DNA from: Acaricomes phytoseiuli DSM 14247
GTDB lineage: Bacteria; Actinomycetota; Actinomycetes; Actinomycetales; Micrococcaceae
Direction: 5' to 3'
Assembly: GCF_000376245.1 (NCBI RefSeq)
Contig: NZ_AQXM01000064.1
Location: 62,001 to 126,000 of the forward strand
DNA length: 64,000 bases
In this document: positions 1 through 64,000 of the stretch, in pieces
Position numbering within the stretch: position 1 is the stretch's first letter
How the letters are laid out: each line of letters starts with the position of its first letter
The notes under the pieces: generated by a model
Database searches by the model: none
The model's input: the letters and a program-made list of their open reading frames with translations, nothing else
What the model was told of the DNA's origin: nothing
Made by a program: the position numbers and the translations under genes

Positions 1-291
1 ATCTTCACGCCGTTGTTCAGCGCCGGTATGGGGTCATTGGAGCCGAAGCTCTACTCGTACGGCTCGGCGACTCTGGGCACCGTTCAGCAGGTCGCCGGAG
101 CGGCGGGAACCGCCTTGTTCGTGGCGATCATGAGTTCCCAATCCTCTGCGGCCGCCCTGACCGGGAGCAGCGCGGAGGCGGCGACAGCGGAAGGCGTCCG
201 CTCGGCATTCATGGTCGGCGCCATCCTGTTCACGCTGACGATCGCCATCGCCTGGTTCATCCGCAAGCCGGAACCCGTCGCCGGGCACTGA
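1..291 (+). CDS. MFS transporter, C-terminal part (partial at window edge)
   Basis: Only the last 96 codons lie in the window; the frame is open to base 1, so the start is upstream. The visible part holds a hydrophobic stretch (around VAGAAGTALFVAIMSS), a loop rich in Ala and Ser, and a last membrane helix (AFMVGAILFTLTIAIAWFI) with a short basic end. The GTVQQVAGAAGTAL motif is typical of late helices in the DHA2 (EmrB/QacA, 14-helix) drug-exporter branch of the major facilitator superfamily. A proton-driven efflux pump in the cytoplasmic membrane is therefore likely, but the substrate cannot be told. It converges on pyrF and shares the hairpin at 307-374. Confidence 0.75.
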   Translation: MFTPLFSAGMGSLEPKLYSYGSATLGTVQQVAGAAGTALFVAIMSSQSSAAALTGSSAEAATAEGVRSAFMVGAILFTLTIAIAWFIRKPEPVAGH

Positions 292-306
292 CGGTTTCTG
301 CTCCCG

Positions 307-374
307 TTTTTGATGGTCTCCGTGACTTCTGATGGTCCCCGAAGGGCCTCAGAAGTCACGGAGACCATCAAAAA
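307..374. terminator. Long perfect hairpin, bidirectional terminator
   Basis: Bases 307-332 and 349-374 are perfect reverse complements (26 bp) around a 16-base loop. The left arm begins with five T and the right arm ends with five A, so each strand has a GC-containing stem followed by a U tract. It lies between the convergent MFS gene and pyrF, as expected for a shared intrinsic terminator. The stem is far longer than termination needs. Confidence 0.85.
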
Positions 375-387
375 TCAGCGGGCTGAG

Positions 388-1236
388 TCAGGCTAGTTCC
401 GCGGAGACCTTCCGGATAAGTTCGCGGATCGCGGCCGGCTCCGGGCCGGCGGCGGCGATGAGACGGCTGGCCGGGGCCAGCACCTGCGCGTAAGCTCTGC
501 CGAAGACCGTGCGCAACTCGTCCGCATCCGCTCCCTGGGCGCCCAGCCCCGGGGCCAGGATGGGCCCGTTGAACGATTCCAGCCGCAAATCGAGGTCTTC
601 CGCTGCGGATCCGATCGTCGCGCCAACCACGAGCCCTACCGGGCCCATCTCCCCGGTATCACCGGCAATGGTCTGGTTCTCGGTGACCGCCGCGGCGACG
701 ATCCCGCGCGCTACCGCGCCCTCCGGCTCGCTGCTCCCCCGGTGCTGCACGCTCATTCCTTCCGGATTGGAGGTCAGCGCCAGCACGAACACGCCGCGTC
801 CATTGCGGATAGCCAGGTCGAGCACTGGCCGCAGCGAGCCGAACCCCAGGTAGGGGCTCACCGTCAGCGCGTCAACCCGCAGCGGGGAGCCCTCGGCAAA
901 CCACGCCTCAGCATAACCGGCCATAGTCGAGCCGATATCCCCGCGCTTGGCATCGGCCACGGTGAGCAGACCGGCCTGATGCGCATCGGCAAGAACCCGT
1001 TCCAAGGCGGTGTAACCCGCCGCGCCGAAGCGCTCGAAGAAGGCGATCTGCGGCTTCACCGCGGGCACCTCAGCGACACCGGCTTCGATGAGAGTGCGGG
1101 CGAAGCGCTCCGCGGAGGCGGCGTCGTCATTTAGCCCCCACTGCCGCAACTGCTCAGGGTGCGGGTCGATGCCCAGGCACAAGCGTCCGCGTGCGGACAT
1201 CGCCTCGGCCAGGCGCCGGCCGAAGTTCTCAGGCAT
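388..1236 (-). CDS. pyrF: Orotidine-5'-phosphate decarboxylase
   Basis: Catalyses the last step of de novo UMP synthesis, decarboxylating OMP in the cytoplasm. The 282-residue protein carries the diagnostic DAKRGD motif (residues 95-100) with the catalytic Asp-Lys pair, in the [10 protein letters not shown] form of the longer type-2 enzymes of actinobacteria. [11 protein letters not shown] and the late GLGAQGAD phosphate-binding segment also fit. It is the last gene of the pyr operon. Its ATG lies inside the end of carB (8-nt overlap), which suggests translational coupling, and the operon ends at the hairpin at 307-374. Confidence 0.96.
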
Positions 1237-4200
1237 CCGCTAGCTCCTCGTCTGCCCCGGCGGATTCCGGAGCGGCGGTCTCGGTGAACCGCTGCGCATG
1301 CTCCTGCAGGCTCGTCACCGACCATTCGAAGCTGCGCATCGCCTCGATCCCGAGCACCGCGACGTTGAATTCCGCCACGGTGGTGATGCAGGGAATGCCG
1401 TTGGACGTCGCTGCGGCCCGGATCTCATAGCCGTCACCACGGGCCTCACCACCGGAGGGGGTGTTGACGATCATGTCGATCTTCCCGTCGATGATGAGGT
1501 CCACGATGGTGCCCTCGCCCTCCTCGCTGACCCCTTCGCCGACTTTGCGCACCGTGGTGGTGGCGATGCCGTTCCGGTTCAGCACCTCGGCAGTGCCACC
1601 GGTCGAGCAGATATCGAAGCCGAGATCCGCGAGCCGTTTGACCGCCATGACCACCGAGCGCTTGTCCCGATTGGCGACCGAGACGAAAACCGTTCCGGAG
1701 GTGGGCAGTGCGTTATTGGCCGCCGCTTGGCTCTTCGCGAAAGCGGTGTCGAAATGCTTGTCGATGCCCATGACCTCGCCCGTGGAGCGCATCTCCGGCC
1801 CGAGCAGTGAATCCACCACGACGCCCTCGGGGGTGCGGAAGCGGCTGAAGGGCAGCACGGCTTCTTTGACCGCGACCGGGGCGGTGGCCGGCAGAGCTGC
1901 GCCGTCACCGGAATCCGGTAGCAGCCCGATATGCCGCAGCTGCGAGATCGTCTGGCCCGTGCCGATGAGTGCGGCTGCTTTGGCCAGCTGCACCCCGGTG
2001 GCCTTCGAGACGAAAGGCACCGTCCGCGAAGCCCTGGGATTGGCTTCCAAGACGTAAAGCACATCCGAGGCCAGGGCGAACTGGATATTGATCAGCCCAC
2101 GCACACCGACGCCTTCGGCGATCGCCGCGGTGGCGTTACGGACCCGCTCCACGACCGGCGCGCCGAGCGTCAGCGGCGGCAGCACGCAAGCGGAGTCGCC
2201 CGAGTGCACCCCGGCTTCTTCGATATGCTCCATGACCCCGCCGATGTACAGCTCCTGGCCGTCATAGAGGGCGTCGACGTCGATTTCGATAGCGTCTTCC
2301 AGGAAGCGATCGATGAGCACCGGGTGATCCTCGGTGATCTCCGTGGCTTTGGCGATGTAGCGGGAGAGCTGGGCCTCGTCGTAGACGATCTCCATGCCCC
2401 GGCCGCCCAGGACGTAAGAGGGCCGGACCAGCACCGGGTAACCGATCTCTTCGGCGATCCGGCGGGCGTCTTCGAAGGAGACCGCAGTGCCGTTCTTCGG
2501 CGCTACGAGGCCCGCGTTCTGCAGCACCCGGGCGAACTGCCCACGATGTTCGGCCAGATCGATCGCCTCCGGGGAGGTGCCGAGCACCGGGATCCCGGCC
2601 GCGGCCAGCTCACCGGCCAGCTTCAGCGGGGTCTGGCCGCCGAGCTGGACGAACACGCCCATGACTCCTCCGGTACGCTCTTCCGCCGCAACGACTTCCA
2701 GAACGTCCTCGAGGGTCAAGGGCTCGAAGTACAACCGGGTGGAGACGTCGTAATCCGTAGAGACCGTCTCCGGATTGCAATTGACCATGACGGTCTCATA
2801 ACCCAGCTGGCGCAGCGCCATCGAGGCGTGCACGCAGGAGTAATCGAACTCGATACCCTGGCCGATCCGGTTGGGCCCGGAGCCGAGGATAATGATCGAC
2901 GGCTTCTCGTGCAGGGCGATCTCATCCTCCTCATCGTAGGAGGAGTAGTGGTAGGGCGTGTACGCGGCGAATTCGGCCGCGCAGGTATCAACGGTCTTAT
3001 AGACCGGGCGGACGCCCAGGGCCTGCCGCACTCCGCGCACCACGGCTTCGGTGCTGTGCGTGAGCTTGGCGATCTGGCCGTCGGAGAATCCGTGCCGCTT
3101 CGCTTTGCGCAGGAGTTCAGCATTGAGCGCCCCGGAGCCCGCAGCGGAGACCCCGCGCAGTTCGGTGGCGATCTCGTTGAGCAGCTGCAGCTGGTCCAGG
3201 TACCAGGGGTCGATCCCGGTGGCCTGGTACAGCTCTTCGACGCTGGCCCCGCCGGCCAGCGCCTGCTGCACCTGCCCCAGCCGCTGAGCCGTCGGGCGCT
3301 TCACCTGCTCCAGCAGATCCGGCAGCCAGCCGGCCCTACCCGCGTACTCCGGGTACACCGGCTCGAAATCGAACTCTGCGCCCTTCTGCTCCAGGGACCG
3401 CAGCGCTTTCTGCAGCGCCTCGGTGAAGTTCCGGCCGATCGCCATCGCCTCGCCCACGGATTTCATGGTGGTGGTCAGCGTGGGGTCCGCCGCCGGGAAT
3501 TTCTCGAAGGCGAACCGCGGAACCTTGACGACCACGTAGTCCAGGGTCGGCTCGAAGCTCGCCAGGGTCTTCTGCGTGATGTCGTTCGGGATCTCGTCCA
3601 GGGTGTAGCCTAGGGAGAGCTTGGTGGCGATCTTGGCGATCGGGAAACCCGTGGCTTTCGACGCCAGCGCCGAGGACCTGGAGACCCGCGGGTTCATCTC
3701 GATGACCACGATCCGCCCGGTATCGGGCTCTACCGCGAATTGGATATTGCAGCCGCCGGTATCCACGCCGACTTCACGGATCACCGCGATGGAGATATCC
3801 CGGAGCCGCTGGTATTCGCGGTCGGTGAGCGTCATCGCTGGAGCCACCGTGATCGAATCTCCAGTGTGCACGCCCACCGGGTCGAGATTTTCGATGGAGC
3901 AGACCACCACGACGTTGTCGTTGCGGTCCCGCATCATCTCGAGCTCGTACTCTTTCCAGCCCAGGATGCTCTCTTCGAGGAGTACTTCCGAGGTGGGGCT
4001 GTACTGCAGCCCGGCACCGGCGATCCGGCGCAGATCCGCTTCGTCGTAGGCGAGCCCGGAGCCCAGGCCGCCCATGGTGAAAGAGGGCCGCACGACAAGC
4101 GGATAGCCGAGGTCAGCGGCAGCGGTCAGCGTCTCGTCCATGGTGTGCACGATGTGGGAGCGCGCGGATTCGGCGCCACAGCGCTCCACGACACCCTTGA

Positions 4201-4594
4201 ACTTCTCCCGATCCTCACCGAGCTCGATCGCTTCGATATTGGCGCCGATCAGCTCCACGCCGTATTTCTCCAGCACCCCGTTCTTATCCAGGGCGATGGC
4301 GGTGTTGAGCGCGGTCTGGCCGCCCAGGGTCGGCAGCACCGCATCGGGGCGCTCTTTGGCGATGATGCGCTCCACGACCTCGGGGGTAATCGGCTCGACA
4401 TAGGTGGCGTCCGCGAATTCCGGATCGGTCATGATCGTCGCCGGATTGGAGTTGACCAGGATCACTCGGAGGCCTTCCTCCTTGAGCACGCGCAATGCCT
4501 GGGTTCCGGAGTAGTCGAATTCGGCGGCCTGCCCGATGACGATCGGCCCGGAGCCAATCACCAGAACAGAGCGAAGATCATCTCGTTTAGACAT
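1229..4594 (-). CDS. carB: Carbamoyl-phosphate synthase large subunit
   Basis: Makes carbamoyl phosphate from bicarbonate, ATP and ammonia tunnelled from CarA, feeding both pyrimidine and arginine synthesis. The 1121 residues show two tandem ATP-grasp halves, each starting with a GSGPIVIGQ or [10 protein letters not shown] type motif (residues about 13 and 580). A C-terminal MGS-like allosteric domain includes [10 protein letters not shown] and the [15 protein letters not shown] segment. Length is normal for the family. The start codon overlaps the carA stop by one base (TGATG). Confidence 0.98.
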
Positions 4595-5841
4595 CAGTGT
4601 GCTTCCTCATCATGCTGCTCGCGCCCATCTTTCTCCGGCTTCTCCTGGAGTTCCTTCTGCTCTTCCATGAGGTCGATGAAGCGGTCGAAAAGATACGCTG
4701 AATCATGCGGCCCGGCGGCGGCCTCGGGGTGGTACTGCACTGAGAACGCCGGGATATCCAGGCAGCGCAGGCCTTCGACGACATCGTCATTGAGACTGAT
4801 GTGGCTCACTTCCACCCGGCCGAACCTGGCTTCCGGTGCGTCGCTGATGCGCTCTTTGGGCGCGTCCACCGCGAAGCCGTGATTCTGCGAGGTGATCTCC
4901 ACCCGACCGGTGGCTTTGTCCAGCACCGGCTGGTTGATACCGCGGTGCCCGTAGCGCAGTTTGTAGGTGCCGAAGCCCAGGGCCCGGCCCAGGATCTGGT
5001 TGCCGAAGCAGATGCCGAAGAACGGGAACCCCGCTTCCAGTACTTTGCGCAGCAGTGCCACCTGGTCATCAGCGGTGGCCGGATCGCCGGGGCCGTTGGA
5101 CATGAACACCCCGTCCGGGGCGAGTTCCCGGATCTGCTCGAAATCCGCGGTGGCCGGCAGCACATGCACCTCGACCCCGCGCTCCGCGAAGCGCTGCGGG
5201 GTCATCGACTTGATGCCCAGATCCAGCGCCGCGATGCGCCAGCGGGGCTCGCTGCCGCCCTCGGCGTCTTCCCAGCCGTGCTCGGCGGGCGAAACCACAT
5301 AAGGTTCGGTCACGCTCACTTCTTCGGCGAGGCGGGCACCTTCCATCGGCTCGGCGGCAGTGACCTCGGCGAGCAGTTCGGCATCGCTCTTACCTGCCAG
5401 GGCCTCACCGGAGAAGATTCCGGCGCGCATGGCGCCACGCTCGCGCAGATGTCGGGTGACCGCGCGGGTATCGATGCCGTGGATGCCGATGATCCCCTGC
5501 TCGTCCAGCTCTTCATCGAGGCTGCGCTGGGACCGCCAGTTCGACGGCCTCCGTGCAGGGTCCCGCACGATATATCCCGCCACCCAGATCCGCCGGGACT
5601 CGGCATCGTCGTCGTTCACACCGGTGTTGCCGATATGCGGCGCGGTCTGGACGACCAGCTGCCGGGCGTAGGAGGGGTCGGTGATGGTCTCCTGGTAACC
5701 GGTCATCCCGGTGGCGAAGACCGCCTCGCCCAGGGCAGTGCCACGGGCGCCGTAAGCGTAACCGTCGAACTTCCGGCCGTCTTCCAGGAGCAGCACCGCC
5801 CGGCTGGCGGCCTCCGGTGCGGTTGTCGTCTCGCTCGTCAT
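4594..5841 (-). CDS. carA: Carbamoyl-phosphate synthase small (glutaminase) subunit
   Basis: Class I glutamine amidotransferase that supplies ammonia to CarB. The 415-residue protein has the CarA N-terminal domain ([15 protein letters not shown]) and a GATase domain with the nucleophile Cys278 in FFGICFGNQ and the catalytic His-Glu in QYHPEAAAG. Asn follows the nucleophile loop where many relatives have His. The C-terminus adds a short charged tail. It overlaps the upstream membrane-protein gene by 4 nt (ATGA) and carB by one base. Confidence 0.97.
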
Positions 5842-6422
5842 CTCAGATTCTCCTCATCGGATGCGGTCGCCGTTCCCGGCTGACTGCCGTACCGGTCTAG
5901 TAATTCCTGGCAGGCCTCCACCAGCGCGCTGCGCTCGACCGCGCGCCGCAACCGGAAGCCCGTGTCTAGATTCTGCCGGCGGTCTTCGCCGTCACTCAGC
6001 TCCCAGGTCACCACGACGATTCCGTCGCGTTCCACGAACTTCCCGGCCATCCCCGCCTCGGTGCGCATTTCCCTGAGGGTCTGCGCAGGAATGAACAGAT
6101 CGGAGGCACCGGAGCGCCGGATCAGGACCCCTGCTGATCCTAGGCCCGGTGCGGCCTCCTGCCCAGGGTGTATTTCCAGATCCGCGGTGGTCCGCAGGCC
6201 CAGGCCCCGGGCGGCGATCCGGTCCAGCCAGTCGCCTTCGGTCGTGGTTGTGACGTACTGGCCTTCGAAGCTGTGCTGCGGGGCACCGAGCTCCGGCACG
6301 GCGGGCAGCTCTGGCAGCAGAGCGCTCTGCCGGTTCATCCGGTTGCGCCAGCCCAGCCAGAACAGAATGAACAGCGCTGCCAGCGGGATCAAGAGCAGCA
6401 GTGCCGGGCCTACGCGTTCCAT
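5838..6422 (-). CDS. Membrane-anchored PH-like domain protein of the pyr operon
   Basis: A 194-residue protein of unknown biochemical role. The open frame runs further upstream, but that part only mirrors pyrC; I start at the ATG at 6420-6422, giving [25 protein letters not shown], one N-terminal membrane helix then a basic anchor. The remainder is soluble and beta-rich with Trp, Arg and Gly spaced as in the PH-like (YqeB-type) proteins that actinobacteria keep between pyrC and carA. It overlaps pyrC by 13 nt and carA by 4 nt, so it is co-translated with the pathway. A role in pyrimidine metabolism is only suggested by position. Confidence 0.8.
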
Positions 6423-7780
6423 GACCCCGCCTTCATCGTCGAAACAGCCGAGGCCGTCGCCCGCGGCGCGGCCAGCTCGGCATCGCGCACCGTGGCGTGA
6501 CCCGCCCAGAACGTGGCTTCCACCCGGCCGGGCAGCTCCATCCCCCGGAAAGGCGAGTTGCGCCCCTTGGTCGCCATCCGCTCCGGAACGACTTCCTGGC
6601 GCGCGGCCGGGTCGACGAGCACCAGATGCGCAGGTTCGCCGACCTCCAGCGCGCCGCCCTGCCAGGGCAGCTGGCCGATTCGCGCGGGCCGTTGGGACAT
6701 CGCCGCGGCGATCTGCGCCCAGTCCATCAGACCGGTTTCGAGCATCGCGTGCTGAACCACGGAGAGCGCGGTCTCCAAGCCGGTCATCCCCATCGCCGCC
6801 TGCGACCATTCGCATTCCTTGGCCTCGGCCGGGTGCGGTGCGTGATCCGTGGCCACGATATCGATGGTGCCATCGGCCAGGGCGGCCCGCAGAGCGAGCA
6901 CATCCTCTCCGGTGCGCAGAGGCGGGTTGACCTTGTACACCGGGTCGTAGCTGCGCACCAGCTCATCGGTGAGCAGCAGGTGATGCGGGGTGACCTCCGC
7001 GGTGACCGCGATGCCCCTGGCCTTGGCCCAGCGCACGATCTCCACGCTGCCCGCGGTGGAGACATGGCACAGATGCACCCGGGAGCCGACGTGCTGAGCC
7101 AGAAGCACATCCCGGGCAATGATCGCCTCCTCCGCGACCGCCGGCCAACCCGGCAGCCCAAGCACCGAGGAGACCTGCCCCTCGTGCATCTGCGCGCCTT
7201 GGGTCAGCCGGGGCTCCTGGGCGTGCTGGGCGATGACCCCGTTAAAGGCCTTCACATATTCCAGGGCCCGGCGCATCAGCACTGGATCGGAAACGCAGAT
7301 GCCGTCATCGGAGAAGACACGCACCCGGGCCTGGGAACCGGCCATCGCAGCGAGGTCGGCAAGGCGCTCCCCCGCCAGACCCACGGTCACCGCGCCTACC
7401 GGGCGCACTTCGGTCCAGCCCGCTTCGTGGCCGAGCCGGTACACCTGCTCCACCACGCCCGCGGTATCCGCCACGAGACTGCTGTTGGCCATGGCGTGCA
7501 CCGCGGTGAATCCGCCCCGGGCCGCGGACTGGGAACCGGTGAGCACTGTCTCGGCGTCTTCCCGGCCGGGTTCGCGCAGATGCGTGTGCAGGTCCACCAG
7601 ACCGGGCAGTGCCACGAGCCCGTCGGCGTCGATCACGGTGGCGCCGCCGGCCTCCAGGCCGGTGCCCCGCTGCCGGATCTGGCCATCTTCCATTAGAAGA
7701 TCGGCACGACCGGCGCCGAGCAGATCCGCTCCTCGGATCAAGTACCGCTGCTGATCGGCTGTGGGTTCCGTCATGATCAT
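6410..7780 (-). CDS. pyrC: Dihydroorotase
   Basis: Zinc amidohydrolase that cyclises N-carbamoyl-aspartate to dihydroorotate, third step of UMP synthesis. The 456 residues contain the metal motif [11 protein letters not shown] near residue 60, further His ligands in [11 protein letters not shown] and [11 protein letters not shown], and the catalytic Asp in [10 protein letters not shown]. Length and motifs match type-I bacterial PyrC. It overlaps pyrB by 4 nt at its start and the membrane-protein gene by 13 nt at its end. Confidence 0.96.
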
Positions 7781-8805
7781 GCCTCCTGAGTTCCGGGAGC
7801 CAGCTGCACCGCAGCCGGAGTTCCGCCAGTTGTCACGGCCGGTGCCAGGCCCCCGCTCAACAGCAGATACAACACCGCCATGCGCACGGAGACTCCGTTG
7901 CTGACCTGTTCGCGCACCGTGGAGCGCGGGGAGTCAGCCGCTGCTGAGGAGATCTCCAGCCCGCGGTTCATCGGCCCGGGGTGCATCACGATGGCCTCCG
8001 GGTTCTCGGCCAGCAGCTGCGCCAGACGGGTGTCGTCGAGCCCCCATAGTCGGGAGTACTCCCGTTCGGAAGGGAAGAACGCCGCGTTCATACGCTCGCC
8101 CTGGACGCGGAGCATCATCACCACGTCCGGGCCGGCGGCCAGGGCTCGGTCGAGATCGTAGTCGATGCTGCAGGGCCAGCTCTCCGCACCCACGGGCAAC
8201 AGAGTCGGCGGGGCGACCAGGGTGACCTCCGCCCCCAGTGCGGGCAGCAGCCAAGTATTGGACCGGGCCACCCTGGAGTGCAGCACATCTCCGACGATCA
8301 CCACCCGGAGCCCGGAAAGATCACTGCCCACCGGGTCGACTCCCCTGCTGCGCGCCCAGTACCTGCGCATCGTGAAAGCATCGAGCAGGGCCTGGGTGGG
8401 GTGCTCGTGCGTGCCGTCACCGGCATTGACCACCGAGGCGTCGATCCAGTCCGAGGCGGCCAGCCGGTGCGCGGCCCCGGAGCTGGGGTGCCGGATCACC
8501 ACGGCATCGGCCCCGATGGCCTCGAGCGTCTGCGCGGTGTCCTTGAGCGATTCGCCTTTGGACACCGAGGATCCTTTGGCCGCGAAATTGATGACATCGG
8601 CGCTGAGCCGTTTCGCGGCGGCTTCGAAGGACACCCGGGTGCGCGTTGAATCCTCGAAGAAGAGGTTGACCACGGTGCGACCCCTCAGAGCGGGGAGTTT
8701 CTTGACTTCCTGCTCGGTCACCCGGGCCATTTCCTCAGCGGTGTCGAGGATCTGCCGGGCCGCGGCGCCGTCGAGATCCGCGGTGGAGAGAAGGTGCCGG
8801 ATCAT
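7777..8805 (-). CDS. pyrB: Aspartate carbamoyltransferase catalytic subunit
   Basis: Condenses carbamoyl phosphate with aspartate, the committed pyrimidine step. The 342-residue chain has the carbamoyl-phosphate loop STRTR (residues 53-57, in [12 protein letters not shown]), [11 protein letters not shown], and the C-terminal HPGPMNRG motif. No regulatory PyrI gene is visible, as usual in actinobacteria; control is expected through PyrR. It overlaps pyrR and pyrC by 4 nt each. Confidence 0.97.
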
Positions 8806-9437
8806 CGGCCGCCCTCATCGCTGGCAGTAGTACTGGCAGAAGCAGCAGCGGGGCCGTAGATCATGACGTTCTCCACCCCGGCATCGGTTTCAGCCAGCTG
8901 CACCTGGACGCGCTCGGCCTGGGACGTCGGCAGGTTCTTGCCGACATGGTCGGCGCGGATCGGCAGCTCGCGATGGCCCCGGTCCACGAGCACGGCGAGT
9001 CGGACCGCACGGGGCCGGCCGAGATCCACGATGGCATCCAGGGCGGCGCGGATGGTCCGGCCCGAATAGAGAACATCGTCGACGAGCACCACGGTCTTGC
9101 CGTCGATGCCGCCGGCGGGCACTTGGGTGCGCTGCGGCGCGCGGGTCGGCTGACGGGAGAGGTCGTCACGGAACATCGTGACATCGAGCTGGCCGGTGGC
9201 GCGCTCCGGATCGAATCCTGGCTCGGTGCCGGCGATCTTCGCCGCGAGCCGAATCGCCAGCGGGTAGCCCCGCCGCGGGATGCCCAAGAGCAGCAACTGC
9301 TCGGGGCCTTTATTGGACTCCAGGATCTCGTGAGCTATCCGGGTCAGCGCACGGTCGATATCCGCGCTGCCGAGGACCACACGGCCTGGAACGGCTTCTG
9401 GTGCAGCAGGCTCGCCTGCTGTCGATGCACTCATCAT
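8802..9437 (-). CDS. pyrR: PyrR, pyrimidine operon RNA-binding regulator / uracil phosphoribosyltransferase
   Basis: First gene of the pyr operon. PyrR binds a conserved loop in pyr mRNA when UMP or UTP is plentiful and can also make UMP from uracil and PRPP. The 211-residue protein carries the PRPP-binding loop [13 protein letters not shown] (116-128) and [12 protein letters not shown]. Two Met codons open the frame (9437 and 9434). The first 17 or so residues are a low-complexity extension. A PyrR-box-like RNA motif lies at 9455-9468. Confidence 0.95.
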
Positions 9438-9454
9438 GCCGATGCCCCCTTCCC

Positions 9455-9468
9455 CGCCTCACAGGACG
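9455..9468 (-). promoter_or_regulatory. Putative PyrR-binding RNA motif in the pyrR leader
   Basis: On the minus strand the leader reads CGTCCTGTGAGGCG. The PyrR recognition loop of Gram-positive bacteria is ARUCCNGNGAGGYU; 12 of 14 positions agree. The motif ends 18 nt before the pyrR start and directly abuts the purine-rich GGGGAAGGGGG stretch likely to serve as ribosome binding site. Binding would block translation, as reported for mycobacterial PyrR. I see no terminator stem with a U tract in the 88-nt leader, so translational control is more likely than attenuation. Confidence 0.6.
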
Positions 9469-9525
9469 GAATTAAAGGATGATCTGCCGCAAGAAATGTA
9501 CCACGATGCCGCTGATGCCAGCAGC

Positions 9526-9984
9526 TCAGGCGAGCAGGGTCGGTTTGATTTCCTGGAGTCTGCCGAGCAGGCCGTTGACGAACTGAGGCGAATCATCGGT
9601 GGACAGAGTGCGCGCCAGCTGCACCGCCTCGCTGACCGCCACCGGATCCGGAACCTCATCGTTGTAGAGCAGCTCCCAGGCCCCGACCCGGAGGATGATC
9701 CGGTCCACATTGGGCATCCGGTCCAGGGTCCAGCCCTGGGCGTAGGTCTGCAGGAACTCGTCGATGGCGGTCTGCCGCTCCGCCAGCCCGGCAAGGATCT
9801 GCTCGGTGTAGGGGTTGATGACCTGCTCGGTGCTCTCACGCCGGCGCTGCAGGACTTCCTCCGCCGGGCAGGAACGCTGTTCGGCTTCAAAGAGAACCTC
9901 AACCGCTCTGCGACGGGCCTTGGAGCGGGCGCTGTTGCCGGTGGCCGGTTTCTTCGCCTCTTCTGTTTCTGTCGGTTCTGTCAC
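9526..9984 (-). CDS. nusB: Transcription antitermination factor NusB
   Basis: Binds boxA RNA with NusE (S10) during rRNA antitermination. The 152-residue protein has the NusB core from SARSKARRRAVEVLFEAEQR through LDRMPNVDRIILRVGAWELL and VAVSEAVQLARTLSTDDSPQFVNGLL, the usual all-helical fold. A short acidic/threonine N-terminal extension precedes it. It begins 2 nt after efp ends, so the two are one transcript. Confidence 0.95.
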   Translation of the reverse strand: MTEPTETEEAKKPATGNSARSKARRRAVEVLFEAEQRSCPAEEVLQRRRESTEQVINPYTEQILAGLAERQTAIDEFLQTYAQGWTLDRMPNVDRIILRVGAWELLYNDEVPDPVAVSEAVQLARTLSTDDSPQFVNGLLGRLQEIKPTLLA

Positions 9985-9986
9985 GG

Positions 9987-10550
9987 TCAGTCGTTGACCC
10001 GGCCGAGGTAGCTGCCGTCGCGGGTGTCGACCTTGACCCTGGTGCCCTGCTCGACGAACAACGGCACCTGGATCTCGTAGCCGGTTTCCAGGGTTGCCGG
10101 CTTGGTGCCGGCAGAGGAGCGGTCGCCTTGCAGACCCGGCTCGGCGTACGTGATGGTCAGCACTACCGAAGGCGGCATATCGAGGTAGAGCGGGGTGCCT
10201 TCGTGCAGGGCGATGGTGACGTTCTGGTTCTCCAGCATGAAGTTCACCGCGTCGCCGACGACGGTTCCGGGCACCGTGATTTGGTCATAATCCTGGGTGT
10301 CCATGAAGACGAAGTCATCGCCGTCCTGGTACAGGTACTGGTAGTCCCCGCGGTCCACCGTAGCGGTGTCGATCTTGGCACCGGCGTTGAAGGTCTTATC
10401 CACTACTTTGCCGGAGAGGATGTTCCGGATCTTGGTGCGGACGAAGGCGCCGCCTTTGCCGGGCTTCACATGCTGGAATTCGATGACGTTCCACAACTGG
10501 CCGTCGAGATTCAGGACCGTTCCGTTCTTGATGTCGTTTGTGGTCGCCAC
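9987..10550 (-). CDS. efp: Elongation factor P
   Basis: Relieves ribosome stalling at polyproline stretches. The 187-residue protein starts (V/M)[12 protein letters not shown], the conserved EF-P N-terminus. I choose the GTG at 10548-10550, preceded by AGGAG at 7 nt, over the ATG at 10565, which would add five non-conserved residues. The KOW domain carries the P-site loop KPGKGGAF with Lys32 at the tip, the position modified or left bare depending on lineage. Two OB domains follow. A consensus-like promoter lies at 10660-10687. Confidence 0.96.
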
Positions 10551-10659
10551 AGTTGTCTCCTGCACTCTCCTGATCGCACCCGGCTTCGCTGAGCCCGGGA
10601 TCGTGGGTTTTCCGGTTCTGGCTGCCGGCCTCGCCGGAGCTTGTCAAAAATCAGCAATC

Positions 10660-10687
10660 ATTCTACCGGGTTCCTGCGGCCGTTCAA
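10660..10687 (-). promoter_or_regulatory. Likely housekeeping promoter for efp-nusB
   Basis: On the minus strand TTGAAC (10687-10682) is followed by 16 nt and TAGAAT (10665-10660), close to the sigma-A consensus. This gives a leader of about 100 nt before efp that contains a CCCGG...CCGGG hairpin. Confidence 0.5.
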
Positions 10688-10734
10688 TGCCACCGCCCAG
10701 GGCCGCTGGATGACGACCGGGTCGAGCAGTCGGA

Positions 10735-13088
<2,354 letters not shown>

Positions 13089-13092
<4 letters not shown>

Positions 13093-14285
13093 GACGGCTC
13101 GGACTCCAGGTACTCCGGGATCGCGGCCAGATAGCCCTGCAAGTTCCGCTGCGTTTCGGCCAAGGAGTCTCCGCCGAACTTCTCCAGAACTGCTTGCGCG
13201 AGCACCAGGGCCACCATCGCTTCAGCGACCACTCCTGCTGCGGGGACAGCGCAGACGTCCGAGCGCTGATGATGCGCTTTCGCGGCTTCGCCGGTGGTGG
13301 TGTCAACCGTGCGCAGCGCTCTGGGCACGGTGGCGATGGGCTTCATCGCTGCGCGTACGCGTAGCACCTCCCCCGTGCTCATCCCGCCTTCTATGCCGCC
13401 GGCCCGGTTGCTCACCCGGCTGACTTTCTGATCCTCGCGGACCATTTCGTCATGGGCTTCGGAACCGCGGCGGCTCGCCGTGCGCAGACCATCGCCAATC
13501 TCCACCGCCTTGATCGCCTGGATGCCCATGAGCGCGCCGGCCAGCCGCGCATCCAGCCGCCGGTCCCAGTGCACATAGCTGCCGATGCCCGGCGGCAGGC
13601 CGAGGGCTACGACTTCCACGACTCCGCCCAGGGTTTCTCCGGCGCTGTGCGCCGCATCGACTTCGGCGATCATCGCGGCAGAGGTCTCCGCGTCGAAGCA
13701 GCGCAGCGGATCAGCATCCAGAGCCGCGATGTCCTCCGGCGATGGAAGAGGAGTGCCTTCGGGCACGGCAGCGGCCCCGACGGCGACGGTGTGGCTCAGC
13801 AGGCGGATGCCCAGTTGCTCGAGGAAAGCGGCGGCCACCGTACCGAGAGCCACTCGCATCGCGGTTTCCCGGGCGCTGGCCCGCTCCAGCACGGGGCGTG
13901 CCTCGGCGAAACCGTACTTCTGCATTCCGGTGAAATCGGCGTGCCCGGGCCGGGGCCTGGTCAGGGGCGCATTACGGGCCAGCCCGGCCAGCTCCGCTTC
14001 AGGCACCGGTTCCGCGGACATCACCTGCTCCCATTTGGGCCATTCGGTGTTACCCACGTGGATCGATACCGGGCCGCCTTGGGTCAAACCATGACGAACT
14101 CCACCGAGCAGGCTCACCTCGTCCTGCTCGAATTTCATTCGGGCGCCGCGGCCGTAGCCGAGCCGGCGTCTGGCAAGAGCCGCCTGAAGGTCCGCGCTGC
14201 GGATCGGGACCCCGGCGGGCAGGCCCTCGAGGATGCCGGTGAGTGCCGGTCCGTGGGATTCGCCGGCAGTGAGCCATCGCAACAT
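13089..14285 (-). CDS. aroC: Chorismate synthase
   Basis: FMN-dependent 1,4-elimination of phosphate from EPSP to give chorismate. The 398-residue protein begins [21 protein letters not shown], the family signature, with [11 protein letters not shown] and the later [23 protein letters not shown] region. All features are those of an intact enzyme. The end overlaps aroK by 4 nt; aroE starts 31 nt upstream of its start codon. Confidence 0.97.
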
Positions 14286-14316
14286 AGCTCCATCCTGCCA
14301 CGAGTACAGGGCATAC

Positions 14317-15198
14317 TCAGCGCCTCAGCAAGCCAACTGAGTCACACATCACATTGATGACATCGGGGCGGTCGGTGAGATCTTCACCGGTGAACGCCGC
14401 AACCTGGGCCACGGCTTGATACAACAGCATCTCCAGGCCGCTCACGGCCCGACCTCCATGCGCTTGCCAGCGCCGAGCGAGATCAGAGGGCCAGGGCGCG
14501 TAGGCGACATCCAGCAGCAATGCTCCGCTGAGCTGCGACTGGTGGGCACCCTCGGCTCCTGGGCTCCCGGAGCCCAGAGCGTCTGCGGCATGCGGAGGCA
14601 GTGTGCTGATCACTAGCGGGGCCGAGCTCAAATCAGTCTCGGCTAGCGGACTCACGCGCAGTTCCATCCCCCAGCGGCGGCTCAGTACCCGCAGCGGGGC
14701 TGCCTGCTCGGGCCGACGCAGAGCCAGCTGAACGCGGCGTGCACCGCGCTCATGCAAAGCCGCCAGGGCGGCTGAGGCAGTACCGCCGCCGCCCAGGATC
14801 ATAGCGTCAGCACCGACATCTTCATCTTCGCATTCTTCCCGCCCCGCCTGCTGCTGGGCGTGCGCCAAGGCCCGGACGATGCCGATGACATCGGTGTTCT
14901 TCCCGTGCAAAGCGCCCGATTCGTCGACCAGCACCGTATTGAGCACGCCGAGTTCGGTGACCAGCTCATCCGGATGGTCGATGAGCTCAACCGCAGCAGC
15001 CTTATGCGGCATGGTGACGGAGACCCCGGCCCACTCCTGGGGGGCGCGGCGCAGCTCGGTGAAGAAGGACGGCAGGTCCTCCGGAGGCACGTCTATCGCA
15101 CGGTAGTCGATGGACCGGCCCAGGCACCGATAGGCAGCTTCATGCAGCGCCGGTGACTTCGAATGGGCGATGGGATGGCCAATGACCGCGGCACGCAT
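14317..15198 (-). CDS. aroE: Shikimate dehydrogenase
   Basis: NADPH-dependent reduction of 3-dehydroshikimate. The 293-residue protein starts [21 protein letters not shown] (substrate-binding, with catalytic Lys in MPHKAAAVE) and has the [18 protein letters not shown] nucleotide fold and [12 protein letters not shown] near the end. It sits between mltG and aroC. Confidence 0.95.
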
Positions 15199-15204
15199 GG
15201 CAGC

Positions 15205-16404
15205 TCAGGCGCACCGGCCGGAGTTCGCCGAGCACCAGTCCCGGTACTTGCTCACATTTTGCTGATGCTCTTCGTACGTCGCCGCGAAGAGGGTCTCACC
15301 GCTGTCCAGGTTGATCGTGACCCAGAAGTAGTAAGGATTCTGCTCGGGCTCGGCCGCAGCGGTGATGGCCTGCATCTTCGGCGATCCGATCGGGCCCGGC
15401 GGCAGGCCTGGCCTGGCGAAGGTGTTGTACGGATTAGAAGCGTCCTGCTTCTCCGCATCGGTGACGTTATAGCTCTTCCTGTTCAGCCCGTAAGTCACCG
15501 TGGCATCGGATTCGATCCGGCGCCCAGTCTCCTCATTGGGCTTATTGAGACGGTTCTCGATGGCCCCGGCGATCGCGGCATAGTACCTCTCGCTGCCTTC
15601 GGCCTCGATGATGCTGGCGATCGTCAGCACTCGGAACTGATCATCCGCTCCCTGCACACCGGCTACCGCTAATTCATCCATGGTCCGCTGGACCATTTGA
15701 GCAAGGATCTCCCGCGCCGAGCTGCCCACTGGGAACTGGTATTCGCCGGGAGCCAGATAGCCCTCCAGAGACGGTGCTTGCGAGGGTAGGCCGAACTGGG
15801 TGGGATCCTGCGCGAGCTGCTCGAACTCGCTCACCGGAATCTTGGTGGTGCTGCTGAGTTTCTCGAAGACTTCGCCCTGCCGCAGGTTCTGCGGGATCGG
15901 CGAATAGAAGACTTGATCTTGCGGGGACATCAACACTTCGACCGCTTCGGAGGCCTTCATCTGCTTGCGCAGGGGGTAGGTACCCGGCATCAGCCGTTCT
16001 TCCGCCTGGACTTCGGAAACCGCGCTGATGAAAGCGCTCTCGCTGGCGACCACATCCTGATTGCGCAGATCAGCGGCCACCGTACGGGTATTCGCCCCGG
16101 CCGGGAGCTCGTAGATTACTTCCGCACCGCCCGGGCCAGGATAATCCCGGCCCGGAGTGAGTCCGAGCATCGGGGAGACTACTTGCACCGCGAAGACGCC
16201 GACGCCCAGCAGCACCGCCAGGACCGTCGTGATCAGTACCGTACGGCGACGACGCTGGACTTTCTTCGATGTTCGGCGGGAACGGCGTGTCTGGGGTGCT
16301 TGCGCACCGGCAGCTTCGGGCGCTGCCCCTATCTGCGCGGGTGAATCGAAAATCGGGTTCACCGCAGAACTCCGCAGCTCGGGGTCAAGATGCTGATAAT
16401 GCAT
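15205..16404 (-). CDS. mltG: Endolytic murein transglycosylase MltG (YceG)
   Basis: Cleaves nascent peptidoglycan strands at the membrane and is thought to terminate glycan elongation. The 399 residues comprise a cytoplasmic tail with a basic patch, one membrane helix (VLITTVLAVLLGVGVFAVQVV, about residues 52-72), a LysM-like region (PAGANTRTVAADL), and the YceG catalytic core with ASIIEAEGS holding the active-site Glu and YNVTDAEKQDASNPYNTF near GLPPGPIGSP. It lies between ruvX and aroE, the common actinobacterial order. Confidence 0.93.
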   Translation of the reverse strand: MHYQHLDPELRSSAVNPIFDSPAQIGAAPEAAGAQAPQTRRSRRTSKKVQRRRRTVLITTVLAVLLGVGVFAVQVVSPMLGLTPGRDYPGPGGAEVIYELPAGANTRTVAADLRNQDVVASESAFISAVSEVQAEERLMPGTYPLRKQMKASEAVEVLMSPQDQVFYSPIPQNLRQGEVFEKLSSTTKIPVSEFEQLAQDPTQFGLPSQAPSLEGYLAPGEYQFPVGSSAREILAQMVQRTMDELAVAGVQGADDQFRVLTIASIIEAEGSERYYAAIAGAIENRLNKPNEETGRRIESDATVTYGLNRKSYNVTDAEKQDASNPYNTFARPGLPPGPIGSPKMQAITAAAEPEQNPYYFWVTINLDSGETLFAATYEEHQQNVSKYRDWCSANSGRCA

Positions 16405-16413
16405 TCCTCACGA

Positions 16414-16956
16414 TCATTCGGCAACGGAGTGGCCTCCGGCACGGGACTCCCCTGTGCCGCCATCATCCGTTCCGATCTTCGCCTGTACCGCCTGCCCAGC
16501 CGGGCTACCGGTTGACTTCTCGATCTCCAAGGCGTGCTGCAGAATCCCCGCAGCAGCCATCTGGTCTACTACTTTACGATGCGCCCTGCCCGGGACGCCA
16601 GCTTGGTGCAGCTGCCGGTGTGCCGTTGTCGTGCTAAATCTTTCATCTACTAAACGGACTTCCGCCGTACTACCGGCAGCGGCCAAGCGTCCGGCTAGCT
16701 CCTGAGCCAGCAACCGTGCAGCTTCAGCGGAGGCCGATTCGGAGCCGCGCAGGGTCTGCGGAAGACCCACATAAATAATATGAACTTGCTGTGAAAGCGC
16801 TTCCTTGACCACGATGTTGAGATCCGAGCCTTTCCGCGCGTCCCTTTGCAGCGTGCGCAGCGGCGTGGCTAGGAGCGCATCCGGATCGGATTGCGCCAAC
16901 CCGACCCGGACGCTGCCGACATCAAGCCCTAAACGGACCCCGCGGCGGGAGGTCAT
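16414..16956 (-). CDS. ruvX: Holliday junction resolvase-like YqgF/RuvX nuclease
   Basis: RNase H-fold nuclease tied to 16S rRNA 5' maturation or Holliday-junction processing. The 180-residue protein has LGLDVGSVRVGLAQSDPD (first catalytic Asp), IYVGLPQTLRG and VRLVDERFSTTTAHRQL (later acidic residues). A C-terminal extension of about 30 residues after the core is Gly/Ala-rich. It follows alaS after 53 nt and is likely co-transcribed. Confidence 0.93.
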   Translation of the reverse strand: MTSRRGVRLGLDVGSVRVGLAQSDPDALLATPLRTLQRDARKGSDLNIVVKEALSQQVHIIYVGLPQTLRGSESASAEAARLLAQELAGRLAAAGSTAEVRLVDERFSTTTAHRQLHQAGVPGRAHRKVVDQMAAAGILQHALEIEKSTGSPAGQAVQAKIGTDDGGTGESRAGGHSVAE

Positions 16957-16969
16957 TTTTTCCGACCCA

Positions 16970-16991
16970 TTCCTGACTCTTTCCTGACTCT
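16970..16991. repeat. 11-bp perfect tandem duplication between alaS and ruvX
   Basis: TTCCTGACTCT occurs twice back to back. On the transcribed minus strand this duplicates a CAGGAA core that could act as a Shine-Dalgarno sequence for ruvX; the nearer copy ends about 15 nt before its start. Confidence 0.7.
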
Positions 16992-17009
16992 TTTTCGCTC
17001 TCTAGATCC

Positions 17010-19724
17010 CTAAGCGCGTTCTTGAACCGCAGCAGCGATTGCTTCGAGCGCGGTCGGGATCTGCGCGGCGTCGCTGCCGCCGCCCTGGGCGACATCGTCC
17101 TTGCCGCCGCCGCCGCCGCCAAGGATTCCGGCGGCCAGTTTCACCAGGGCACCGGCCTTGATCTTCAGTTCCCGAGCTGCCTCATTGGTCGCTACCAGAA
17201 TCAGCGGCCGGCCCTGGCTGCGGCCGGCCACGGCCACGGCGCTAGGAGCAGCGGCGGTACTGGCGCTCAACCGCTCGCGCAAATCGAGTGCGAGGGCTCG
17301 CAGATCATCAGCACCGCTAACCTCACCGGCATCGTGTCCGATGAAGGTCACTCCGGAAAGCTCCCGGGAGGTCTCCAACAAGGCCGCCGCCGTTGCGGAG
17401 AGCTGATCGCGACGCAGCCGGTCCAGCTCTTTCTCCGTCGCCTTGAGCTTAGCTAGGGTAGCTTCGATCCGGTCGCCGAGTTGATTCGAGGGCACTTTCA
17501 GCAGATCGCTCAGCTGCGTCACCAAGGCTCTTTCCGCCGCGAAATGACGGAAGGCCTCCATACCGACCAAAGCCTCTACCCGGCGGTTCCCGGAACCCAC
17601 CGACTGCTCCCCCAGCAAGGAGAGAGAGCCGATGAGCGAGGTGTTAGCCACGTGGGTGCCGCCGCAGAGCTCGCGGGACCAGGCGCCGTCGATCTCGACG
17701 ACGCGCACCTGATTTGCGTAGTTCTCGCCGAAGAGCGCCATCGCGCCCAGAGCCTTAGCTTCTTCCAGTGGCATCTGCGCGGAACGCACTTCGAAATTGT
17801 TCCGGATCGCGAGGTTCGCGACCTCTTCGATCTCCGAGCGGGCACCCTGACTGAGCGGTTCGCCCCAGGCGAAGTCGAAGCGCAGGTAACCGGCCTTATT
17901 GAAGGATCCGCGCTGAGTCGCTTCCGGGCCGAGGATCTGCCGGAGCGCCGCGTGCACGATATGTGTGCCGGTATGCGCCTGTTCAGCAGCATGCCGACGC
18001 TCCGCGTCCACCGCGGCCCGCACCAGGGCACCCTCCGGTACCTCTCCTTCCCGGACAATGGCCTTATGCACGCTCAAGCCCTTGACCGGCCGCTGCACAT
18101 CGAGCACTTCCACCACGAATCCATCGCCCGAGATCAGCCCGGTATCGGCGGCCTGACCGCCGGCCTCAGCGTAGAAAGGCGTCTCCGCGAGCACCAGTTC
18201 CACCTGCTCCCCGGCCCGTGCCGAGCCGGTGCGCTGGCCGTCCCGGAGCAGCCCTCGGAGCCGGGACTCGCCTTCCAGTGCGCTGTAACCGGTGAATACC
18301 GTTTCGCCTTGCGCGAGGAGCTCGTTGAAGGCCTCGGTATCGGCGTGAGCGCTCTTCTTCTCCTTAGCATCAGCTCTGGCCCGCTCCCGCTGCTCGGTCA
18401 TAAGCGCGCGGAACTGCCCTTCGTCCACCGCGACACCGGCTTCTTCGGCCATCTCCAGAGTCAGGTCGATGGGGAACCCATAGGTGTCGTGCAGAGCGAA
18501 AGCGTCCTGGCCGGAAAGCGTCTTGCTTCCCGATGCCAGGGACTCCGCAACGGCCTCCTCGAGCCGGGCGGTACCTGAGGCGATAGTGCGCAGGAAGGTC
18601 TTCTCCTCGGCGTAGGCGATCCGGCTGATCCGAGCGAAGTCCTCCGCCACCGCCGGGTAAAAACCGGCCATGGCGTCTTTGGACACGGGCATCAGCTCCG
18701 GCAGCACCGGCTTCTCCACACCGAGCAGGCGCATGGCCCGAACGGCCCGGCGGATAAGCCTGCGCAGGATGTATCCGCGGCCCTCGTTGGACGGCGAGAC
18801 GCCATCGGAGATAAGCATCAGTGCGGACCGGATATGGTCTGCCACAACTCGCAGCCGAACGTCCTGAGTGTGATGCGGATCGTTCGGATCCTCCGTGGAG
18901 GTGTACTCGATTCCGGCCAGTTCGGCGGCTTTGTCCAGAACCGGGCGCACCTGATCGGTCTCGTAGAGGTTCTCCACCCCCTGCAAGATCATCGCCAGCC
19001 GCTCCAAACCGAGGCCGGTGTCGATATTACGCTGCGGCAGTTCGCCGGCGATATCGAAATCGGTTTTGGACCGCACGGCCGAGAGCCGGTACTGCATGAA
19101 CACGAGGTTCCAGATCTCGATGTACCGCTCTTCGTCGACGGCCGGGCCGCCCTCCCGCCCGTAGGCGGGGCCGCGATCGTAATAGATCTCCGAACAGGGG
19201 CCGCCGGGGCCAGGCTGGCCGGTGCTCCAAAAATTGTCCGCTTTTCCGGTGCCTTGGATGCGTTCTTCCGGCAGGCCGATCACATCGCGCCAGATACCGC
19301 GTGCTTCTTCATCGATTTCACCGGTGTCTTCGTCCTGGTAAACCGTCACCCAGAGCCGCTCCGGATCAAGTCCGTAGCCGCCCTCCGCCAACGGGCTAGT
19401 CAGCAGCTCCCAGGCGAATCGGATAGCGCTTTCTTTGAAGTAGTCGCCAAAGGAGAAGTTACCGCACATCTGGAAGAAGGTGCCATGCCTGGCGGTCTTG
19501 CCGACTTCGTCGATATCTGCCGTGCGCAGACACTTCTGCACGCTCGTGGCCCGCGGGTACGGGGCGGGCTCCCGGCCCGTGAGGTACGGTACGAAGGGGA
19601 CCATACCGGCGATATTGAAAAGGATCGAAGGGTCGCTGGAAACCAGTGACGCGCTAGGGACTACGGTGTGCCCTTTGGCAGCGAAGAAATCGAGCCAGCG
19701 CTGAGCGATCTCCTGGGTTTTCAT
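17010..19724 (-). CDS. alaS: Alanyl-tRNA synthetase
   Basis: Charges tRNA-Ala. The 904 residues include the class II catalytic domain (N-terminal, GTFFQMCGNFSFGDYFKE), the tRNA-recognition region, the editing domain with zinc ligands HTGTH and CGGTH, and the C-Ala/DHHA1 domain ending GGGGGKDDVAQGGGSD. Length and motifs are complete. The start ATG follows TAACGC with AGGAGG-type purines upstream. Confidence 0.97.
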   Translation of the reverse strand: MKTQEIAQRWLDFFAAKGHTVVPSASLVSSDPSILFNIAGMVPFVPYLTGREPAPYPRATSVQKCLRTADIDEVGKTARHGTFFQMCGNFSFGDYFKESAIRFAWELLTSPLAEGGYGLDPERLWVTVYQDEDTGEIDEEARGIWRDVIGLPEERIQGTGKADNFWSTGQPGPGGPCSEIYYDRGPAYGREGGPAVDEERYIEIWNLVFMQYRLSAVRSKTDFDIAGELPQRNIDTGLGLERLAMILQGVENLYETDQVRPVLDKAAELAGIEYTSTEDPNDPHHTQDVRLRVVADHIRSALMLISDGVSPSNEGRGYILRRLIRRAVRAMRLLGVEKPVLPELMPVSKDAMAGFYPAVAEDFARISRIAYAEEKTFLRTIASGTARLEEAVAESLASGSKTLSGQDAFALHDTYGFPIDLTLEMAEEAGVAVDEGQFRALMTEQRERARADAKEKKSAHADTEAFNELLAQGETVFTGYSALEGESRLRGLLRDGQRTGSARAGEQVELVLAETPFYAEAGGQAADTGLISGDGFVVEVLDVQRPVKGLSVHKAIVREGEVPEGALVRAAVDAERRHAAEQAHTGTHIVHAALRQILGPEATQRGSFNKAGYLRFDFAWGEPLSQGARSEIEEVANLAIRNNFEVRSAQMPLEEAKALGAMALFGENYANQVRVVEIDGAWSRELCGGTHVANTSLIGSLSLLGEQSVGSGNRRVEALVGMEAFRHFAAERALVTQLSDLLKVPSNQLGDRIEATLAKLKATEKELDRLRRDQLSATAAALLETSRELSGVTFIGHDAGEVSGADDLRALALDLRERLSASTAAAPSAVAVAGRSQGRPLILVATNEAARELKIKAGALVKLAAGILGGGGGGKDDVAQGGGSDAAQIPTALEAIAAAVQERA

Positions 19725-19796
19725 GCGTTACGGCCTCCTGTGCCCTTGCTCATGGTCTGGTCCTGGCTGGTTCAGGGTGGATTCTAGAGCCAGCGG

Positions 19797-20021
19797 TCAG
19801 CGGTTCTGCTCTTGCAGGCCAAGGACCTGGCGGAGTTCGCTCTCCCGGCTCGACATGCCGTGGCGGAAAGCTGCCGAGAAGCCCTGGGCGTCTTCGCTCA
19901 GCTGTTTCACGGTCCTGTTGAGTCCCGAGGGGCTCAGGCTCTGCTGGGTCTGGTTGAGTTTCCGAAAAGTCAGAACCCCGATGGCTATGCCCAGGGCTAG
20001 CCAGAAAATCCTTGCGATCAT
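19797..20021 (-). CDS. Small membrane protein, DUF6167-like
   Basis: A 74-residue protein from the ATG at 20019-20021, preceded by GGAAGGGG at a suitable distance; the open frame upstream of this ATG is probably untranslated. It has one N-terminal membrane helix (ARIFWLALGIAIGVLTF) followed by a charged helical tail. Small proteins of this build lie between alaS and the DUF948 gene in Micrococcales. No function is known. Confidence 0.75.
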   Translation of the reverse strand: MIARIFWLALGIAIGVLTFRKLNQTQQSLSPSGLNRTVKQLSEDAQGFSAAFRHGMSSRESELRQVLGLQEQNR

Positions 20022-20160
20022 TGCGGGTTTACCCCTTCCACTGTCTGTTTCGCGCTGCCTGTCGGCGGCTCTCACGGCTAGCAGCCTTGAGTAACTGGTG
20101 AGTAAGTACTGCTGAGTAACTGGACGACCTGCTCGCTGGCCTTCCACGGACCCAGCTGCG

Positions 20161-20526
20161 CTAGCGTCGGTTCACTGGAGTACGGCGCTGTGCGAAGGCC
20201 TGCCGTACGCCGTAGGAGAACGCGGCGACCTTGATCAACGGACCTCCGACGGTAGCGGCGATCAGCGAGGAGAGCGCTGACATATTGGCTGTCGCATCGG
20301 AGACGTTCGAGGTCATCCCATCGACTTTCTTGAGCTGCTCATTGGTGGTGCTCACCGTCGCTGTGACTTCATCGATCAGCGGCGTGGTGCCATCCCCAAT
20401 GGAGCGGATGACCTGGCCCAGTTCGTCGAAGACCTTACCGAGTTTGAAGACCGGTACCGCGAGAATCGCGACCAGGATCGCGAAGACCCCTGCGGCGATG
20501 AGCCCGGCGATATCTCCACCTGACAT
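20161..20526 (-). CDS. DUF948 domain-containing membrane protein
   Basis: A 121-residue protein with one N-terminal membrane helix (IAGLIAAGVFAILVAILAVPVFKLG) then a helical region with heptad-like spacing (VTATVSTTNEQLKKVDGMTSNVSDATANMSALS), the coiled-coil layout of DUF948 proteins. The C-terminus is basic. It shares strand and spacing with the DUF6167-like gene and alaS. The molecular role is unknown. Confidence 0.82.
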   Translation of the reverse strand: MSGGDIAGLIAAGVFAILVAILAVPVFKLGKVFDELGQVIRSIGDGTTPLIDEVTATVSTTNEQLKKVDGMTSNVSDATANMSALSSLIAATVGGPLIKVAAFSYGVRQAFAQRRTPVNRR

Positions 20527-20639
20527 GGTTGCTCCTCCTGAAAACGGCTGATCTGGATCAGATTTGGATCAGATACAGTCTGAACGGCTCACGATCACTT
20601 TATCCGAAGCTCATGGGCCGCATCGACCGGACTCAGCCG

Positions 20640-20694
20640 GTGAAGACGCCGGGAGGCCCGCGGTCTCAGACCGCGGGCCTCCCGGCGTCTTCAC
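20640..20694 (-). terminator. 55-bp perfect palindrome downstream of rpsD
   Basis: Arms 20640-20666 and 20668-20694 are perfect 27-bp reverse complements around a single centre base. It starts 43 bp after the rpsD stop and is very GC-rich. There is no U tract on the minus-strand exit side, so it fits the I-shaped terminators common in actinobacteria rather than an E. coli-type terminator. Confidence 0.75.
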
Positions 20695-20736
20695 TCACCA
20701 GTTACTGCTGTTCAGCTACCGGCTGAGTCAGACGGA

Positions 20737-21363
20737 TCAACGAGCGTAGAATTCGACGACGAGCTGCTCTTCGCAGGTCACCGGGATCTCTGCGCGCTGC
20801 GGCCGGCGAACCAGACGGGCCTGGAGCTTGTCCAGCTGCACATCGAGGTAGCCCGGGACATCGGGGAGCACATCGCGGTGCGCGCCGGCGGCTGCGACCT
20901 GCAGCGGCGGGAGCTTCTCGCTGCGCGGGTGCACGTGGATCAGCTGCCCCTCGGCGACCCGGTAGGAGGGCCGGTCCACTCGGGCACCATCCACCATCAC
21001 GTGGCGGTGCACGACGAGCTGGCGAGCCTGGGCGATGGTGCGAGCGAACCCAGCACGCAGGACCAGAGCGTCCAGGCGCATCTCCAGGAGCTCGACCAGG
21101 TTCTCACCGGTCAGGCCCTTGGTGCGGCGGGCTTCTTCGAAGACCCGGGTCATCTGAGCTTCGCGGATGCCGTACTGGGCCCGCAGACGCTGCTTCTCGC
21201 GCAGCCGGACCGCGTAATCAGAATCCTGCTTCTTACGGGCGCGGCCATGCTCGCCGGGGCCGTACGGACGGCGCTCGAGGTACTTGGCGGCTTTAGGGGT
21301 GAGTGCGATGCCGAGGGACCGCGAAAGGCGGGCCTGCCGGCGCACACGGGGCTTCGTAGGCAC
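20737..21363 (-). CDS. rpsD: 30S ribosomal protein S4
   Basis: Primary 16S rRNA-binding protein of the 30S body. I start at the GTG at 21361-21363, giving a 208-residue protein beginning (V/M)PTKPRVRRQARLSRSLG with AAAAGGAC upstream; the longer frame adds 37 residues unlike any S4. It has ERRPYGPGEHGRARKKQDSDYAVRLREKQRLRAQYGI and the S4 domain (LEMRLDALVLRAGFARTIAQARQLVVHRHV). It stands alone, away from the ribosomal-protein operons, as in many actinobacteria, with its own promoter and a strong palindrome after it. Confidence 0.97.
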   Translation of the reverse strand: MPTKPRVRRQARLSRSLGIALTPKAAKYLERRPYGPGEHGRARKKQDSDYAVRLREKQRLRAQYGIREAQMTRVFEEARRTKGLTGENLVELLEMRLDALVLRAGFARTIAQARQLVVHRHVMVDGARVDRPSYRVAEGQLIHVHPRSEKLPPLQVAAAGAHRDVLPDVPGYLDVQLDKLQARLVRRPQRAEIPVTCEEQLVVEFYAR

Positions 21364-21440
21364 GGTGTAGTGTCCTTTTGTTCCTCGTGGCAGAACGGTT
21401 TCTGGCCTCCATCGTGGAGAGTCAGGGCTGCCACTCCCTG

Positions 21441-21469
21441 GTGCTACAGTCCCCGGGCATACTCGGCAA
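21441..21469 (-). promoter_or_regulatory. Possible rpsD promoter
   Basis: On the minus strand TTGCCG (21469-21464), a 17-nt spacer and TAGCAC (21446-21441). The match is moderate but the spacing is ideal and it lies about 80 nt before rpsD. Confidence 0.35.
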
Positions 21470-21598
21470 TCCATGATTCAGCGCGCGGATCCGTGGATCC
21501 TGTGTTGCTGATTGCTGAGGATATTCGCCGAGTCTGGAGCCGGGGCTTGCCAGTGCGGCACACAGTCTATCAGCTCTTACTAGCTCTCCCCAGCTCCC

Positions 21599-23041
21599 CT
21601 AGCTTTCAGTACCGCTCTCGCCGCGGACGATCTGTCGCAGCCGATCGAGCCGGGGGCCGATCTCGCGCTCTGCGCCGTTGCCTGTCGGCTGATAGTAGTC
21701 GCGGCCGAGGAGATCCTGCGGCGGGTACTGCTGAGCTGCCACGGAGTGCGGGGCGTCATGGGCGTAGATGTACCCGCGTCCGTGGCCGAGCCGCCCGGCC
21801 CCGGGATAATGCGCATCCCGTAGGTGCGCCGGGACTTCGCTGCCTTTGCCAGCGCGCACATCGGCTATCGCGGCGTTGATGGCCTGGTAGGAGGCATTCG
21901 ATTTGGGAGCCGTGGCCAGGTGCAGCACCGCCTCGGAGAGCACGATCCGGCCTTCGGGCATCCCGATGAGCTGGACCGCCTGAGCTGCCGCCACCGCGAT
22001 CGGCAAGGCCGTGGGATCCGCCAGGCCGATATCCTCACTCGCGGAGATGATCAGCCGCCGGGCGATGAACCGAGGGTCCTCCCCCGCTTCGATCATCCGG
22101 GCCAGATAGTGCAGGGCAGCGTCCGCATCCGATCCGCGGATCGATTTGATGAAGGCGCTGACCACGTCATAGTGCTGGTCCCCGGCCCGGTCGTAGCGCA
22201 CCACCGCGGCATCGACAGCCCGCTCAGCGTCCACGAGCTCGATCACCGGAACGGGGTCGCCGGTGCTACCGGAGTCCTTCTGCCCGGCAGCTTCACCGCC
22301 GCCTTGTGCAGCCTCCGGATGCTCGCCCCGGTGCCGCTCCAGTGCCACACCAGCGGCGGCTTCCAGGGTAGTCAGCGCACGGCGCGCATCCCCGGCCGCG
22401 AGCCGCACCAGATGATCCAGAGCGCCGTCACTGGCCTGCACCGTACCGCCCAGGCCCTGCGGCTCCACCACAGCGCGTTCCAGCAGTTTGCGGATATCGT
22501 CGTCACCGAGAGGCTGCAGGGTCAGCAGCAACGACCGGGAAAGCAGGGGTGAGACGACGGAGAACGAAGGGTTCTCAGTGGTCGCCGCGACGAGCACCAC
22601 CCAGCGGTTCTCCACCCCGGGCAGCAAGGCGTCCTGCTGCGCCTTAGTGAAGCGGTGTATCTCATCGAGGAAGAGCACCGTGGTCAGGCCGTGCAGATCA
22701 CGAGCTGTCAGCGCCTCATCCATTACCCGGCGCACATCCTTGACGCCGGCGGTAACGGCGGAGAGCTCCACGAAGGATCTGCCCGGGCCGCGCGCGATGA
22801 CATGCGCCAGGGTGGTCTTACCCGTGCCCGGCGGCCCCCAGAGGATCACCGAGCTCGGCCCCGCGGCGGAGTGGCTGGGGGCTGCGGCGAGCCGGTGCAG
22901 CGGCGAACCCTCCCCTAGCAGATGCTGCTGGCCCACCACATCATCCAGGCTGCGCGGGCGCATGCGTACCGCAAGCGGGGCCCGGGCGCGCGGAGCGGCG
23001 GAGCCCTCCGACTCTGCCGCAGCAGCGAACAAATCACTCAC
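21599..23041 (-). CDS. rarA: Replication-associated recombination protein A (MgsA/RarA AAA+ ATPase)
   Basis: AAA+ clamp-loader-like ATPase that acts at stalled replication forks. In 480 residues: Walker A GPPGTGKT (69-76), Walker [23 protein letters not shown], sensor motif ATTENPSF, and the C-terminal tetramerisation region ([32 protein letters not shown]). An insertion of about 35 residues rich in Gly, Glu and His ([20 protein letters not shown]) interrupts the middle. It lies head-to-head with the acVLRF1 gene. Confidence 0.95.
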
Positions 23042-23071
23042 ATCTCTACGCTACCCGCTAGCGTAGACAGA

Positions 23072-23764
23072 ATGGGACGCACTGCCTGGGTGACCGCAGA
23101 CCGGTTGAGCGGCTGGGCGGAGCGCTTCGACGCCTCGCATGGCGGCTACATCGGAAGGCTCGACGGACCTGCTCTCCTGCTCGAGGCGGCGGACGGCAGC
23201 GCCGCTAGGCTGAGCTCCCCGTGGCCGGAGGATGACATGAGCACCCTGCTCGCCAGTTCTCGCGTGAGTTCTGCAGATAGCGCGAGGTCGGGAACCGCTC
23301 TTGCGGAAACGGAGCTGGAATCCACGATCACGATCCTCGCGGAGCGCGCCGGCCGGCCCGCGAGCATCGCACTGATTCTGATCAGACGCGGCGGCTATGC
23401 CCTCGGCTTCGCCCGTTCCGGAAAACTCCTGGCGGCGAAGACCGGCACCCGGTATGTACAGTCGCGCACCGCGGCCGGGGGCTGGTCGCAGCAGCGGTTC
23501 GCCCGCAGGCGGGAGAACCAGGCCAGCGCGATGGCCAAGGCCGTGGCTGAGCACGCTGCTGCACTGGCCTTGGCGCAAGCGGACTATCTGCTGCCTGGCG
23601 GCGATAAAGCACTGCTTGAGGAAGTCCTCGATCAGCCCGCCGCCGCAGCCCTGGACGGACTGCCCAGATTGGCGTTCCGCGCCGTGCCGGACCCCAAGCG
23701 GGCGATGCTGGCAGAAGTCGCGCGCACCTCCGCCGCGATCCGGATCGACGTCACCGACCCCTGA
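23072..23764 (+). CDS. acVLRF1-type peptidyl-tRNA hydrolase (Vms1/eRF1-like release factor)
   Basis: A 230-residue protein of the actinobacterial VLRF1 family, relatives of eukaryotic Vms1/ANKZF1 that release nascent chains from stalled 60S/50S subunits. The start ATG at 23072 gives MGRTAWVTADRLSGW. The diagnostic segment is AAGGWSQQRFARRRENQA, where GGWSQQ (136-141) corresponds to the catalytic Gln-containing GGxxQ loop. A C-terminal eRF1-like fold follows (ALAQADYLLPGGDKALLEEVL). It runs divergently from rarA and abuts the 3' end of aspS with no spacer. Confidence 0.8.
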   Translation: MGRTAWVTADRLSGWAERFDASHGGYIGRLDGPALLLEAADGSAARLSSPWPEDDMSTLLASSRVSSADSARSGTALAETELESTITILAERAGRPASIALILIRRGGYALGFARSGKLLAAKTGTRYVQSRTAAGGWSQQRFARRRENQASAMAKAVAEHAAALALAQADYLLPGGDKALLEEVLDQPAAAALDGLPRLAFRAVPDPKRAMLAEVARTSAAIRIDVTDP

Positions 23765-25564
23765 TCAGTCCGTCTTCTCCGTCTGTTCCACCGAAGGCTT
23801 CTGCGCGGCAGTCTTTGCAGCCGCATCGACCCCGGCTTCCTTGCGCTGCTGGGCAGTAATCGGCTCGGGAGCACCCGTGAGCGGATCGAAGGCTCCGGAC
23901 TTCGGGAAAGCGATCACATCCCGGATGGAGTCGGTTCCCGCCATGAGCGCGACGATCCGATCCCAGCCGAAGGCGATACCGCCGTGCGGCGGGGCACCGT
24001 ATTTGAATCCCTCGAGCAGGAAGCCGAAGTTCGCCTGCTGCTCTGCTTCATCCAGGCCCATGAGCGCGAAGACCCGGGCCTGTACGTCACGCTGGTGAAT
24101 ACGGATCGAACCGCCGCCGATCTCATTGCCATTGCAGACCAGGTCGTAGGCATAGGCCAGGGCACTGGCCGGGGCGATATCGAAAGTCTCCAGGAACTCC
24201 GGTTTGGGCGCGGTGAAGGCGTGATGCAAGGCGGTCCATTCGCCACCGCCCACCGCGGTATCGCCGGAAGCCTTGGCCGCAGCAGCGGATTCGAACATCG
24301 GGAAATCGACCACCCAGGTGAAAGCGAACTCCTCCGGGTTGATCAGGCCGACCCGGTGCCCGATCTCCACCCGTGCCGCGCCGAGCAGCTCCTGCGCATC
24401 GCCCCGTTCGCCCGCGGCGAAGAACACACAGTCCCCCGGTTTCGCGCCGACGGTCTCGGCCAGCCCGGCTTTCTCCGCCTCGGAGAGGTTCTTGGCGACG
24501 GGGCCGGTGAGCTCGCCGTCTTCCTGGATGAGGACGTAGGCCAGCCCCTTGGCTCCGCGCTGCTTGGCCCACTCCTGCCAGCCGTCCAGGGTGCGCCGGG
24601 CCTGATTGGCGCCGCCGGGCATCACCACGGCACCGACATACGGGGCCTGGAAGACGCGGAAGGTGGTGTCCTTGAAGTAGTCGCTCAGCTCGGTCAGCTC
24701 CAGCCCGAAGCGCAAATCCGGTTTGTCCGAGCCGTAGCGGTCCATTGCCTCGGCATAGCTGATCCGAGGGAACGGGGTCTCCAGCTCGATGCCGATGAGT
24801 CGCCACAGCGCCGCCGTGATGCGCTCCGCGAGGGCCAGGACGTCCTCCTGGTCGACGAAGCTGGCCTCGATATCTAGCTGGGTGAATTCAGGCTGCCGGT
24901 CCGCACGGAAGTCTTCATCTCGATAGCATCGGGCGATCTGGTAGTACTTCTCCACCCCGCCGACCTGGAGCAGCTGCTTGAAGAGCTGCGGCGACTGCGC
25001 CAGACCGTACCAGTTCCCCGGTGCCAAACGCGCGGGCACCAGGAAGTCCCGGGCGCCGCCCGGCGTAGAGAGGGTCATCGTGGGTGTCTCCACCTCGGTG
25101 AAGCCCTCCGTGTGGAGGAGTTCCCGGGCCACCCGATTGGCCTCCGAGCGCAGTTTGAGATTGCGGGCCATGGGGGCGCGGCGGAGATCCAGATAGCGGT
25201 GCCGGAGCCGGGCTTCCTCGCCGACCTCGGTGTGCTCATCGATCTGGAACGGCAGGGCCGCGGCCTCGTTGAGCACGGTGACGCCCTCGGCGACGAGCTC
25301 GATCTGCCCGGAAGGCAGTGCCGGATTGTCATTGCCCTCCGGGCGGCGCTCCACGACGCCGGTCACCAGGAGCACGTACTCATGGCGGAGGTGCTGGAAG
25401 TCCTTCTCCTCGCGCACGACCACCTGCGAGACCCCGGAGGCGTCGCGCAGGTCCAGGAAAGCCACCCCGCCGTGGTCCCGGCGGCGCGAAACCCAGCCCG
25501 CGACGGTAACAGTCTGGCCGATGAGATCGGTGTTCAGGGTCCCGAGATCGTGTGTGCGCAGCAC
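23765..25564 (-). CDS. aspS: Aspartyl-tRNA synthetase
   Basis: Class II synthetase. The 599 residues show the OB anticodon-binding domain ([25 protein letters not shown]), motif 2 ([20 protein letters not shown]), the bacterial GAD insertion and motif 3 ([15 protein letters not shown]). The C-terminal 40 residues ([24 protein letters not shown]) form an extra low-complexity tail. Whether it is discriminating or also charges tRNA-Asn (no Asn-specific enzyme is visible here) cannot be judged from this window. Confidence 0.97.
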
Positions 25565-25657
25565 AGAGATCCTTTCACTAGCAATATCAGAGATACGTCA
25601 TCTGAGTGTACCGGCGATATGCCGGCCAGTATTCTTCTAGGTTCTTCTACTCTTCTT

Positions 25658-27010
25658 TTAGCCTTCTTCTGCACTGCGAGCTTCGATCCGCACGCGCAGG
25701 TCCGCTTCCGGTGGCAGCCAGGTCGCCGGATCTGCAGCCACCTGTTCGCCCGAGCGCAGATCCTTGACTTCGTGGCTTTCCTGGTCTGCCGAGTCCGCGC
25801 CCAGGAACCAGACGAAGGGAATGCCGCGCCGATCCGCGTATTTGATCTGCTTGCCGAACTTCTCCGCGCTCACCGCAACCTCCACGGCGATGCCCCGGGC
25901 CCGCAGCTGATCAGCCAACTGGTGCGCCCGGCCCCAATCAGCGTCCGAGTTCAACGCGATGTACACGGCGCTGGGCACCGGTCGGCTCGCACGCACGGAC
26001 TCCTGCCCGATGAGCCGGGCCAGGATCCTGCTCAGCCCGATGGACAGGCCGACTCCGGGAAAGACCCGATTGCCTTTGCGTGCAAGCGCGTCGTAACGAC
26101 CGCCAGAGCAGATCGAGCCCAGCGACTCCTCGCCGTCGATCATGGTCTCCAGGACAGTGCCGGTGTAATAGTCCAGACCCCGGGCAATCGACAGATCCGC
26201 CACAACCTTGCCGGGAGCCTGCTGCATGGCAGCTTCCAGCACCTGGCTGAGTTCTTCGAGCCCCTCGTCGAGCAGCGGATCTTGAACACCCAGGGCCCGG
26301 ACCCGATCCACGAAGCTGAGATCCGGGGTGCGGATCTCAGCGAGCTTCAGGGCAGCTTCCGCCTGCTGCTGGCTCGCTCCGAGTTCCTCGCGGAGCAGCT
26401 TCGCCACAGCCTCCGGGCCGATCTTCTCGAGCTTGTCGATACTGCGGAGCACCCCGGCGGTATCGCCCAGGCCCAGGCCCCGGTAGAAGCCTTCGGCAAG
26501 CTTGCGGTTGTTCACACGCATCGTGAAGGCCGGAACAGGTAGCGCGGAGAGCGCCTTGGCGGCTACCAGCACCAGCTCGACGTCATAACGGAACGAGAGC
26601 TCGCCATCGCCGACGACATCGATATCCGCCTGGGTGAATTCCCGTGCTCGCCCTTCTTGCGGGCGTTCGCCCCGCCAGGCTTTCTGGATCTGATAGCGGC
26701 GGAAGGGGAAATTCAGGTGGCCTGCGTTCTCCACGACATAACGAGAGAACGGCACAGTGAGATCGAAGTGCAGAGCCAGGCTCGGCCCGGCCGCCCCTTC
26801 CTCGGCCTGCAGCCGGCTGACCGCGTAAACCTCTTTATCGATTTCGCCCTTTTGCAGAAGCTGTTCGACGCTCTCCACAGCGCGGGTCTCGATGGATGCG
26901 AATCCGTGCAGCTCGAAGACCCTGCGCAGCGTATCCAGAAAATGCAGTTCCACCATTCGCTCCTGCGGGAGGAACTCGGGGAAACCGGACAGCGAAGCGG
27001 TACGGGACAT
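25658..27010 (-). CDS. hisS: Histidyl-tRNA synthetase
   Basis: 450 residues of a class II synthetase: motif 2-like FRRYQIQKAWRGERPQEGRAREFTQADID region, the histidine-specific RGLDYYTGTVLETM motif, and a C-terminal anticodon-binding domain (AVYIALNSDADWGRAHQLADQLR, then VEVAVSAEKFGKQIKYADRRGIP). The catalytic domain is complete. It is one of two synthetase genes in tandem; the 93-bp spacer to aspS has three AGAAGA-like blocks. Confidence 0.95.
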   Translation of the reverse strand: MSRTASLSGFPEFLPQERMVELHFLDTLRRVFELHGFASIETRAVESVEQLLQKGEIDKEVYAVSRLQAEEGAAGPSLALHFDLTVPFSRYVVENAGHLNFPFRRYQIQKAWRGERPQEGRAREFTQADIDVVGDGELSFRYDVELVLVAAKALSALPVPAFTMRVNNRKLAEGFYRGLGLGDTAGVLRSIDKLEKIGPEAVAKLLREELGASQQQAEAALKLAEIRTPDLSFVDRVRALGVQDPLLDEGLEELSQVLEAAMQQAPGKVVADLSIARGLDYYTGTVLETMIDGEESLGSICSGGRYDALARKGNRVFPGVGLSIGLSRILARLIGQESVRASRPVPSAVYIALNSDADWGRAHQLADQLRARGIAVEVAVSAEKFGKQIKYADRRGIPFVWFLGADSADQESHEVKDLRSGEQVAADPATWLPPEADLRVRIEARSAEEG

Positions 27011-27154
27011 CAGGCTTGTTCTCTCTTCAGTAGTTTCTTGAGCATCTTGTCAGTGTTTCTTCTCCCCAGTGCGTGGCCCTGGGAGTCCGGCAGCTCGACC
27101 GCCCGACTATCTCACGGTACCCTTTACACCAGATCAGCACAGAAGTCGATACAC

Positions 27155-27182
27155 TATTAAGGCATTGTTATTAAGGCATTGT
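27155..27182. repeat. 14-bp perfect tandem duplication
   Basis: TATTAAGGCATTGT occurs twice without a gap, followed by TGAATC. The GGCATTGTTGAAT edge faintly resembles ends of some insertion sequences, but no transposase or target-site duplication is present. Confidence 0.75.
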
Positions 27183-27333
27183 TGAATCTGTACGGCTAGT
27201 GCCCGGATCTCCGGATGCTCAGGCAGCAGGTTTAGTTTATTCGTCCAGCTCGGTAATAGAACGCGCGGGTCGGGTACCGGGACAGTGTGTCATTTCCCGG
27301 GTGTTGGTCTCAGTAATGGCACTAATGATGGCA

Positions 27334-27357
27334 GTTATGTCCATGGTTATGTCCATA
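27334..27357. repeat. 12-bp tandem duplication before the cyclophilin gene
   Basis: GTTATGTCCATG is followed directly by GTTATGTCCATA (11 of 12 identical), ending 22 bp before the GTG start at 27380. Position suggests an effect on the promoter or leader of that gene. Confidence 0.65.
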
Positions 27358-27379
27358 GTCGGATACGTCAGGAGCGTCT

Positions 27380-28180
27380 GTGACGGGTAATAAGGATCGG
27401 CGAAAACAGCGCCGACGCGTGCAGCTGATGGAAGCGAAGCAGGAGCTGCGGGAAGAGCAGCGCAAGCGCCGGTTGCGCGATAACCGCATCGCGATCACGG
27501 CGGCGGTGCTGGCACTCGCCTTAGCGGTGATCCTGCAGATCGCGATTTTCGTCAACAACCCGACCGCCGATGAGACGGAAGCAATACAGCGGGATATCGA
27601 GACAAGCGCAGCGGCGGAGAGCCCCGCCGCCACTGAGTCTCCGGATATGCCGGCCGTGCCTGATCCTTCTGTCGCCCGCGATCAGACCCTCACCGGCACC
27701 TTGAGCCTCAATCAGCAGGATCTCGGGGTCGAACTGGATGGCACCAAAGCTCCACAGGCGGCTTCCGTACTAAAAGTCTTGGCGGATAGCGGATATTACA
27801 CGAACAGGTCCTGCCATCGGCTGACCACGGGTGAATCCTTCGCCGTGTTGCAGTGCGGGGCCCTCGATGAAAACGGCCAGAACGTACCCGATTTCAGCTG
27901 GGGGCCGGTGGAGAACACTCCCTCGGATAATGTCTACCCCGCCGGTACTATCGCCATCGCTCGAGTTGGCGGTGACGGCAACAGCAACAGCACGCAGTTC
28001 TTCATCACCTACCGGGACACCACTATTCCCACCGATAGCGCCGGCGGCTACACCGTGGTGGGCAAGGTCACCAATGGTCTTGATACGATCTCGGGGCTCG
28101 CGCAGGCCGGGGTACAAGGCGGCGAAAGCGACGGAAAGCCCAATATACCCATCACGATAGACTCGTTTACGCTGAATTGA
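27380..28180 (+). CDS. Membrane-anchored cyclophilin-type peptidyl-prolyl isomerase
   Basis: 266 residues from a GTG start with AGGAG 5 nt upstream. A strongly basic helical N-terminus (about residues 1-36) precedes one membrane helix (IAITAAVLALALAVILQIAIFV, about 38-58), then a Ser/Ala/Glu-rich linker and a cyclophilin domain (about 100-265) with FITYRDTTIP and GGYTVVGKVTNGLDTISG. It probably catalyses proline isomerisation of proteins outside the membrane. The catalytic Arg region reads NRSCHRLTTGESFAVLQCG, a divergent form of FHRV.DGFMIQGG. Confidence 0.88.
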   Translation: MTGNKDRRKQRRRVQLMEAKQELREEQRKRRLRDNRIAITAAVLALALAVILQIAIFVNNPTADETEAIQRDIETSAAAESPAATESPDMPAVPDPSVARDQTLTGTLSLNQQDLGVELDGTKAPQAASVLKVLADSGYYTNRSCHRLTTGESFAVLQCGALDENGQNVPDFSWGPVENTPSDNVYPAGTIAIARVGGDGNSNSTQFFITYRDTTIPTDSAGGYTVVGKVTNGLDTISGLAQAGVQGGESDGKPNIPITIDSFTLN

Positions 28181-28385
28181 GCTATCTTGCTGGAAACGTT
28201 GCGATCCATCATGATCCGCCGAGGATCACCGGAAACCCGCAGATTCCGGCGGCTACAGCAGAAGCTCGTGCAAGACGTGGCAAGATGAAAGCACAACCGA
28301 CGAGAATAAGACGCGATCCAAATAAGGCGCACTCCAGGATCCCGGCAACGGCCCTGGGGTGATTCAGAAGAGAAGAGTTCTAGCG

Positions 28386-29828
28386 GTGACCGAAAGCCAG
28401 CAGTCCGACGAAACGCCCGAGACTGAGCAGAATGCTCCCGTTCCAGCGTCTCCAGCGCCTTCGCCAAGCCCCGGACCGGCTCCCACTCCTTCCATGCTGG
28501 CGGGCAAAGCAGCAACCAAGTCGGCGGCTGCGGGGGTTGCCGCGCGGCCTGCCAGCCCGAAGCTGTCGGAGCAAGCCCTGACAGAGGCGAAGAAGTTCGG
28601 TCGTGCGGACCAAGAAGGTCACGTCTTCGTCATCATCGACGGGGAAGAAATTCCGGTCGGGCAGTACCCCAGCGCCACACCGGACGAAGCGCTGAGCTAC
28701 TTCGCTCGCAAGTTCGAAGAGATCACCGGTCAAATCGCTCTGCTCAGCCAGCGCATTGCGGCGGGAGCGCCCAGTGAAGACATGCCCAAAGCGCTTGCGC
28801 ATCTGCGCGAGCAGCTGGCCGAGCGCAAAGCCGTCGGGGATATCAAAACCGCCGAAGCCCAGCTCGAAGAACTCGCCGAACGGATCACGGACTTGCAGCA
28901 GGCTGCACGGCAGGCTCAAGAAGCCGCCAAGGCCGCAGAGCTGGCAGCACGGGAGGCGATCGTCACCGAAGTGGAGTCGCTCGCCGGGCAGGATCCGGCA
29001 CAGACGCAGTGGAAGGCCAGCAGCACTCGGATGAACGAGCTCTTCGAGTCCTGGAAAGAGGCTCAGCGCGGCGGCGTACGTCTTGGACGGGCTGCTGAGG
29101 ACGTGCTCTGGAAGCGCTTTCGGGCGGCTCGGACCACTTTCGACAGGCATCGGCGCGCCTTCTTCTCGGAGCTGGACAGCGCCAACACCGAGGCCAAACA
29201 GGTCAAGGAGAAGTTGGTCGAAGAGGCGCAGGAGCTGTCCTCGTCCACGGACTGGGGGGCCACCGCTGGGGAGTACCGCCGGCTGATGGACCGCTGGAAA
29301 GCGGCACCTCGGGGCAATAAAAAAGACGATGATGCACTGTGGGGGCGATTCCGAGCTGCACAGGATGCATTCTTCTCCGCTCGGCAAGCAGCCAATGATG
29401 CGATCGATCAGGAGTACTCGGCCAATCTGCTCGTCAAGGAGCAGCTGCTAAGCGAGGCCAAGGCCCTGCTGCCCATCAAGGACCTCGCCTCCGCCAAGCG
29501 GCAATTCCAGGCGATCCGAGATCGCTGGGAGGATGCAGGTAAGGTCCCGCGCGCCGATATCCAGCGGATGGAGTCCGGGCTGCGTTCCGTCGAAGATGCG
29601 CTGCGCACCGCTGAGAACGAGCACTGGAAGCGTACTGATCCGGAAGCCCGGGCGCGGACTAACAGTGTACTGAGTCAGTTGGAAGCGGCGATCGCGGCCC
29701 TGGAAGCAGATCTGGCCGCGGCCAAGGCCTCAGGGAATGAGCGGAAAGTTAAGGACGCCCAGGATGCTCTTGATGCCAGGCAGGCCTGGCTGGCGCAGAT
29801 TCAGAAATCGGCCGGCGAGCTCGGCTGA
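28386..29828 (+). CDS. DUF349 domain-containing protein
   Basis: About 480 residues. I take the GTG at 28386 (VTESQQSDETPETEQN) with an AGAAGAGAAG stretch upstream; a GTG at 28359 is also possible. The first 75 residues are Pro/Ala/Ser-rich, then come repeated DUF349 units (LFESWKEAQRGGVRLGRAAEDVLWKRFR; LMDRWKAAPRGNKKDDDALWGRF; IRDRWEDAGKVPRADI). Each unit has the conserved W-K/R and F-R pattern, and long coiled-coil helices lie between them. The family is widespread in actinobacteria beside relA; its biochemical role is unknown. Confidence 0.85.
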   Translation: MTESQQSDETPETEQNAPVPASPAPSPSPGPAPTPSMLAGKAATKSAAAGVAARPASPKLSEQALTEAKKFGRADQEGHVFVIIDGEEIPVGQYPSATPDEALSYFARKFEEITGQIALLSQRIAAGAPSEDMPKALAHLREQLAERKAVGDIKTAEAQLEELAERITDLQQAARQAQEAAKAAELAAREAIVTEVESLAGQDPAQTQWKASSTRMNELFESWKEAQRGGVRLGRAAEDVLWKRFRAARTTFDRHRRAFFSELDSANTEAKQVKEKLVEEAQELSSSTDWGATAGEYRRLMDRWKAAPRGNKKDDDALWGRFRAAQDAFFSARQAANDAIDQEYSANLLVKEQLLSEAKALLPIKDLASAKRQFQAIRDRWEDAGKVPRADIQRMESGLRSVEDALRTAENEHWKRTDPEARARTNSVLSQLEAAIAALEADLAAAKASGNERKVKDAQDALDARQAWLAQIQKSAGELG

Positions 29829-29933
29829 TCCGGAAGGTCAGCTGATCGTACCTCAGCGCTGAAGCCCGCGGATTTATCCACATCAAGCTGCTTTGGTCTT
29901 CCGCTGGCACTTGCCAGCAGCCAGAGTGAGGAG

Positions 29934-30519
29934 ATGCAGAGCCACGTACTCAGTTCTTTGCTTCACGCTCGGTCCGAGGGGGCACCAGTTACGCGGATAC
30001 CGGAACCGTGTGATGTGCTCGCCGCGGGCTGTCGATTCCACGCTGTTGAGCTGCAGGCAATGCGGCATGAAGGTGTACTCAGCCAGATCTTCGCCGGGGC
30101 CTTCCTACCTCTGGATATCCCGGAGCAGCCCGAACACCGCGCTATCGCGATGTCGCTGTGCTTACCTCCGCAGCTACGCTCCCGGCTATTGCTCGGACGG
30201 TTCAGCTCCGCCTGGGTCTATACCGGCACTGCATGCCCGCCCCGGGTGACCGCGCTTCTTGATCATCGACGTCGTTCCGGCACCCTACCGCCGTTCAGCC
30301 AGATTCAGATCGGGGCCCACTGGCTGGCCCGGGACCGAACAGGCGTTACGCGCCCTAGTCCGCCAGCCCGAGCTAGGGTTGAGCTATAAGCTCCTGAAGC
30401 ACGCCCTGCTCACCAAACCGCGTGCCCCTTTCAGGCGCCGAGCCGAACAGCGTCTGGAGCGGCTGTCCTCTGTCGAACCGCGAGGTCAGTCGCTACGTTT
30501 AGCGCCCGTCGTCCGGTAG
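29934..30519 (+). pseudogene. Frameshifted remnant of a relA-adjacent AbiEi-like/hypothetical gene
   Basis: Two protein-like stretches lie in different frames. Frame 3 reads from 29934 (VLHARSEGAPVTRIPEPCD, then SSAWVYTGTACPPRVTALLD and IQIGAHWLA), and stops at 30389. Frame 1 continues the same kind of protein from about 30334 (TEQALRALVRQPELGLSYKL, then RRRAEQRLERL), stopping at 30519. Actinobacterial proteins of this type (often labelled AbiEi-family antitoxin-like) normally carry about 20 more residues between these parts, so the gene seems to have lost a segment as well as the frame. The end overlaps relA on the other strand. Confidence 0.6.
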
Positions 30520-32849
30520 ACGTCGAAGACTCCGTCGATACGGCGTACCGCACTGAGAATATGGTTAAGGTACTTGGGGTCGCCCATCTCGAAAGAGAAC
30601 TTGGAGATCGCTAGTCGATCATTAGAGGTGTGCACTGAGGCGGAGAGGATGTTAACGTGGTTCTCCGCGAGCACCCTAGTGACGTCCGAGAGCAGGCTCT
30701 TACGATCCAACGCCTCGACCTGGATCTCCACCAGGAACACGCCAGACTGAGTCGCAGCCCACTCCACATCGATGATCCGGTCTGGCTGCTCCTGCAATCC
30801 GTGCACATTACGGCAGTCCCGGCGATGCACCGAGACCCCGGAACCGCGGGTCACGAATCCGATGATCTCGTCCGGAGGCACCGGAGTGCAGCAGCGAGCG
30901 AGCTTGACCAGAACGTCTTCAACACCGCGGACCATCACCCCGGAGCTCGAATAACGGGGCCTCGGAGCGTTCTCCGGTAGCGGGGTGCTGCTGATCTCCT
31001 CTTCGACTACATCATCGCTGACCAGTGAGCTGACGAGCTTCTCCACCACGCTGGGAGCAGAGACGTGTCCGTCACCGACAGCGGCGTAAAGCGCCGAAAT
31101 ATCCGGATAGCGCAGATCCTCCGCGATCGCAAGCAGGGCCTCGTGCGTCATCATGCGCTGCAACGGCAGGTTCTGCTTGCGCATCGCACGGGTCAGCTGC
31201 TCTTTGCCCTTGTCGATCGCCTCTTCTCTGCGCTCTTTGCTGAACCACTGACGAATCTTGTTCCGCGCCCGTGCGCTCTTGACGAAGTTCTGCCAGTCCT
31301 GACTGGGGCCGGCTCCTTCAGCTTTGGACGTGAAGATCTCCACCCAATCGCCATGGTTGAGCTCGCTGTTGAGCGGCACGAGCTTGCCGTTGACCCGGGC
31401 CCCGATAGTCCGGTGCCCCACCTCGGTGTGTACGGCATAAGCGAAGTCCACCGGGGTGGACCCTGCGGGCAACGCCATCACATCGCCTTTGGGTGTGAAG
31501 ACGAAAACTTCCCTGGCGTTAATCTCAAAACGCAATGAGTCCAGGAACTCCCCTGGATCCTTCGTCTCCTGCTGCCAGTCCACGAGGGTCCGCAGCCAGC
31601 TCAGATCACTGTCGCTGCCCACGGTATGAGCGGCAGCCCGGCCCGCCTGGTTCTTATACTTCCAGTGCGCAGCGACACCGTATTCCGCCCGCTGATGCAT
31701 TTCATGGGTGCGGATCTGGATCTCTACAGGTTTGCCGCCCGGGCCGATCACCGTGGTGTGCAGGGATTGATACATATTGAACTTAGGCATCGCAATATAG
31801 TCTTTGAAACGCCCGGGCAACGGACTCCAGCGGGCATGCATGGCACCGAGGGCGGCATAGCAGTCGCGCACCGAGTCCACCAGGATCCGGACACCGATCA
31901 GATCATTGATATCATCGAAATCCTTATCGCGGACGATCATCTTCTGGTACACCGAGTAGTAATGCTTCGGACGGCCCGTAATCGAGGCTCGGATCTTCGC
32001 CGCCCGGAGGTCCTCGGAGATCTGCTGCCGGACCGCCGTGAGGCACTTCTCCCGCTCCGGTGCCCGGTCCTCAACCATCCGTACGATCTCTTCATACACC
32101 TTGGGGTACAGGGCGGCGAAAGAAAGATCCTCCAGTTCCCATTTGATCGTGTTCATGCCCAACCGGTGCGCGAGTGGGGCGAAGATATCCAGGGTCTCCC
32201 TGGCTTTGCGCGCGGAGGACTCCGCGGAGACGAAACGCCAGGTCCGGGCGTTGTGCAACCGGTCCGCGAGTTTGATCACCAGAACCCGGATGTCCTTGGC
32301 CATGGCCACGACCATCTTCCGCACGGTCTCGGATTGAGCCGCATCGCCGAACGTCATCTTGTCGAGCTTGGTGACCCCATCGACGAGCATCGCTACTTCG
32401 CTGCCGAAGTCCTCGGTGAGCTGAGCCAGGGTGTAGGACGTGTCCTCGACGGTATCGTGCAGCAGGGCCGCGGCCAGGGTGGTGCCGGTCATACCCAGTT
32501 CGGCTAGAATCGTCGCCACAGCCACCGGATGCGTGATGTAGGGGTCGCCGTTCTTGCGCTTCTGCCCCTCATGATGGCGCTCAGCCGTCGCATATGCCCG
32601 GCGGATGAGCTCGAAGTCTTCGCGCGGGTTATTGGCCCTCACCACTCGGAGCAGCGGCTCCAGAATCGGCGAGTAGCTCACGGAGCGCCCCGTGAGCCGA
32701 GCCAGCCGGGTCCGTGTGCGCTCCCGCCGGCTCGGCAGATAAGCTCGCTGGGCACCACTTCCGGGTGCCGCGTCCTGCCCCGTCACGGTGGTGCCAGCAG
32801 GGTCGATATCTTGCCTGGTCGCAGAAGAGGCCGGGTCGTGCTCTTGCAT
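30486..32849 (-). CDS. relA: Bifunctional (p)ppGpp synthetase/hydrolase
   Basis: Long RSH enzyme that makes and degrades the stringent-response alarmones. In 787 residues: HD hydrolase domain ([21 protein letters not shown]), synthetase domain ([30 protein letters not shown] in family order), TGS domain ([31 protein letters not shown]), zinc-finger region and a C-terminal ACT domain ([31 protein letters not shown]). Both catalytic domains look intact, as in the single Rel of actinobacteria. It follows secF after 99 bp. Confidence 0.96.
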
Positions 32850-32948
32850 CGTCCCCTCCTCCCGTGCCGACAGATCTGCCCGTTACGTGACCTTCCTGTA
32901 TATCAACCAGGACTTCACCTAGTCTATGCCTGCACTAGGAAGCGAAGG

Positions 32949-33947
32949 CTACTCACCTGCTTCTGATGCGCGCCGGGCCCGGACCTGCTCGGCCTGCTTG
33001 ACCAGGGCCGGCTCCCTCACTCGGATCGCTGCGTACAGTGGCGCGGCGATGAAGATCGTAGTCATAGCACCGATGATGATGCCGATGAACAGCGAAAGCG
33101 AAAGATCCCGCAGAGTGCCCGCGCCGAAAAGGAACGAGCCGATGAAGAGGATCGCCCCGACCGGCAGCAGTCCGACGACCGAGGTGTTGATCGAGCGGAC
33201 CAGGGTCTGGTTGATCGCCAGGTTGACTTCAGAGGCGAAGGTACGCCGAGTCGAAGTGGAGATATCCGCGGTGTTCTCCCGGATCTTATCGAAGACGACG
33301 ACGATATCGTAGAGCGAATAACTCAAGATGGTGAGGAATCCGATGATCGCCGATGGCGTCACTTCCACCCCGGAGACCGCGTAAATACCCGCGGTCACGA
33401 CCTGCACGAACAGCATCGCCGTGATCGCCGCTGTCGACATCTTCCAGGTCCGGAAGTAGAGGGCCATCAGGATCGTCGCCAGCAGGACGAAGATCACCAA
33501 GCCGAACAGGGCCTGTCGGGTGACGTCTTCGCCCCAGGTCGGGCCGACGAAGGTTGAAGCGACTTCATTTTCCCCTACGCCGTAGGCCTGCGCTAGGGAA
33601 TCTCGGACTCTGAGGGTCTCCTCGTCACTGAGCCGCTCAGTCTGCACCTGCACTGTGTCCCCGGCGAGATTACTCACCCGGGGCGTCTGCCCGGAGACCA
33701 CCGAGGTCACCGCATCCTGGCCGACCGTGGTGTCCGTGGTCTGCGCATTGGTGATGGTGAATTCGCTGCCTCCACGGAAGTCGATTCCCAGCGCGAAACC
33801 GCCTTTGAAAACTGGCACCAGGATGGAGAGCACTACCAGGACCGCGGCGATCGCGAACCAGCTCTTGCGCCGGCCCACGAAATCGTAGGAGCGCTTGCCG
33901 GTGTACAGCTCATTGCCGAATGTCGAAAAATTGACCCACTGTGGCAT
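32949..33947 (-). CDS. secF: Protein translocase subunit SecF
   Basis: Works with SecD to use the proton gradient for late steps of Sec export. The 332-residue protein has an N-terminal helix (WFAIAAVLVVLSILVPVF), FALGIDFRGGSEFTITN, a periplasmic-side domain, and five more helices with YSLYDIVVVFDKIRENT. The start ATG overlaps the secD stop by one base (TAATG). Confidence 0.96.
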   Translation of the reverse strand: MPQWVNFSTFGNELYTGKRSYDFVGRRKSWFAIAAVLVVLSILVPVFKGGFALGIDFRGGSEFTITNAQTTDTTVGQDAVTSVVSGQTPRVSNLAGDTVQVQTERLSDEETLRVRDSLAQAYGVGENEVASTFVGPTWGEDVTRQALFGLVIFVLLATILMALYFRTWKMSTAAITAMLFVQVVTAGIYAVSGVEVTPSAIIGFLTILSYSLYDIVVVFDKIRENTADISTSTRRTFASEVNLAINQTLVRSINTSVVGLLPVGAILFIGSFLFGAGTLRDLSLSLFIGIIIGAMTTIFIAAPLYAAIRVREPALVKQAEQVRARRASEAGE

Positions 33948-35743
33948 TACTTTTCGTCCTTCGTCGAGTCTTCTACGGCGTTTTTCCCGGCAGCCTTGCC
34001 CGGAGTCTCTTCTACCGTCCCCTTTTCAGCGTCTTTTTCCCGCTGCCTTTCGGCCAGGCGGCGTTCGGCGATGGTCTGGCGCCGCTCCGCCTCGCCACGG
34101 GCACCGGTGTTCTTGACCTTCAGGGCCGGTGCGGCGCGATCTGCATCGCCTGCCTCACGGGTGCGCCCGGCACCCCGGTAGAAAGGCACCACGCCGAGGC
34201 GCTCCGGTGAGAATCCGGAGAGCCGGTGGCCCTCGGCGAAGAACTTGCGGGTTGCCAGCAGCCTCAGCATGGGGTGCGTGAACAGGAAGACCACGATCAA
34301 GTCAGCGATGGCGGTCAGACCCAGCGTAAAGGCGAAGCCCTGGACGTTGCCCACCGCGACGAAGTAGAGCACGATAGCGGCCAGCAGGTTGACCGCTTTG
34401 GAGGCGATCACGGTCCGCCGGGCGCGCTGCCAGCCGTTCTCCACGGCGGCCACCAGGCCGCGGCCTTCGCGCAGCTCATCCCTGATGCGTTCGAAATAGA
34501 CGATGAAGGAGTCCGCAGTCTGGCCGATCGCTATGATCAAGCCCGCAATACCCGCGAGAGAGAGCCGGTAGTTCTGTGTCCAGCCGAGCAGGACGATGGC
34601 CAAGTATGTCAGGATGCCTGCCACCACGAGCGAGGCCACCGTGACCAAGCCAAGGGCGCGATATTGGATCAGCGTGTAGATGACCACGAGGATCAAGCCG
34701 ATCAGGCCCGCGATCAAGCCAAGTTCGAGCTGCTGGGCACCCAACGTCGCAGAGATCTGCTCCTCACTCTGGATCTCGAAGCTGATCGGCAGGGCACCGA
34801 ATTTGAGCTGTTCGGAAAGAGCTTTAGCGGTCGTCTCAGTGAAATTACCGGTGATCTGAGAACGGCCGTCGGTGATCACAGCCTGGGATCTCGGTGCGGA
34901 AATCACCTTGCCGTCCAGCACGATGGCGAACTGGGCCCTGGGGTCGTTCGGATTCAAAGTGTAGATACCGTTGAGTCGGGTAGTCACCTCACGGAAAGTC
35001 GCGGTACCTTCAGCGTTGAAGGTGAGGTTGACGCCCCACTGATTCATGGTAGCGCCCTGGGCACCCTGGACCAAGCCGTAGCTAGATTCGCTGATCTGCT
35101 GACCGGTGACCTCCACCGGGCCCAGGATGAACTTCATCGTCCCCTCGGCATCGCAGGTGATCATCGGCTGCGAGGGGTCCTGGCCCTGTGCCGGTTCCTG
35201 GCTGCAGTCATAGCTAAGGAAATCCTTCGCCAGCTGGGGCGTCACCCAGTTGGGGTCGCTGGCATTCTGCGGCGGGCCGCTGGGCTGCGGCAGCTGGTCA
35301 TCAGGCGGCAGCTGATCCGGCGGAGTCGGCGTCGGATTGCCGATCTGGATCACCGGGCGGAAGGACATCGCCGCCGAGGCGAGAATGAGCTGGCGCTGTT
35401 CCTGCGTCGGCGTGCCGGGCAGGGCGACAACCAGGTTGTTACTGCCCTGGGTGGTGATCTGGGCTTCTGCCACGCCGGAGCCGTCCACGCGCTGGCGGAT
35501 GATGGAGACCGCCTGCTCCCGCTGCTCATCGGTGATCGTGCCGGCGCTGCCCTCGACCCTCGGCGCGAGGATCATCTGCGTTCCGCCTTCGAGATCCAGG
35601 CCAAGCTTAGGCGCCCAGCTGGCCGAGCCCCATGTAGTGCCACCAGCCAGGACGAGAGTCAGCAGCACGATGAGCGCTCCCAACCACAGCAACATCCTGC
35701 GGGCTTCGACCACCGGGCCTTTTCTCGGACCGTTGTTTGCCAT
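33947..35743 (-). CDS. secD: Protein translocase subunit SecD
   Basis: 598 residues from the ATG at 35741-35743 (MANNGPRKGPVVEARRMLLW); the longer open frame adds 37 residues that look untranslated. It has a first membrane helix, GLDLEGGTQMILAP, a large external domain, and helices with AGIAGLIIAIGQTADSFIVYFERIRDELREG. A Pro-rich insertion (TPTPPDQLPPDDQLPQPSG) lies in the external domain. The last 60 residues are very charged (ERRLAERQREKDAEK), a cytoplasmic tail longer than in E. coli. Confidence 0.95.
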   Translation of the reverse strand: MANNGPRKGPVVEARRMLLWLGALIVLLTLVLAGGTTWGSASWAPKLGLDLEGGTQMILAPRVEGSAGTITDEQREQAVSIIRQRVDGSGVAEAQITTQGSNNLVVALPGTPTQEQRQLILASAAMSFRPVIQIGNPTPTPPDQLPPDDQLPQPSGPPQNASDPNWVTPQLAKDFLSYDCSQEPAQGQDPSQPMITCDAEGTMKFILGPVEVTGQQISESSYGLVQGAQGATMNQWGVNLTFNAEGTATFREVTTRLNGIYTLNPNDPRAQFAIVLDGKVISAPRSQAVITDGRSQITGNFTETTAKALSEQLKFGALPISFEIQSEEQISATLGAQQLELGLIAGLIGLILVVIYTLIQYRALGLVTVASLVVAGILTYLAIVLLGWTQNYRLSLAGIAGLIIAIGQTADSFIVYFERIRDELREGRGLVAAVENGWQRARRTVIASKAVNLLAAIVLYFVAVGNVQGFAFTLGLTAIADLIVVFLFTHPMLRLLATRKFFAEGHRLSGFSPERLGVVPFYRGAGRTREAGDADRAAPALKVKNTGARGEAERRQTIAERRLAERQREKDAEKGTVEETPGKAAGKNAVEDSTKDEK

Positions 35744-35840
35744 ATGCGTTCTCGGGGCTTTCTCTCGAGGGCTCCCCGGCTCACACCGGATGACCCGCAG
35801 ACGTCCCGGCGCGGGGCTAGCGCCGGAAGGGACATGAGAA

Positions 35841-35867
35841 CGCCGCCTCATCAAAGACTAGGCGGCG
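35841..35867 (-). terminator. Hairpin in the yajC-secD spacer
   Basis: CGCCGCCT (35841-35848) and AGGCGGCG (35860-35867) pair perfectly over an 11-base loop between yajC and secD. It has no U tract. It may be a partial terminator or an mRNA processing or stability element setting the YajC:SecD ratio. Confidence 0.45.
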
Positions 35868-35883
35868 CCTCCTTCAAGGCATA

Positions 35884-36315
35884 TTACTGCTCTCGGCCGC
35901 GATTTTCCTTATCGTCGTGGACCTGGGACTCCTCCGCGCTTCCTTCGGCAGGGCTCGCAGTGCCGCGATCCGGCCTGCCGGCGTCAGCGGAACCGGTGAA
36001 ATCTGTCAGCGAGGAAGCATCGTCTGGGACCACGGGGGCCGGCTCGGTGCTGTCCGCCGACTCAATGACCTTGGTGACCGCCTGGCGGTGCACCGTGGCG
36101 TTGTTGCCCGGGGACAGTTCCAGGACCACCTGGTTCTCAGCATCGTCGATCGACACGACCCGGCCAAAGAGCCCAAAGCTCGTCATGACATCCACACCAG
36201 GCTGCACCTTAGTCTGCAGCTCAGTCATAGTCTTCTGCTGTTGCCGACTACGGCGGAACATCAGCATGGCGAGCACCGCGATGAGCAGGAGGGGAAGGAG
36301 GAGCGACACGTCCAC
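35884..36315 (-). CDS. yajC: Preprotein translocase accessory subunit YajC
   Basis: 143 residues: an N-terminal helix (LLLPLLLIAVLAMLMFRRSRQQQK), the conserved ELQTKVQPGVDVMTSFGLFGRVVSIDD core, then an acidic, disordered C-terminal extension of about 50 residues. YajC is a small partner of SecDF. It is the promoter-proximal gene of yajC-secD-secF. Confidence 0.93.
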   Translation of the reverse strand: MDVSLLLPLLLIAVLAMLMFRRSRQQQKTMTELQTKVQPGVDVMTSFGLFGRVVSIDDAENQVVLELSPGNNATVHRQAVTKVIESADSTEPAPVVPDDASSLTDFTGSADAGRPDRGTASPAEGSAEESQVHDDKENRGREQ

Positions 36316-36396
36316 TACAAAATCCGTTCTAGAAGCTGTCAGGGTCTTTGCCGGGGTCTCCCGGAAAGAGCATTCCTATAGTGTACGCGAGACTGC

Positions 36397-37536
36397 TCAG
36401 CGACCCCATTCTTCTTCTCCAGTCCAGAACTCCGCAGTGTCGTCGCCGGCACGATCCTCGCCGAAGAACGGCAGGTTCTGGGCCGAAGTGCCGGTTGTCG
36501 GACGCGCCAAGCCCAGGTGATCCCAGGCCGCGGGCATCGCGATGCGCCCCCGCGGAGTCCGGCCCAGCAGCCCTTCGCGGACCAGGAAGGGCTCGGCGAC
36601 GGTCTCCACCGTCTCGGGCTCCTCACCGACGGCGATCGCGAGGGTGGACAGGCCTACCGGGCCGCCGTCGAACTTCTCCACGAGCGCACGAAGCACGGAG
36701 CGATCCAGCCGGTCCAGCCCGCGGGCATCCACTTCATACATATCCAGAGCAGCGGCTGCGGCCCGGGCATCGATGTGGTCGATGCCGTGCACCAGAGCCC
36801 AATCCCGAACCCGACGCAAAAGGCGGTTGGCGATACGTGGGGTGCCCCGGGAGCGGCCTGCGATCTCAGTGAATCCCTCATTGCTCAGTCTGAGCTCCAA
36901 CAGCCCCGCGGAGCGACGCAGCACGGATTCCAGCTCAGCTACCGAATAGAACTCGAGATGACCGGTGAAGCCGAACCGGTCTCGCAGCGGCCCCGGCAGA
37001 AGACCTGCCCTGGTGGTCGCCCCGACGAGAGTGAAGGACGGCAGGTCGAGCGGGATGGCCGTCGCCCCTGCACCTTTGCCGACCACGATGTCCACCCGGA
37101 AGTCCTCCATCGCAAGGTAAAGCATCTCCTCGGCTGGGCGAGACATCCGGTGGATCTCATCGAGGAAGAGGACTTCGCCTTCGGTCAGCGAGGAAAGGAT
37201 CGCGGCCAAATCTCCGGCGTGCTGGATGGCCGGCCCGGAACTGATCCGCAACGGTGCGTTCATCTCAGCGGCGACGATCATGGCCAGCGTGGTTTTTCCG
37301 AGCCCTGGTGGCCCGGAAAGCAGTACGTGGTCGGCGGTGCGGCCCCGGATCCGGGAGGCTTCCAGTACCAGGGAGAGCTGCTGACGCACACGCTGCTGGC
37401 CGACAAAATCATCCAGATTCCGGGGACGGAGCGCTGCTTCGAGCGCGCGTTCCTCGGTTTCGGTGCCAGCGGGGACAACCGGGGAGACCAGTTCCCGCGA
37501 TTCGTCGGGAGCGGGCTGACGCTTCGGCTCAGCCAC
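36397..37536 (-). CDS. ruvB: Holliday junction branch migration helicase RuvB
   Basis: Hexameric AAA+ motor of RuvAB. The 379 residues have Walker A GPPGLGKT (75-82), Walker [10 protein letters not shown], sensor GATTRAGLL with the following arginine-finger region PLRDRFGF, and a winged-helix C-terminus ([23 protein letters not shown]). The tail after residue 350 is an extra acidic stretch. It overlaps ruvA by 8 nt. Confidence 0.97.
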
Positions 37537-38173
37537 GCTGCCCTGCTCTCAGACCGGCGCCCTTCTTCCCGCCGTCCTGGCCTAGCCAGGAAAGCGTAGC
37601 CCGCAGGATCTGACCTACATCACCGTGTTTGAGCATCTCCTCTTGATCTGCTGTGGCGCGGTCGATACTGTTCTGCGCGTCCTTCTCGCTCCAGCCCAGG
37701 CTGATCATCGCCGCGACGACCTGCGGCCGCCACTCCGGGGCGGTTGCTGCAGCCCCGGCTGCCGGAACCTGCATCGGCTGCAGTTTGCCCGCAAGCTCGA
37801 GCACAATGCGCCCCGCGACCTTGGGGCCGACGCCGGGCACCTTGGTGAAAGCTTTCTCGTCCCCCGTGCTGGCCGCTACGCGAACGGCCTCCGGTTCGAG
37901 CACCGCGAGGACCGCGAGAGCCAGCCGCGGGCCGATGCCACTGACGGTCAGCAGCGCGTCGAAGACCTCGAGCTCATCCGCTGAGGCGAATCCGTACAGC
38001 GTCAGCGAATCCTCGCGGACAATCAGCGTGGTGGTCAGTAGCGCAGTTTCGCCCTGGCGCAGGCCCGTCAAAGTCTTGGGTGTGGCCTGAACCAGGAAAC
38101 CGACACCGCCGACTTCGATCACCACCTGAGCCAGGCCCAGCTGAGCTACAGTGCCGCGAAGCGAATTGATCAT
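37529..38173 (-). CDS. ruvA: Holliday junction branch migration protein RuvA
   Basis: Tetrameric junction-binding partner of RuvB. The 214 residues show the N-terminal OB domain ([32 protein letters not shown]), two helix-hairpin-helix motifs ([39 protein letters not shown]) and the C-terminal RuvB-binding helices ([20 protein letters not shown]). Complete and typical. Confidence 0.96.
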
Positions 38174-38293
38174 CTGCCTACCTCGTCAAGTGGTCAGAGC
38201 ACCGTCAAGCGCAGCAGCGCGAATCCAGAAGCTCTAGAACATATCTACGAATAGCCTAACCGGCTGATCCGCCAGCATCGTGCACGACGCGCC

Positions 38294-38932
38294 TCAGCGC
38301 CATTGCCGGCTGGAGCGCTCCTGGTTCTTCCGTGCCTTGGCTTCCGCTTCAAGCCATAGCTTCCGAGCCGGAGTCATCAACTCCCCACTCCTCGCCCCAC
38401 GCTGACCGGGGGTCCCTGCGCTTCCCGTCTCCCCCAGCGCGGCAGCCGCCGCGCCGATGCCACCTCGCCAGGAGTGCGTGATCGCCAGGGCCAGGGCGTC
38501 AGCGGCGTCAGCGGGCTGCGGAAGGGAATCCAGACGCAGAATCCTGGCGACCATGGTGGCCACCGCAGTTTTATCCGCCCGGCCGTTACCCGTCACTGCG
38601 GCCTTGATCTCACTCGGGGTATGCAGGGCCACCGGGATCCGATGACGCGCCGCCGCCGCCATCACAATGCCGGAGACCTGGGCCACCCCCATCACTGTGG
38701 AGAGATTTGTCTGCGAGAAAACCCGCTCCACAGCCAGGACTTCCGGCTGATATCGCTCCAGCCAGCGGTCCGTTGCTTCGGCAATCACGAATAGACGTTC
38801 CGCAAGCGGTTGACCGGAGGAGCTGCCTACCACGTCCACCGCGACCAGATCGACCCTCCGGCTCGCCGCGGAATCCACCACTCCGAAACCGCAGCGGGTC
38901 AGCCCCGGGTCGATGCCGAAGACACGCACCAC
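38294..38932 (-). CDS. ruvC: Crossover junction endodeoxyribonuclease RuvC
   Basis: Cuts Holliday junctions. The 212 residues begin [20 protein letters not shown] with the first catalytic Asp at residue 8; later acidic positions lie in [20 protein letters not shown] and [17 protein letters not shown] basic C-terminal extension of about 40 residues ([20 protein letters not shown]) exceeds the E. coli form. It sits 26 nt downstream of yebC. Confidence 0.95.
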
Positions 38933-38958
38933 TCAGCCACCTTCACCATGTTCAGTGT

Positions 38959-39741
38959 TCAGTCCTCTTCAAGCTGCGCCATGACCTCGGCGCTCATATC
39001 GGCGTTGGAGTAGACGTTCTGCACATCATCGAGATCTTCGAGTGCATCGTAGATACGCACGAATTTCTTGGCGTTCTCGGTCTCCAGCTGCACATGCATC
39101 GATGGGACGAAACCTGCTTCATCGTTGTCGTACTCCAGGCCGGCTTCATTGAGCGCGGTGCGGATCTCCGGCAGATCCTTCGGATCGCTGATCACCGTGA
39201 AGTTCTCGCCCTCTTCTTTGACCTCTTCGGCACCGGCGTCCAGCACGGCCATCAGCAGGTCGTCCTCGGTGAGGACGCTTTCCGAACCCGCCTCGGCCCC
39301 TTGGGCCTTGGGCACGGAGACGATGCCTTTGCGGGTGAAGAGATAGCTCACGGATCCGGGATCAGCCATCGTGCCGCCATTGCGGCCCACCGCCAGGCGG
39401 ACATCCGAGGCCGCCCGGTTCTTATTGTCCGTCAGACACTCGATCAGCAGCGCGGTGCCCTGGGGCCCGTAGCCTTCGTACATGATGGTCTGATAATCGA
39501 CGGCTTCGCCGAGCTGACCGGAGCCGCGTTTGACGGCGCGGTCGATATTGTCATTAGGCACCGAGGTCTTCTTGGCCTTGGTGATCGCGAGTTCCAGCGC
39601 CGGATTTCCGGCCACATCCGGACCGCCGATCCGGGCGGCGACCTCAATGTTTTTGATCAGCTTCGCGAACGACTTGGCACGTCGGGCGTCGATGACCGCC
39701 TTTTTGTGCTTGGTAGTAGCCCATTTGGAGTGACCGGACAT
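38959..39741 (-). CDS. yebC: YebC/PmpR family DNA-binding regulator
   Basis: 260 residues starting [37 protein letters not shown], the family signature. It has the [34 protein letters not shown] core and an acidic end. YebC proteins are described as transcription regulators and, more recently, as factors that help translate proline-rich stretches. The place before ruvCAB is the standard one. Confidence 0.95.
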
Positions 39742-39770
39742 GCTTTGCGCTTCTTTCTGCTGGCTTCTAT

Positions 39771-40421
39771 CTAGAGTTCTTGCTTCATCATCCGCACGAA
39801 AAGCTCATGCACCCGGGGCTCCGCCGCTACACCATCGGCTCCGGTGGCTTCCGGGTGGAACGAGGTCGCTAGGAGGTTCCCCGAGCGCACCGCAACCGCG
39901 CGGTTCGCTCCTTCAATCCTAACCTCGGCCAGGGTTTCCACCCCGGAACCCACTCGTTCGGCCCAGGGAGCCCGGATGAAAACCGCGTGCACAGGGCGCT
40001 GCGGCGCGCTGATCCCGGTGAACCGCACCGCAGTCTCGAAGGACTCGCGCTGCCGCCCGAAGGCATTGCGCCGCACCGCGATATCCAGACCGCCCAGCGT
40101 GCGCTGCGGCGCGCCCGAACCGTCAAGCGCCGGGTCCAGAACTTTATCCGCCAACAGGATCATGCCCGCGCAGGAGCCGTACACAGCCTTGCCCGAGCGG
40201 ATGAAGTCCCGCAGCGGCTGCTCCAGCTCGAACGCCCGGATCAGTCGATCCATAGCAGTTGATTCACCGCCCGGTATGGTCAGCCCGGCCAGGCCATCTA
40301 GCTCGCTCGCCCGACGCACCGGGCGGGCCATCACCCCGCAGGCCCGCAACACCTGGAGATGCTCCTGGGTATCGCCCTGCAAGGCCAGTACCCCGGCGGT
40401 CAGAGTCGTGGTGGAGATCAT
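39771..40421 (-). CDS. pdxT: PLP synthase glutaminase subunit PdxT
   Basis: Class I glutaminase that passes ammonia to PdxS for pyridoxal 5'-phosphate synthesis. The 216-residue protein has [12 protein letters not shown], the oxyanion segment [11 protein letters not shown], the nucleophile Cys84 in [12 protein letters not shown], and the catalytic His-Glu in TSFHPE. Its partner pdxS, normally next door, is about 8 kb away here with an accessory block between. I find no copy of the pdxS operator before pdxT, so the two genes must now be transcribed separately. Confidence 0.95.
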
Positions 40422-40567
40422 CAGGCCATCATAGGTCCTGGCAGCGACAGGCAGACCCGATACTGTCTTATACCTGCTTATGCCCTATTGCGCCCTGTCA
40501 TGCACTCGACTCGGGGTCACAACAAGTACCATTGAGGCTGGACTTTTCTTCGATGTGAGGGTGACGT

Positions 40568-43252
40568 ATGTGCGGAATCGCCGGGTACTACGGCTATGAA
40601 GCGGACGAGGCGATGCTCAGCACGATGAGCGAGACCATCGCTCATCGCGGCCCGGACGGTGAAGGCTACTTCACGGACGGCCTGGTGGGCTTCGCGCACC
40701 GCCGCCTGGCTTTTATCGACCTGGAGCACGGCCCGCAGCCCATGATCAGCCAAGACGGCAAGACCGTGCTGATCTATAACGGCGAGGTCTACAACTACCT
40801 TGACCTGCGCACCGAGCTGGAGGCTCTGGGCCGCACTTTCGTCACGAATTCCGATACCGAAGTGGTACTCCAGGCCTATGAGCAGTGGGGCACCGAGGCT
40901 TTCGACCGTTTCAACGGCATGTTCGGCCTGGCGATCTACGATGCCGAGCAGCAGCGGCTGGTCCTGGCTCGCGATCACTTCGGCATTAAGCCGTTGTACT
41001 TCGCTCCGCTGTCCGCCGAGCAGACCGGCACGGGCAAACCAGGCTTGCTCTTCGGCTGCGAGATCAAACCGATCCTGGCGGCCGAGAAGATTGATAAGAA
41101 GGTCAACGAACGGATCCTCTACCGGTACTTGCAGTTCCGAATCCACGATGAAGAGGCCGCGACGTTCTTCGAGGGCATCGATAAGCTCATGCCCGGCCAG
41201 ATGCTGGTCCTGGATACAACGACCGGCGATTACGCACTCAGCATGTTCACCCGTTTTCCGGAGGAGCTGAGGGAGCTCTCCGCCATCGACACCCCGTACT
41301 CCCGCGAAATCATCGAAGAGTACCGGCAGCGCTTCACCGAAGGCGTACGGCTGCGCCTGCAGTCCGAGGTGCCCATCGGCAGCGCGCTCTCCGGCGGTCT
41401 GGATTCTTCCGCGGTGGTCGTCACCATCAATAAGCTCATGGCGGAGCATGCCGCGGCGACGGACTCCCTCGGCAGCAGCCAGCAGACCTTCACCGCGATC
41501 TTCCCGAACTCCATCAACGATGAAGAGAAGTACGCCGACGCGGTTCTTGAGATCTGCAAGGGCAATGTCACGAGCCATAAGATCCTACCGACGGCCGAAG
41601 AGTTCGCCGAGGATCTAGAAGACTTCGTGCGGACTCAGGAAGAGCCGATCATCTCCTCCGGCCCGTACGCCCAGTACCGGGTGATGCAGGAGGCCTCCAA
41701 ACACGTTAAGGCGCTGCTGGATGGCCAGGGCGCCGATGAGATGATGGCCGGTTACATCCCCTATTACTTCGCGTACCTGAGGCAGCTGAAGAAGAACGGG
41801 CAGTTCGGCAAACTGGCTAAAGAACTGCTCTCCAGTACGGATATCCTGTTCCGTCTGGTCCGCTTCCGGCTCTTCGGAATGCTGACGTTCCGTAAGGAGA
41901 CCGGGATCACCGAGCTACTGGATCCGCAGTTCCGGCGCGAGCATAAAACCGAGCGCTTCAGCACCATCCCGGACAACCTCAAGCTGCGGCTTATCGACGA
42001 TATCTTCCATAAGTCGCTGCCCTCAGTGCTGCGTTACGAGGATAAGAACACGATGCGCTTCTCCTTGGAAGGGCGCGTTCCGTTCCTGGACAAGGACGTG
42101 GTGAAGTACCTTTTCAGCCTCTCCGATGAGTCGATCATCAAGGGCGGCTGGAACAAGCGGATCCTGCGTGACGCCACCCGAGGCCTGCTGCCGCCGATGA
42201 TCTCCAACCGGCGGAACAAGATCGGCTTCACCACGCCTGAGGCCGAATGGTTCCTGAAGATGCAGGAGAAGATCTACGAGATCTTCATGTCCGCGGCCTT
42301 CGAAGGCCGGAAGTACTGGAACAAAGACGAAGTGATCGCGGCCTTCGAACGGTACACCTCGGGCAATCACAGCGGCTCCACGATGGTGTTCTGGCGATTG
42401 CTGAACACCGAGCTGTGGTTGCGGGAATTCATCGACGCCCCGCAGGACACCGAGGCAGAGCTTCCCGTAAAAAGCGATTACGAGCCCAATGCGGGTAAGG
42501 ATCTGGATATTTCGGTGCCGGAGGACGGCGGGCGCAGTTACCGACGCTACCCGATCCGCACCGAGGTCTTCTACCGGCAGACCGATCTGGATCCGGCGAT
42601 CCTCAGCTACGTGCAGCGCTTCGCAGATGGTTTGCCGGGCGCCGGCGCCGAGCATCGGCAGGCTACCGCGGATAAGCCCTGGTACCTTTTCGTCTCCGAG
42701 AAGATCGTCGCGATGACCCAGGGCCGCTCGATTCCGGTCTGGGACATCAAGGTCTCCCCTGCGGCCCGGCTGCTCAGCCGGTTCGTGATGAAGAACCCGG
42801 GTGGCATCGGCCTGGCCAGCCCGTGGTCGATGCAGCTGGCCATCGACGAGGTCGGCCTGCCCCGGATCCTCTGGGCGTCTTTACGTTCCGTGATCGGTAA
42901 ACTCCAAGGCAAGAACGGGGTCTTCTACGAGGTCGTAGGACATGACATCAACGCCATCGACGGTGCCGCAGCGTACCAGGTGGGCACCTCAGTTCATTCG
43001 GTGAAGTACGCGCCGAAGGATCCGGACGGGGTGGCCCGCAGGCTCAGCGCCAAGGTCCGCGCCGCCCTGCCGGCTGAGCTCGCCGCGAACTTCGGCGGAA
43101 CCGCGATCATGGACGCCAATGACCTCGGCGTCGTCGCCCTCGGCCACGATACCGACCTAGAAAAAGCAGCATTGGAAGGCATCTTCCGGGATAACCCGCA
43201 GGGTCAGAGCACCGAGACCACGCCGATGTCGGTGGTCTTCCGGCAGAGCTGA
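40568..43252 (+). CDS. asnB: Fusion: glutamine-hydrolysing asparagine synthetase plus CofE-like gamma-glutamyl ligase domain
   Basis: An uninterrupted 894-residue frame with GAGGG before the ATG. Residues 1-about 200 are a class II glutaminase (Cys2 in MCGIAGYYG; IAHRGPDGEG; YNGEVYNYLDLR). About 230-625 form the synthetase domain with the ATP loop SGGLDSS (275-281), LDGQGADEMMAGY and SLEGRVPFLDKD. Family members normally end near here. After a linker, residues about 660-885 match the COG1478 family, annotated F420-0:gamma-glutamyl ligase: YLFVSEKIVAMTQGR (706-720), GIGLASPWSMQLAIDEVG (746-763) and MDANDLGVVALGHD (848-861). The first half would make amides from glutamine nitrogen; the second belongs to NTP-using ligases that add gamma-glutamyl groups. 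The real substrate is unknown. A strong terminator follows, then ggt. Confidence 0.88.
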   Translation: MCGIAGYYGYEADEAMLSTMSETIAHRGPDGEGYFTDGLVGFAHRRLAFIDLEHGPQPMISQDGKTVLIYNGEVYNYLDLRTELEALGRTFVTNSDTEVVLQAYEQWGTEAFDRFNGMFGLAIYDAEQQRLVLARDHFGIKPLYFAPLSAEQTGTGKPGLLFGCEIKPILAAEKIDKKVNERILYRYLQFRIHDEEAATFFEGIDKLMPGQMLVLDTTTGDYALSMFTRFPEELRELSAIDTPYSREIIEEYRQRFTEGVRLRLQSEVPIGSALSGGLDSSAVVVTINKLMAEHAAATDSLGSSQQTFTAIFPNSINDEEKYADAVLEICKGNVTSHKILPTAEEFAEDLEDFVRTQEEPIISSGPYAQYRVMQEASKHVKALLDGQGADEMMAGYIPYYFAYLRQLKKNGQFGKLAKELLSSTDILFRLVRFRLFGMLTFRKETGITELLDPQFRREHKTERFSTIPDNLKLRLIDDIFHKSLPSVLRYEDKNTMRFSLEGRVPFLDKDVVKYLFSLSDESIIKGGWNKRILRDATRGLLPPMISNRRNKIGFTTPEAEWFLKMQEKIYEIFMSAAFEGRKYWNKDEVIAAFERYTSGNHSGSTMVFWRLLNTELWLREFIDAPQDTEAELPVKSDYEPNAGKDLDISVPEDGGRSYRRYPIRTEVFYRQTDLDPAILSYVQRFADGLPGAGAEHRQATADKPWYLFVSEKIVAMTQGRSIPVWDIKVSPAARLLSRFVMKNPGGIGLASPWSMQLAIDEVGLPRILWASLRSVIGKLQGKNGVFYEVVGHDINAIDGAAAYQVGTSVHSVKYAPKDPDGVARRLSAKVRAALPAELAANFGGTAIMDANDLGVVALGHDTDLEKAALEGIFRDNPQGQSTETTPMSVVFRQS

Positions 43253-43277
43253 TCCCGGATAACCCGGATCACGCAGG

Positions 43278-43324
43278 ACAAAGCTGGGGCCGAAACAGTC
43301 TTACTGTTTCGGCCCCGACTTTGT
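43278..43324 (+). terminator. Strong hairpin terminator after asnB fusion gene
   Basis: Arms 43278-43299 and 43303-43324 pair over 22 positions with only two mismatches and a 3-base loop. It lies 26 bp after the stop codon. TTACTG (43301-43306), 17 nt and TACTAT (43324-43329) within and after the stem may serve as promoter for ggt. Confidence 0.8.
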
Positions 43325-43364
43325 ACTATAGCTAGTTCTCACCAGATCACCATCGAGGAAGATC

Positions 43365-45230
43365 ATGAAACATTCATCTTTGAATCTCGCTGCGGCATCA
43401 GCGCTTGCTCTGTCTCTGGCTGTCGGTTTGCTGGGATGTTCCGGGCCGACTCCTGAAGGAAAAGGTGGGGTGACCGGCACCGCTCAGCCGGGTTATTTCG
43501 CTCAAGGAAGCGGCGGCGCGGTGGTTTCAGACACCGTGCAATCGACCCAGGCCGGTATCGATGTGCTCGCATCGGGAGGAAGCGCAGCAGATGCTGCTGT
43601 CGCCGTAGCTTCGGTACTGGGCGTCACGAACCCCCTGGTGGGCGGGCTTGGTGGCGGCGGATACCTGGTGTATTACGATGCTGAAACCGGAGAAGTCAGC
43701 ACTATCGATGGGCGCGAGACCGCCCGAGCGGCGGACACGGCAACACTTTTCATCGACCCCGCGACGGGTGAACCGCTCAGCACCCAGCAGGCGAATATCG
43801 GCGGCCTCGCGGTCGGCGTCCCCGGGCAGCTTGCACTGTGGCAGCGTGCCATCGACCGGTGGGGCAAGCAGGATCTGGCTTCTGCCCTGAAGCCAGCGAT
43901 CGACGTGGCAGAACAAGGGGTCCCGGTGAATACCGCGCTGCACAACCAGATCGCGGATCCCCAGAAGACCTTCGGCATCTTCGGCAACACCGCTGAGACT
44001 TATCTTCCCGGAGGCAGGCCGTTGGAAACCGGAAAAATCCTGAAGAACCCCGATCTGGCGCAGACCTACCGGATTATCGCAGCAGAAGGCACTGACGCGT
44101 TCTATCGAGGCGAGATCGGCCAGTCAATGATTGATGCGGTCGCCAACCCGCCGGTAGCCGACGGTAAATCCGCCTCCACTGGAACCATGACGATGGCAGA
44201 TCTCGCCTCGTACAGTGCATTGAACGCGGAACCCATCCGCAGCAGCTACCGGGGCCTGGACGACTATGGCATGGGATCATCTTCATCCGGCGGCGTGACC
44301 GTGGGCGAGGCGCTGAACATTCTGGAACAGTTCCCGCTCAAAGATGAGAACAAAGCGGTGGCGACGATGCGTTTCCTGGAGGCCAGCAAACTGGCATTCG
44401 CGGACCGCAATGCTTATGTCGGAGACCGGGCCTCCGTCGAAGTTCCGGATGAGGTACTGCTGTCAGAAGGTTTTGCGAAATCGCGTGCCTGCTTGATCGA
44501 CCCGGCCAAAGCCCTGCCCGCGCCCCAGCCCGCCGGCGCTTTGACCGCCACCGACTGCTCTGCAGCGCCGGTGGCCAGCGGCACCGAAACCGTCGAGGGG
44601 CAGCAAACCAACCATTTCGTGGTCTCCGACGCTGAAGGGAACGTGGCCTCCTACACGAATACCATCAACTTCTACGGCGGCAGCGGGATCCTGGTTCCAG
44701 GACGCGGGTTCCTGCTCAATAACGAGCTCACTGACTTCGACTTCGCCGCCGCTGCTCGGGGGGTCGAGAGTCTTAATCTGCCGGCCCCGGGCAAGCGACC
44801 CCGGTCTTCGATGTCGCCGACGATCGTGCTCCAAGACGGCAAACCGTATATGGTTCTGGGCTCCCCCGGCGGATCAACCATCATCACCACGGTGCTGCAG
44901 GTTCTGATGAACCGGATCGACCTCGGTATGTCATTGCAGGATGCGGTTGCCGCGCCGAGAGCGTCCCAGCGCAATTCTGCCACCACGCTCATTGAGCCGG
45001 CCTTCGAAGAACTCCCGGAAGCGGAGCAGGCAAAAGCCGCGGGCTACACCTTCGTCGTGGCTCCTACCCCCGATCAGAACCCTGCCAGCGTGACTCCACC
45101 AACCATCGGTGTCGTCGCCGCACTCGAATTCAGCCGGCCCGGCCCCGATGCAGCGCCGATGGTCATCGCGGTGGGTGAGAAAGAACGCCGAGGCGGCACA
45201 AGTGCACAAATGACGAACCCCGGGGGCTAA
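43365..45230 (+). CDS. ggt: Gamma-glutamyltransferase, predicted lipoprotein
   Basis: 621 residues with GAGGA before the ATG. The N-terminus is a lipoprotein signal peptide with lipobox LLGC (Cys25), so the enzyme should be anchored outside the membrane. The large-subunit part starts ASGGSAADAAVAVASVLGVTNPLVGGLGGGGYL. The autocatalytic cleavage site and nucleophile is predicted at Thr415 in QQTNHFVVSDAEGN, where relatives have TTH or TNH. Later GILVPGRGFLLNNELTDF and PGGSTIITTVLQ complete the small subunit. It cleaves or transfers gamma-glutamyl groups from glutathione-like amides. It follows the AsnB-CofE fusion on the same strand. Confidence 0.93.
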   Translation: MKHSSLNLAAASALALSLAVGLLGCSGPTPEGKGGVTGTAQPGYFAQGSGGAVVSDTVQSTQAGIDVLASGGSAADAAVAVASVLGVTNPLVGGLGGGGYLVYYDAETGEVSTIDGRETARAADTATLFIDPATGEPLSTQQANIGGLAVGVPGQLALWQRAIDRWGKQDLASALKPAIDVAEQGVPVNTALHNQIADPQKTFGIFGNTAETYLPGGRPLETGKILKNPDLAQTYRIIAAEGTDAFYRGEIGQSMIDAVANPPVADGKSASTGTMTMADLASYSALNAEPIRSSYRGLDDYGMGSSSSGGVTVGEALNILEQFPLKDENKAVATMRFLEASKLAFADRNAYVGDRASVEVPDEVLLSEGFAKSRACLIDPAKALPAPQPAGALTATDCSAAPVASGTETVEGQQTNHFVVSDAEGNVASYTNTINFYGGSGILVPGRGFLLNNELTDFDFAAAARGVESLNLPAPGKRPRSSMSPTIVLQDGKPYMVLGSPGGSTIITTVLQVLMNRIDLGMSLQDAVAAPRASQRNSATTLIEPAFEELPEAEQAKAAGYTFVVAPTPDQNPASVTPPTIGVVAALEFSRPGPDAAPMVIAVGEKERRGGTSAQMTNPGG

Positions 45231-45251
45231 CCGGAGGCTGCGATCAGGAGG

Positions 45252-45437
45252 TCATTCCGCTTTGGATACCTCGACAACCTCGGAATCGGCATTGCGGCGC
45301 ACCGAATCGATGCCGTTCATCGCGCTCTTCTTGGTCTTGTACCCCTGGGAGGTGGCGATCACCTCTCCGTTGCCTGCTTTGAGGCGGAAGCGGAAACTGC
45401 CGGACTTGTCTTCGTATACTTCGAATTTTCCAGCCAT
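45252..45437 (-). CDS. DUF1508 (YegP-like) small protein
   Basis: 61 residues: MAGKFEVYEDKSGSFRFRLK then GNGEVIATSQGYKTKKSAMNGI, exactly the single-unit DUF1508 pattern. AAAGGG precedes the ATG. The family is common in bacteria, often linked to stress or prophage-like regions, without a settled function. It converges on ggt and diverges from the acetyltransferase gene. Confidence 0.9.
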   Translation of the reverse strand: MAGKFEVYEDKSGSFRFRLKAGNGEVIATSQGYKTKKSAMNGIDSVRRNADSEVVEVSKAE

Positions 45438-45569
45438 GATCTAGCCCTTTCTAAACGCGACGATACCGTCACAAGAGGAGTCGAACACCCTCAGTGTATG
45501 GCCGATTCCAGGAAATGGAAGGCGCCCAGAAGACTCCCTGGAAATTGCCAGGAAGTCCTGGAAGTTCTA

Positions 45570-45632
45570 TCGCTTGGGAGTAGTTGTTGCGGGTATTCGA
45601 GTTCGATACCCACCACAACTACTCCCAAGCGA
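45570..45632. repeat. Palindromic repeat, copy 1 (imperfect)
   Basis: About 26-bp arms with two mismatches around a short centre. The arm CTTGGGAGTAGTTGT plus GCGGGTATTC is shared, 25 of 26 bases, with the palindrome at 48436-48494. It lies in the divergent spacer before the acetyltransferase gene, where a terminator is not expected. Confidence 0.85.
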
Positions 45633-45664
45633 AGAGCGATCCGTTCCTTGATACGGTCGTAGGC

Positions 45665-46246
45665 ATGAAGGATTACTTCGCGGGCGATCCCCGGAGCCAT
45701 CGGCAGCGGATGCTCGCGGGTGATCTGTACATCGGCGGCCAGGACCCGGAGAGCATACGGATCGCACAGCGAGCCGCGCAACTCGCGGATGCCTATCATC
45801 GGGCCGCAGTCGCGGACGAGGAAGCGGCACGGCCTCTGCTCGCCAAGCTGCTCGGCAGCCTGGGCGAGGGCGCGTTCGTCAAGCCGCCGCTGTTCGTCGA
45901 CTACGGGGAGAACCTGCACCTCGGGGCGCGCGTCTTCATCAACTTCAACCTGGTCGCTCTCGACGTCGTCGATATCAGGATCGGCGATGACTCCATGCTC
46001 GGCCCCAATGTTCAGCTGCTGACACCGACTCACCCCATCGACCCCCAGCCGCGCCGGGACAAACTCGAAGCGGCGAAGCCGATCACCCTTGGCGAGAACG
46101 TCTGGCTCGGCGTCGGGGTGATCGTCTGCCCGGGCGTGACCATCGGGGACAACAGCGTGATCGGCGCCGGTTCCGTCGTCACGAAGGACATTCCCGCGAA
46201 CGTCGTGGCGGTCGGCAATCCGGCCCAGGTCATCCGGGAGATCTGA
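45665..46246 (+). CDS. maa: Maltose/galactoside O-acetyltransferase family protein
   Basis: 193 residues from the ATG at 45665 (MKDYFAGDPRSHRQRMLAGDLYI). The Mac N-terminal domain, then left-handed beta-helix hexapeptides (ENLHLGARVFINFNLVALDVVDIRIGDDSMLGPNVQLLTPTHPID in order) and VGVIVCPGVTIGDNSVIGAGSVV are all present, with the catalytic His in THPID. It would acetylate a sugar with acetyl-CoA. The frame is open upstream through the palindrome, but family length and conservation favour the ATG used. No strong ribosome site is visible. Confidence 0.9.
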   Translation: MKDYFAGDPRSHRQRMLAGDLYIGGQDPESIRIAQRAAQLADAYHRAAVADEEAARPLLAKLLGSLGEGAFVKPPLFVDYGENLHLGARVFINFNLVALDVVDIRIGDDSMLGPNVQLLTPTHPIDPQPRRDKLEAAKPITLGENVWLGVGVIVCPGVTIGDNSVIGAGSVVTKDIPANVVAVGNPAQVIREI

Positions 46247-46278
46247 GGCGGCGAGAGAGGTTCGGGAACGGCCTGGGG

Positions 46279-46875
46279 TCAGGCGACCACCGGTGCGTCG
46301 CCGATCCGCTCCGCGCAGGCCCGGAATTCCGAGTACCCGCTTGCAGGCTGCCCCGGCGAGCAGATCCGCTCGGCCATGGCGCGCAGAGGCATCCGGAATC
46401 CGGATCCCTTGAGCGACTTGCTGCTCGTTCTGCGCCGTAGGCCTATCGCCCCAGATCGACAAGGATGCACCGCGAACCACAGGAGTCACCGGGGCGGCTA
46501 CGATCTCGCGCACTTCCTGCTGGGTCAGCCGTTCGGCAGAGACCACGTCGGGATGCTTCTGGGATTCGATCCGAAAGCCTTCGCTGTCCGAGAAGTGCAC
46601 TTGCAGGGTGCTGAATTTGAACCAGGCCGGGCCGAAGTACTTCCGGCCGATGTCGATGTGCAGCGAACGTTCCGAACTGCCGGCCAGCCCACGCCGGTTG
46701 CGGCCGACAGTTCCCTGCCTGCTACGACAGCCTGCAATGCAGCGCGTGTTGACCAGAACAACCCGGCGATGGTCTGCGCCGTGAGCAGCAGCGCCCCGGA
46801 ACGGCAATCCATCCAGTAGGCCTCTGCAGGATCGGCTCCAGCGGGAAGGGCGATATCGCCTAAGCGCAATAGCAC
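46279..46875 (-). pseudogene. Twice-frameshifted gene of unknown family
   Basis: Three protein-like segments follow one another on the minus strand in different frames: first MLLRLGDIALPAGADPAEAY (from 46875), then IGRKYFGPAWFKFSTLQVHF and AERLTQQEVREIVAAPVTPV (from about 46690), then LKGSGFRMPLRAMAERICSP ending IGDAPVVA (stop at 46279). Joined, they would give about 200 residues. Each segment has normal composition while alternative frames are Arg/Ser-rich, so two frameshifts (near 46690 and 46420) are likely. I do not recognise the family. It could be sequencing error, but it lies in a repeat-flanked block where decay is plausible. Confidence 0.5.
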
Positions 46876-47029
46876 CTCCCCCTACGCGTTGCAGCTGTGA
46901 CCGGAATCAGTGCGACAGAAGAGCCGATCAAGACGCTGAGTCGGCAGCGAAAAGCCGGGCTTCAGCCTCGGCCGACTGTGCGCTAAAGTCCAAAAATATC
47001 CGAACGGCCCCGGCCTGGGCCGCAAGTTC

Positions 47030-47470
47030 TCAGCGGCGGGATCGAGCTGGATGCTTAACGGAGCCGGGATGCCCAACCTGCTGAGAGCTGGACTCTGCCG
47101 ATCCCCGTGTCATTTCTGAGCCAGTGTCCTGAACAGCGAGATGAGAATACAGTGCCTCGATCAGGTCACGGTATCGGGCAGTGACTTGGCGGCCACCCTC
47201 AGTCAGTCGGTAGGCAGGGCGCCCTTCGTCCATCGCGCGTTCGACGAAGCCGTCGACTTCTAGCATGCGCAAAGTCTGTGCGATCATCCTCTCGTTCGAG
47301 CCACCGATGCGGCGATGGATCTCACCGAAACGCGTCGAACCGTCATCGAGGGCGATCATCACCAATGGTACCCAGCGCCCCGTGAGGTCACGCAGCACGG
47401 ACTGCGATGGGCACATGGCGCTGAAGGCGTCGAACGCCGTGGGGCCATCAGATTCGGCAAGCTGCACCAT
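47030..47470 (-). CDS. HxlR-family transcription regulator
   Basis: 146 residues from the ATG at 47468-47470, which has GGAGG 8 nt upstream; the open frame extends 11 codons further. The winged-helix core has AMCPSQSVLRDLTGRWVPLV, then FGEIHRRIGGSNERMIAQTL and LEVDGFVERAMDEGRPAYRL, the HxlR pattern with a Cys near the N-terminus that may sense redox or electrophiles. The C-terminus is a Ser/Gln-rich tail. It is divergent from the NmrA-like reductase, a common pairing in which it represses that gene. Confidence 0.9.
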   Translation of the reverse strand: MVQLAESDGPTAFDAFSAMCPSQSVLRDLTGRWVPLVMIALDDGSTRFGEIHRRIGGSNERMIAQTLRMLEVDGFVERAMDEGRPAYRLTEGGRQVTARYRDLIEALYSHLAVQDTGSEMTRGSAESSSQQVGHPGSVKHPARSRR

Positions 47471-47504
47471 GCGGTGATCCTCCATTCCGTTGACACCCAT
47501 CATA

Positions 47505-47535
47505 TCGTATACTTACGATTAGTAAGCACATACGA
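47505..47535. promoter_or_regulatory. Probable HxlR operator (nested inverted repeats)
   Basis: TCGTAT (47505-47510) pairs with ATACGA (47530-47535), and inside them CTTAC (47512-47516) pairs with GTAAG (47522-47526). The AT-rich site lies in the spacer between hxlR and the reductase gene and overlaps likely promoters of both. Confidence 0.6.
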
Positions 47536-47562
47536 AATGTAAGCAACCTGAGGAGTCACATC

Positions 47563-48426
47563 ATGGTTATCGCCATCACCGGTGCCACCGGACAATTGGG
47601 CCGTCTCGTCGTCGACGAACTGCTCGCACGCACAGCCCCTGATCAGATCATCGCCCTCGCCCGCGATACAGCCAAGGCCGGCGATCTCGCTGCACGCGGC
47701 ATCGACGTGCGCACTTTTGACTACGATCAGCCCGAGACTCTCGCTCCAGCGCTCGAAGGGGTTGATCGGCTCCTGCTGATCTCCGGCAACGCCATCGGCC
47801 AGCGCGTGGCGCAGCATACCGCCGTGATCGAGGCGGCGAAGAGCGCCAATGTGCCCTTCGTCGCCTACACCAGCGTCTTGCACGCGGATAGCGCCAAAAC
47901 ACTGACCGTGGCACCCGAACACGCTGAAACCGAGAAGCTGCTCGCTGCTGCGCCCTTCACCGTCGCTGTGCTCCGCAATGGCTGGTATTCGGAAAACCTC
48001 ATCCCCGGCGCACGGCAAGCAGCCGAAAGCGGAACCCTGCTCACCAACGCTGGCGATGGCGAACAGTTCACCGCGTCCCGCGACGACTACGCCACCGCAA
48101 CAGCGATCGTACTCACGGCCGAGGAACCCCGGGGCGCGATCTACGAGCTCGCCGGCGACTCCGGCGTGACGCAGGATGAGCTCGCGCGCATCATCACCGA
48201 CGTCTCGGGCAAGCCCGTCGCAGTGCAGCAGGTCTCCGCCGATGAGCACCGCGCCGCACTCATCGCCGCCGGCCTGCCCGAGGCAGCCGCCGACTTCGTC
48301 GTCAGCACGGACACCGCCATCGCCGGCGGCGAGCTCGCTGATCCGGAGCCGGGCACGCTATCGCGCCTCATCGGCCGCCCCACAACACCGTTACGCGAGA
48401 CGCTCGCGGAGGCCTTCCAGAAGTAG
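47563..48426 (+). CDS. NmrA-like SDR family NAD(P)H-binding protein (QorB/YtfG type)
   Basis: 287 residues with GAGGAG 9 nt before the ATG. The N-terminus VIAITGATGQLG (GATGQLG, residues 5-11) is an NADPH-binding fold, and VPFVAYTSVLHADSAK, VLRNGWYSENL and the SDR-extended layout match YtfG/QorB quinone reductases rather than classical short-chain dehydrogenases with YxxxK. Control by the divergent HxlR protein is likely. It converges on pdxS with a perfect palindrome between them. Confidence 0.9.
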   Translation: MVIAITGATGQLGRLVVDELLARTAPDQIIALARDTAKAGDLAARGIDVRTFDYDQPETLAPALEGVDRLLLISGNAIGQRVAQHTAVIEAAKSANVPFVAYTSVLHADSAKTLTVAPEHAETEKLLAAAPFTVAVLRNGWYSENLIPGARQAAESGTLLTNAGDGEQFTASRDDYATATAIVLTAEEPRGAIYELAGDSGVTQDELARIITDVSGKPVAVQQVSADEHRAALIAAGLPEAAADFVVSTDTAIAGGELADPEPGTLSRLIGRPTTPLRETLAEAFQK

Positions 48427-48435
48427 CTCTGTCCG

Positions 48436-48494
48436 ACTTGGGAGTAGTTGTGGCGGGTATTCAGGCTGAATACCCGCCACAACTACTCCCAAGT
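48436..48494. repeat. Palindromic repeat, copy 2 (59 bp, perfect)
   Basis: Arms 48436-48464 and 48466-48494 are perfect 29-bp reverse complements around one base. It nearly repeats the element at 45570-45632. It sits between the convergent reductase gene and pdxS and can terminate both, though it has no U tract. Confidence 0.9.
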
Positions 48495-48514
48495 GCAGCA
48501 ATACCGGGGTGGGC

Positions 48515-49450
48515 TTACCAGCCCCGTTCCGCGAGCCGATGCGGCTCCGGGATCTCTTCGACGTTGATGCCGACCATCGCCTCACCCAGACCGCGGGAGA
48601 CCTGCACCAGCACTGACGGATCGTCGTAGAACGCCGTGGCCTTGACAATGGCGGCCGCCCGCTGCTCGGGGTTGCCCGATTTGAAGATGCCGGAGCCGAC
48701 GAAAACGCCATCGGCACCGAGCTGCATCATCATCGCCGCATCTGCCGGAGTCGCGATACCACCCGCGGTGAAGAGCACCACCGGCAGCTCACCGCGCTCG
48801 GCGACTTCCCGGACCAGCTCGTACGGCGCCTGCAGCTCCTTGGCGGCAACGTACAGTTCATCCTCAGCCATCGTGGAGAGCCTGCGGATCTCGGCCCGGA
48901 TCTGGCGCATATGCGTCGTCGCATTGGAGACATCACCGGTACCGGCCTCGCCCTTGGAGCGGATCATCGCCGCCCCCTCGGTGATTCTGCGCAGCGCTTC
49001 GCCGAGGTTCGTCGCACCGCAAACGAAAGGCACCGTGAACCGCCACTTGTCGATATGATGCGTGTAATCCGCCGGCGTCAGCACCTCGGACTCATCGATG
49101 TAATCCACGCTCAGTGATTCCAGCAGCTGGGCTTCGACGAAGTGCCCGATCCTCGCCTTGGCCATCACCGGAATGGACACCGCGTCGATGATGGACTCGA
49201 TCATGTCCGGATCGGACATCCGGGAGACCCCGCCCTGCGCCCGGATATCCGCGGGAACCCGCTCCAGCGCCATGACCGCGACGGCACCCGCATCTTCGGC
49301 GATCCTGGCTTGCTCGGCGGTGACCACATCCATGATCACCCCGCCTTTGAGCATTTCCGCCATACCCCGTTTGACCCGGTTGCTGCCGACCCTGCTGTCT
49401 GCGGCTGCGGTGGTCTCGCCCGGGATAGGGTTCGCGGCGTTCTCGGTCAT
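48515..49450 (-). CDS. pdxS: Pyridoxal 5'-phosphate synthase subunit PdxS
   Basis: Builds PLP from ribose 5-phosphate, glyceraldehyde 3-phosphate and ammonia from PdxT. The ATG at 49448-49450 has AAGGAG upstream and gives 311 residues; the frame is open another 10 codons. TIM-barrel motifs [43 protein letters not shown] and [11 protein letters not shown]-type phosphate loop (here [22 protein letters not shown]) are intact. An operator-like palindrome lies at 49480-49506. Confidence 0.97.
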
Positions 49451-49479
49451 CGTGGCTCCTTCGCTTACATGCGATCGCA

Positions 49480-49506
49480 AGTGGACTGCTCTGACCAGTC
49501 CACTTA
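49480..49506 (-). promoter_or_regulatory. PdxR-like operator upstream of pdxS
   Basis: AAGTGGACT and its complement AGTCCACTT (9-bp arms, 9-base spacer) lie 30 to 56 nt before the pdxS ATG and overlap a TATAAG element (49509-49504, minus). PdxR of Corynebacterium, a MocR-type regulator of pdxST, is known to bind AAAGTGGW(T)CTA-like half-sites, which this closely resembles. Confidence 0.6.
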
Positions 49507-49595
49507 TAGCTCGATTTTAGGCTCGATCCCGGGAAACTCAGAGCCGGATCGACATAAAAGAAACATTAAGGGCCAGTTACTCTGCTGCGGACCGC

Positions 49596-50216
49596 CTAAG
49601 AAGGCACCCCGGCATTGAAGATCTGCGCGCGGACCGCCAGCACCCGCTGTGCCACGGTCACCACGCTCGCAAGAGCCAACAGGACCAAGACGATCAGCAG
49701 CACCCATTCCGGCAGGCCGAGCCCCACGAGGCCGGTAGCCACCAAGGTGACCACGAGGCGCTCTGAACGTTCGGCGATGCCGACATCGGCGGTGAGGCCG
49801 AGACCTTCGGCCCGGGCTTTGCTGTAGGAGACCAGATTGGAGAGCACCAGGCAGACCAGAGCAAGGATGGCGATGGCGGGTTGGGCACCGCCCAGGAAGA
49901 ACCACAGCGCGATACCCAGGAAGACGCTGCTATCCCCCAGTCGGTCCAGGGTCGAATCCAGAAAGGCCCCCCAGGGCCCACAGCGATCGAGCTTGCGGGC
50001 CATGAGTCCGTCGACTAGGTCGGAGAAGATGAAAACCGTGATCAGCACCGTGCCCCAGAAGAGCTGGCCGAGGGGATAAAGTGCAAGCGCACCGACCATG
50101 ACGCCGAGGGTGCCGACGATGGTCACGGTATCCGGGGAGACGCCCCAGCGAAGCAGAAGGTATGCGATCGGCCGGAAGATCGCAGCGAAGAAATCCCGGG
50201 CGTACCGGTTCAGCAT
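49596..50216 (-). CDS. pgsA: CDP-alcohol phosphatidyltransferase (phosphatidylinositol phosphate synthase type)
   Basis: 206 residues with about six membrane helices and the full CDP-alcohol motif: Asp66, Asp69, Gly70, Ala73, Arg74, Gly83, Asp87 and Asp91 in DLVDGLMAR and GAFLDSTLD. The thrS-HIT-pgsA order is that of the actinobacterial enzyme that joins CDP-diacylglycerol and inositol phosphate, first step of PI/PIM lipids. The PIM acyltransferase and pimA genes that often follow are missing from this spot. Confidence 0.88.
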   Translation of the reverse strand: MLNRYARDFFAAIFRPIAYLLLRWGVSPDTVTIVGTLGVMVGALALYPLGQLFWGTVLITVFIFSDLVDGLMARKLDRCGPWGAFLDSTLDRLGDSSVFLGIALWFFLGGAQPAIAILALVCLVLSNLVSYSKARAEGLGLTADVGIAERSERLVVTLVATGLVGLGLPEWVLLIVLVLLALASVVTVAQRVLAVRAQIFNAGVPS

Positions 50217-50223
50217 AGGAGAC

Positions 50224-50784
50224 TCAACTCTCTGCCCAGGCAGCGGCTATCTGCTCGTGCATTTCACTGAGGGTCTGCGCCATGGCCTTGGTCTGCGCGA
50301 TGATCGGCAGGAAGTTGCTGTCGCCCCGCCAGCGCGGCACGACGTGCTGGTGCAGGTGCGCGGCGACTCCGGCGCCCCCGACGGCGCCCTGGTTCATACC
50401 CAGATTGAAGCCCTGAGGGTTCGCGACCTTCCGCAGTACCCGCATCGCGGTCTGGGTCAGTCGGGAGAATTCCGTGGTCTCCGCCTCGGTGAGATCCGTG
50501 AAATCCGGGATGTGCCGGTACGGGCAAACCAAAAGGTGCCCCGGGTTATACGGGAAGAGGTTGAGGATCACGTAGCAGGACTCCCCGCGATGGACGATCA
50601 GCGATTCCGCATCGGAGCGTTGCGGCGCGAGGCAGAACGGGCAATCGTCTTCTTGGTCCTTGTATTGCTCCTGACCGCCTTTGATGTACGCCAGTCGGTG
50701 CGGCGTCCACAAGCGCTGGAAAGCATCCGGAACTCCGGGCAGGGCGAAATCGTCGCTCGTTTCAGCGTTATGATCTTCCGCCAT
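50224..50784 (-). CDS. HIT-family nucleotide phosphorylase/hydrolase (Ap4A-type)
   Basis: 186 residues with the HIT triad HLHQHVVPR (His143, His145, His147) and an N-terminal zinc-type CPFC (48-51). This is the branch of Ap4A phosphorylase-like HIT proteins found beside thrS in actinobacteria. It would break down dinucleoside polyphosphates or related nucleotides. Confidence 0.9.
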   Translation of the reverse strand: MAEDHNAETSDDFALPGVPDAFQRLWTPHRLAYIKGGQEQYKDQEDDCPFCLAPQRSDAESLIVHRGESCYVILNLFPYNPGHLLVCPYRHIPDFTDLTEAETTEFSRLTQTAMRVLRKVANPQGFNLGMNQGAVGGAGVAAHLHQHVVPRWRGDSNFLPIIAQTKAMAQTLSEMHEQIAAAWAES

Positions 50785-50842
50785 CCTCAGCCCCTGCCTC
50801 TATCGGCTCTGCCGGTCCTACCTACGCATTACCTACTCAGTC

Positions 50843-52900
50843 CTAAGATCTATTCTCGCCCAGAATCTGCTCATCGCTCCAGCGCTCGGATACCGCGATC
50901 CGGATCCGCTCGACCGCCTCGGCGACCGGCACGCCGTTGTCCTGGCTGCCATCGCGGAAACGGAAGGAAACCGCCCCGGCCTCAGCATCCTCGCCGCCGA
51001 TGATCAGCACGAAGGGGATCTTCTCCTTACTCGCGGTGCGGATCTTCTTCGGGAACCGGTCCGAACCGAGGTCCGCCTCAGCCCGGATGCCTGCCGCCCG
51101 CAGCTGGCGCACCACATCGAGGATCTGCTCGTCGAAGGCCTCGGCCACCGGAATGGCCCGTACTTGCACCGGAGCTAGCCAGGCCGGGAAGGCTCCCGCA
51201 TAGTGCTCGGTGAGTACCCCGAAGAAGCGCTCGATCGATCCGAAAAGCGCACGGTGGATCATCACCGGGCGCTGCCGGGAGCCGTCCGCGGCCTGGTATT
51301 CCAGTTCGAAGCGCTCCGGCAGGTTGAAGTCGAGCTGGATCGTGGACATCTGCCAGGTCCGGCCGATGGCGTCCCGCGCCTGCACGGAGATCTTCGGCCC
51401 GTAGAACGCGGCGCCGCCCGGATCCGGGACGAGCTCCAGCCCGGAGGCCTCGGCCACCTCCTGCAGGGTGCTGGTGGCTTCCTCCCAGGCCTCATCGGAG
51501 CCGACGTACTTCTCCGGATCCTTGGTGGACAGTTCCAGATAGAAATCGTCCAGGCCGTAGTCCTTGAGCAAGCCCAGGACGAAGTTGAGCGTTCCGGTGA
51601 GCTCGTCTTTCATCTGCTCTCGGGTGCAGTAGATATGCGCGTCGTCCTGGGTCATCCCGCGGACCCTGGTCAGCCCGTGCACCACTCCGGATTTCTCGTA
51701 CCGGTAGACCGAGCCGAATTCGAAGAGCCGCAGCGGCAACTCCCGATAGGATCTGCCGCGCGCGGCGAAGATCAGGTTGTGCATGGGGCAGTTCATCGGT
51801 TTGAGGTAGTAGTCCTGGCCGGGCTTGCGAACCGTGCCGTCCGCATCCAGTTCCTCGTCGATATGCAGCGGCGGGAACATCCCGTCCCGGTACCAGTCCA
51901 GGTGGCCGGAGACTTCGTAGAGCCTGCCCTTGGTGATGTGCGGAGTGTTCACGAACTCATAACCGGCCTCGGTGTGCCGGGCGCGCGAGTAGTCTTCCAT
52001 CTCCTTGCGGATGATACCGCCCTTGGGGTGGAAAACCGGTAGGCCCGAGCCCAGTTCGTCCGGGAAGGAGAACAGATCCAGTTCCGCACCGAGCTTGCGG
52101 TGGTCGCGGCGCTCGGCCTCCGCCAAGCGCTCTTGATAAGCCTTGAGCTCTTCTTTACTGGGCCAGGCCGTGCCGTAGATGCGCTGCAGCTGCTTGTTTT
52201 TCTCGTTGCCCCGCCAGTATGCCGCCGCACTCCGGGTGAGCGCGTAGGCGTTGGAGATGAGCTTGGTGTTCGGCAGGTGCGGGCCCCGGCAGAGATCCTG
52301 CCAGACCACAGTGCCGTCGCGATCAACGTTCTCGTAGATGCTCAGACCGCCGCTGCCGACTTCCTGGGAAGCGCCCTCCGCGGCGTCCTGAACGCCGTCC
52401 TTCTTCAGGCCGATGAGCTCGAGTTTGTAGGGCTCATCACGCATCGCGTCGATGGCTTCAGCCTCGCTGACCTCCCGGCGCACGAAGCGCTGGTTGGCAT
52501 TGACGATCTTCAGCATCATCTTCTCGAGCTGCTTGAGGTCTTCCGGTGTGAAGGGCTCGGCGACATCGAAATCGAAGTAGAAGCCGTCGGTGATGTACGG
52601 GCCGATGCCGAGTGTCGCCTCGGGGCGCAGCTGCTGCACGGCCTGGGCCATCACATGGGCTGCGGAGTGCCGCAACACTTCAAGGCCTTCCGCAGAGCCG
52701 ATGCGCACCGAGGCGACCTCGGCACCTTCCGGAACCGGCTGCGCTAAGTCCGTGAGTTCGCCGTTGACCCACATCACGACGATATCGCGTTGATCCGCGA
52801 AGAGATCGGTTCCAGTGGTGCCGTGCGCGACCTGCCGGGTTTCGCCCTCGACGGTGATCTGGAAATCCTCCGCCCGGGAGGCGGTTGCTTCGTTCGGCAC
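50843..52900 (-). CDS. thrS: Threonyl-tRNA synthetase
   Basis: 685 residues: N-terminal TGS domain ([22 protein letters not shown]), editing domain with [11 protein letters not shown], class II catalytic core ([26 protein letters not shown]) and anticodon-binding end. The length is normal. It starts the thrS-HIT-pgsA run. Confidence 0.97.
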
Positions 52901-52995
52901 GGCTTTTCTCTTCTCTTCGGATTCTCAGGCCGGCTGGCCTCCTCGATGGTATCGGCACCCTGCCAGCAAAGTCACTTCACCTCATAGTCCCCCAA

Positions 52996-53298
52996 CTACT
53001 CTCGTAACGGGGATCCGGCGACCTCGAATCTGAAGCCTCCGAAAGTCCCGGATAGCAGCGCTCGCGCCTCGGTGATCGCCTGCTGCACTTCGGGCAGCTG
53101 GAGCGAAGCCCGATGCGCCTGGGCGCTCGACCAGAGCTCGACGACGAACACGGTATCCGGCTCGTCGTCATTCGTACCGACCTCATAGGCCAGGCAACCC
53201 AGCTCTGCCAGCACCGGATTGCGCCGGCTGAGCTGGGCGACGAGTTCATCACGCTTCCCAGGGCGGGCTCCGAGCGTGCCGGCATTGACGAAAACCAT
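52996..53298 (-). CDS. Antibiotic biosynthesis monooxygenase (ABM) domain protein
   Basis: 100 residues from the ATG at 53296-53298 with GAAGG upstream (MVFVNAGTLGARPGKRDELV). The ferredoxin-like ABM pattern is clear: ELGCLAYEVGTNDDEPDTVFVVELW then QAHRASLQLPEVQQAI. Small dimeric ABM proteins include quinol monooxygenases and heme-degrading enzymes; which one cannot be told. It is divergent from the gluconokinase-deformylase gene. Confidence 0.85.
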   Translation of the reverse strand: MVFVNAGTLGARPGKRDELVAQLSRRNPVLAELGCLAYEVGTNDDEPDTVFVVELWSSAQAHRASLQLPEVQQAITEARALLSGTFGGFRFEVAGSPLRE

Positions 53299-53361
53299 GC
53301 CTTCAGGATATTCCTCTGTGCTTTCCGCTGCCTGCTTCCCCGACCGTGACAGGATAGGAAG

Positions 53362-54558
53362 ATGACGGCATCCCAGGTAACATCCCAGGCGACTCAACCA
53401 ACCGTCCTCGTGGTGATGGGGGTATCCGGCTCTGGGAAAAGCACCGTTGCACAAACTCTGGCGAAACGAACCGGCTGGGCTTTCCAAGAGGGCGATGATC
53501 TGCATCCGGAAGCCAATATCGCGAAAATGGCTGCGGGAATCCCGCTCGATGATGCGGACCGGAGACCCTGGCTGGAGCGAATCTCGACGTGGATCCGCCA
53601 GCGGCTCGAGCGCGGCGAGTCCGGGATCGTCACCTGCTCGGCTCTGCGTCGCGAGTACCGGGATATCCTGCGTGGTGACAACGGACAGCATGCTGAGGGT
53701 GTGGTCTTCGTGTTCCTCGATGGCAGCCGGGAGCAGATCGCAGAACGGCTCAGCTCCAGGAAGGGGCATTTCATGCCGGCTTCCTTGCTGGATTCCCAAT
53801 TCGCCGAGCTGCAGCCACCGGCCGCTGAGGAGAATGCGGTCCGGGCGAACATCCAGGCGGGCCCGGCGGAACAAGTGGAGCAGGTAATGTCCACGCTCGC
53901 CGCACGGAGCCCCGAGCCGTCGATCCAGGATCAAGTCGACCAGTTATTGGCGATCCGACAGCACGGTGAGCTGCCTGCTATCGTCCAAGCCGGCCATCCG
54001 GCACTGCGCCGTCCTGCACAGCCGTGGCGGGGTCAGCTTGATCAGGATCGCTTGCGAAGGCTCATCGAACTCATGCGTGAGGTCATGCACGCCGCCCCGG
54101 GCGTCGGCCTGGCGGCTCCGCAGCTGGGGCTGTCCCTACAATTAGCGGTGGCCGAAGACGAATACCAGGTTCCCAAAGAGATCCGACGGGTCAGGGAGCG
54201 CGAGCCGCTGCCTTTTCTCGTGATGCTCAACCCCCGCTACTCGCCAGCAGACTCACCAACGGAGACTAGCTCTGATCAGTGTGCGGAATTCTACGAAGGC
54301 TGCCTCTCCGTCGCCGGCTTCCAGGCGGTGGTCTCCCGCCCCCGGGCCGTGCAACTGACGTATCTCGATGCTCAAGGCGTGCCGCAGCAACATCTTTTCC
54401 AGGGGTGGGCTGCGCGTATCGTGCAGCATGAAACCGATCACCTGGCGGGAACCTTGTACCTGGATCGGGCGATGCTGCGATCCCTGACCAGTGATGATTA
54501 CCGTCACCACTATGCAGAGCCCGGCATCGGCCAAGCCCGGGCAGAGCTGGGATTCTGA
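53362..54558 (+). CDS. Fusion: gluconokinase plus peptide deformylase
   Basis: One 398-residue frame with two enzymes. Residues 1-about 175 are gluconokinase (GntK): P-loop GVSGSGKS (20-27), FQEGDDLHPEANIAKMAAGIPL, VTCSALRREYRDILRG and RKGHFMPASLLDSQFAELQ. Residues about 185-398 are peptide deformylase: GVGLAAPQ (247-254), EGCLSV (312-317) with the metal Cys, and HETDH (356-360). Both sets of active residues are present. An in-frame ATG at 53887 (Met176) has GGAG at 53877-53880, so deformylase could also be made alone. The methyltransferase gene starts 2 nt after the stop. Confidence 0.9.
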   Translation: MTASQVTSQATQPTVLVVMGVSGSGKSTVAQTLAKRTGWAFQEGDDLHPEANIAKMAAGIPLDDADRRPWLERISTWIRQRLERGESGIVTCSALRREYRDILRGDNGQHAEGVVFVFLDGSREQIAERLSSRKGHFMPASLLDSQFAELQPPAAEENAVRANIQAGPAEQVEQVMSTLAARSPEPSIQDQVDQLLAIRQHGELPAIVQAGHPALRRPAQPWRGQLDQDRLRRLIELMREVMHAAPGVGLAAPQLGLSLQLAVAEDEYQVPKEIRRVREREPLPFLVMLNPRYSPADSPTETSSDQCAEFYEGCLSVAGFQAVVSRPRAVQLTYLDAQGVPQQHLFQGWAARIVQHETDHLAGTLYLDRAMLRSLTSDDYRHHYAEPGIGQARAELGF

Positions 54559-54560
54559 AC

Positions 54561-55535
54561 GTGCCGGAATCCTGGAGGCTGCCTGCCGGGCCGCTCAGCG
54601 CATTGCGCTGCCCCGTCTGCGGCAGCGGTTTCAACCAGTTGATCGATCAGCCGGGCCGGGCCAGGGTACAGAATTCCAGCTCTCGCCGGCCGGTGCCGCA
54701 GGGTGTGCTGAACTGCGAGTCCGGGCATCGCTACGATCTGTCCAAATACGGCTATGCGAATCTGCTCACCGGCAGAGCCAACCGATCGACTCCGGATCAC
54801 GCCGAAATGGTCGCGGCGAGGGAGCGCTTCCTGGCAGCCGGGCATTACGAGCCGCTCCGGGCAGCACTCGCCTCGCTGGCGGCGGAGGTCGCCGATCAGC
54901 GTCGCGATGATCCGCTGATCCTGGACGCGGGCTGCGGTACCGGATACTACCTCTCCGGGGTTCTCAACGCCCGCCCCGGCGGTGCAGCGCTGGCCCTGGA
55001 CCTTTCCGGCCATGCGCTTCGTCGGGCTGCTCGCTTACCGCAGACTGCCGCTGTGGCCTGGGATCTGTGGCGACCGCTGCCTGTCGCCACGCGCAGCATC
55101 AGCACGGTGCTGGTCGTCTTCGCACCGCGCCCGCTCGCCGAATTTCACCGGGTGCTGCGCCCCGGAGGGGCCCTTCTGCTGGCCTCCCCCTCAGTCCGAC
55201 ATCTCAGCGGACTCCCCTCGATCACCGGTAGGCTGACTCAGCGAGCGCGGAAGCAAGAGCGACTCGCGGAGGAATTGGCCCCCTGGTTCCAGACAGTTTC
55301 CGAGCACACGGTCCGGGAAGCGCTCCGACTCAGCGCTGCGGAAGCGCTCGATGCCATCGCCATGGGCCCCTCGGGGCATCACCTGGACCCGGCCGAAGCC
55401 GCTGCAGCGTTAGCGGAGCAGCCGCAGTGGGACAGTTGGTTGGAAGTCACGATCCAGGTGCTCCGCCCCCTGCCCGAGGATTCGCAGAACGCAGCAGCAA
55501 GCAGCAGCCCGGGCGCCAGTACCCTGGAAGCATGA
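54561..55535 (+). CDS. RlmA-type 23S rRNA (guanine-N1) methyltransferase
   Basis: 324 residues from a GTG 2 nt after the previous stop. The N-terminal zinc ligands of RlmA are all visible: Cys17 and Cys20 in CPVC, Cys52 and His56 in CESGH, followed by YDLSKYGYANLL. The SAM site LDAGCGTG is at 121-128. RlmA-II members methylate G748, and some (TlrB) give macrolide resistance; here it is more likely housekeeping. It overlaps the MocR gene by 4 nt (ATGA). Confidence 0.85.
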   Translation: MPESWRLPAGPLSALRCPVCGSGFNQLIDQPGRARVQNSSSRRPVPQGVLNCESGHRYDLSKYGYANLLTGRANRSTPDHAEMVAARERFLAAGHYEPLRAALASLAAEVADQRRDDPLILDAGCGTGYYLSGVLNARPGGAALALDLSGHALRRAARLPQTAAVAWDLWRPLPVATRSISTVLVVFAPRPLAEFHRVLRPGGALLLASPSVRHLSGLPSITGRLTQRARKQERLAEELAPWFQTVSEHTVREALRLSAAEALDAIAMGPSGHHLDPAEAAAALAEQPQWDSWLEVTIQVLRPLPEDSQNAAASSSPGASTLEA

Positions 55536-56986
55536 GCCCCCGTCTCTCCGCGCGCCGGCTGGCCCGTGAGCTAGGCTACTGGCGCGGTAACGGCCATAGC
55601 ATCATGTATCAGGCGCTGGCCGAGCAGCTCAGGCTCATGCTCATCGACGGACGACTGGTCAGCGGGGTTCGTCTGCCGGCCGAGCGGGAACTGAGCGAGG
55701 CTCTCGGTGTTTCCCGGACCACAGTGACCTCCGCCTATGCGCAGTTGCGGCAGCAGCGGTTCCTGCAGAGCATCCGCGGCTCCGGCTCCAGGCTGATGCT
55801 GCCGCAGGGGCAGCGCGGAGTCGCGGAAACCACCGAAGGGTACGAGCTGGATTTCAGCAAAGCAGCGGCCCCGGCCTACCCGGGCCTGGTCAGGGCTTAT
55901 GCTGATGCCGTTCAGGCTCTTCCCCGGTATCTGGGGCATCCCGATTTCGATATTCAAGGGCTGCCGGAGCTGCGTGCAGAGATCGCCGCGCACTACCTCG
56001 ATCGAGGTGTGTCCACCGCCCCGGAGCAGATCCTGGTCACTCTCGGCGCGCAGCATGCGCTCAGCCTGATCACGCGGACGATCTACGCCCCCGGTGAGCG
56101 CATCCTCATCGAACACCCTACGTACCCGCATGCCATAGACACTTTTCTGGCCGCGGGGGCTCGGCTGCTCACCGTGCCGGTGAGCCATGAGGGCGGCTGG
56201 GATATTGCCGAGGCCCAGCTCCTAATCCGTCGGGCAGCGCCCAGCATGGCCTTCCTCATGCCGGATTTCCAGAGCCCGACCGGGGCCAGCATGGCGGTTT
56301 CAGAGCGCGAACAGCTCGCGCAGCTGGCCAGTAGCGAGAACGTCACTCTGATAGCGGATGAGACCACCGCGCTACTGGACATCGACCGCGGGCCGCTACC
56401 CCCGCTCGCCGCATTCTCGCCCAACGTGGTGAGCATCGGATCGCTCGGCAAGATCGCCTGGGGCGGCCTGCGCATAGGCTGGGTCCGCGGCCCCAGGGAA
56501 CTCATCAGCAGACTTCAGCAGAGCCGGCCGGCCATCGACCTCGGCACGCCAATACTCGAACAGCTGGCAGCGATCCGCCTGCTGCGGGAGCTGCCCGCCA
56601 TGTGCGCGAACCGCAGCCGGGAACTACGGGCTGGTCGGGATCTTCTGCTCGCTGAGCTGGGGCGCGCATTCCCGGGCTGGTCGCTGCCGAAGCCGCTCGG
56701 CGGGATGTCTCTGTGGGTGAACATCGGCGGCAGCGGAGCTCCGTTCGCTTCTGCTTCTTCCGTTTCGCAGATTTCCTCCTCTGCATTGGCCCTCGCAGCC
56801 CGCGGAGAAGGCCTCGCCTTGGTGCCTGGCCCGCGTTTCGGAATTGAAGGGGCTTTCGAACGCTTCCTGCGGCTCCCTTTCACCTATCCTGAAGCGGACC
56901 TCCGGGAGGTCGTAGGCGCGCTATCCCGGGCGGCCTCGAGCCTCGGCCCAAATCCTGCCAAAGCTCCTTGGCACCCCGTCGTCTGA
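55532..56986 (+). CDS. MocR-family regulator (GntR wHTH plus aminotransferase-like domain)
   Basis: 484 residues from the ATG at 55532. A GntR winged helix lies at the N-terminus (LRLMLIDGRLVSGVRLPAERELSEALGVSRTTVTSAYAQL). The rest is a fold-type I aminotransferase domain (LVTLGAQHALSLITRTI, FLMPDFQSPTGASM) with the PLP Lys in IGSLGKIAWGGLRIGWVRG. MocR proteins such as PdxR sense PLP or related ligands. A PdxR-like operator lies before pdxS about 6 kb away, so this is a candidate regulator of PLP synthesis, not proven. It could instead act on another target. Confidence 0.9.
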   Translation: MSPRLSARRLARELGYWRGNGHSIMYQALAEQLRLMLIDGRLVSGVRLPAERELSEALGVSRTTVTSAYAQLRQQRFLQSIRGSGSRLMLPQGQRGVAETTEGYELDFSKAAAPAYPGLVRAYADAVQALPRYLGHPDFDIQGLPELRAEIAAHYLDRGVSTAPEQILVTLGAQHALSLITRTIYAPGERILIEHPTYPHAIDTFLAAGARLLTVPVSHEGGWDIAEAQLLIRRAAPSMAFLMPDFQSPTGASMAVSEREQLAQLASSENVTLIADETTALLDIDRGPLPPLAAFSPNVVSIGSLGKIAWGGLRIGWVRGPRELISRLQQSRPAIDLGTPILEQLAAIRLLRELPAMCANRSRELRAGRDLLLAELGRAFPGWSLPKPLGGMSLWVNIGGSGAPFASASSVSQISSSALALAARGEGLALVPGPRFGIEGAFERFLRLPFTYPEADLREVVGALSRAASSLGPNPAKAPWHPVV

Positions 56987-57112
56987 AACCCTCAGCACGG
57001 GCATTCACAGCCTCCCCTGCAGCGCCCGCAGATGGCCTCCGGAGACCACCGGAACAGTCCTGAAAATCTGAGAAATATCGTAGAATTGAGGTATTAGACA
57101 GGAGGCATTTCC

Positions 57113-57607
57113 ATGCTGATGTGGTTCATAGAGAACGCATGGCTTCTCTGGCTCGCGGCCTTCCTGATCCTGGCAGCCGTGGAGACGCTCACCTTAGACC
57201 TGTACTTCATCATGCTCGCCGTCGCGGCATTCGCCGCCATGTTGGCAGCGATTATGGGCGCAGTCTTCTGGCTCCAGGTCCTCGTCTTCGCGGTGGTCGC
57301 ACTCTGTTTGATCCTCTTCCTCAGGCCTCTGGCCATGCGGTACCTGCGCAAAGGGCCACCTGAGCAGCGCAGTAATATCGACCTGCTGATCGGCCAGTCG
57401 GCGACGGTACTGGAGACGGTCACCGGGCTGCGCGGGCAGGTCCGGATCGGAGGCGATATCTGGAGCGCACGCGGCCAGCAGAGAGAAGCGCTCAGCCCCG
57501 GCTCAGAAGTGCGGGTGATCGCCATCGACGGCGCAACCGCAGTAGTCACCCCGGCATCAGCCGGCACCGAAGCTCATACCGAAGAAAAGTCTGAAGGGGC
57601 GCTATGA
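57113..57607 (+). CDS. NfeD-like membrane protein
   Basis: 164 residues with AGGAGG before the ATG. Membrane helices lie at the N-terminus (ENAWLLWLAAFLILAAVETLTL; FIMLAVAAFAAMLAAIMGAVFWLQVLVFAVVALCLIL), and a C-terminal OB fold follows (IGQSATVLETVTGLRGQVRIGGDIWSARG). NfeD proteins are partners of stomatin-like proteins; the SPFH gene follows directly, overlapping by 4 nt. No catalytic residues are expected. Confidence 0.9.
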   Translation: MLMWFIENAWLLWLAAFLILAAVETLTLDLYFIMLAVAAFAAMLAAIMGAVFWLQVLVFAVVALCLILFLRPLAMRYLRKGPPEQRSNIDLLIGQSATVLETVTGLRGQVRIGGDIWSARGQQREALSPGSEVRVIAIDGATAVVTPASAGTEAHTEEKSEGAL

Positions 57608-58566
57608 ACAGCACGAACGGTAATCTGATAAGTACCATCGTCCTGCTGATCCTGATGGTCGTCATCGTGATCGTGCTGGTGCGCTCGGTGCGGATCATCC
57701 CGCAGGCCCGAGCCGGCGTGGTGGAGCGCTTGGGCAAGTATCAGCGCACGCTCAACCCCGGCCTGACCTTGCTGATCCCCTTCGTCGACCGGCTGCTGCC
57801 GCTGCTCGACCTCCGCGAGCAGGTGGTCTCCTTCCCGCCGCAGCCGGTGATCACCGAGGACAACCTGGTGGTCTCCATCGACACGGTGGTGAATTTCCAG
57901 GTCACCGACGCCAAGGCGGCCACCTACGAGATCGCCAACTACATCCAGGCCGTGGAGCAGCTGACCACGACGACTCTGCGTAACGTCGTGGGCGGGTTGA
58001 ATCTTGAGCAGGCGCTGACCAGCCGGGACCAGATCAACAAGCAGCTGCGCGGAGTTCTCGACGAGGCCACCGGCCGCTGGGGCATCCAGGTCTCTCGAGT
58101 GGAGCTCAAAGCGATCTAGCCGCCCATGTCGATTCAGGATTCCATGGAGAAGCAGATGCGGGCGGAGCGTGACCGCCGTGCCGCCATCCTCACCGCTGAG
58201 GGCACGAAGCAGTCGCAGATCCTGACCGCTGAGGGCGAACGTCAGTCATCGATTCTCCGGGCGGAGGGCGATGCCAAGGCCGCGATCCTGCGTGCCGATG
58301 GCGAAGCTCAGGCGATCGAGAAGGTGTTCAGCGCGATCCACCGCGGTGGGCCGGACCAGAAGCTGCTGGCGTATCAGTATCTGCAGACTTTACCGAAGCT
58401 CGCCGAAGGCAGCTCGAATAAACTCTGGATCATCCCCTCCGAAGTGGGCGAGGCACTCAAGGGCATCGGCGATGTTCTCGGCCGAACCACCCCGGACGGC
58501 CCGGCATCGCCGGCCCCCGCTGCTCCCAGGGCTGAGCGCGCTACCCGGCCGGAACCGGAGTTATAA
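57604..58566 (+). pseudogene. SPFH/stomatin-like protein interrupted by one in-frame TAG
   Basis: The frame gives 171 residues (IVLLILMVVIVIVLVRSVRI helix, then QARAGVVERLGKYQRTLNPG, SPFH core, ending VSRVELKAI) and stops at TAG 58117-58119. The same frame continues at once: PPMSIQDSMEKQMRAERDRR and AILTAEGTKQSQILTAEGER repeats to 58566. Normal relatives read VELKAI(D/E)PP without a break, so a single GAG-to-TAG change is the simplest view. ATG 58126 could start a separate C-terminal piece, but no ribosome site is obvious. Nonsense mutation, readthrough or sequencing error are all possible. Confidence 0.85.
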
Positions 58567-58692
58567 CAGCAGCAGAAGGATCACGCCGAACCGCTCGGCA
58601 TGATCAGGCGGTATACTTGTACCTTGCCTAAGTCCGGAACCCGGCACCGTTTTCCGTGAGCCTTCTCATGGACCGCATCGGATTCCCGTTCC

Positions 58693-58718
58693 GGAATACC
58701 CCGGGCCTGCGCAGCGTT
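58693..58718 (+). promoter_or_regulatory. SigR/SigH-type promoter for rbpA
   Basis: GGAAT (58693-58697), exactly 18 nt, then GTT (58716-58718). This is the full GGAAT-N18-GTT consensus of thiol-oxidative-stress ECF sigma factors (SigR of Streptomyces, SigH of Mycobacterium), about 45 nt upstream of rbpA, a known SigR target in Streptomyces. Confidence 0.65.
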
Positions 58719-58762
58719 ATGATCTGGGCAGGAAGTAGCAATCGAAGGAAGTGGACGGCACT

Positions 58763-59110
58763 ATGAGCGACCGTAGCTTGCGCGGCATGCGCTTAGGCGC
58801 GCAGAGCATGGAAACCGAAGCCGGAGTAGAGCCGGCACCCCGGCAGCGGGTCGAATACCGCTGCGAGGACGGCGAGCAGGTCTTCGTGACCTTTGCTGCT
58901 GAAGCCGAGATCCCGACTCTCTGGGTGTCCAAGACCGGCAAAGAAGCTGTGCTCGTGGATGGCGAGAAGCCCGATGAAGCCTCCACGGAGAAGTCAGTGC
59001 GCACCCACTGGGACATGCTGATGGAACGGCGCAGCGTACCGGAGCTGGAGCAGACCCTGGAGGACCGCCTCAAGATCCTGCGCGCCCGGCGCGGCGAGAA
59101 AGTCAGCTAA
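58763..59110 (+). CDS. rbpA: RNA polymerase-binding protein RbpA
   Basis: 115 residues from the ATG at 58763, matching the conserved start MSDRSLRGMRLGAQSME; a GTG at 58751 would add four. RbpA binds RNA polymerase and group I sigma factors and stabilises open complexes. The core domain VEYRCEDGEQVFVTFAAEAE and the sigma-interacting C-terminus (VRTHWDMLMERRSVPELEQTL) are present. Unlike zinc-binding forms, the second Cys pair is not seen (WVSKTG). Its promoter looks stress-controlled. Confidence 0.95.
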   Translation: MSDRSLRGMRLGAQSMETEAGVEPAPRQRVEYRCEDGEQVFVTFAAEAEIPTLWVSKTGKEAVLVDGEKPDEASTEKSVRTHWDMLMERRSVPELEQTLEDRLKILRARRGEKVS

Positions 59111-59132
59111 ACATCATCCATCACGAGACGGG

Positions 59133-59158
59133 CCCCTCAGCCAGTACTGGCTGAGGGG
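59133..59158. terminator. 26-bp perfect palindrome between rbpA and ppm
   Basis: CCCCTCAGCCAGT (59133-59145) is followed without a loop base by its exact complement (59146-59158), just after rbpA and touching the stop of the convergent glycosyltransferase. TTCAGTCTTTT follows on the plus strand, giving a weak U tract for rbpA. Confidence 0.85.
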
Positions 59159-59159
59159 T

Positions 59160-59888
59160 TCAGTCTTTTCCAGTGAGCTTCTTCCAGCGGGCGCTGAGGC
59201 CCCACTTCGTCACGTTGATCACGGCTTCCTGGAAGATTCCGCCGCTCATCTTCGATGCGCCGAGTTCGCGCTCCACGAAGGTGATCGGCACCTCGACCAC
59301 TTTCAATCCGAGCTGAGCCACCCGCCAGAGCATATCCACCTGGAACCCGTACCCTACCGAGGCCACAGTGCTGAGGTCGATGGCCGCGAGCGTTTCCCGA
59401 CGGAACGCCCGGTACCCGCCGGTGATGTCCTTGACTCGCAGGCCCAGCATGAAGCGCGAGTAGAAACTGCCTCCGCGGGAGATGATGATCCGCCCCAGCG
59501 GCCAGTTCACTACTTTTCCACCGGGCACCCACCGGGAGCCCAGGGCCAGGTCCGCGCCTTGGTCAACAGCGGCCAGGAGCCGGGGCAGCTGCTCAGGCTG
59601 ATGCGAGCCATCGGCGTCCATCTCGACGAGAACCTCATAGCCTTCGCCCATACCCCAGCGGAAGCCCGCGATATAGGCGGCGCCCAGGCCTTCTTTGCCC
59701 TGACGATGTAGGACATGCACTCGTTCATCCTGTGCGGCGAAATCATCGGCGAGGCTGCCGGTGCCATCCGGGCTGTTGTCATCCACAATGAGGACGTCTG
59801 CTTCGGGAACGGCCTTGCGCAGTCGCGAAAGGGTGATCGGCAGCGACTCGACCTCGTTATAGGTCGGGATAATCGTCAGAACACGCAC
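59160..59888 (-). CDS. Polyprenol monophosphomannose synthase-like GT2 glycosyltransferase
   Basis: I take the GTG at 59886-59888 ([17 protein letters not shown]) with AAAGG 7 nt upstream, giving 242 residues; ATG 59903 is the alternative. GT2 motifs are complete: [32 protein letters not shown] and the late [19 protein letters not shown]. It transfers mannose from GDP-mannose to polyprenyl phosphate, supplying lipid-linked mannose for glycolipids and protein mannosylation. Placement near rbpA and an amidohydrolase is the usual actinobacterial order. No apolipoprotein N-acyltransferase domain is fused. Confidence 0.88.
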
Positions 59889-60346
59889 GCAGAAACCTTT
59901 CATTGCTCGAGCGCAGCAAAGTTCCAGTTTATACGAGCGGAAGAAGTGGGTAGGTTCACGCGCCTTCGGACCACCTCCGATGCCACCGTCGCGGCGCATC
60001 CGAACTGTTTTCTACTGACGCGTGAACCCACCCGTTACATGAGCTGCCAGCCCGGCTGGAACACCGGAAAGCGCCCTGGAGAGCTTCTTCCTGGCAGCTG
60101 GGCTTCCATCATTGGAGATCACTATGAAAACCCGTTGAGCTAAAATCCTACGTCCTCTGAAAACCCTGTCAACATGGCTTTGACCAGGAGTTTTGCTTAT
60201 TAGCGCAGGTCAGACGAGCGCCGCCGCCTAGCAAACTTCCGATATTTTTTCGGTTTTTTCGCTTCTTCGGCGTGTCGGTTAGTGACCCGAGGCGGACTCG
60301 TCACGGCTAAACCGAACAGATGAGACCAAATAAGACCAGATAAGAC
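59889..60346. other. 458-bp gene-free region with structured sequence
   Basis: No credible gene. It holds a long-range inverted repeat (59949-59963 with 60020-60034, 14 of 15 paired), AT-richer sequence with T runs (60244-60260), a hairpin cluster at 60274-60313 and a 10-bp tandem repeat at 60321-60350. Promoters for the glycosyltransferase must lie here. A small RNA is possible but not shown. Confidence 0.5.
59949..60034. repeat. Inverted repeat enclosing a 56-base structured loop
   Basis: GGGTAGGTTCACGCG (59949-59963) pairs with CGCGTGAACCCACCC (60020-60034) at 14 of 15 positions. The enclosed 56 bases contain smaller stems (TCGGACCACCTCCGA; GATGC with GCATC). Confidence 0.6.
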
Positions 60347-60350
60347 TCAA
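60321..60350. repeat. 10-bp imperfect tandem repeat, three units
   Basis: TGAGACCAAA, TAAGACCAGA and TAAGACTCAA follow each other and run into the stop codon of the amidohydrolase gene. Confidence 0.55.
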
Positions 60351-61981
60351 AACCCTTCCGACCGGAACAGCTCTACGCCGTGATGCACCGTAGCCAGGCA
60401 GCGCGGCTCGTTCTCCGTATCGAGAGCCGGCAGCAGCGGAGTCCTGGCCCGGGGATCCGTACTCCAGGCTTGAACCCGCTCGTCGGCGACCTGAACCATC
60501 AGTTCATCAACTTCCCAGACCGCGAAACTCGCCGGGGCTCCCGGCACCAGCTGTCCCAGCAAGGGGTTGGTCTCCCCCGCGATCCGCCAGCCGGCCCGGC
60601 TGTAGCCGAGGAAGGCCGCGCGCGCGGAGATCCGCTGGGTCGGCTCATGGTGCTCCAGGCACGCCCTGACGCCCGCCCAGGGCTGCAGCGGAGTGACCGG
60701 CGCATCGGAGCCCAGTGCCATCGGTACACCGGCCGCCAGCATCGAGGCGAAGCGGTTCATCCGCCCCGCTCGCTCGGTGCCGAGACGCTGCTCGTAGAGC
60801 CCGCCTGCCCCGCCCCACGCGGCGTCGAAGGCCGGCTGCACGCTCACCGCGATAACATGCTCCACAAGAGCCGCCAAAGCCGCGTCATCGACCATCTCGG
60901 CGTGTTCCAGCCGATGGCCGGAGCGCCGGATGGCCGCGAGTCCTGCTGTGTCCGCGGCCCGCCGGATACCGGCTACCGCAGTATCCATACCGGCCTCACC
61001 GATCACGTGGAAGCCGCCTTGCACCCCCAGCTCACTGCAGGCGGCAAGATGATCCCCGACCTCCTCAGCGGTGAGATAGCGGCTGCCGGTGTGCCCCGGC
61101 TGATCCGCATAGGGCTCGCGGAGCAACGCGGTCCGCGACCCCAAGGAGCCATCGATGTTGAGATCCCCGCCCAGCCCCAAGGGCACCACCCCTGCTTCGG
61201 CGAGAGTCGCCAGGAGTTCACGCCCCTCTGCCGCGGACGATACTGCCTGACCCCAGTACGGAAGTACCTGCGGGGCGGCCTGCTCGTCGTCATCGCGGTT
61301 CATCAGCAGGGAAAGATCGGTGAGCGTCTCGGCATCCGGGATCGCCATTTCGGCCACCGCCACGATGCCTGCCGCAGCCGCGCTATCCAGGGCCCGCCGT
61401 TGATACTGCGCCCGCCGCGCCTCAGGGATGCGCCGGGCCAAGGCGCTCACGGCTTGATGCGCTGCACCGGCCACCGCTCCGTAGCCGTTCCAGCCGGTCA
61501 ACTGGCGCGCCCCGGAGCGTTCGGCAAGAGCCGAGGAGATCACCGCTGAATGCACATCGATCCGGGCCAGGTAGACTTCCCTGCCCCGGCCCGCGCGGTC
61601 GAGCTCTGCGGCGGTCGGCCACTGCCCGGCTTCGGCGTCGGGGCCGTGCCACTTCGTCTCATCCCAGCCGAAACCCAGCAGCAGATCCTCTCCGGGCACC
61701 GCGGCGACTGCTGCCAGCAGCTCCGCGCGGCTGTCCACCCGGCTCAGATCGAGCGAGGCCAACGCTAGGCCGGTCTCGGTCAAGTGCACATGCGAATCGA
61801 CGAATCCCGGGGTGATCAAGGCACCCTGAAGATCGACCAGCTGCATCCGGTCATCGTAGAGGGCATTCGCCGCATGCTCTCCGCCGACCCAGGCCACGGT
61901 ACCGTCCTCGACGAGCATCGCTGATGCCAGCGGGTCCGCAGTGCTGTAGATCGAGCCGTTGCGATATAACGCCAGTGTCAT
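60347..61981 (-). CDS. Amidohydrolase family protein (YtcJ-like)
   Basis: 544 residues from the ATG at 61979-61981 with GAGGAAGAG upstream (MTLALYRNGSIYSTADPLAS). The metal-dependent hydrolase motif is ITPGFVDSHVHLTETGLAL, and later GFHVIGEAGMDTAVAG, GHRLEHAEMVDDAALAAL and LGSDAPVTPLQPW supply further ligands, the pattern of COG1574 (YtcJ) enzymes. These act on amide or ester bonds of unknown substrates. It lies beside helY, as in many actinobacteria. Confidence 0.88.
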   Translation of the reverse strand: MTLALYRNGSIYSTADPLASAMLVEDGTVAWVGGEHAANALYDDRMQLVDLQGALITPGFVDSHVHLTETGLALASLDLSRVDSRAELLAAVAAVPGEDLLLGFGWDETKWHGPDAEAGQWPTAAELDRAGRGREVYLARIDVHSAVISSALAERSGARQLTGWNGYGAVAGAAHQAVSALARRIPEARRAQYQRRALDSAAAAGIVAVAEMAIPDAETLTDLSLLMNRDDDEQAAPQVLPYWGQAVSSAAEGRELLATLAEAGVVPLGLGGDLNIDGSLGSRTALLREPYADQPGHTGSRYLTAEEVGDHLAACSELGVQGGFHVIGEAGMDTAVAGIRRAADTAGLAAIRRSGHRLEHAEMVDDAALAALVEHVIAVSVQPAFDAAWGGAGGLYEQRLGTERAGRMNRFASMLAAGVPMALGSDAPVTPLQPWAGVRACLEHHEPTQRISARAAFLGYSRAGWRIAGETNPLLGQLVPGAPASFAVWEVDELMVQVADERVQAWSTDPRARTPLLPALDTENEPRCLATVHHGVELFRSEGF

Positions 61982-62057
61982 TTCAGACTCTTCCTCAAGG
62001 ACCCGGCGCATAGGCAGGGCGGTCCCGGTGACTCGGTTTGCATTGATCCAGTGACGG

Positions 62058-64000
62058 CTACACAGCGGAGTAGGCGACCACGCCGCGGCGGATCAGGTCG
62101 ATTGCCGCACGGCAGCGTTTGCGCAGACTCTGCTGATCCGGAAGATCGCTTTCAGCAGGATCCGCCCCGGCCGCCTGCGCCAGCTGGTCCAGTAAGTCGA
62201 TGACCTGTTTGGCCCAGCGGACGAAATCCCCGGCGGCGAAGTCCGTGCCCTGGAGGACCTTCTCCAGACGCTGGCCGCGCGCCCATGCGTACACGGGCTT
62301 GACCATGCCGAAATCGGGTTCGACGGTCAGCGGCAATCGCGCTTGTTCTTCATCGTCCTCCAGCACGGACCACTGGCGCACCAAGGTCTGTGCGGCTGCT
62401 TCCAGAGCCTGCGTGGGCAGAACCGGCCGGATGCCGCGTTCCTCGCGTTTGGCCTGATAGACCAGGGCAGAGGCGAATGCCGCGAGTTCTTCCGGATTCA
62501 GATCGTCAAACGCCCCTTCGCGCAGCACCAGTGCGATGAGCAGATCTTTCTCGCCGTAGATCCGGCGCAGGCGCTGGCCATCCGCAGTGGGATGCAGCTC
62601 CCCGTTTTCGCCTTTTTCGATGAAGTTCCGAGCGGCGAGCAAGTCGCAGACCCGGTCGAAGGTCTTGGCAATGGTCCCGGTGCGGTTCTGGATCTGCCGT
62701 TTCAGGCTTTCCGTCTCGCGGTTCAACCGGCCCCAGCGCTCGGACCAGCGGGCATGGACTTCCCGTTCGTTGCAGCCGTGACAAGGGTGGGCTCGCAACC
62801 TGCGCCGCAAGGCTGCTATTTCCTGCTCCACGCCGCTGTCCCTGGGCACGCCCAGCCGGCGGTTGGCGCCCCGGTCATGATCGCTGCGAGCAGCTCCGCC
62901 ACCGGCCTGCCGGACGGCGGCCCGGAGCTGTGCGGCAAGCTCACGACGGCCGGCCGGCTGCCTCGGGCTGAAGCTCTTGGGCACCCTGAGTCTCTGCAGG
63001 GGCTCGACCGGCACCTGGATCTCCTGCCGCCCCAGGCGGTGCAGCTCCCGGTTCTCCGTGAGCAGGGTGGGCCTCGGATCGCGGGCTTGCGGATCAGCGA
63101 CAACCACCACGCCGTGGTACGAGGGTTTCGCAGGAACGTCGATGACATCCCCCACGCGCAGTGCAGCCAGGGATTCATTGATGGCTTCGCGACGATTGCG
63201 GCCGGCCTGCTTGGATGCTGCGGACTCCAGATCGCTCAGCTGCCTGCGCAGCGCAGCATATTCCGCGAAGTCGCCCAGATGGCAGGTCATCGCTTCTTCG
63301 TACCCGGCCATGGCCTCTTCCCGGCTGCGCACCTGACGCGCCAGCCCGACCACCGAGCGATCCGCCTGGAACTGGGCGAAGGAAGATTCCAGAATCTTAC
63401 GGGCCCGGCTGCGGCCGAACTGAGCGATGAGATTCATGCTCATGTTGTAGGTGGGCCGGAAGCTGGAGTTCAGCGGGTAGGTTCGCCGGGAGGCTAGGCC
63501 CGCCACTGCGGCCGGGTCGATATCCGGCTGCCAGAGCACCACCGCATGGCCCTCGATATCGATACCGCGACGCCCGGCCCGCCCTGTCAGCTGGGTGTAC
63601 TCTCCCGCACTGATATTGACGTGCGATTCGCCGTTGAATTTCTCCAGCTTCTCCAGTATCACTGATCTGGCCGGCATATTGACGCCCAGAGCCAAGGTTT
63701 CGGTAGCGAAAACAGCTTTGATGAGACCATCCGCGAAGAGCTCTTCGACGGCCTCTTTGAAGGTCGGCAACATTCCGGCATGATGCGCGGCGATGCCTCG
63801 GAGCAGCCCTTCACGCCAGGACCAAAAACCCAGGACGTCCAGGTCTTCACCCGGCAACTCCTCCCGGAGCGATTCGACGCGTCGCTCGATGTCGCGCCGC
63901 TCCTCCGGGTTCGTGAGCACCAACCCGGCATCGACGCACTGCTGGACTGCGGCATCGCAGCCTGCACGGGAGAAGATGAAGGTGATCACCGGCAGCAGAT
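62058..64000 (-). CDS. HelY-type DEAD/DEAH RNA helicase, C-terminal part (partial)
   Basis: The frame is open to the window end, so the N-terminal helicase domain is missing. The visible 647 codons start LLPVITFIFSRAGCD, then AHHAGMLPTFKEAVEELFADG, motif TETLALGVNMPARSVILEKL and motif VI QLTGRAGRRGIDIEGHAVV, followed by the long winged-helix and arch region of Ski2/Mtr4-like HelY proteins and a C-terminal domain ending RCRAAIDLIRRGVVAYSAV. Such helicases work in RNA turnover. Confidence 0.92.
   Translation of the reverse strand, partial: LLPVITFIFSRAGCDAAVQQCVDAGLVLTNPEERRDIERRVESLREELPGEDLDVLGFWSWREGLLRGIAAHHAGMLPTFKEAVEELFADGLIKAVFATETLALGVNMPARSVILEKLEKFNGESHVNISAGEYTQLTGRAGRRGIDIEGHAVVLWQPDIDPAAVAGLASRRTYPLNSSFRPTYNMSMNLIAQFGRSRARKILESSFAQFQADRSVVGLARQVRSREEAMAGYEEAMTCHLGDFAEYAALRRQLSDLESAASKQAGRNRREAINESLAALRVGDVIDVPAKPSYHGVVVVADPQARDPRPTLLTENRELHRLGRQEIQVPVEPLQRLRVPKSFSPRQPAGRRELAAQLRAAVRQAGGGAARSDHDRGANRRLGVPRDSGVEQEIAALRRRLRAHPCHGCNEREVHARWSERWGRLNRETESLKRQIQNRTGTIAKTFDRVCDLLAARNFIEKGENGELHPTADGQRLRRIYGEKDLLIALVLREGAFDDLNPEELAAFASALVYQAKREERGIRPVLPTQALEAAAQTLVRQWSVLEDDEEQARLPLTVEPDFGMVKPVYAWARGQRLEKVLQGTDFAAGDFVRWAKQVIDLLDQLAQAAGADPAESDLPDQQSLRKRCRAAIDLIRRGVVAYSAV

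Follow-up and report, generated by a model that had tools for sequence, protein, structure and literature searches.

MurT-GatD amidates the alpha-carboxyl group of D-Glu on lipid-linked peptidoglycan precursors with nitrogen from glutamine, a step that is essential in S. aureus, and PMC3266927 gives bacteria with amidated walls as the only ones from which murT and gatD were reported. Phosphorylation of the D-Glu alpha-carboxyl group is the step proposed for MurT (PMC6085368), which can use free ammonia when a catalytically dead GatD is present (PMC3266927). Homologues of AsnB are likewise established stem-peptide amidases, in their case for mDAP (PMC10484409, PMC8554201), and the criteria described in PMC8554201 for LtsA-type peptidoglycan AsnB proteins are the lack of the Asp-binding residues and an extra loop in the substrate region. 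CofE first activates a carboxylate, using GTP and two metal ions, and then forms the amide by joining an amino acid, not ammonia, to the activated carboxylate (PMC10861534). A CofE relative with a function other than F420 is the chlamydial COG1478 protein CT611 (FolC2), which replaces E. coli FolC (PMC1971073).

Here we describe a gene of Acaricomes phytoseiuli DSM 14247 that joins a complete AsnB to a CofE-like domain and lies in a window of 64,000 nucleotides (the whole stretch of DNA analysed, to which all coordinates refer). We favour, with moderate confidence, the reading that its product amidates a peptidoglycan precursor and so does the work of MurT-GatD with unrelated parts. The fusion probably represents a second, undescribed route to cell-wall precursor amidation. 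If so, it would explain how walls could be amidated in some bacteria that lack MurT, assign a peptidoglycan role to the CofE fold, correct routine asparagine-synthase labels and provide a testable function for a gene retained by some genome-reduced Patescibacteria.

Architecture of the fusion protein

The features of the fusion gene and its left neighbour are listed below.

40568-43252, + strand: AsnB-CofE-like fusion gene, a single open reading frame of 894 aa
40568-41077, + strand: glutaminase (GATase) part, residues 1-170, with Cys2; PF13537 at residues 44-170
41321-42424, + strand: AsnB synthetase part, residues 252-619; PF00733, E 1e-61
41390-41410, + strand: PP-loop SGGLDSS, residues 275-281, read from the sequence and the homologue alignment
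42518-43249, + strand: CofE-like domain, about residues 651-894; PF01996 below threshold, fold match to CofE with Z 14.0
42959-42961, + strand: D798, paired with D109 of A. fulgidus CofE in a profile alignment
43112-43114, + strand: D849, paired with D150 of A. fulgidus CofE in a profile alignment
39771-40421, - strand: pdxT (named by eye), left border of the slot that is common to murT-gatD in relatives

The original prediction had described an 894-residue AsnB with a C-terminal COG1478 domain, and both the open reading frame and the quoted motifs were found as it had placed them. The AsnB half is intact, as had also been proposed: residues 1-619 comprise the GATase_7 and Asn_synthase domains of Pfam with Cys2 and SGGLDSS present, PF00733 and PF13537 both matched, and TIGR01536 (asparagine synthase) scored 397.9 bits, above its curated cut-off of 267.1. 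In addition, the MCGI sequence is retained across the intact homologues in the alignment.

For the tail, the proposed assignment to COG1478/PF01996 was borne out by the predicted fold and not by the Pfam threshold, since PF01996 scored 19.3 bits with the whole window protein and 22.8 bits with the tail alone, below the cut-off of 25. Thirty of the 32 aligned relatives matched PF01996 at E ≤ 0.1 (best 8.1e-9), and L183, another full-length fusion, reached 40.8 bits, above the cut-off. An AlphaFold2 model of the tail domain built from 32 sequences (pLDDT 88.3) matched A. fulgidus CofE in Foldseek (E 4.4e-7) as well as in VIA-align (2phn; Z 14.0, rmsd 3.6, 187 aligned residues), where no other fold was listed near the Z of CofE and the next unrelated entries had Z 3.9. 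A PDB sequence search with the tail domain gave no relevant match. The model of the whole protein reached pLDDT 88.1 and pTM 0.84. According to these models, the fusion tail carries the CofE fold.

D798 and D849 were invariant in two alignments (A3 and A4), one of them of 32 sequences, and a profile alignment (probability 63%, E 7e-5) placed them on D109 and D150 of CofE, which we take to be metal ligands. Besides the fold, the SK.V..GR, ID and DxN motifs of the tail align with those of CofE and the N-terminal domain of FbiB (PF01996). Unlike these proteins, the window tail stays below the Pfam cut-off and is fused to AsnB, and its genome has no second PF01996 gene. Moreover, a comparison of lengths suggests that the fusion tail lacks a counterpart to some 28 CofE residues located after D150 and before the last strand.

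Distribution and history of the fusion

Full-length homologues with 66-80% identity were present in 12 of the 58 other genomes compared, and a Brachybacterium genome from another family (G046, locus L096) showed a 36% match over residues 115-890. Scanning named genomes with the tail yielded 132 relatives, from which 80 loci were kept; 79 of these have at least 500 in-frame residues upstream of the domain, and the remaining one (L094) ends at a contig end. Because the full-length fusion recurs across genomes, an assembly join, which the original prediction had named as an outcome that would refute it, is ruled out. The fusion is a recurrent family and not an accident. In full length it recurs in Micrococcales, Coriobacteriia and Patescibacteria, its hosts including Micrococcaceae, Intrasporangiaceae, Dermacoccaceae, Microlunatus, Brachybacterium and Coriobacteriia among the actinobacteria, and Saccharibacteria, Nomurabacteria and Roizmanbacteria among the Patescibacteria. 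The domain was found in 23 of 376 Actinomycetota genomes and in 19 of 286 genomes from the phylum of a Saccharibacteria genome, two of these 19 with an AsnB-sized fusion; copies of the CofE-like domain that are not fused to AsnB also exist. Searches of the open-licence literature, which covered the fusion, CofE in Patescibacteria and MurT in Arthrobacter or Micrococcus, listed no paper recognisable as concerning the AsnB-CofE-like fusion protein.

In a tree of 67 domains, 33 fused proteins formed one clade (support 100/99), whose sister (84/90) is a copy from Patescibacteria with AsnB and CofE-like genes overlapping by 4 bases. A single clade for all fused proteins, including the second fused group (G391, G403 and G670), was not rejected (AU p 0.24), and one uniting every copy linked to AsnB, whether by fusion or by adjacency, was rejected (AU p 3.7e-5). 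AsnB and the CofE-like domain have therefore been joined or parted repeatedly.

Constraint on the two halves

Among 31 aligned homologues (row L100 lacks the start, where its contig ends), 23 invariant columns fell in residues 1-623 and 58 in residues 641-894. The strict PP-loop pattern was absent in 18 of 79 loci, in some of them by a single residue, and the AsnB half is degraded in Terrabacter, in Humibacillus and its kin, in Microlunatus and in three of four Brachybacterium loci. In genus g15 (G736 and G812), tblastn found the AsnB half reduced to residues 559-620. Comparing the degraded actinobacterial loci to the window protein gave identities of 28-42% for the AsnB half and 46-55% for the tail. 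The ratio of dN/dS in the AsnB half to that in the tail was 1.05 to 1.57 in five intact pairs and 2.2 to 3.9 in seven decayed pairs, and the Brachybacterium pair L096/L098 had a dN/dS of 1.05 for the AsnB half versus 0.27 for the tail. Judged from these sequence comparisons, the CofE-like half is the constrained part of the protein, with the AsnB half decaying in several lineages while the tail is kept. Lineages whose AsnB half is retained but dead find a parallel in MurT, which can use free ammonia beside a dead GatD. The AsnB half of the window protein keeps both active sites, so that one activating domain would be redundant if the fusion is an analogue of MurT-GatD, a point against that reading.

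MurT and its chromosomal slot

MurT was looked for because one unfused copy has MurT-GatD as a neighbour (see below). Among 58 selected genomes, it was found in none of 13 fusion-bearing Micrococcaceae versus 11 of 23 fusion-less ones. Across 245 Micrococcaceae genomes, the domain was present in 54 (in two of them, G736 and G812, the tail comes with almost no AsnB) and MurT in 115, and no genome had both, compared with 25.3 expected if kinship is ignored. Neither gene was found in 76 of the 245 genomes, where the modification may therefore be absent or made otherwise. Within the genus of the window, five genomes (G000, G001, G002, G003 and G005) carry the fusion and no MurT, and two (G004 and G006) carry MurT and no fusion, with the slot empty and MurT elsewhere. 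A search of the window's own genome with PF08353 (MurT_C) gave no match. Outside Micrococcaceae, G391 of the second fused group has the fusion and MurT together, G459 has the domain and MurT side by side, and G066 showed a weak MurT match (27.2 bits).

Comparison of the relA-to-pdxT regions of the window and 56 further genomes (54 Micrococcaceae and two outgroups) showed the fusion next to pdxT in divergent orientation in 19 of 22 fusion genomes, with the window counted, and showed that murT-gatD occupies the same pdxT-adjacent place in the same orientation in 10 of 21 MurT genomes. Beyond the fusion or murT-gatD lie M3-peptidase, pdxS, HIT or thrS genes, where the stretch reaches that far, some loci carrying extra genes before them. 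The exceptions among the fusion genomes are G033, whose stretch ends at a contig end, and G736 and G812, where the gene is elsewhere; in G737, 3.2 kb lie between pdxT and the fusion. Among the MurT genomes, gatD-murT is found by yebC in the other orientation in four of the 21 and murT elsewhere in six, and the stretch of G014 is cut. On a five-gene tree, the fusion changes seven times and MurT eight times. Six independent pairs gave no change the same way and a mean of 3.8 opposite changes (p 0.125), too few for significance, and the kinship-corrected case for exclusion is consistent but small.

A glutaminase and a ligase that activates a carboxylate, joined in the place otherwise taken by MurT-GatD, are best taken as a convergent replacement. 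The likeness to MurT-GatD consists of this pairing, the shared slot and the lack of any genome with both among the 245 Micrococcaceae. The parts differ, a class I GATase and a Mur-ligase fold in MurT-GatD versus AsnB and a CofE fold in the fusion, with no homology by the searches made. The fusion, whose genome gave no PF08353 match, is at most MurT-GatD-like in function and not a member of that system.

Asparagine synthesis as an unlikely alternative

According to a different account, which we hold to be unlikely, the protein is an asparagine synthetase whose accessory domain regulates it or does something else, and the pattern with MurT comes from the history of the lineages at a locus that varies. 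Its score above the TIGR01536 cut-off agrees with this, and the slot does contain other genes too, namely ggt in the window and the 3.2 kb in G737. On Roizmanbacteria contig L100 (G062), moreover, asnS, scoring above its cut-off, comes after the fusion together with gat-like genes (named by eye), an arrangement that fits asparagine supply. However, constraint falls on the CofE-like half and not on the AsnB half, and AsnRS was not found above cut-off in the window's own genome or in 19 other Micrococcaceae. In all, 2 of the 36 genomes searched had AsnRS above cut-off (G062 and G181), and G060, G223 and G691 had strong matches below it. Asparagine supply for AsnRS was rejected as improbable on the basis of the Micrococcaceae genomes, the Roizmanbacteria contig speaking for the opposite.

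The Glu of the GEGSDE motif is needed for adenylating aspartate, and the ten intact fusions examined read GQG[AS]DE where one AsnB in the set has GEGSDE. Since GQG is also present in five of the six other AsnB-like proteins compared, this hint against asparagine synthesis is weak.

F420, folate and gamma-glutamyl products

We consider it highly improbable that the fusion is a gamma-glutamyl or folate/F420-like conjugating enzyme, possibly linked to ggt, as its fold relation to CofE and the replacement of FolC by CT611 (PMC1971073) might suggest. The fusion gene is the one PF01996 match in its own genome, and the four genomes G064 to G067 each have, besides their fusion loci, a separate strong F420-type gene (in this search, the fusion itself reached E 0.001 only in G064). 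These two observations make an F420 ligase unlikely, in agreement with the doubt about F420 as substrate in the original prediction. The CofE residues after D150 that seem to have no counterpart in the tail likewise speak against this explanation. FolC was above cut-off in the window's own genome, which argues against the fusion as a FolC substitute in the manner of CT611, and the fusion tail, unlike CT611, is joined to AsnB.

The original prediction had also proposed a bifunctional enzyme that activates and amidates a gamma-glutamyl product, which ggt would later cut. A tblastn search of 57 relA-pdxT stretches, some of them short, with the ggt of the window gave a hit in the window alone, and a partnership with ggt was dropped. 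Activation and amidation by one enzyme are still plausible, but instead of a gamma-glutamyl product the context (the murT-gatD slot and the lack of co-occurrence) points to peptidoglycan precursor amidation.

In the N-acetylglutaminylglutamine amide (NAGGN) system, an AsnB-type amidotransferase also works with a peptide ligase, which there is an ATP-grasp ligase. The fusion scored 300.8 bits with the NAGGN amidotransferase model TIGR03104 and did not reach its cut-off of 570.1.

Wall and division genes beside unfused copies

In the flanks of 32 unfused copies, at least 11 of 63 genes were wall or division genes, compared with at least 1 of 62 genes taken as controls in those genomes (p 0.004). 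These neighbours are MraZ (twice), LysM-M23, YkuD-S11, VanW-PG_binding, Wzy, LysM-CHAP, DivIVA, a MurT-GatD fusion and MurJ (twice). Counted by locus, at least 10 of 32 unfused loci had such a neighbour versus at least 1 of 31 control loci (p 0.006), control window L207 (1 of 32) having yielded no gene. L121 and L122 are close kin, and dropping L122 gave at least 9 of 31 loci versus at least 1 of 31 (p 0.012). The lone control match has a transglycosylase and a transpeptidase domain and was counted as one protein; counted as two, it gave p 0.016 by gene and 0.022 by locus. These comparisons are to be read with the extra PDB searches, earlier Pfam scans and, for one MurJ, local BLAST that target flanks and not controls received, and with a category list that was fixed ahead of the control scans and the full target scans, when some target neighbours were already known. 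Genes in high-GC loci were called by codon-position bias, and some may be false. AsnB itself was among the flanks of the unfused copies in at least 4 of 63 cases.

A candidate amidation mechanism

As an analogue of MurT-GatD, the fusion would make ammonia from glutamine with the N-terminal glutaminase of AsnB, and a carboxylate of the stem peptide would undergo activation and then amidation, the likeliest candidate being the alpha-carboxyl group of the D-Glu in position 2. If CofE (GTP, acyl phosphate) and MurT (carboxyl phosphorylation) are a guide, activation is likely to fall to the CofE-like domain; the synthetase half of AsnB may activate this carboxylate or a different one. We infer this substrate, nucleotide and division of labour, and amidation of D-Glu on lipid-linked precursors is suggested by the slot and the exclusion. 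With the LtsA/AsnB amidotransferases, the fusion shares the AsnB-type enzyme and a likely role in the wall. In contrast, those enzymes amidate mDAP, and the passages of PMC8554201 and PMC10484409 that describe them mention no CofE-like domain.

A wall enzyme of other specificity also fits the slot and neighbour evidence, which is identical for both readings, although we regard it as rather unlikely. Here, the CofE-like domain would join an amino acid, such as glycine or asparagine, to the stem-peptide carboxylate, and AsnB would amidate that product or another group; MurT would be excluded because both act on the same carboxylate. The joining of an amino acid, not ammonia, by CofE (PMC10861534) is in favour of this specificity, as is the persistence of the domain in unfused form and next to AsnB halves that have decayed or almost vanished. 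However, the partner is recurrently a glutamine amidotransferase (79 of 80 loci and at least 4 of 63 neighbours), which points to ammonia in the intact members. Wall chemotypes of fusion-bearing species were searched for in the open-licence literature, PMC6113628 included, and none was found.

An extension of the amidation reading, possible albeit doubtful, is that the CofE-like domain constitutes a new class of peptidoglycan ligase in Actinomycetota and Patescibacteria that activates the D-Glu alpha-carboxylate of lipid-linked precursors and has displaced MurT-GatD in place. With a live AsnB half the product would be D-isoglutamine; where that half is dead, as in Terrabacter, Microlunatus, Brachybacterium and other lineages, glycine or another amino acid would be joined instead, so that one domain would explain two wall chemotypes.

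Mobile elements

A tblastn search of the plasmid collection gave no match. The CofE-like domain is encoded on two phage-labelled contigs.

Domain partners and neighbours of CofE-like genes

The CofE-like domain, which forms the C-terminal part of the AsnB-CofE-like fusion, was also found joined to other domains. In locus L133, adenylate kinase (PF00406) and a CofE-like domain form one fused protein (6576-7988, + strand), which is encoded in a ribosomal-protein operon of Patescibacteria with a SecY gene on one side and a Peptidase_M24 gene on the other. A TPR-repeat domain precedes the CofE-like domain in L177 (5684-7093, - strand) and L180 (5162-6535, + strand), with Pfam support for the repeat in L177 only, not in L180; in both loci a murJ gene lies near the TPR/CofE-like gene. 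On a Coriobacteriales contig, a 625-aa AsnB-like frame immediately precedes an AsnB-CofE-like fusion (L081:4194-8720).

Two actinobacterial genomes have an unfused CofE-like gene that overlaps a sigma-70 factor gene at the latter's end (L167:4363-6416; L169:5926-7880). Immediately upstream of a distant CofE-like gene lies a single-chain MurT-GatD (lipid II isoglutaminyl synthase) fusion (L171:3323-5545, + strand). Members of a distant CofE-like subgroup adjoin a class-III aminotransferase in three loci and an Orn/Lys/Arg decarboxylase in one (L172, L173, L174, L175).

Record labels and relA

Locus L028 is labelled Sporosarcina, yet its gene order is that of Micrococcaceae and its tail identity is 78%; the record is probably mislabelled or contaminated. 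Two contigs from human faeces labelled Bacteriophage sp., MT835656.1 and MT838774.1, both encode a CofE-like domain (45.8% and 34.7% identity, respectively) and are possibly bacterial DNA. One in-frame TGA was present inside the relA match in each of genomes G020, G736, and G812 (Micrococcaceae genus g15), and in G041.
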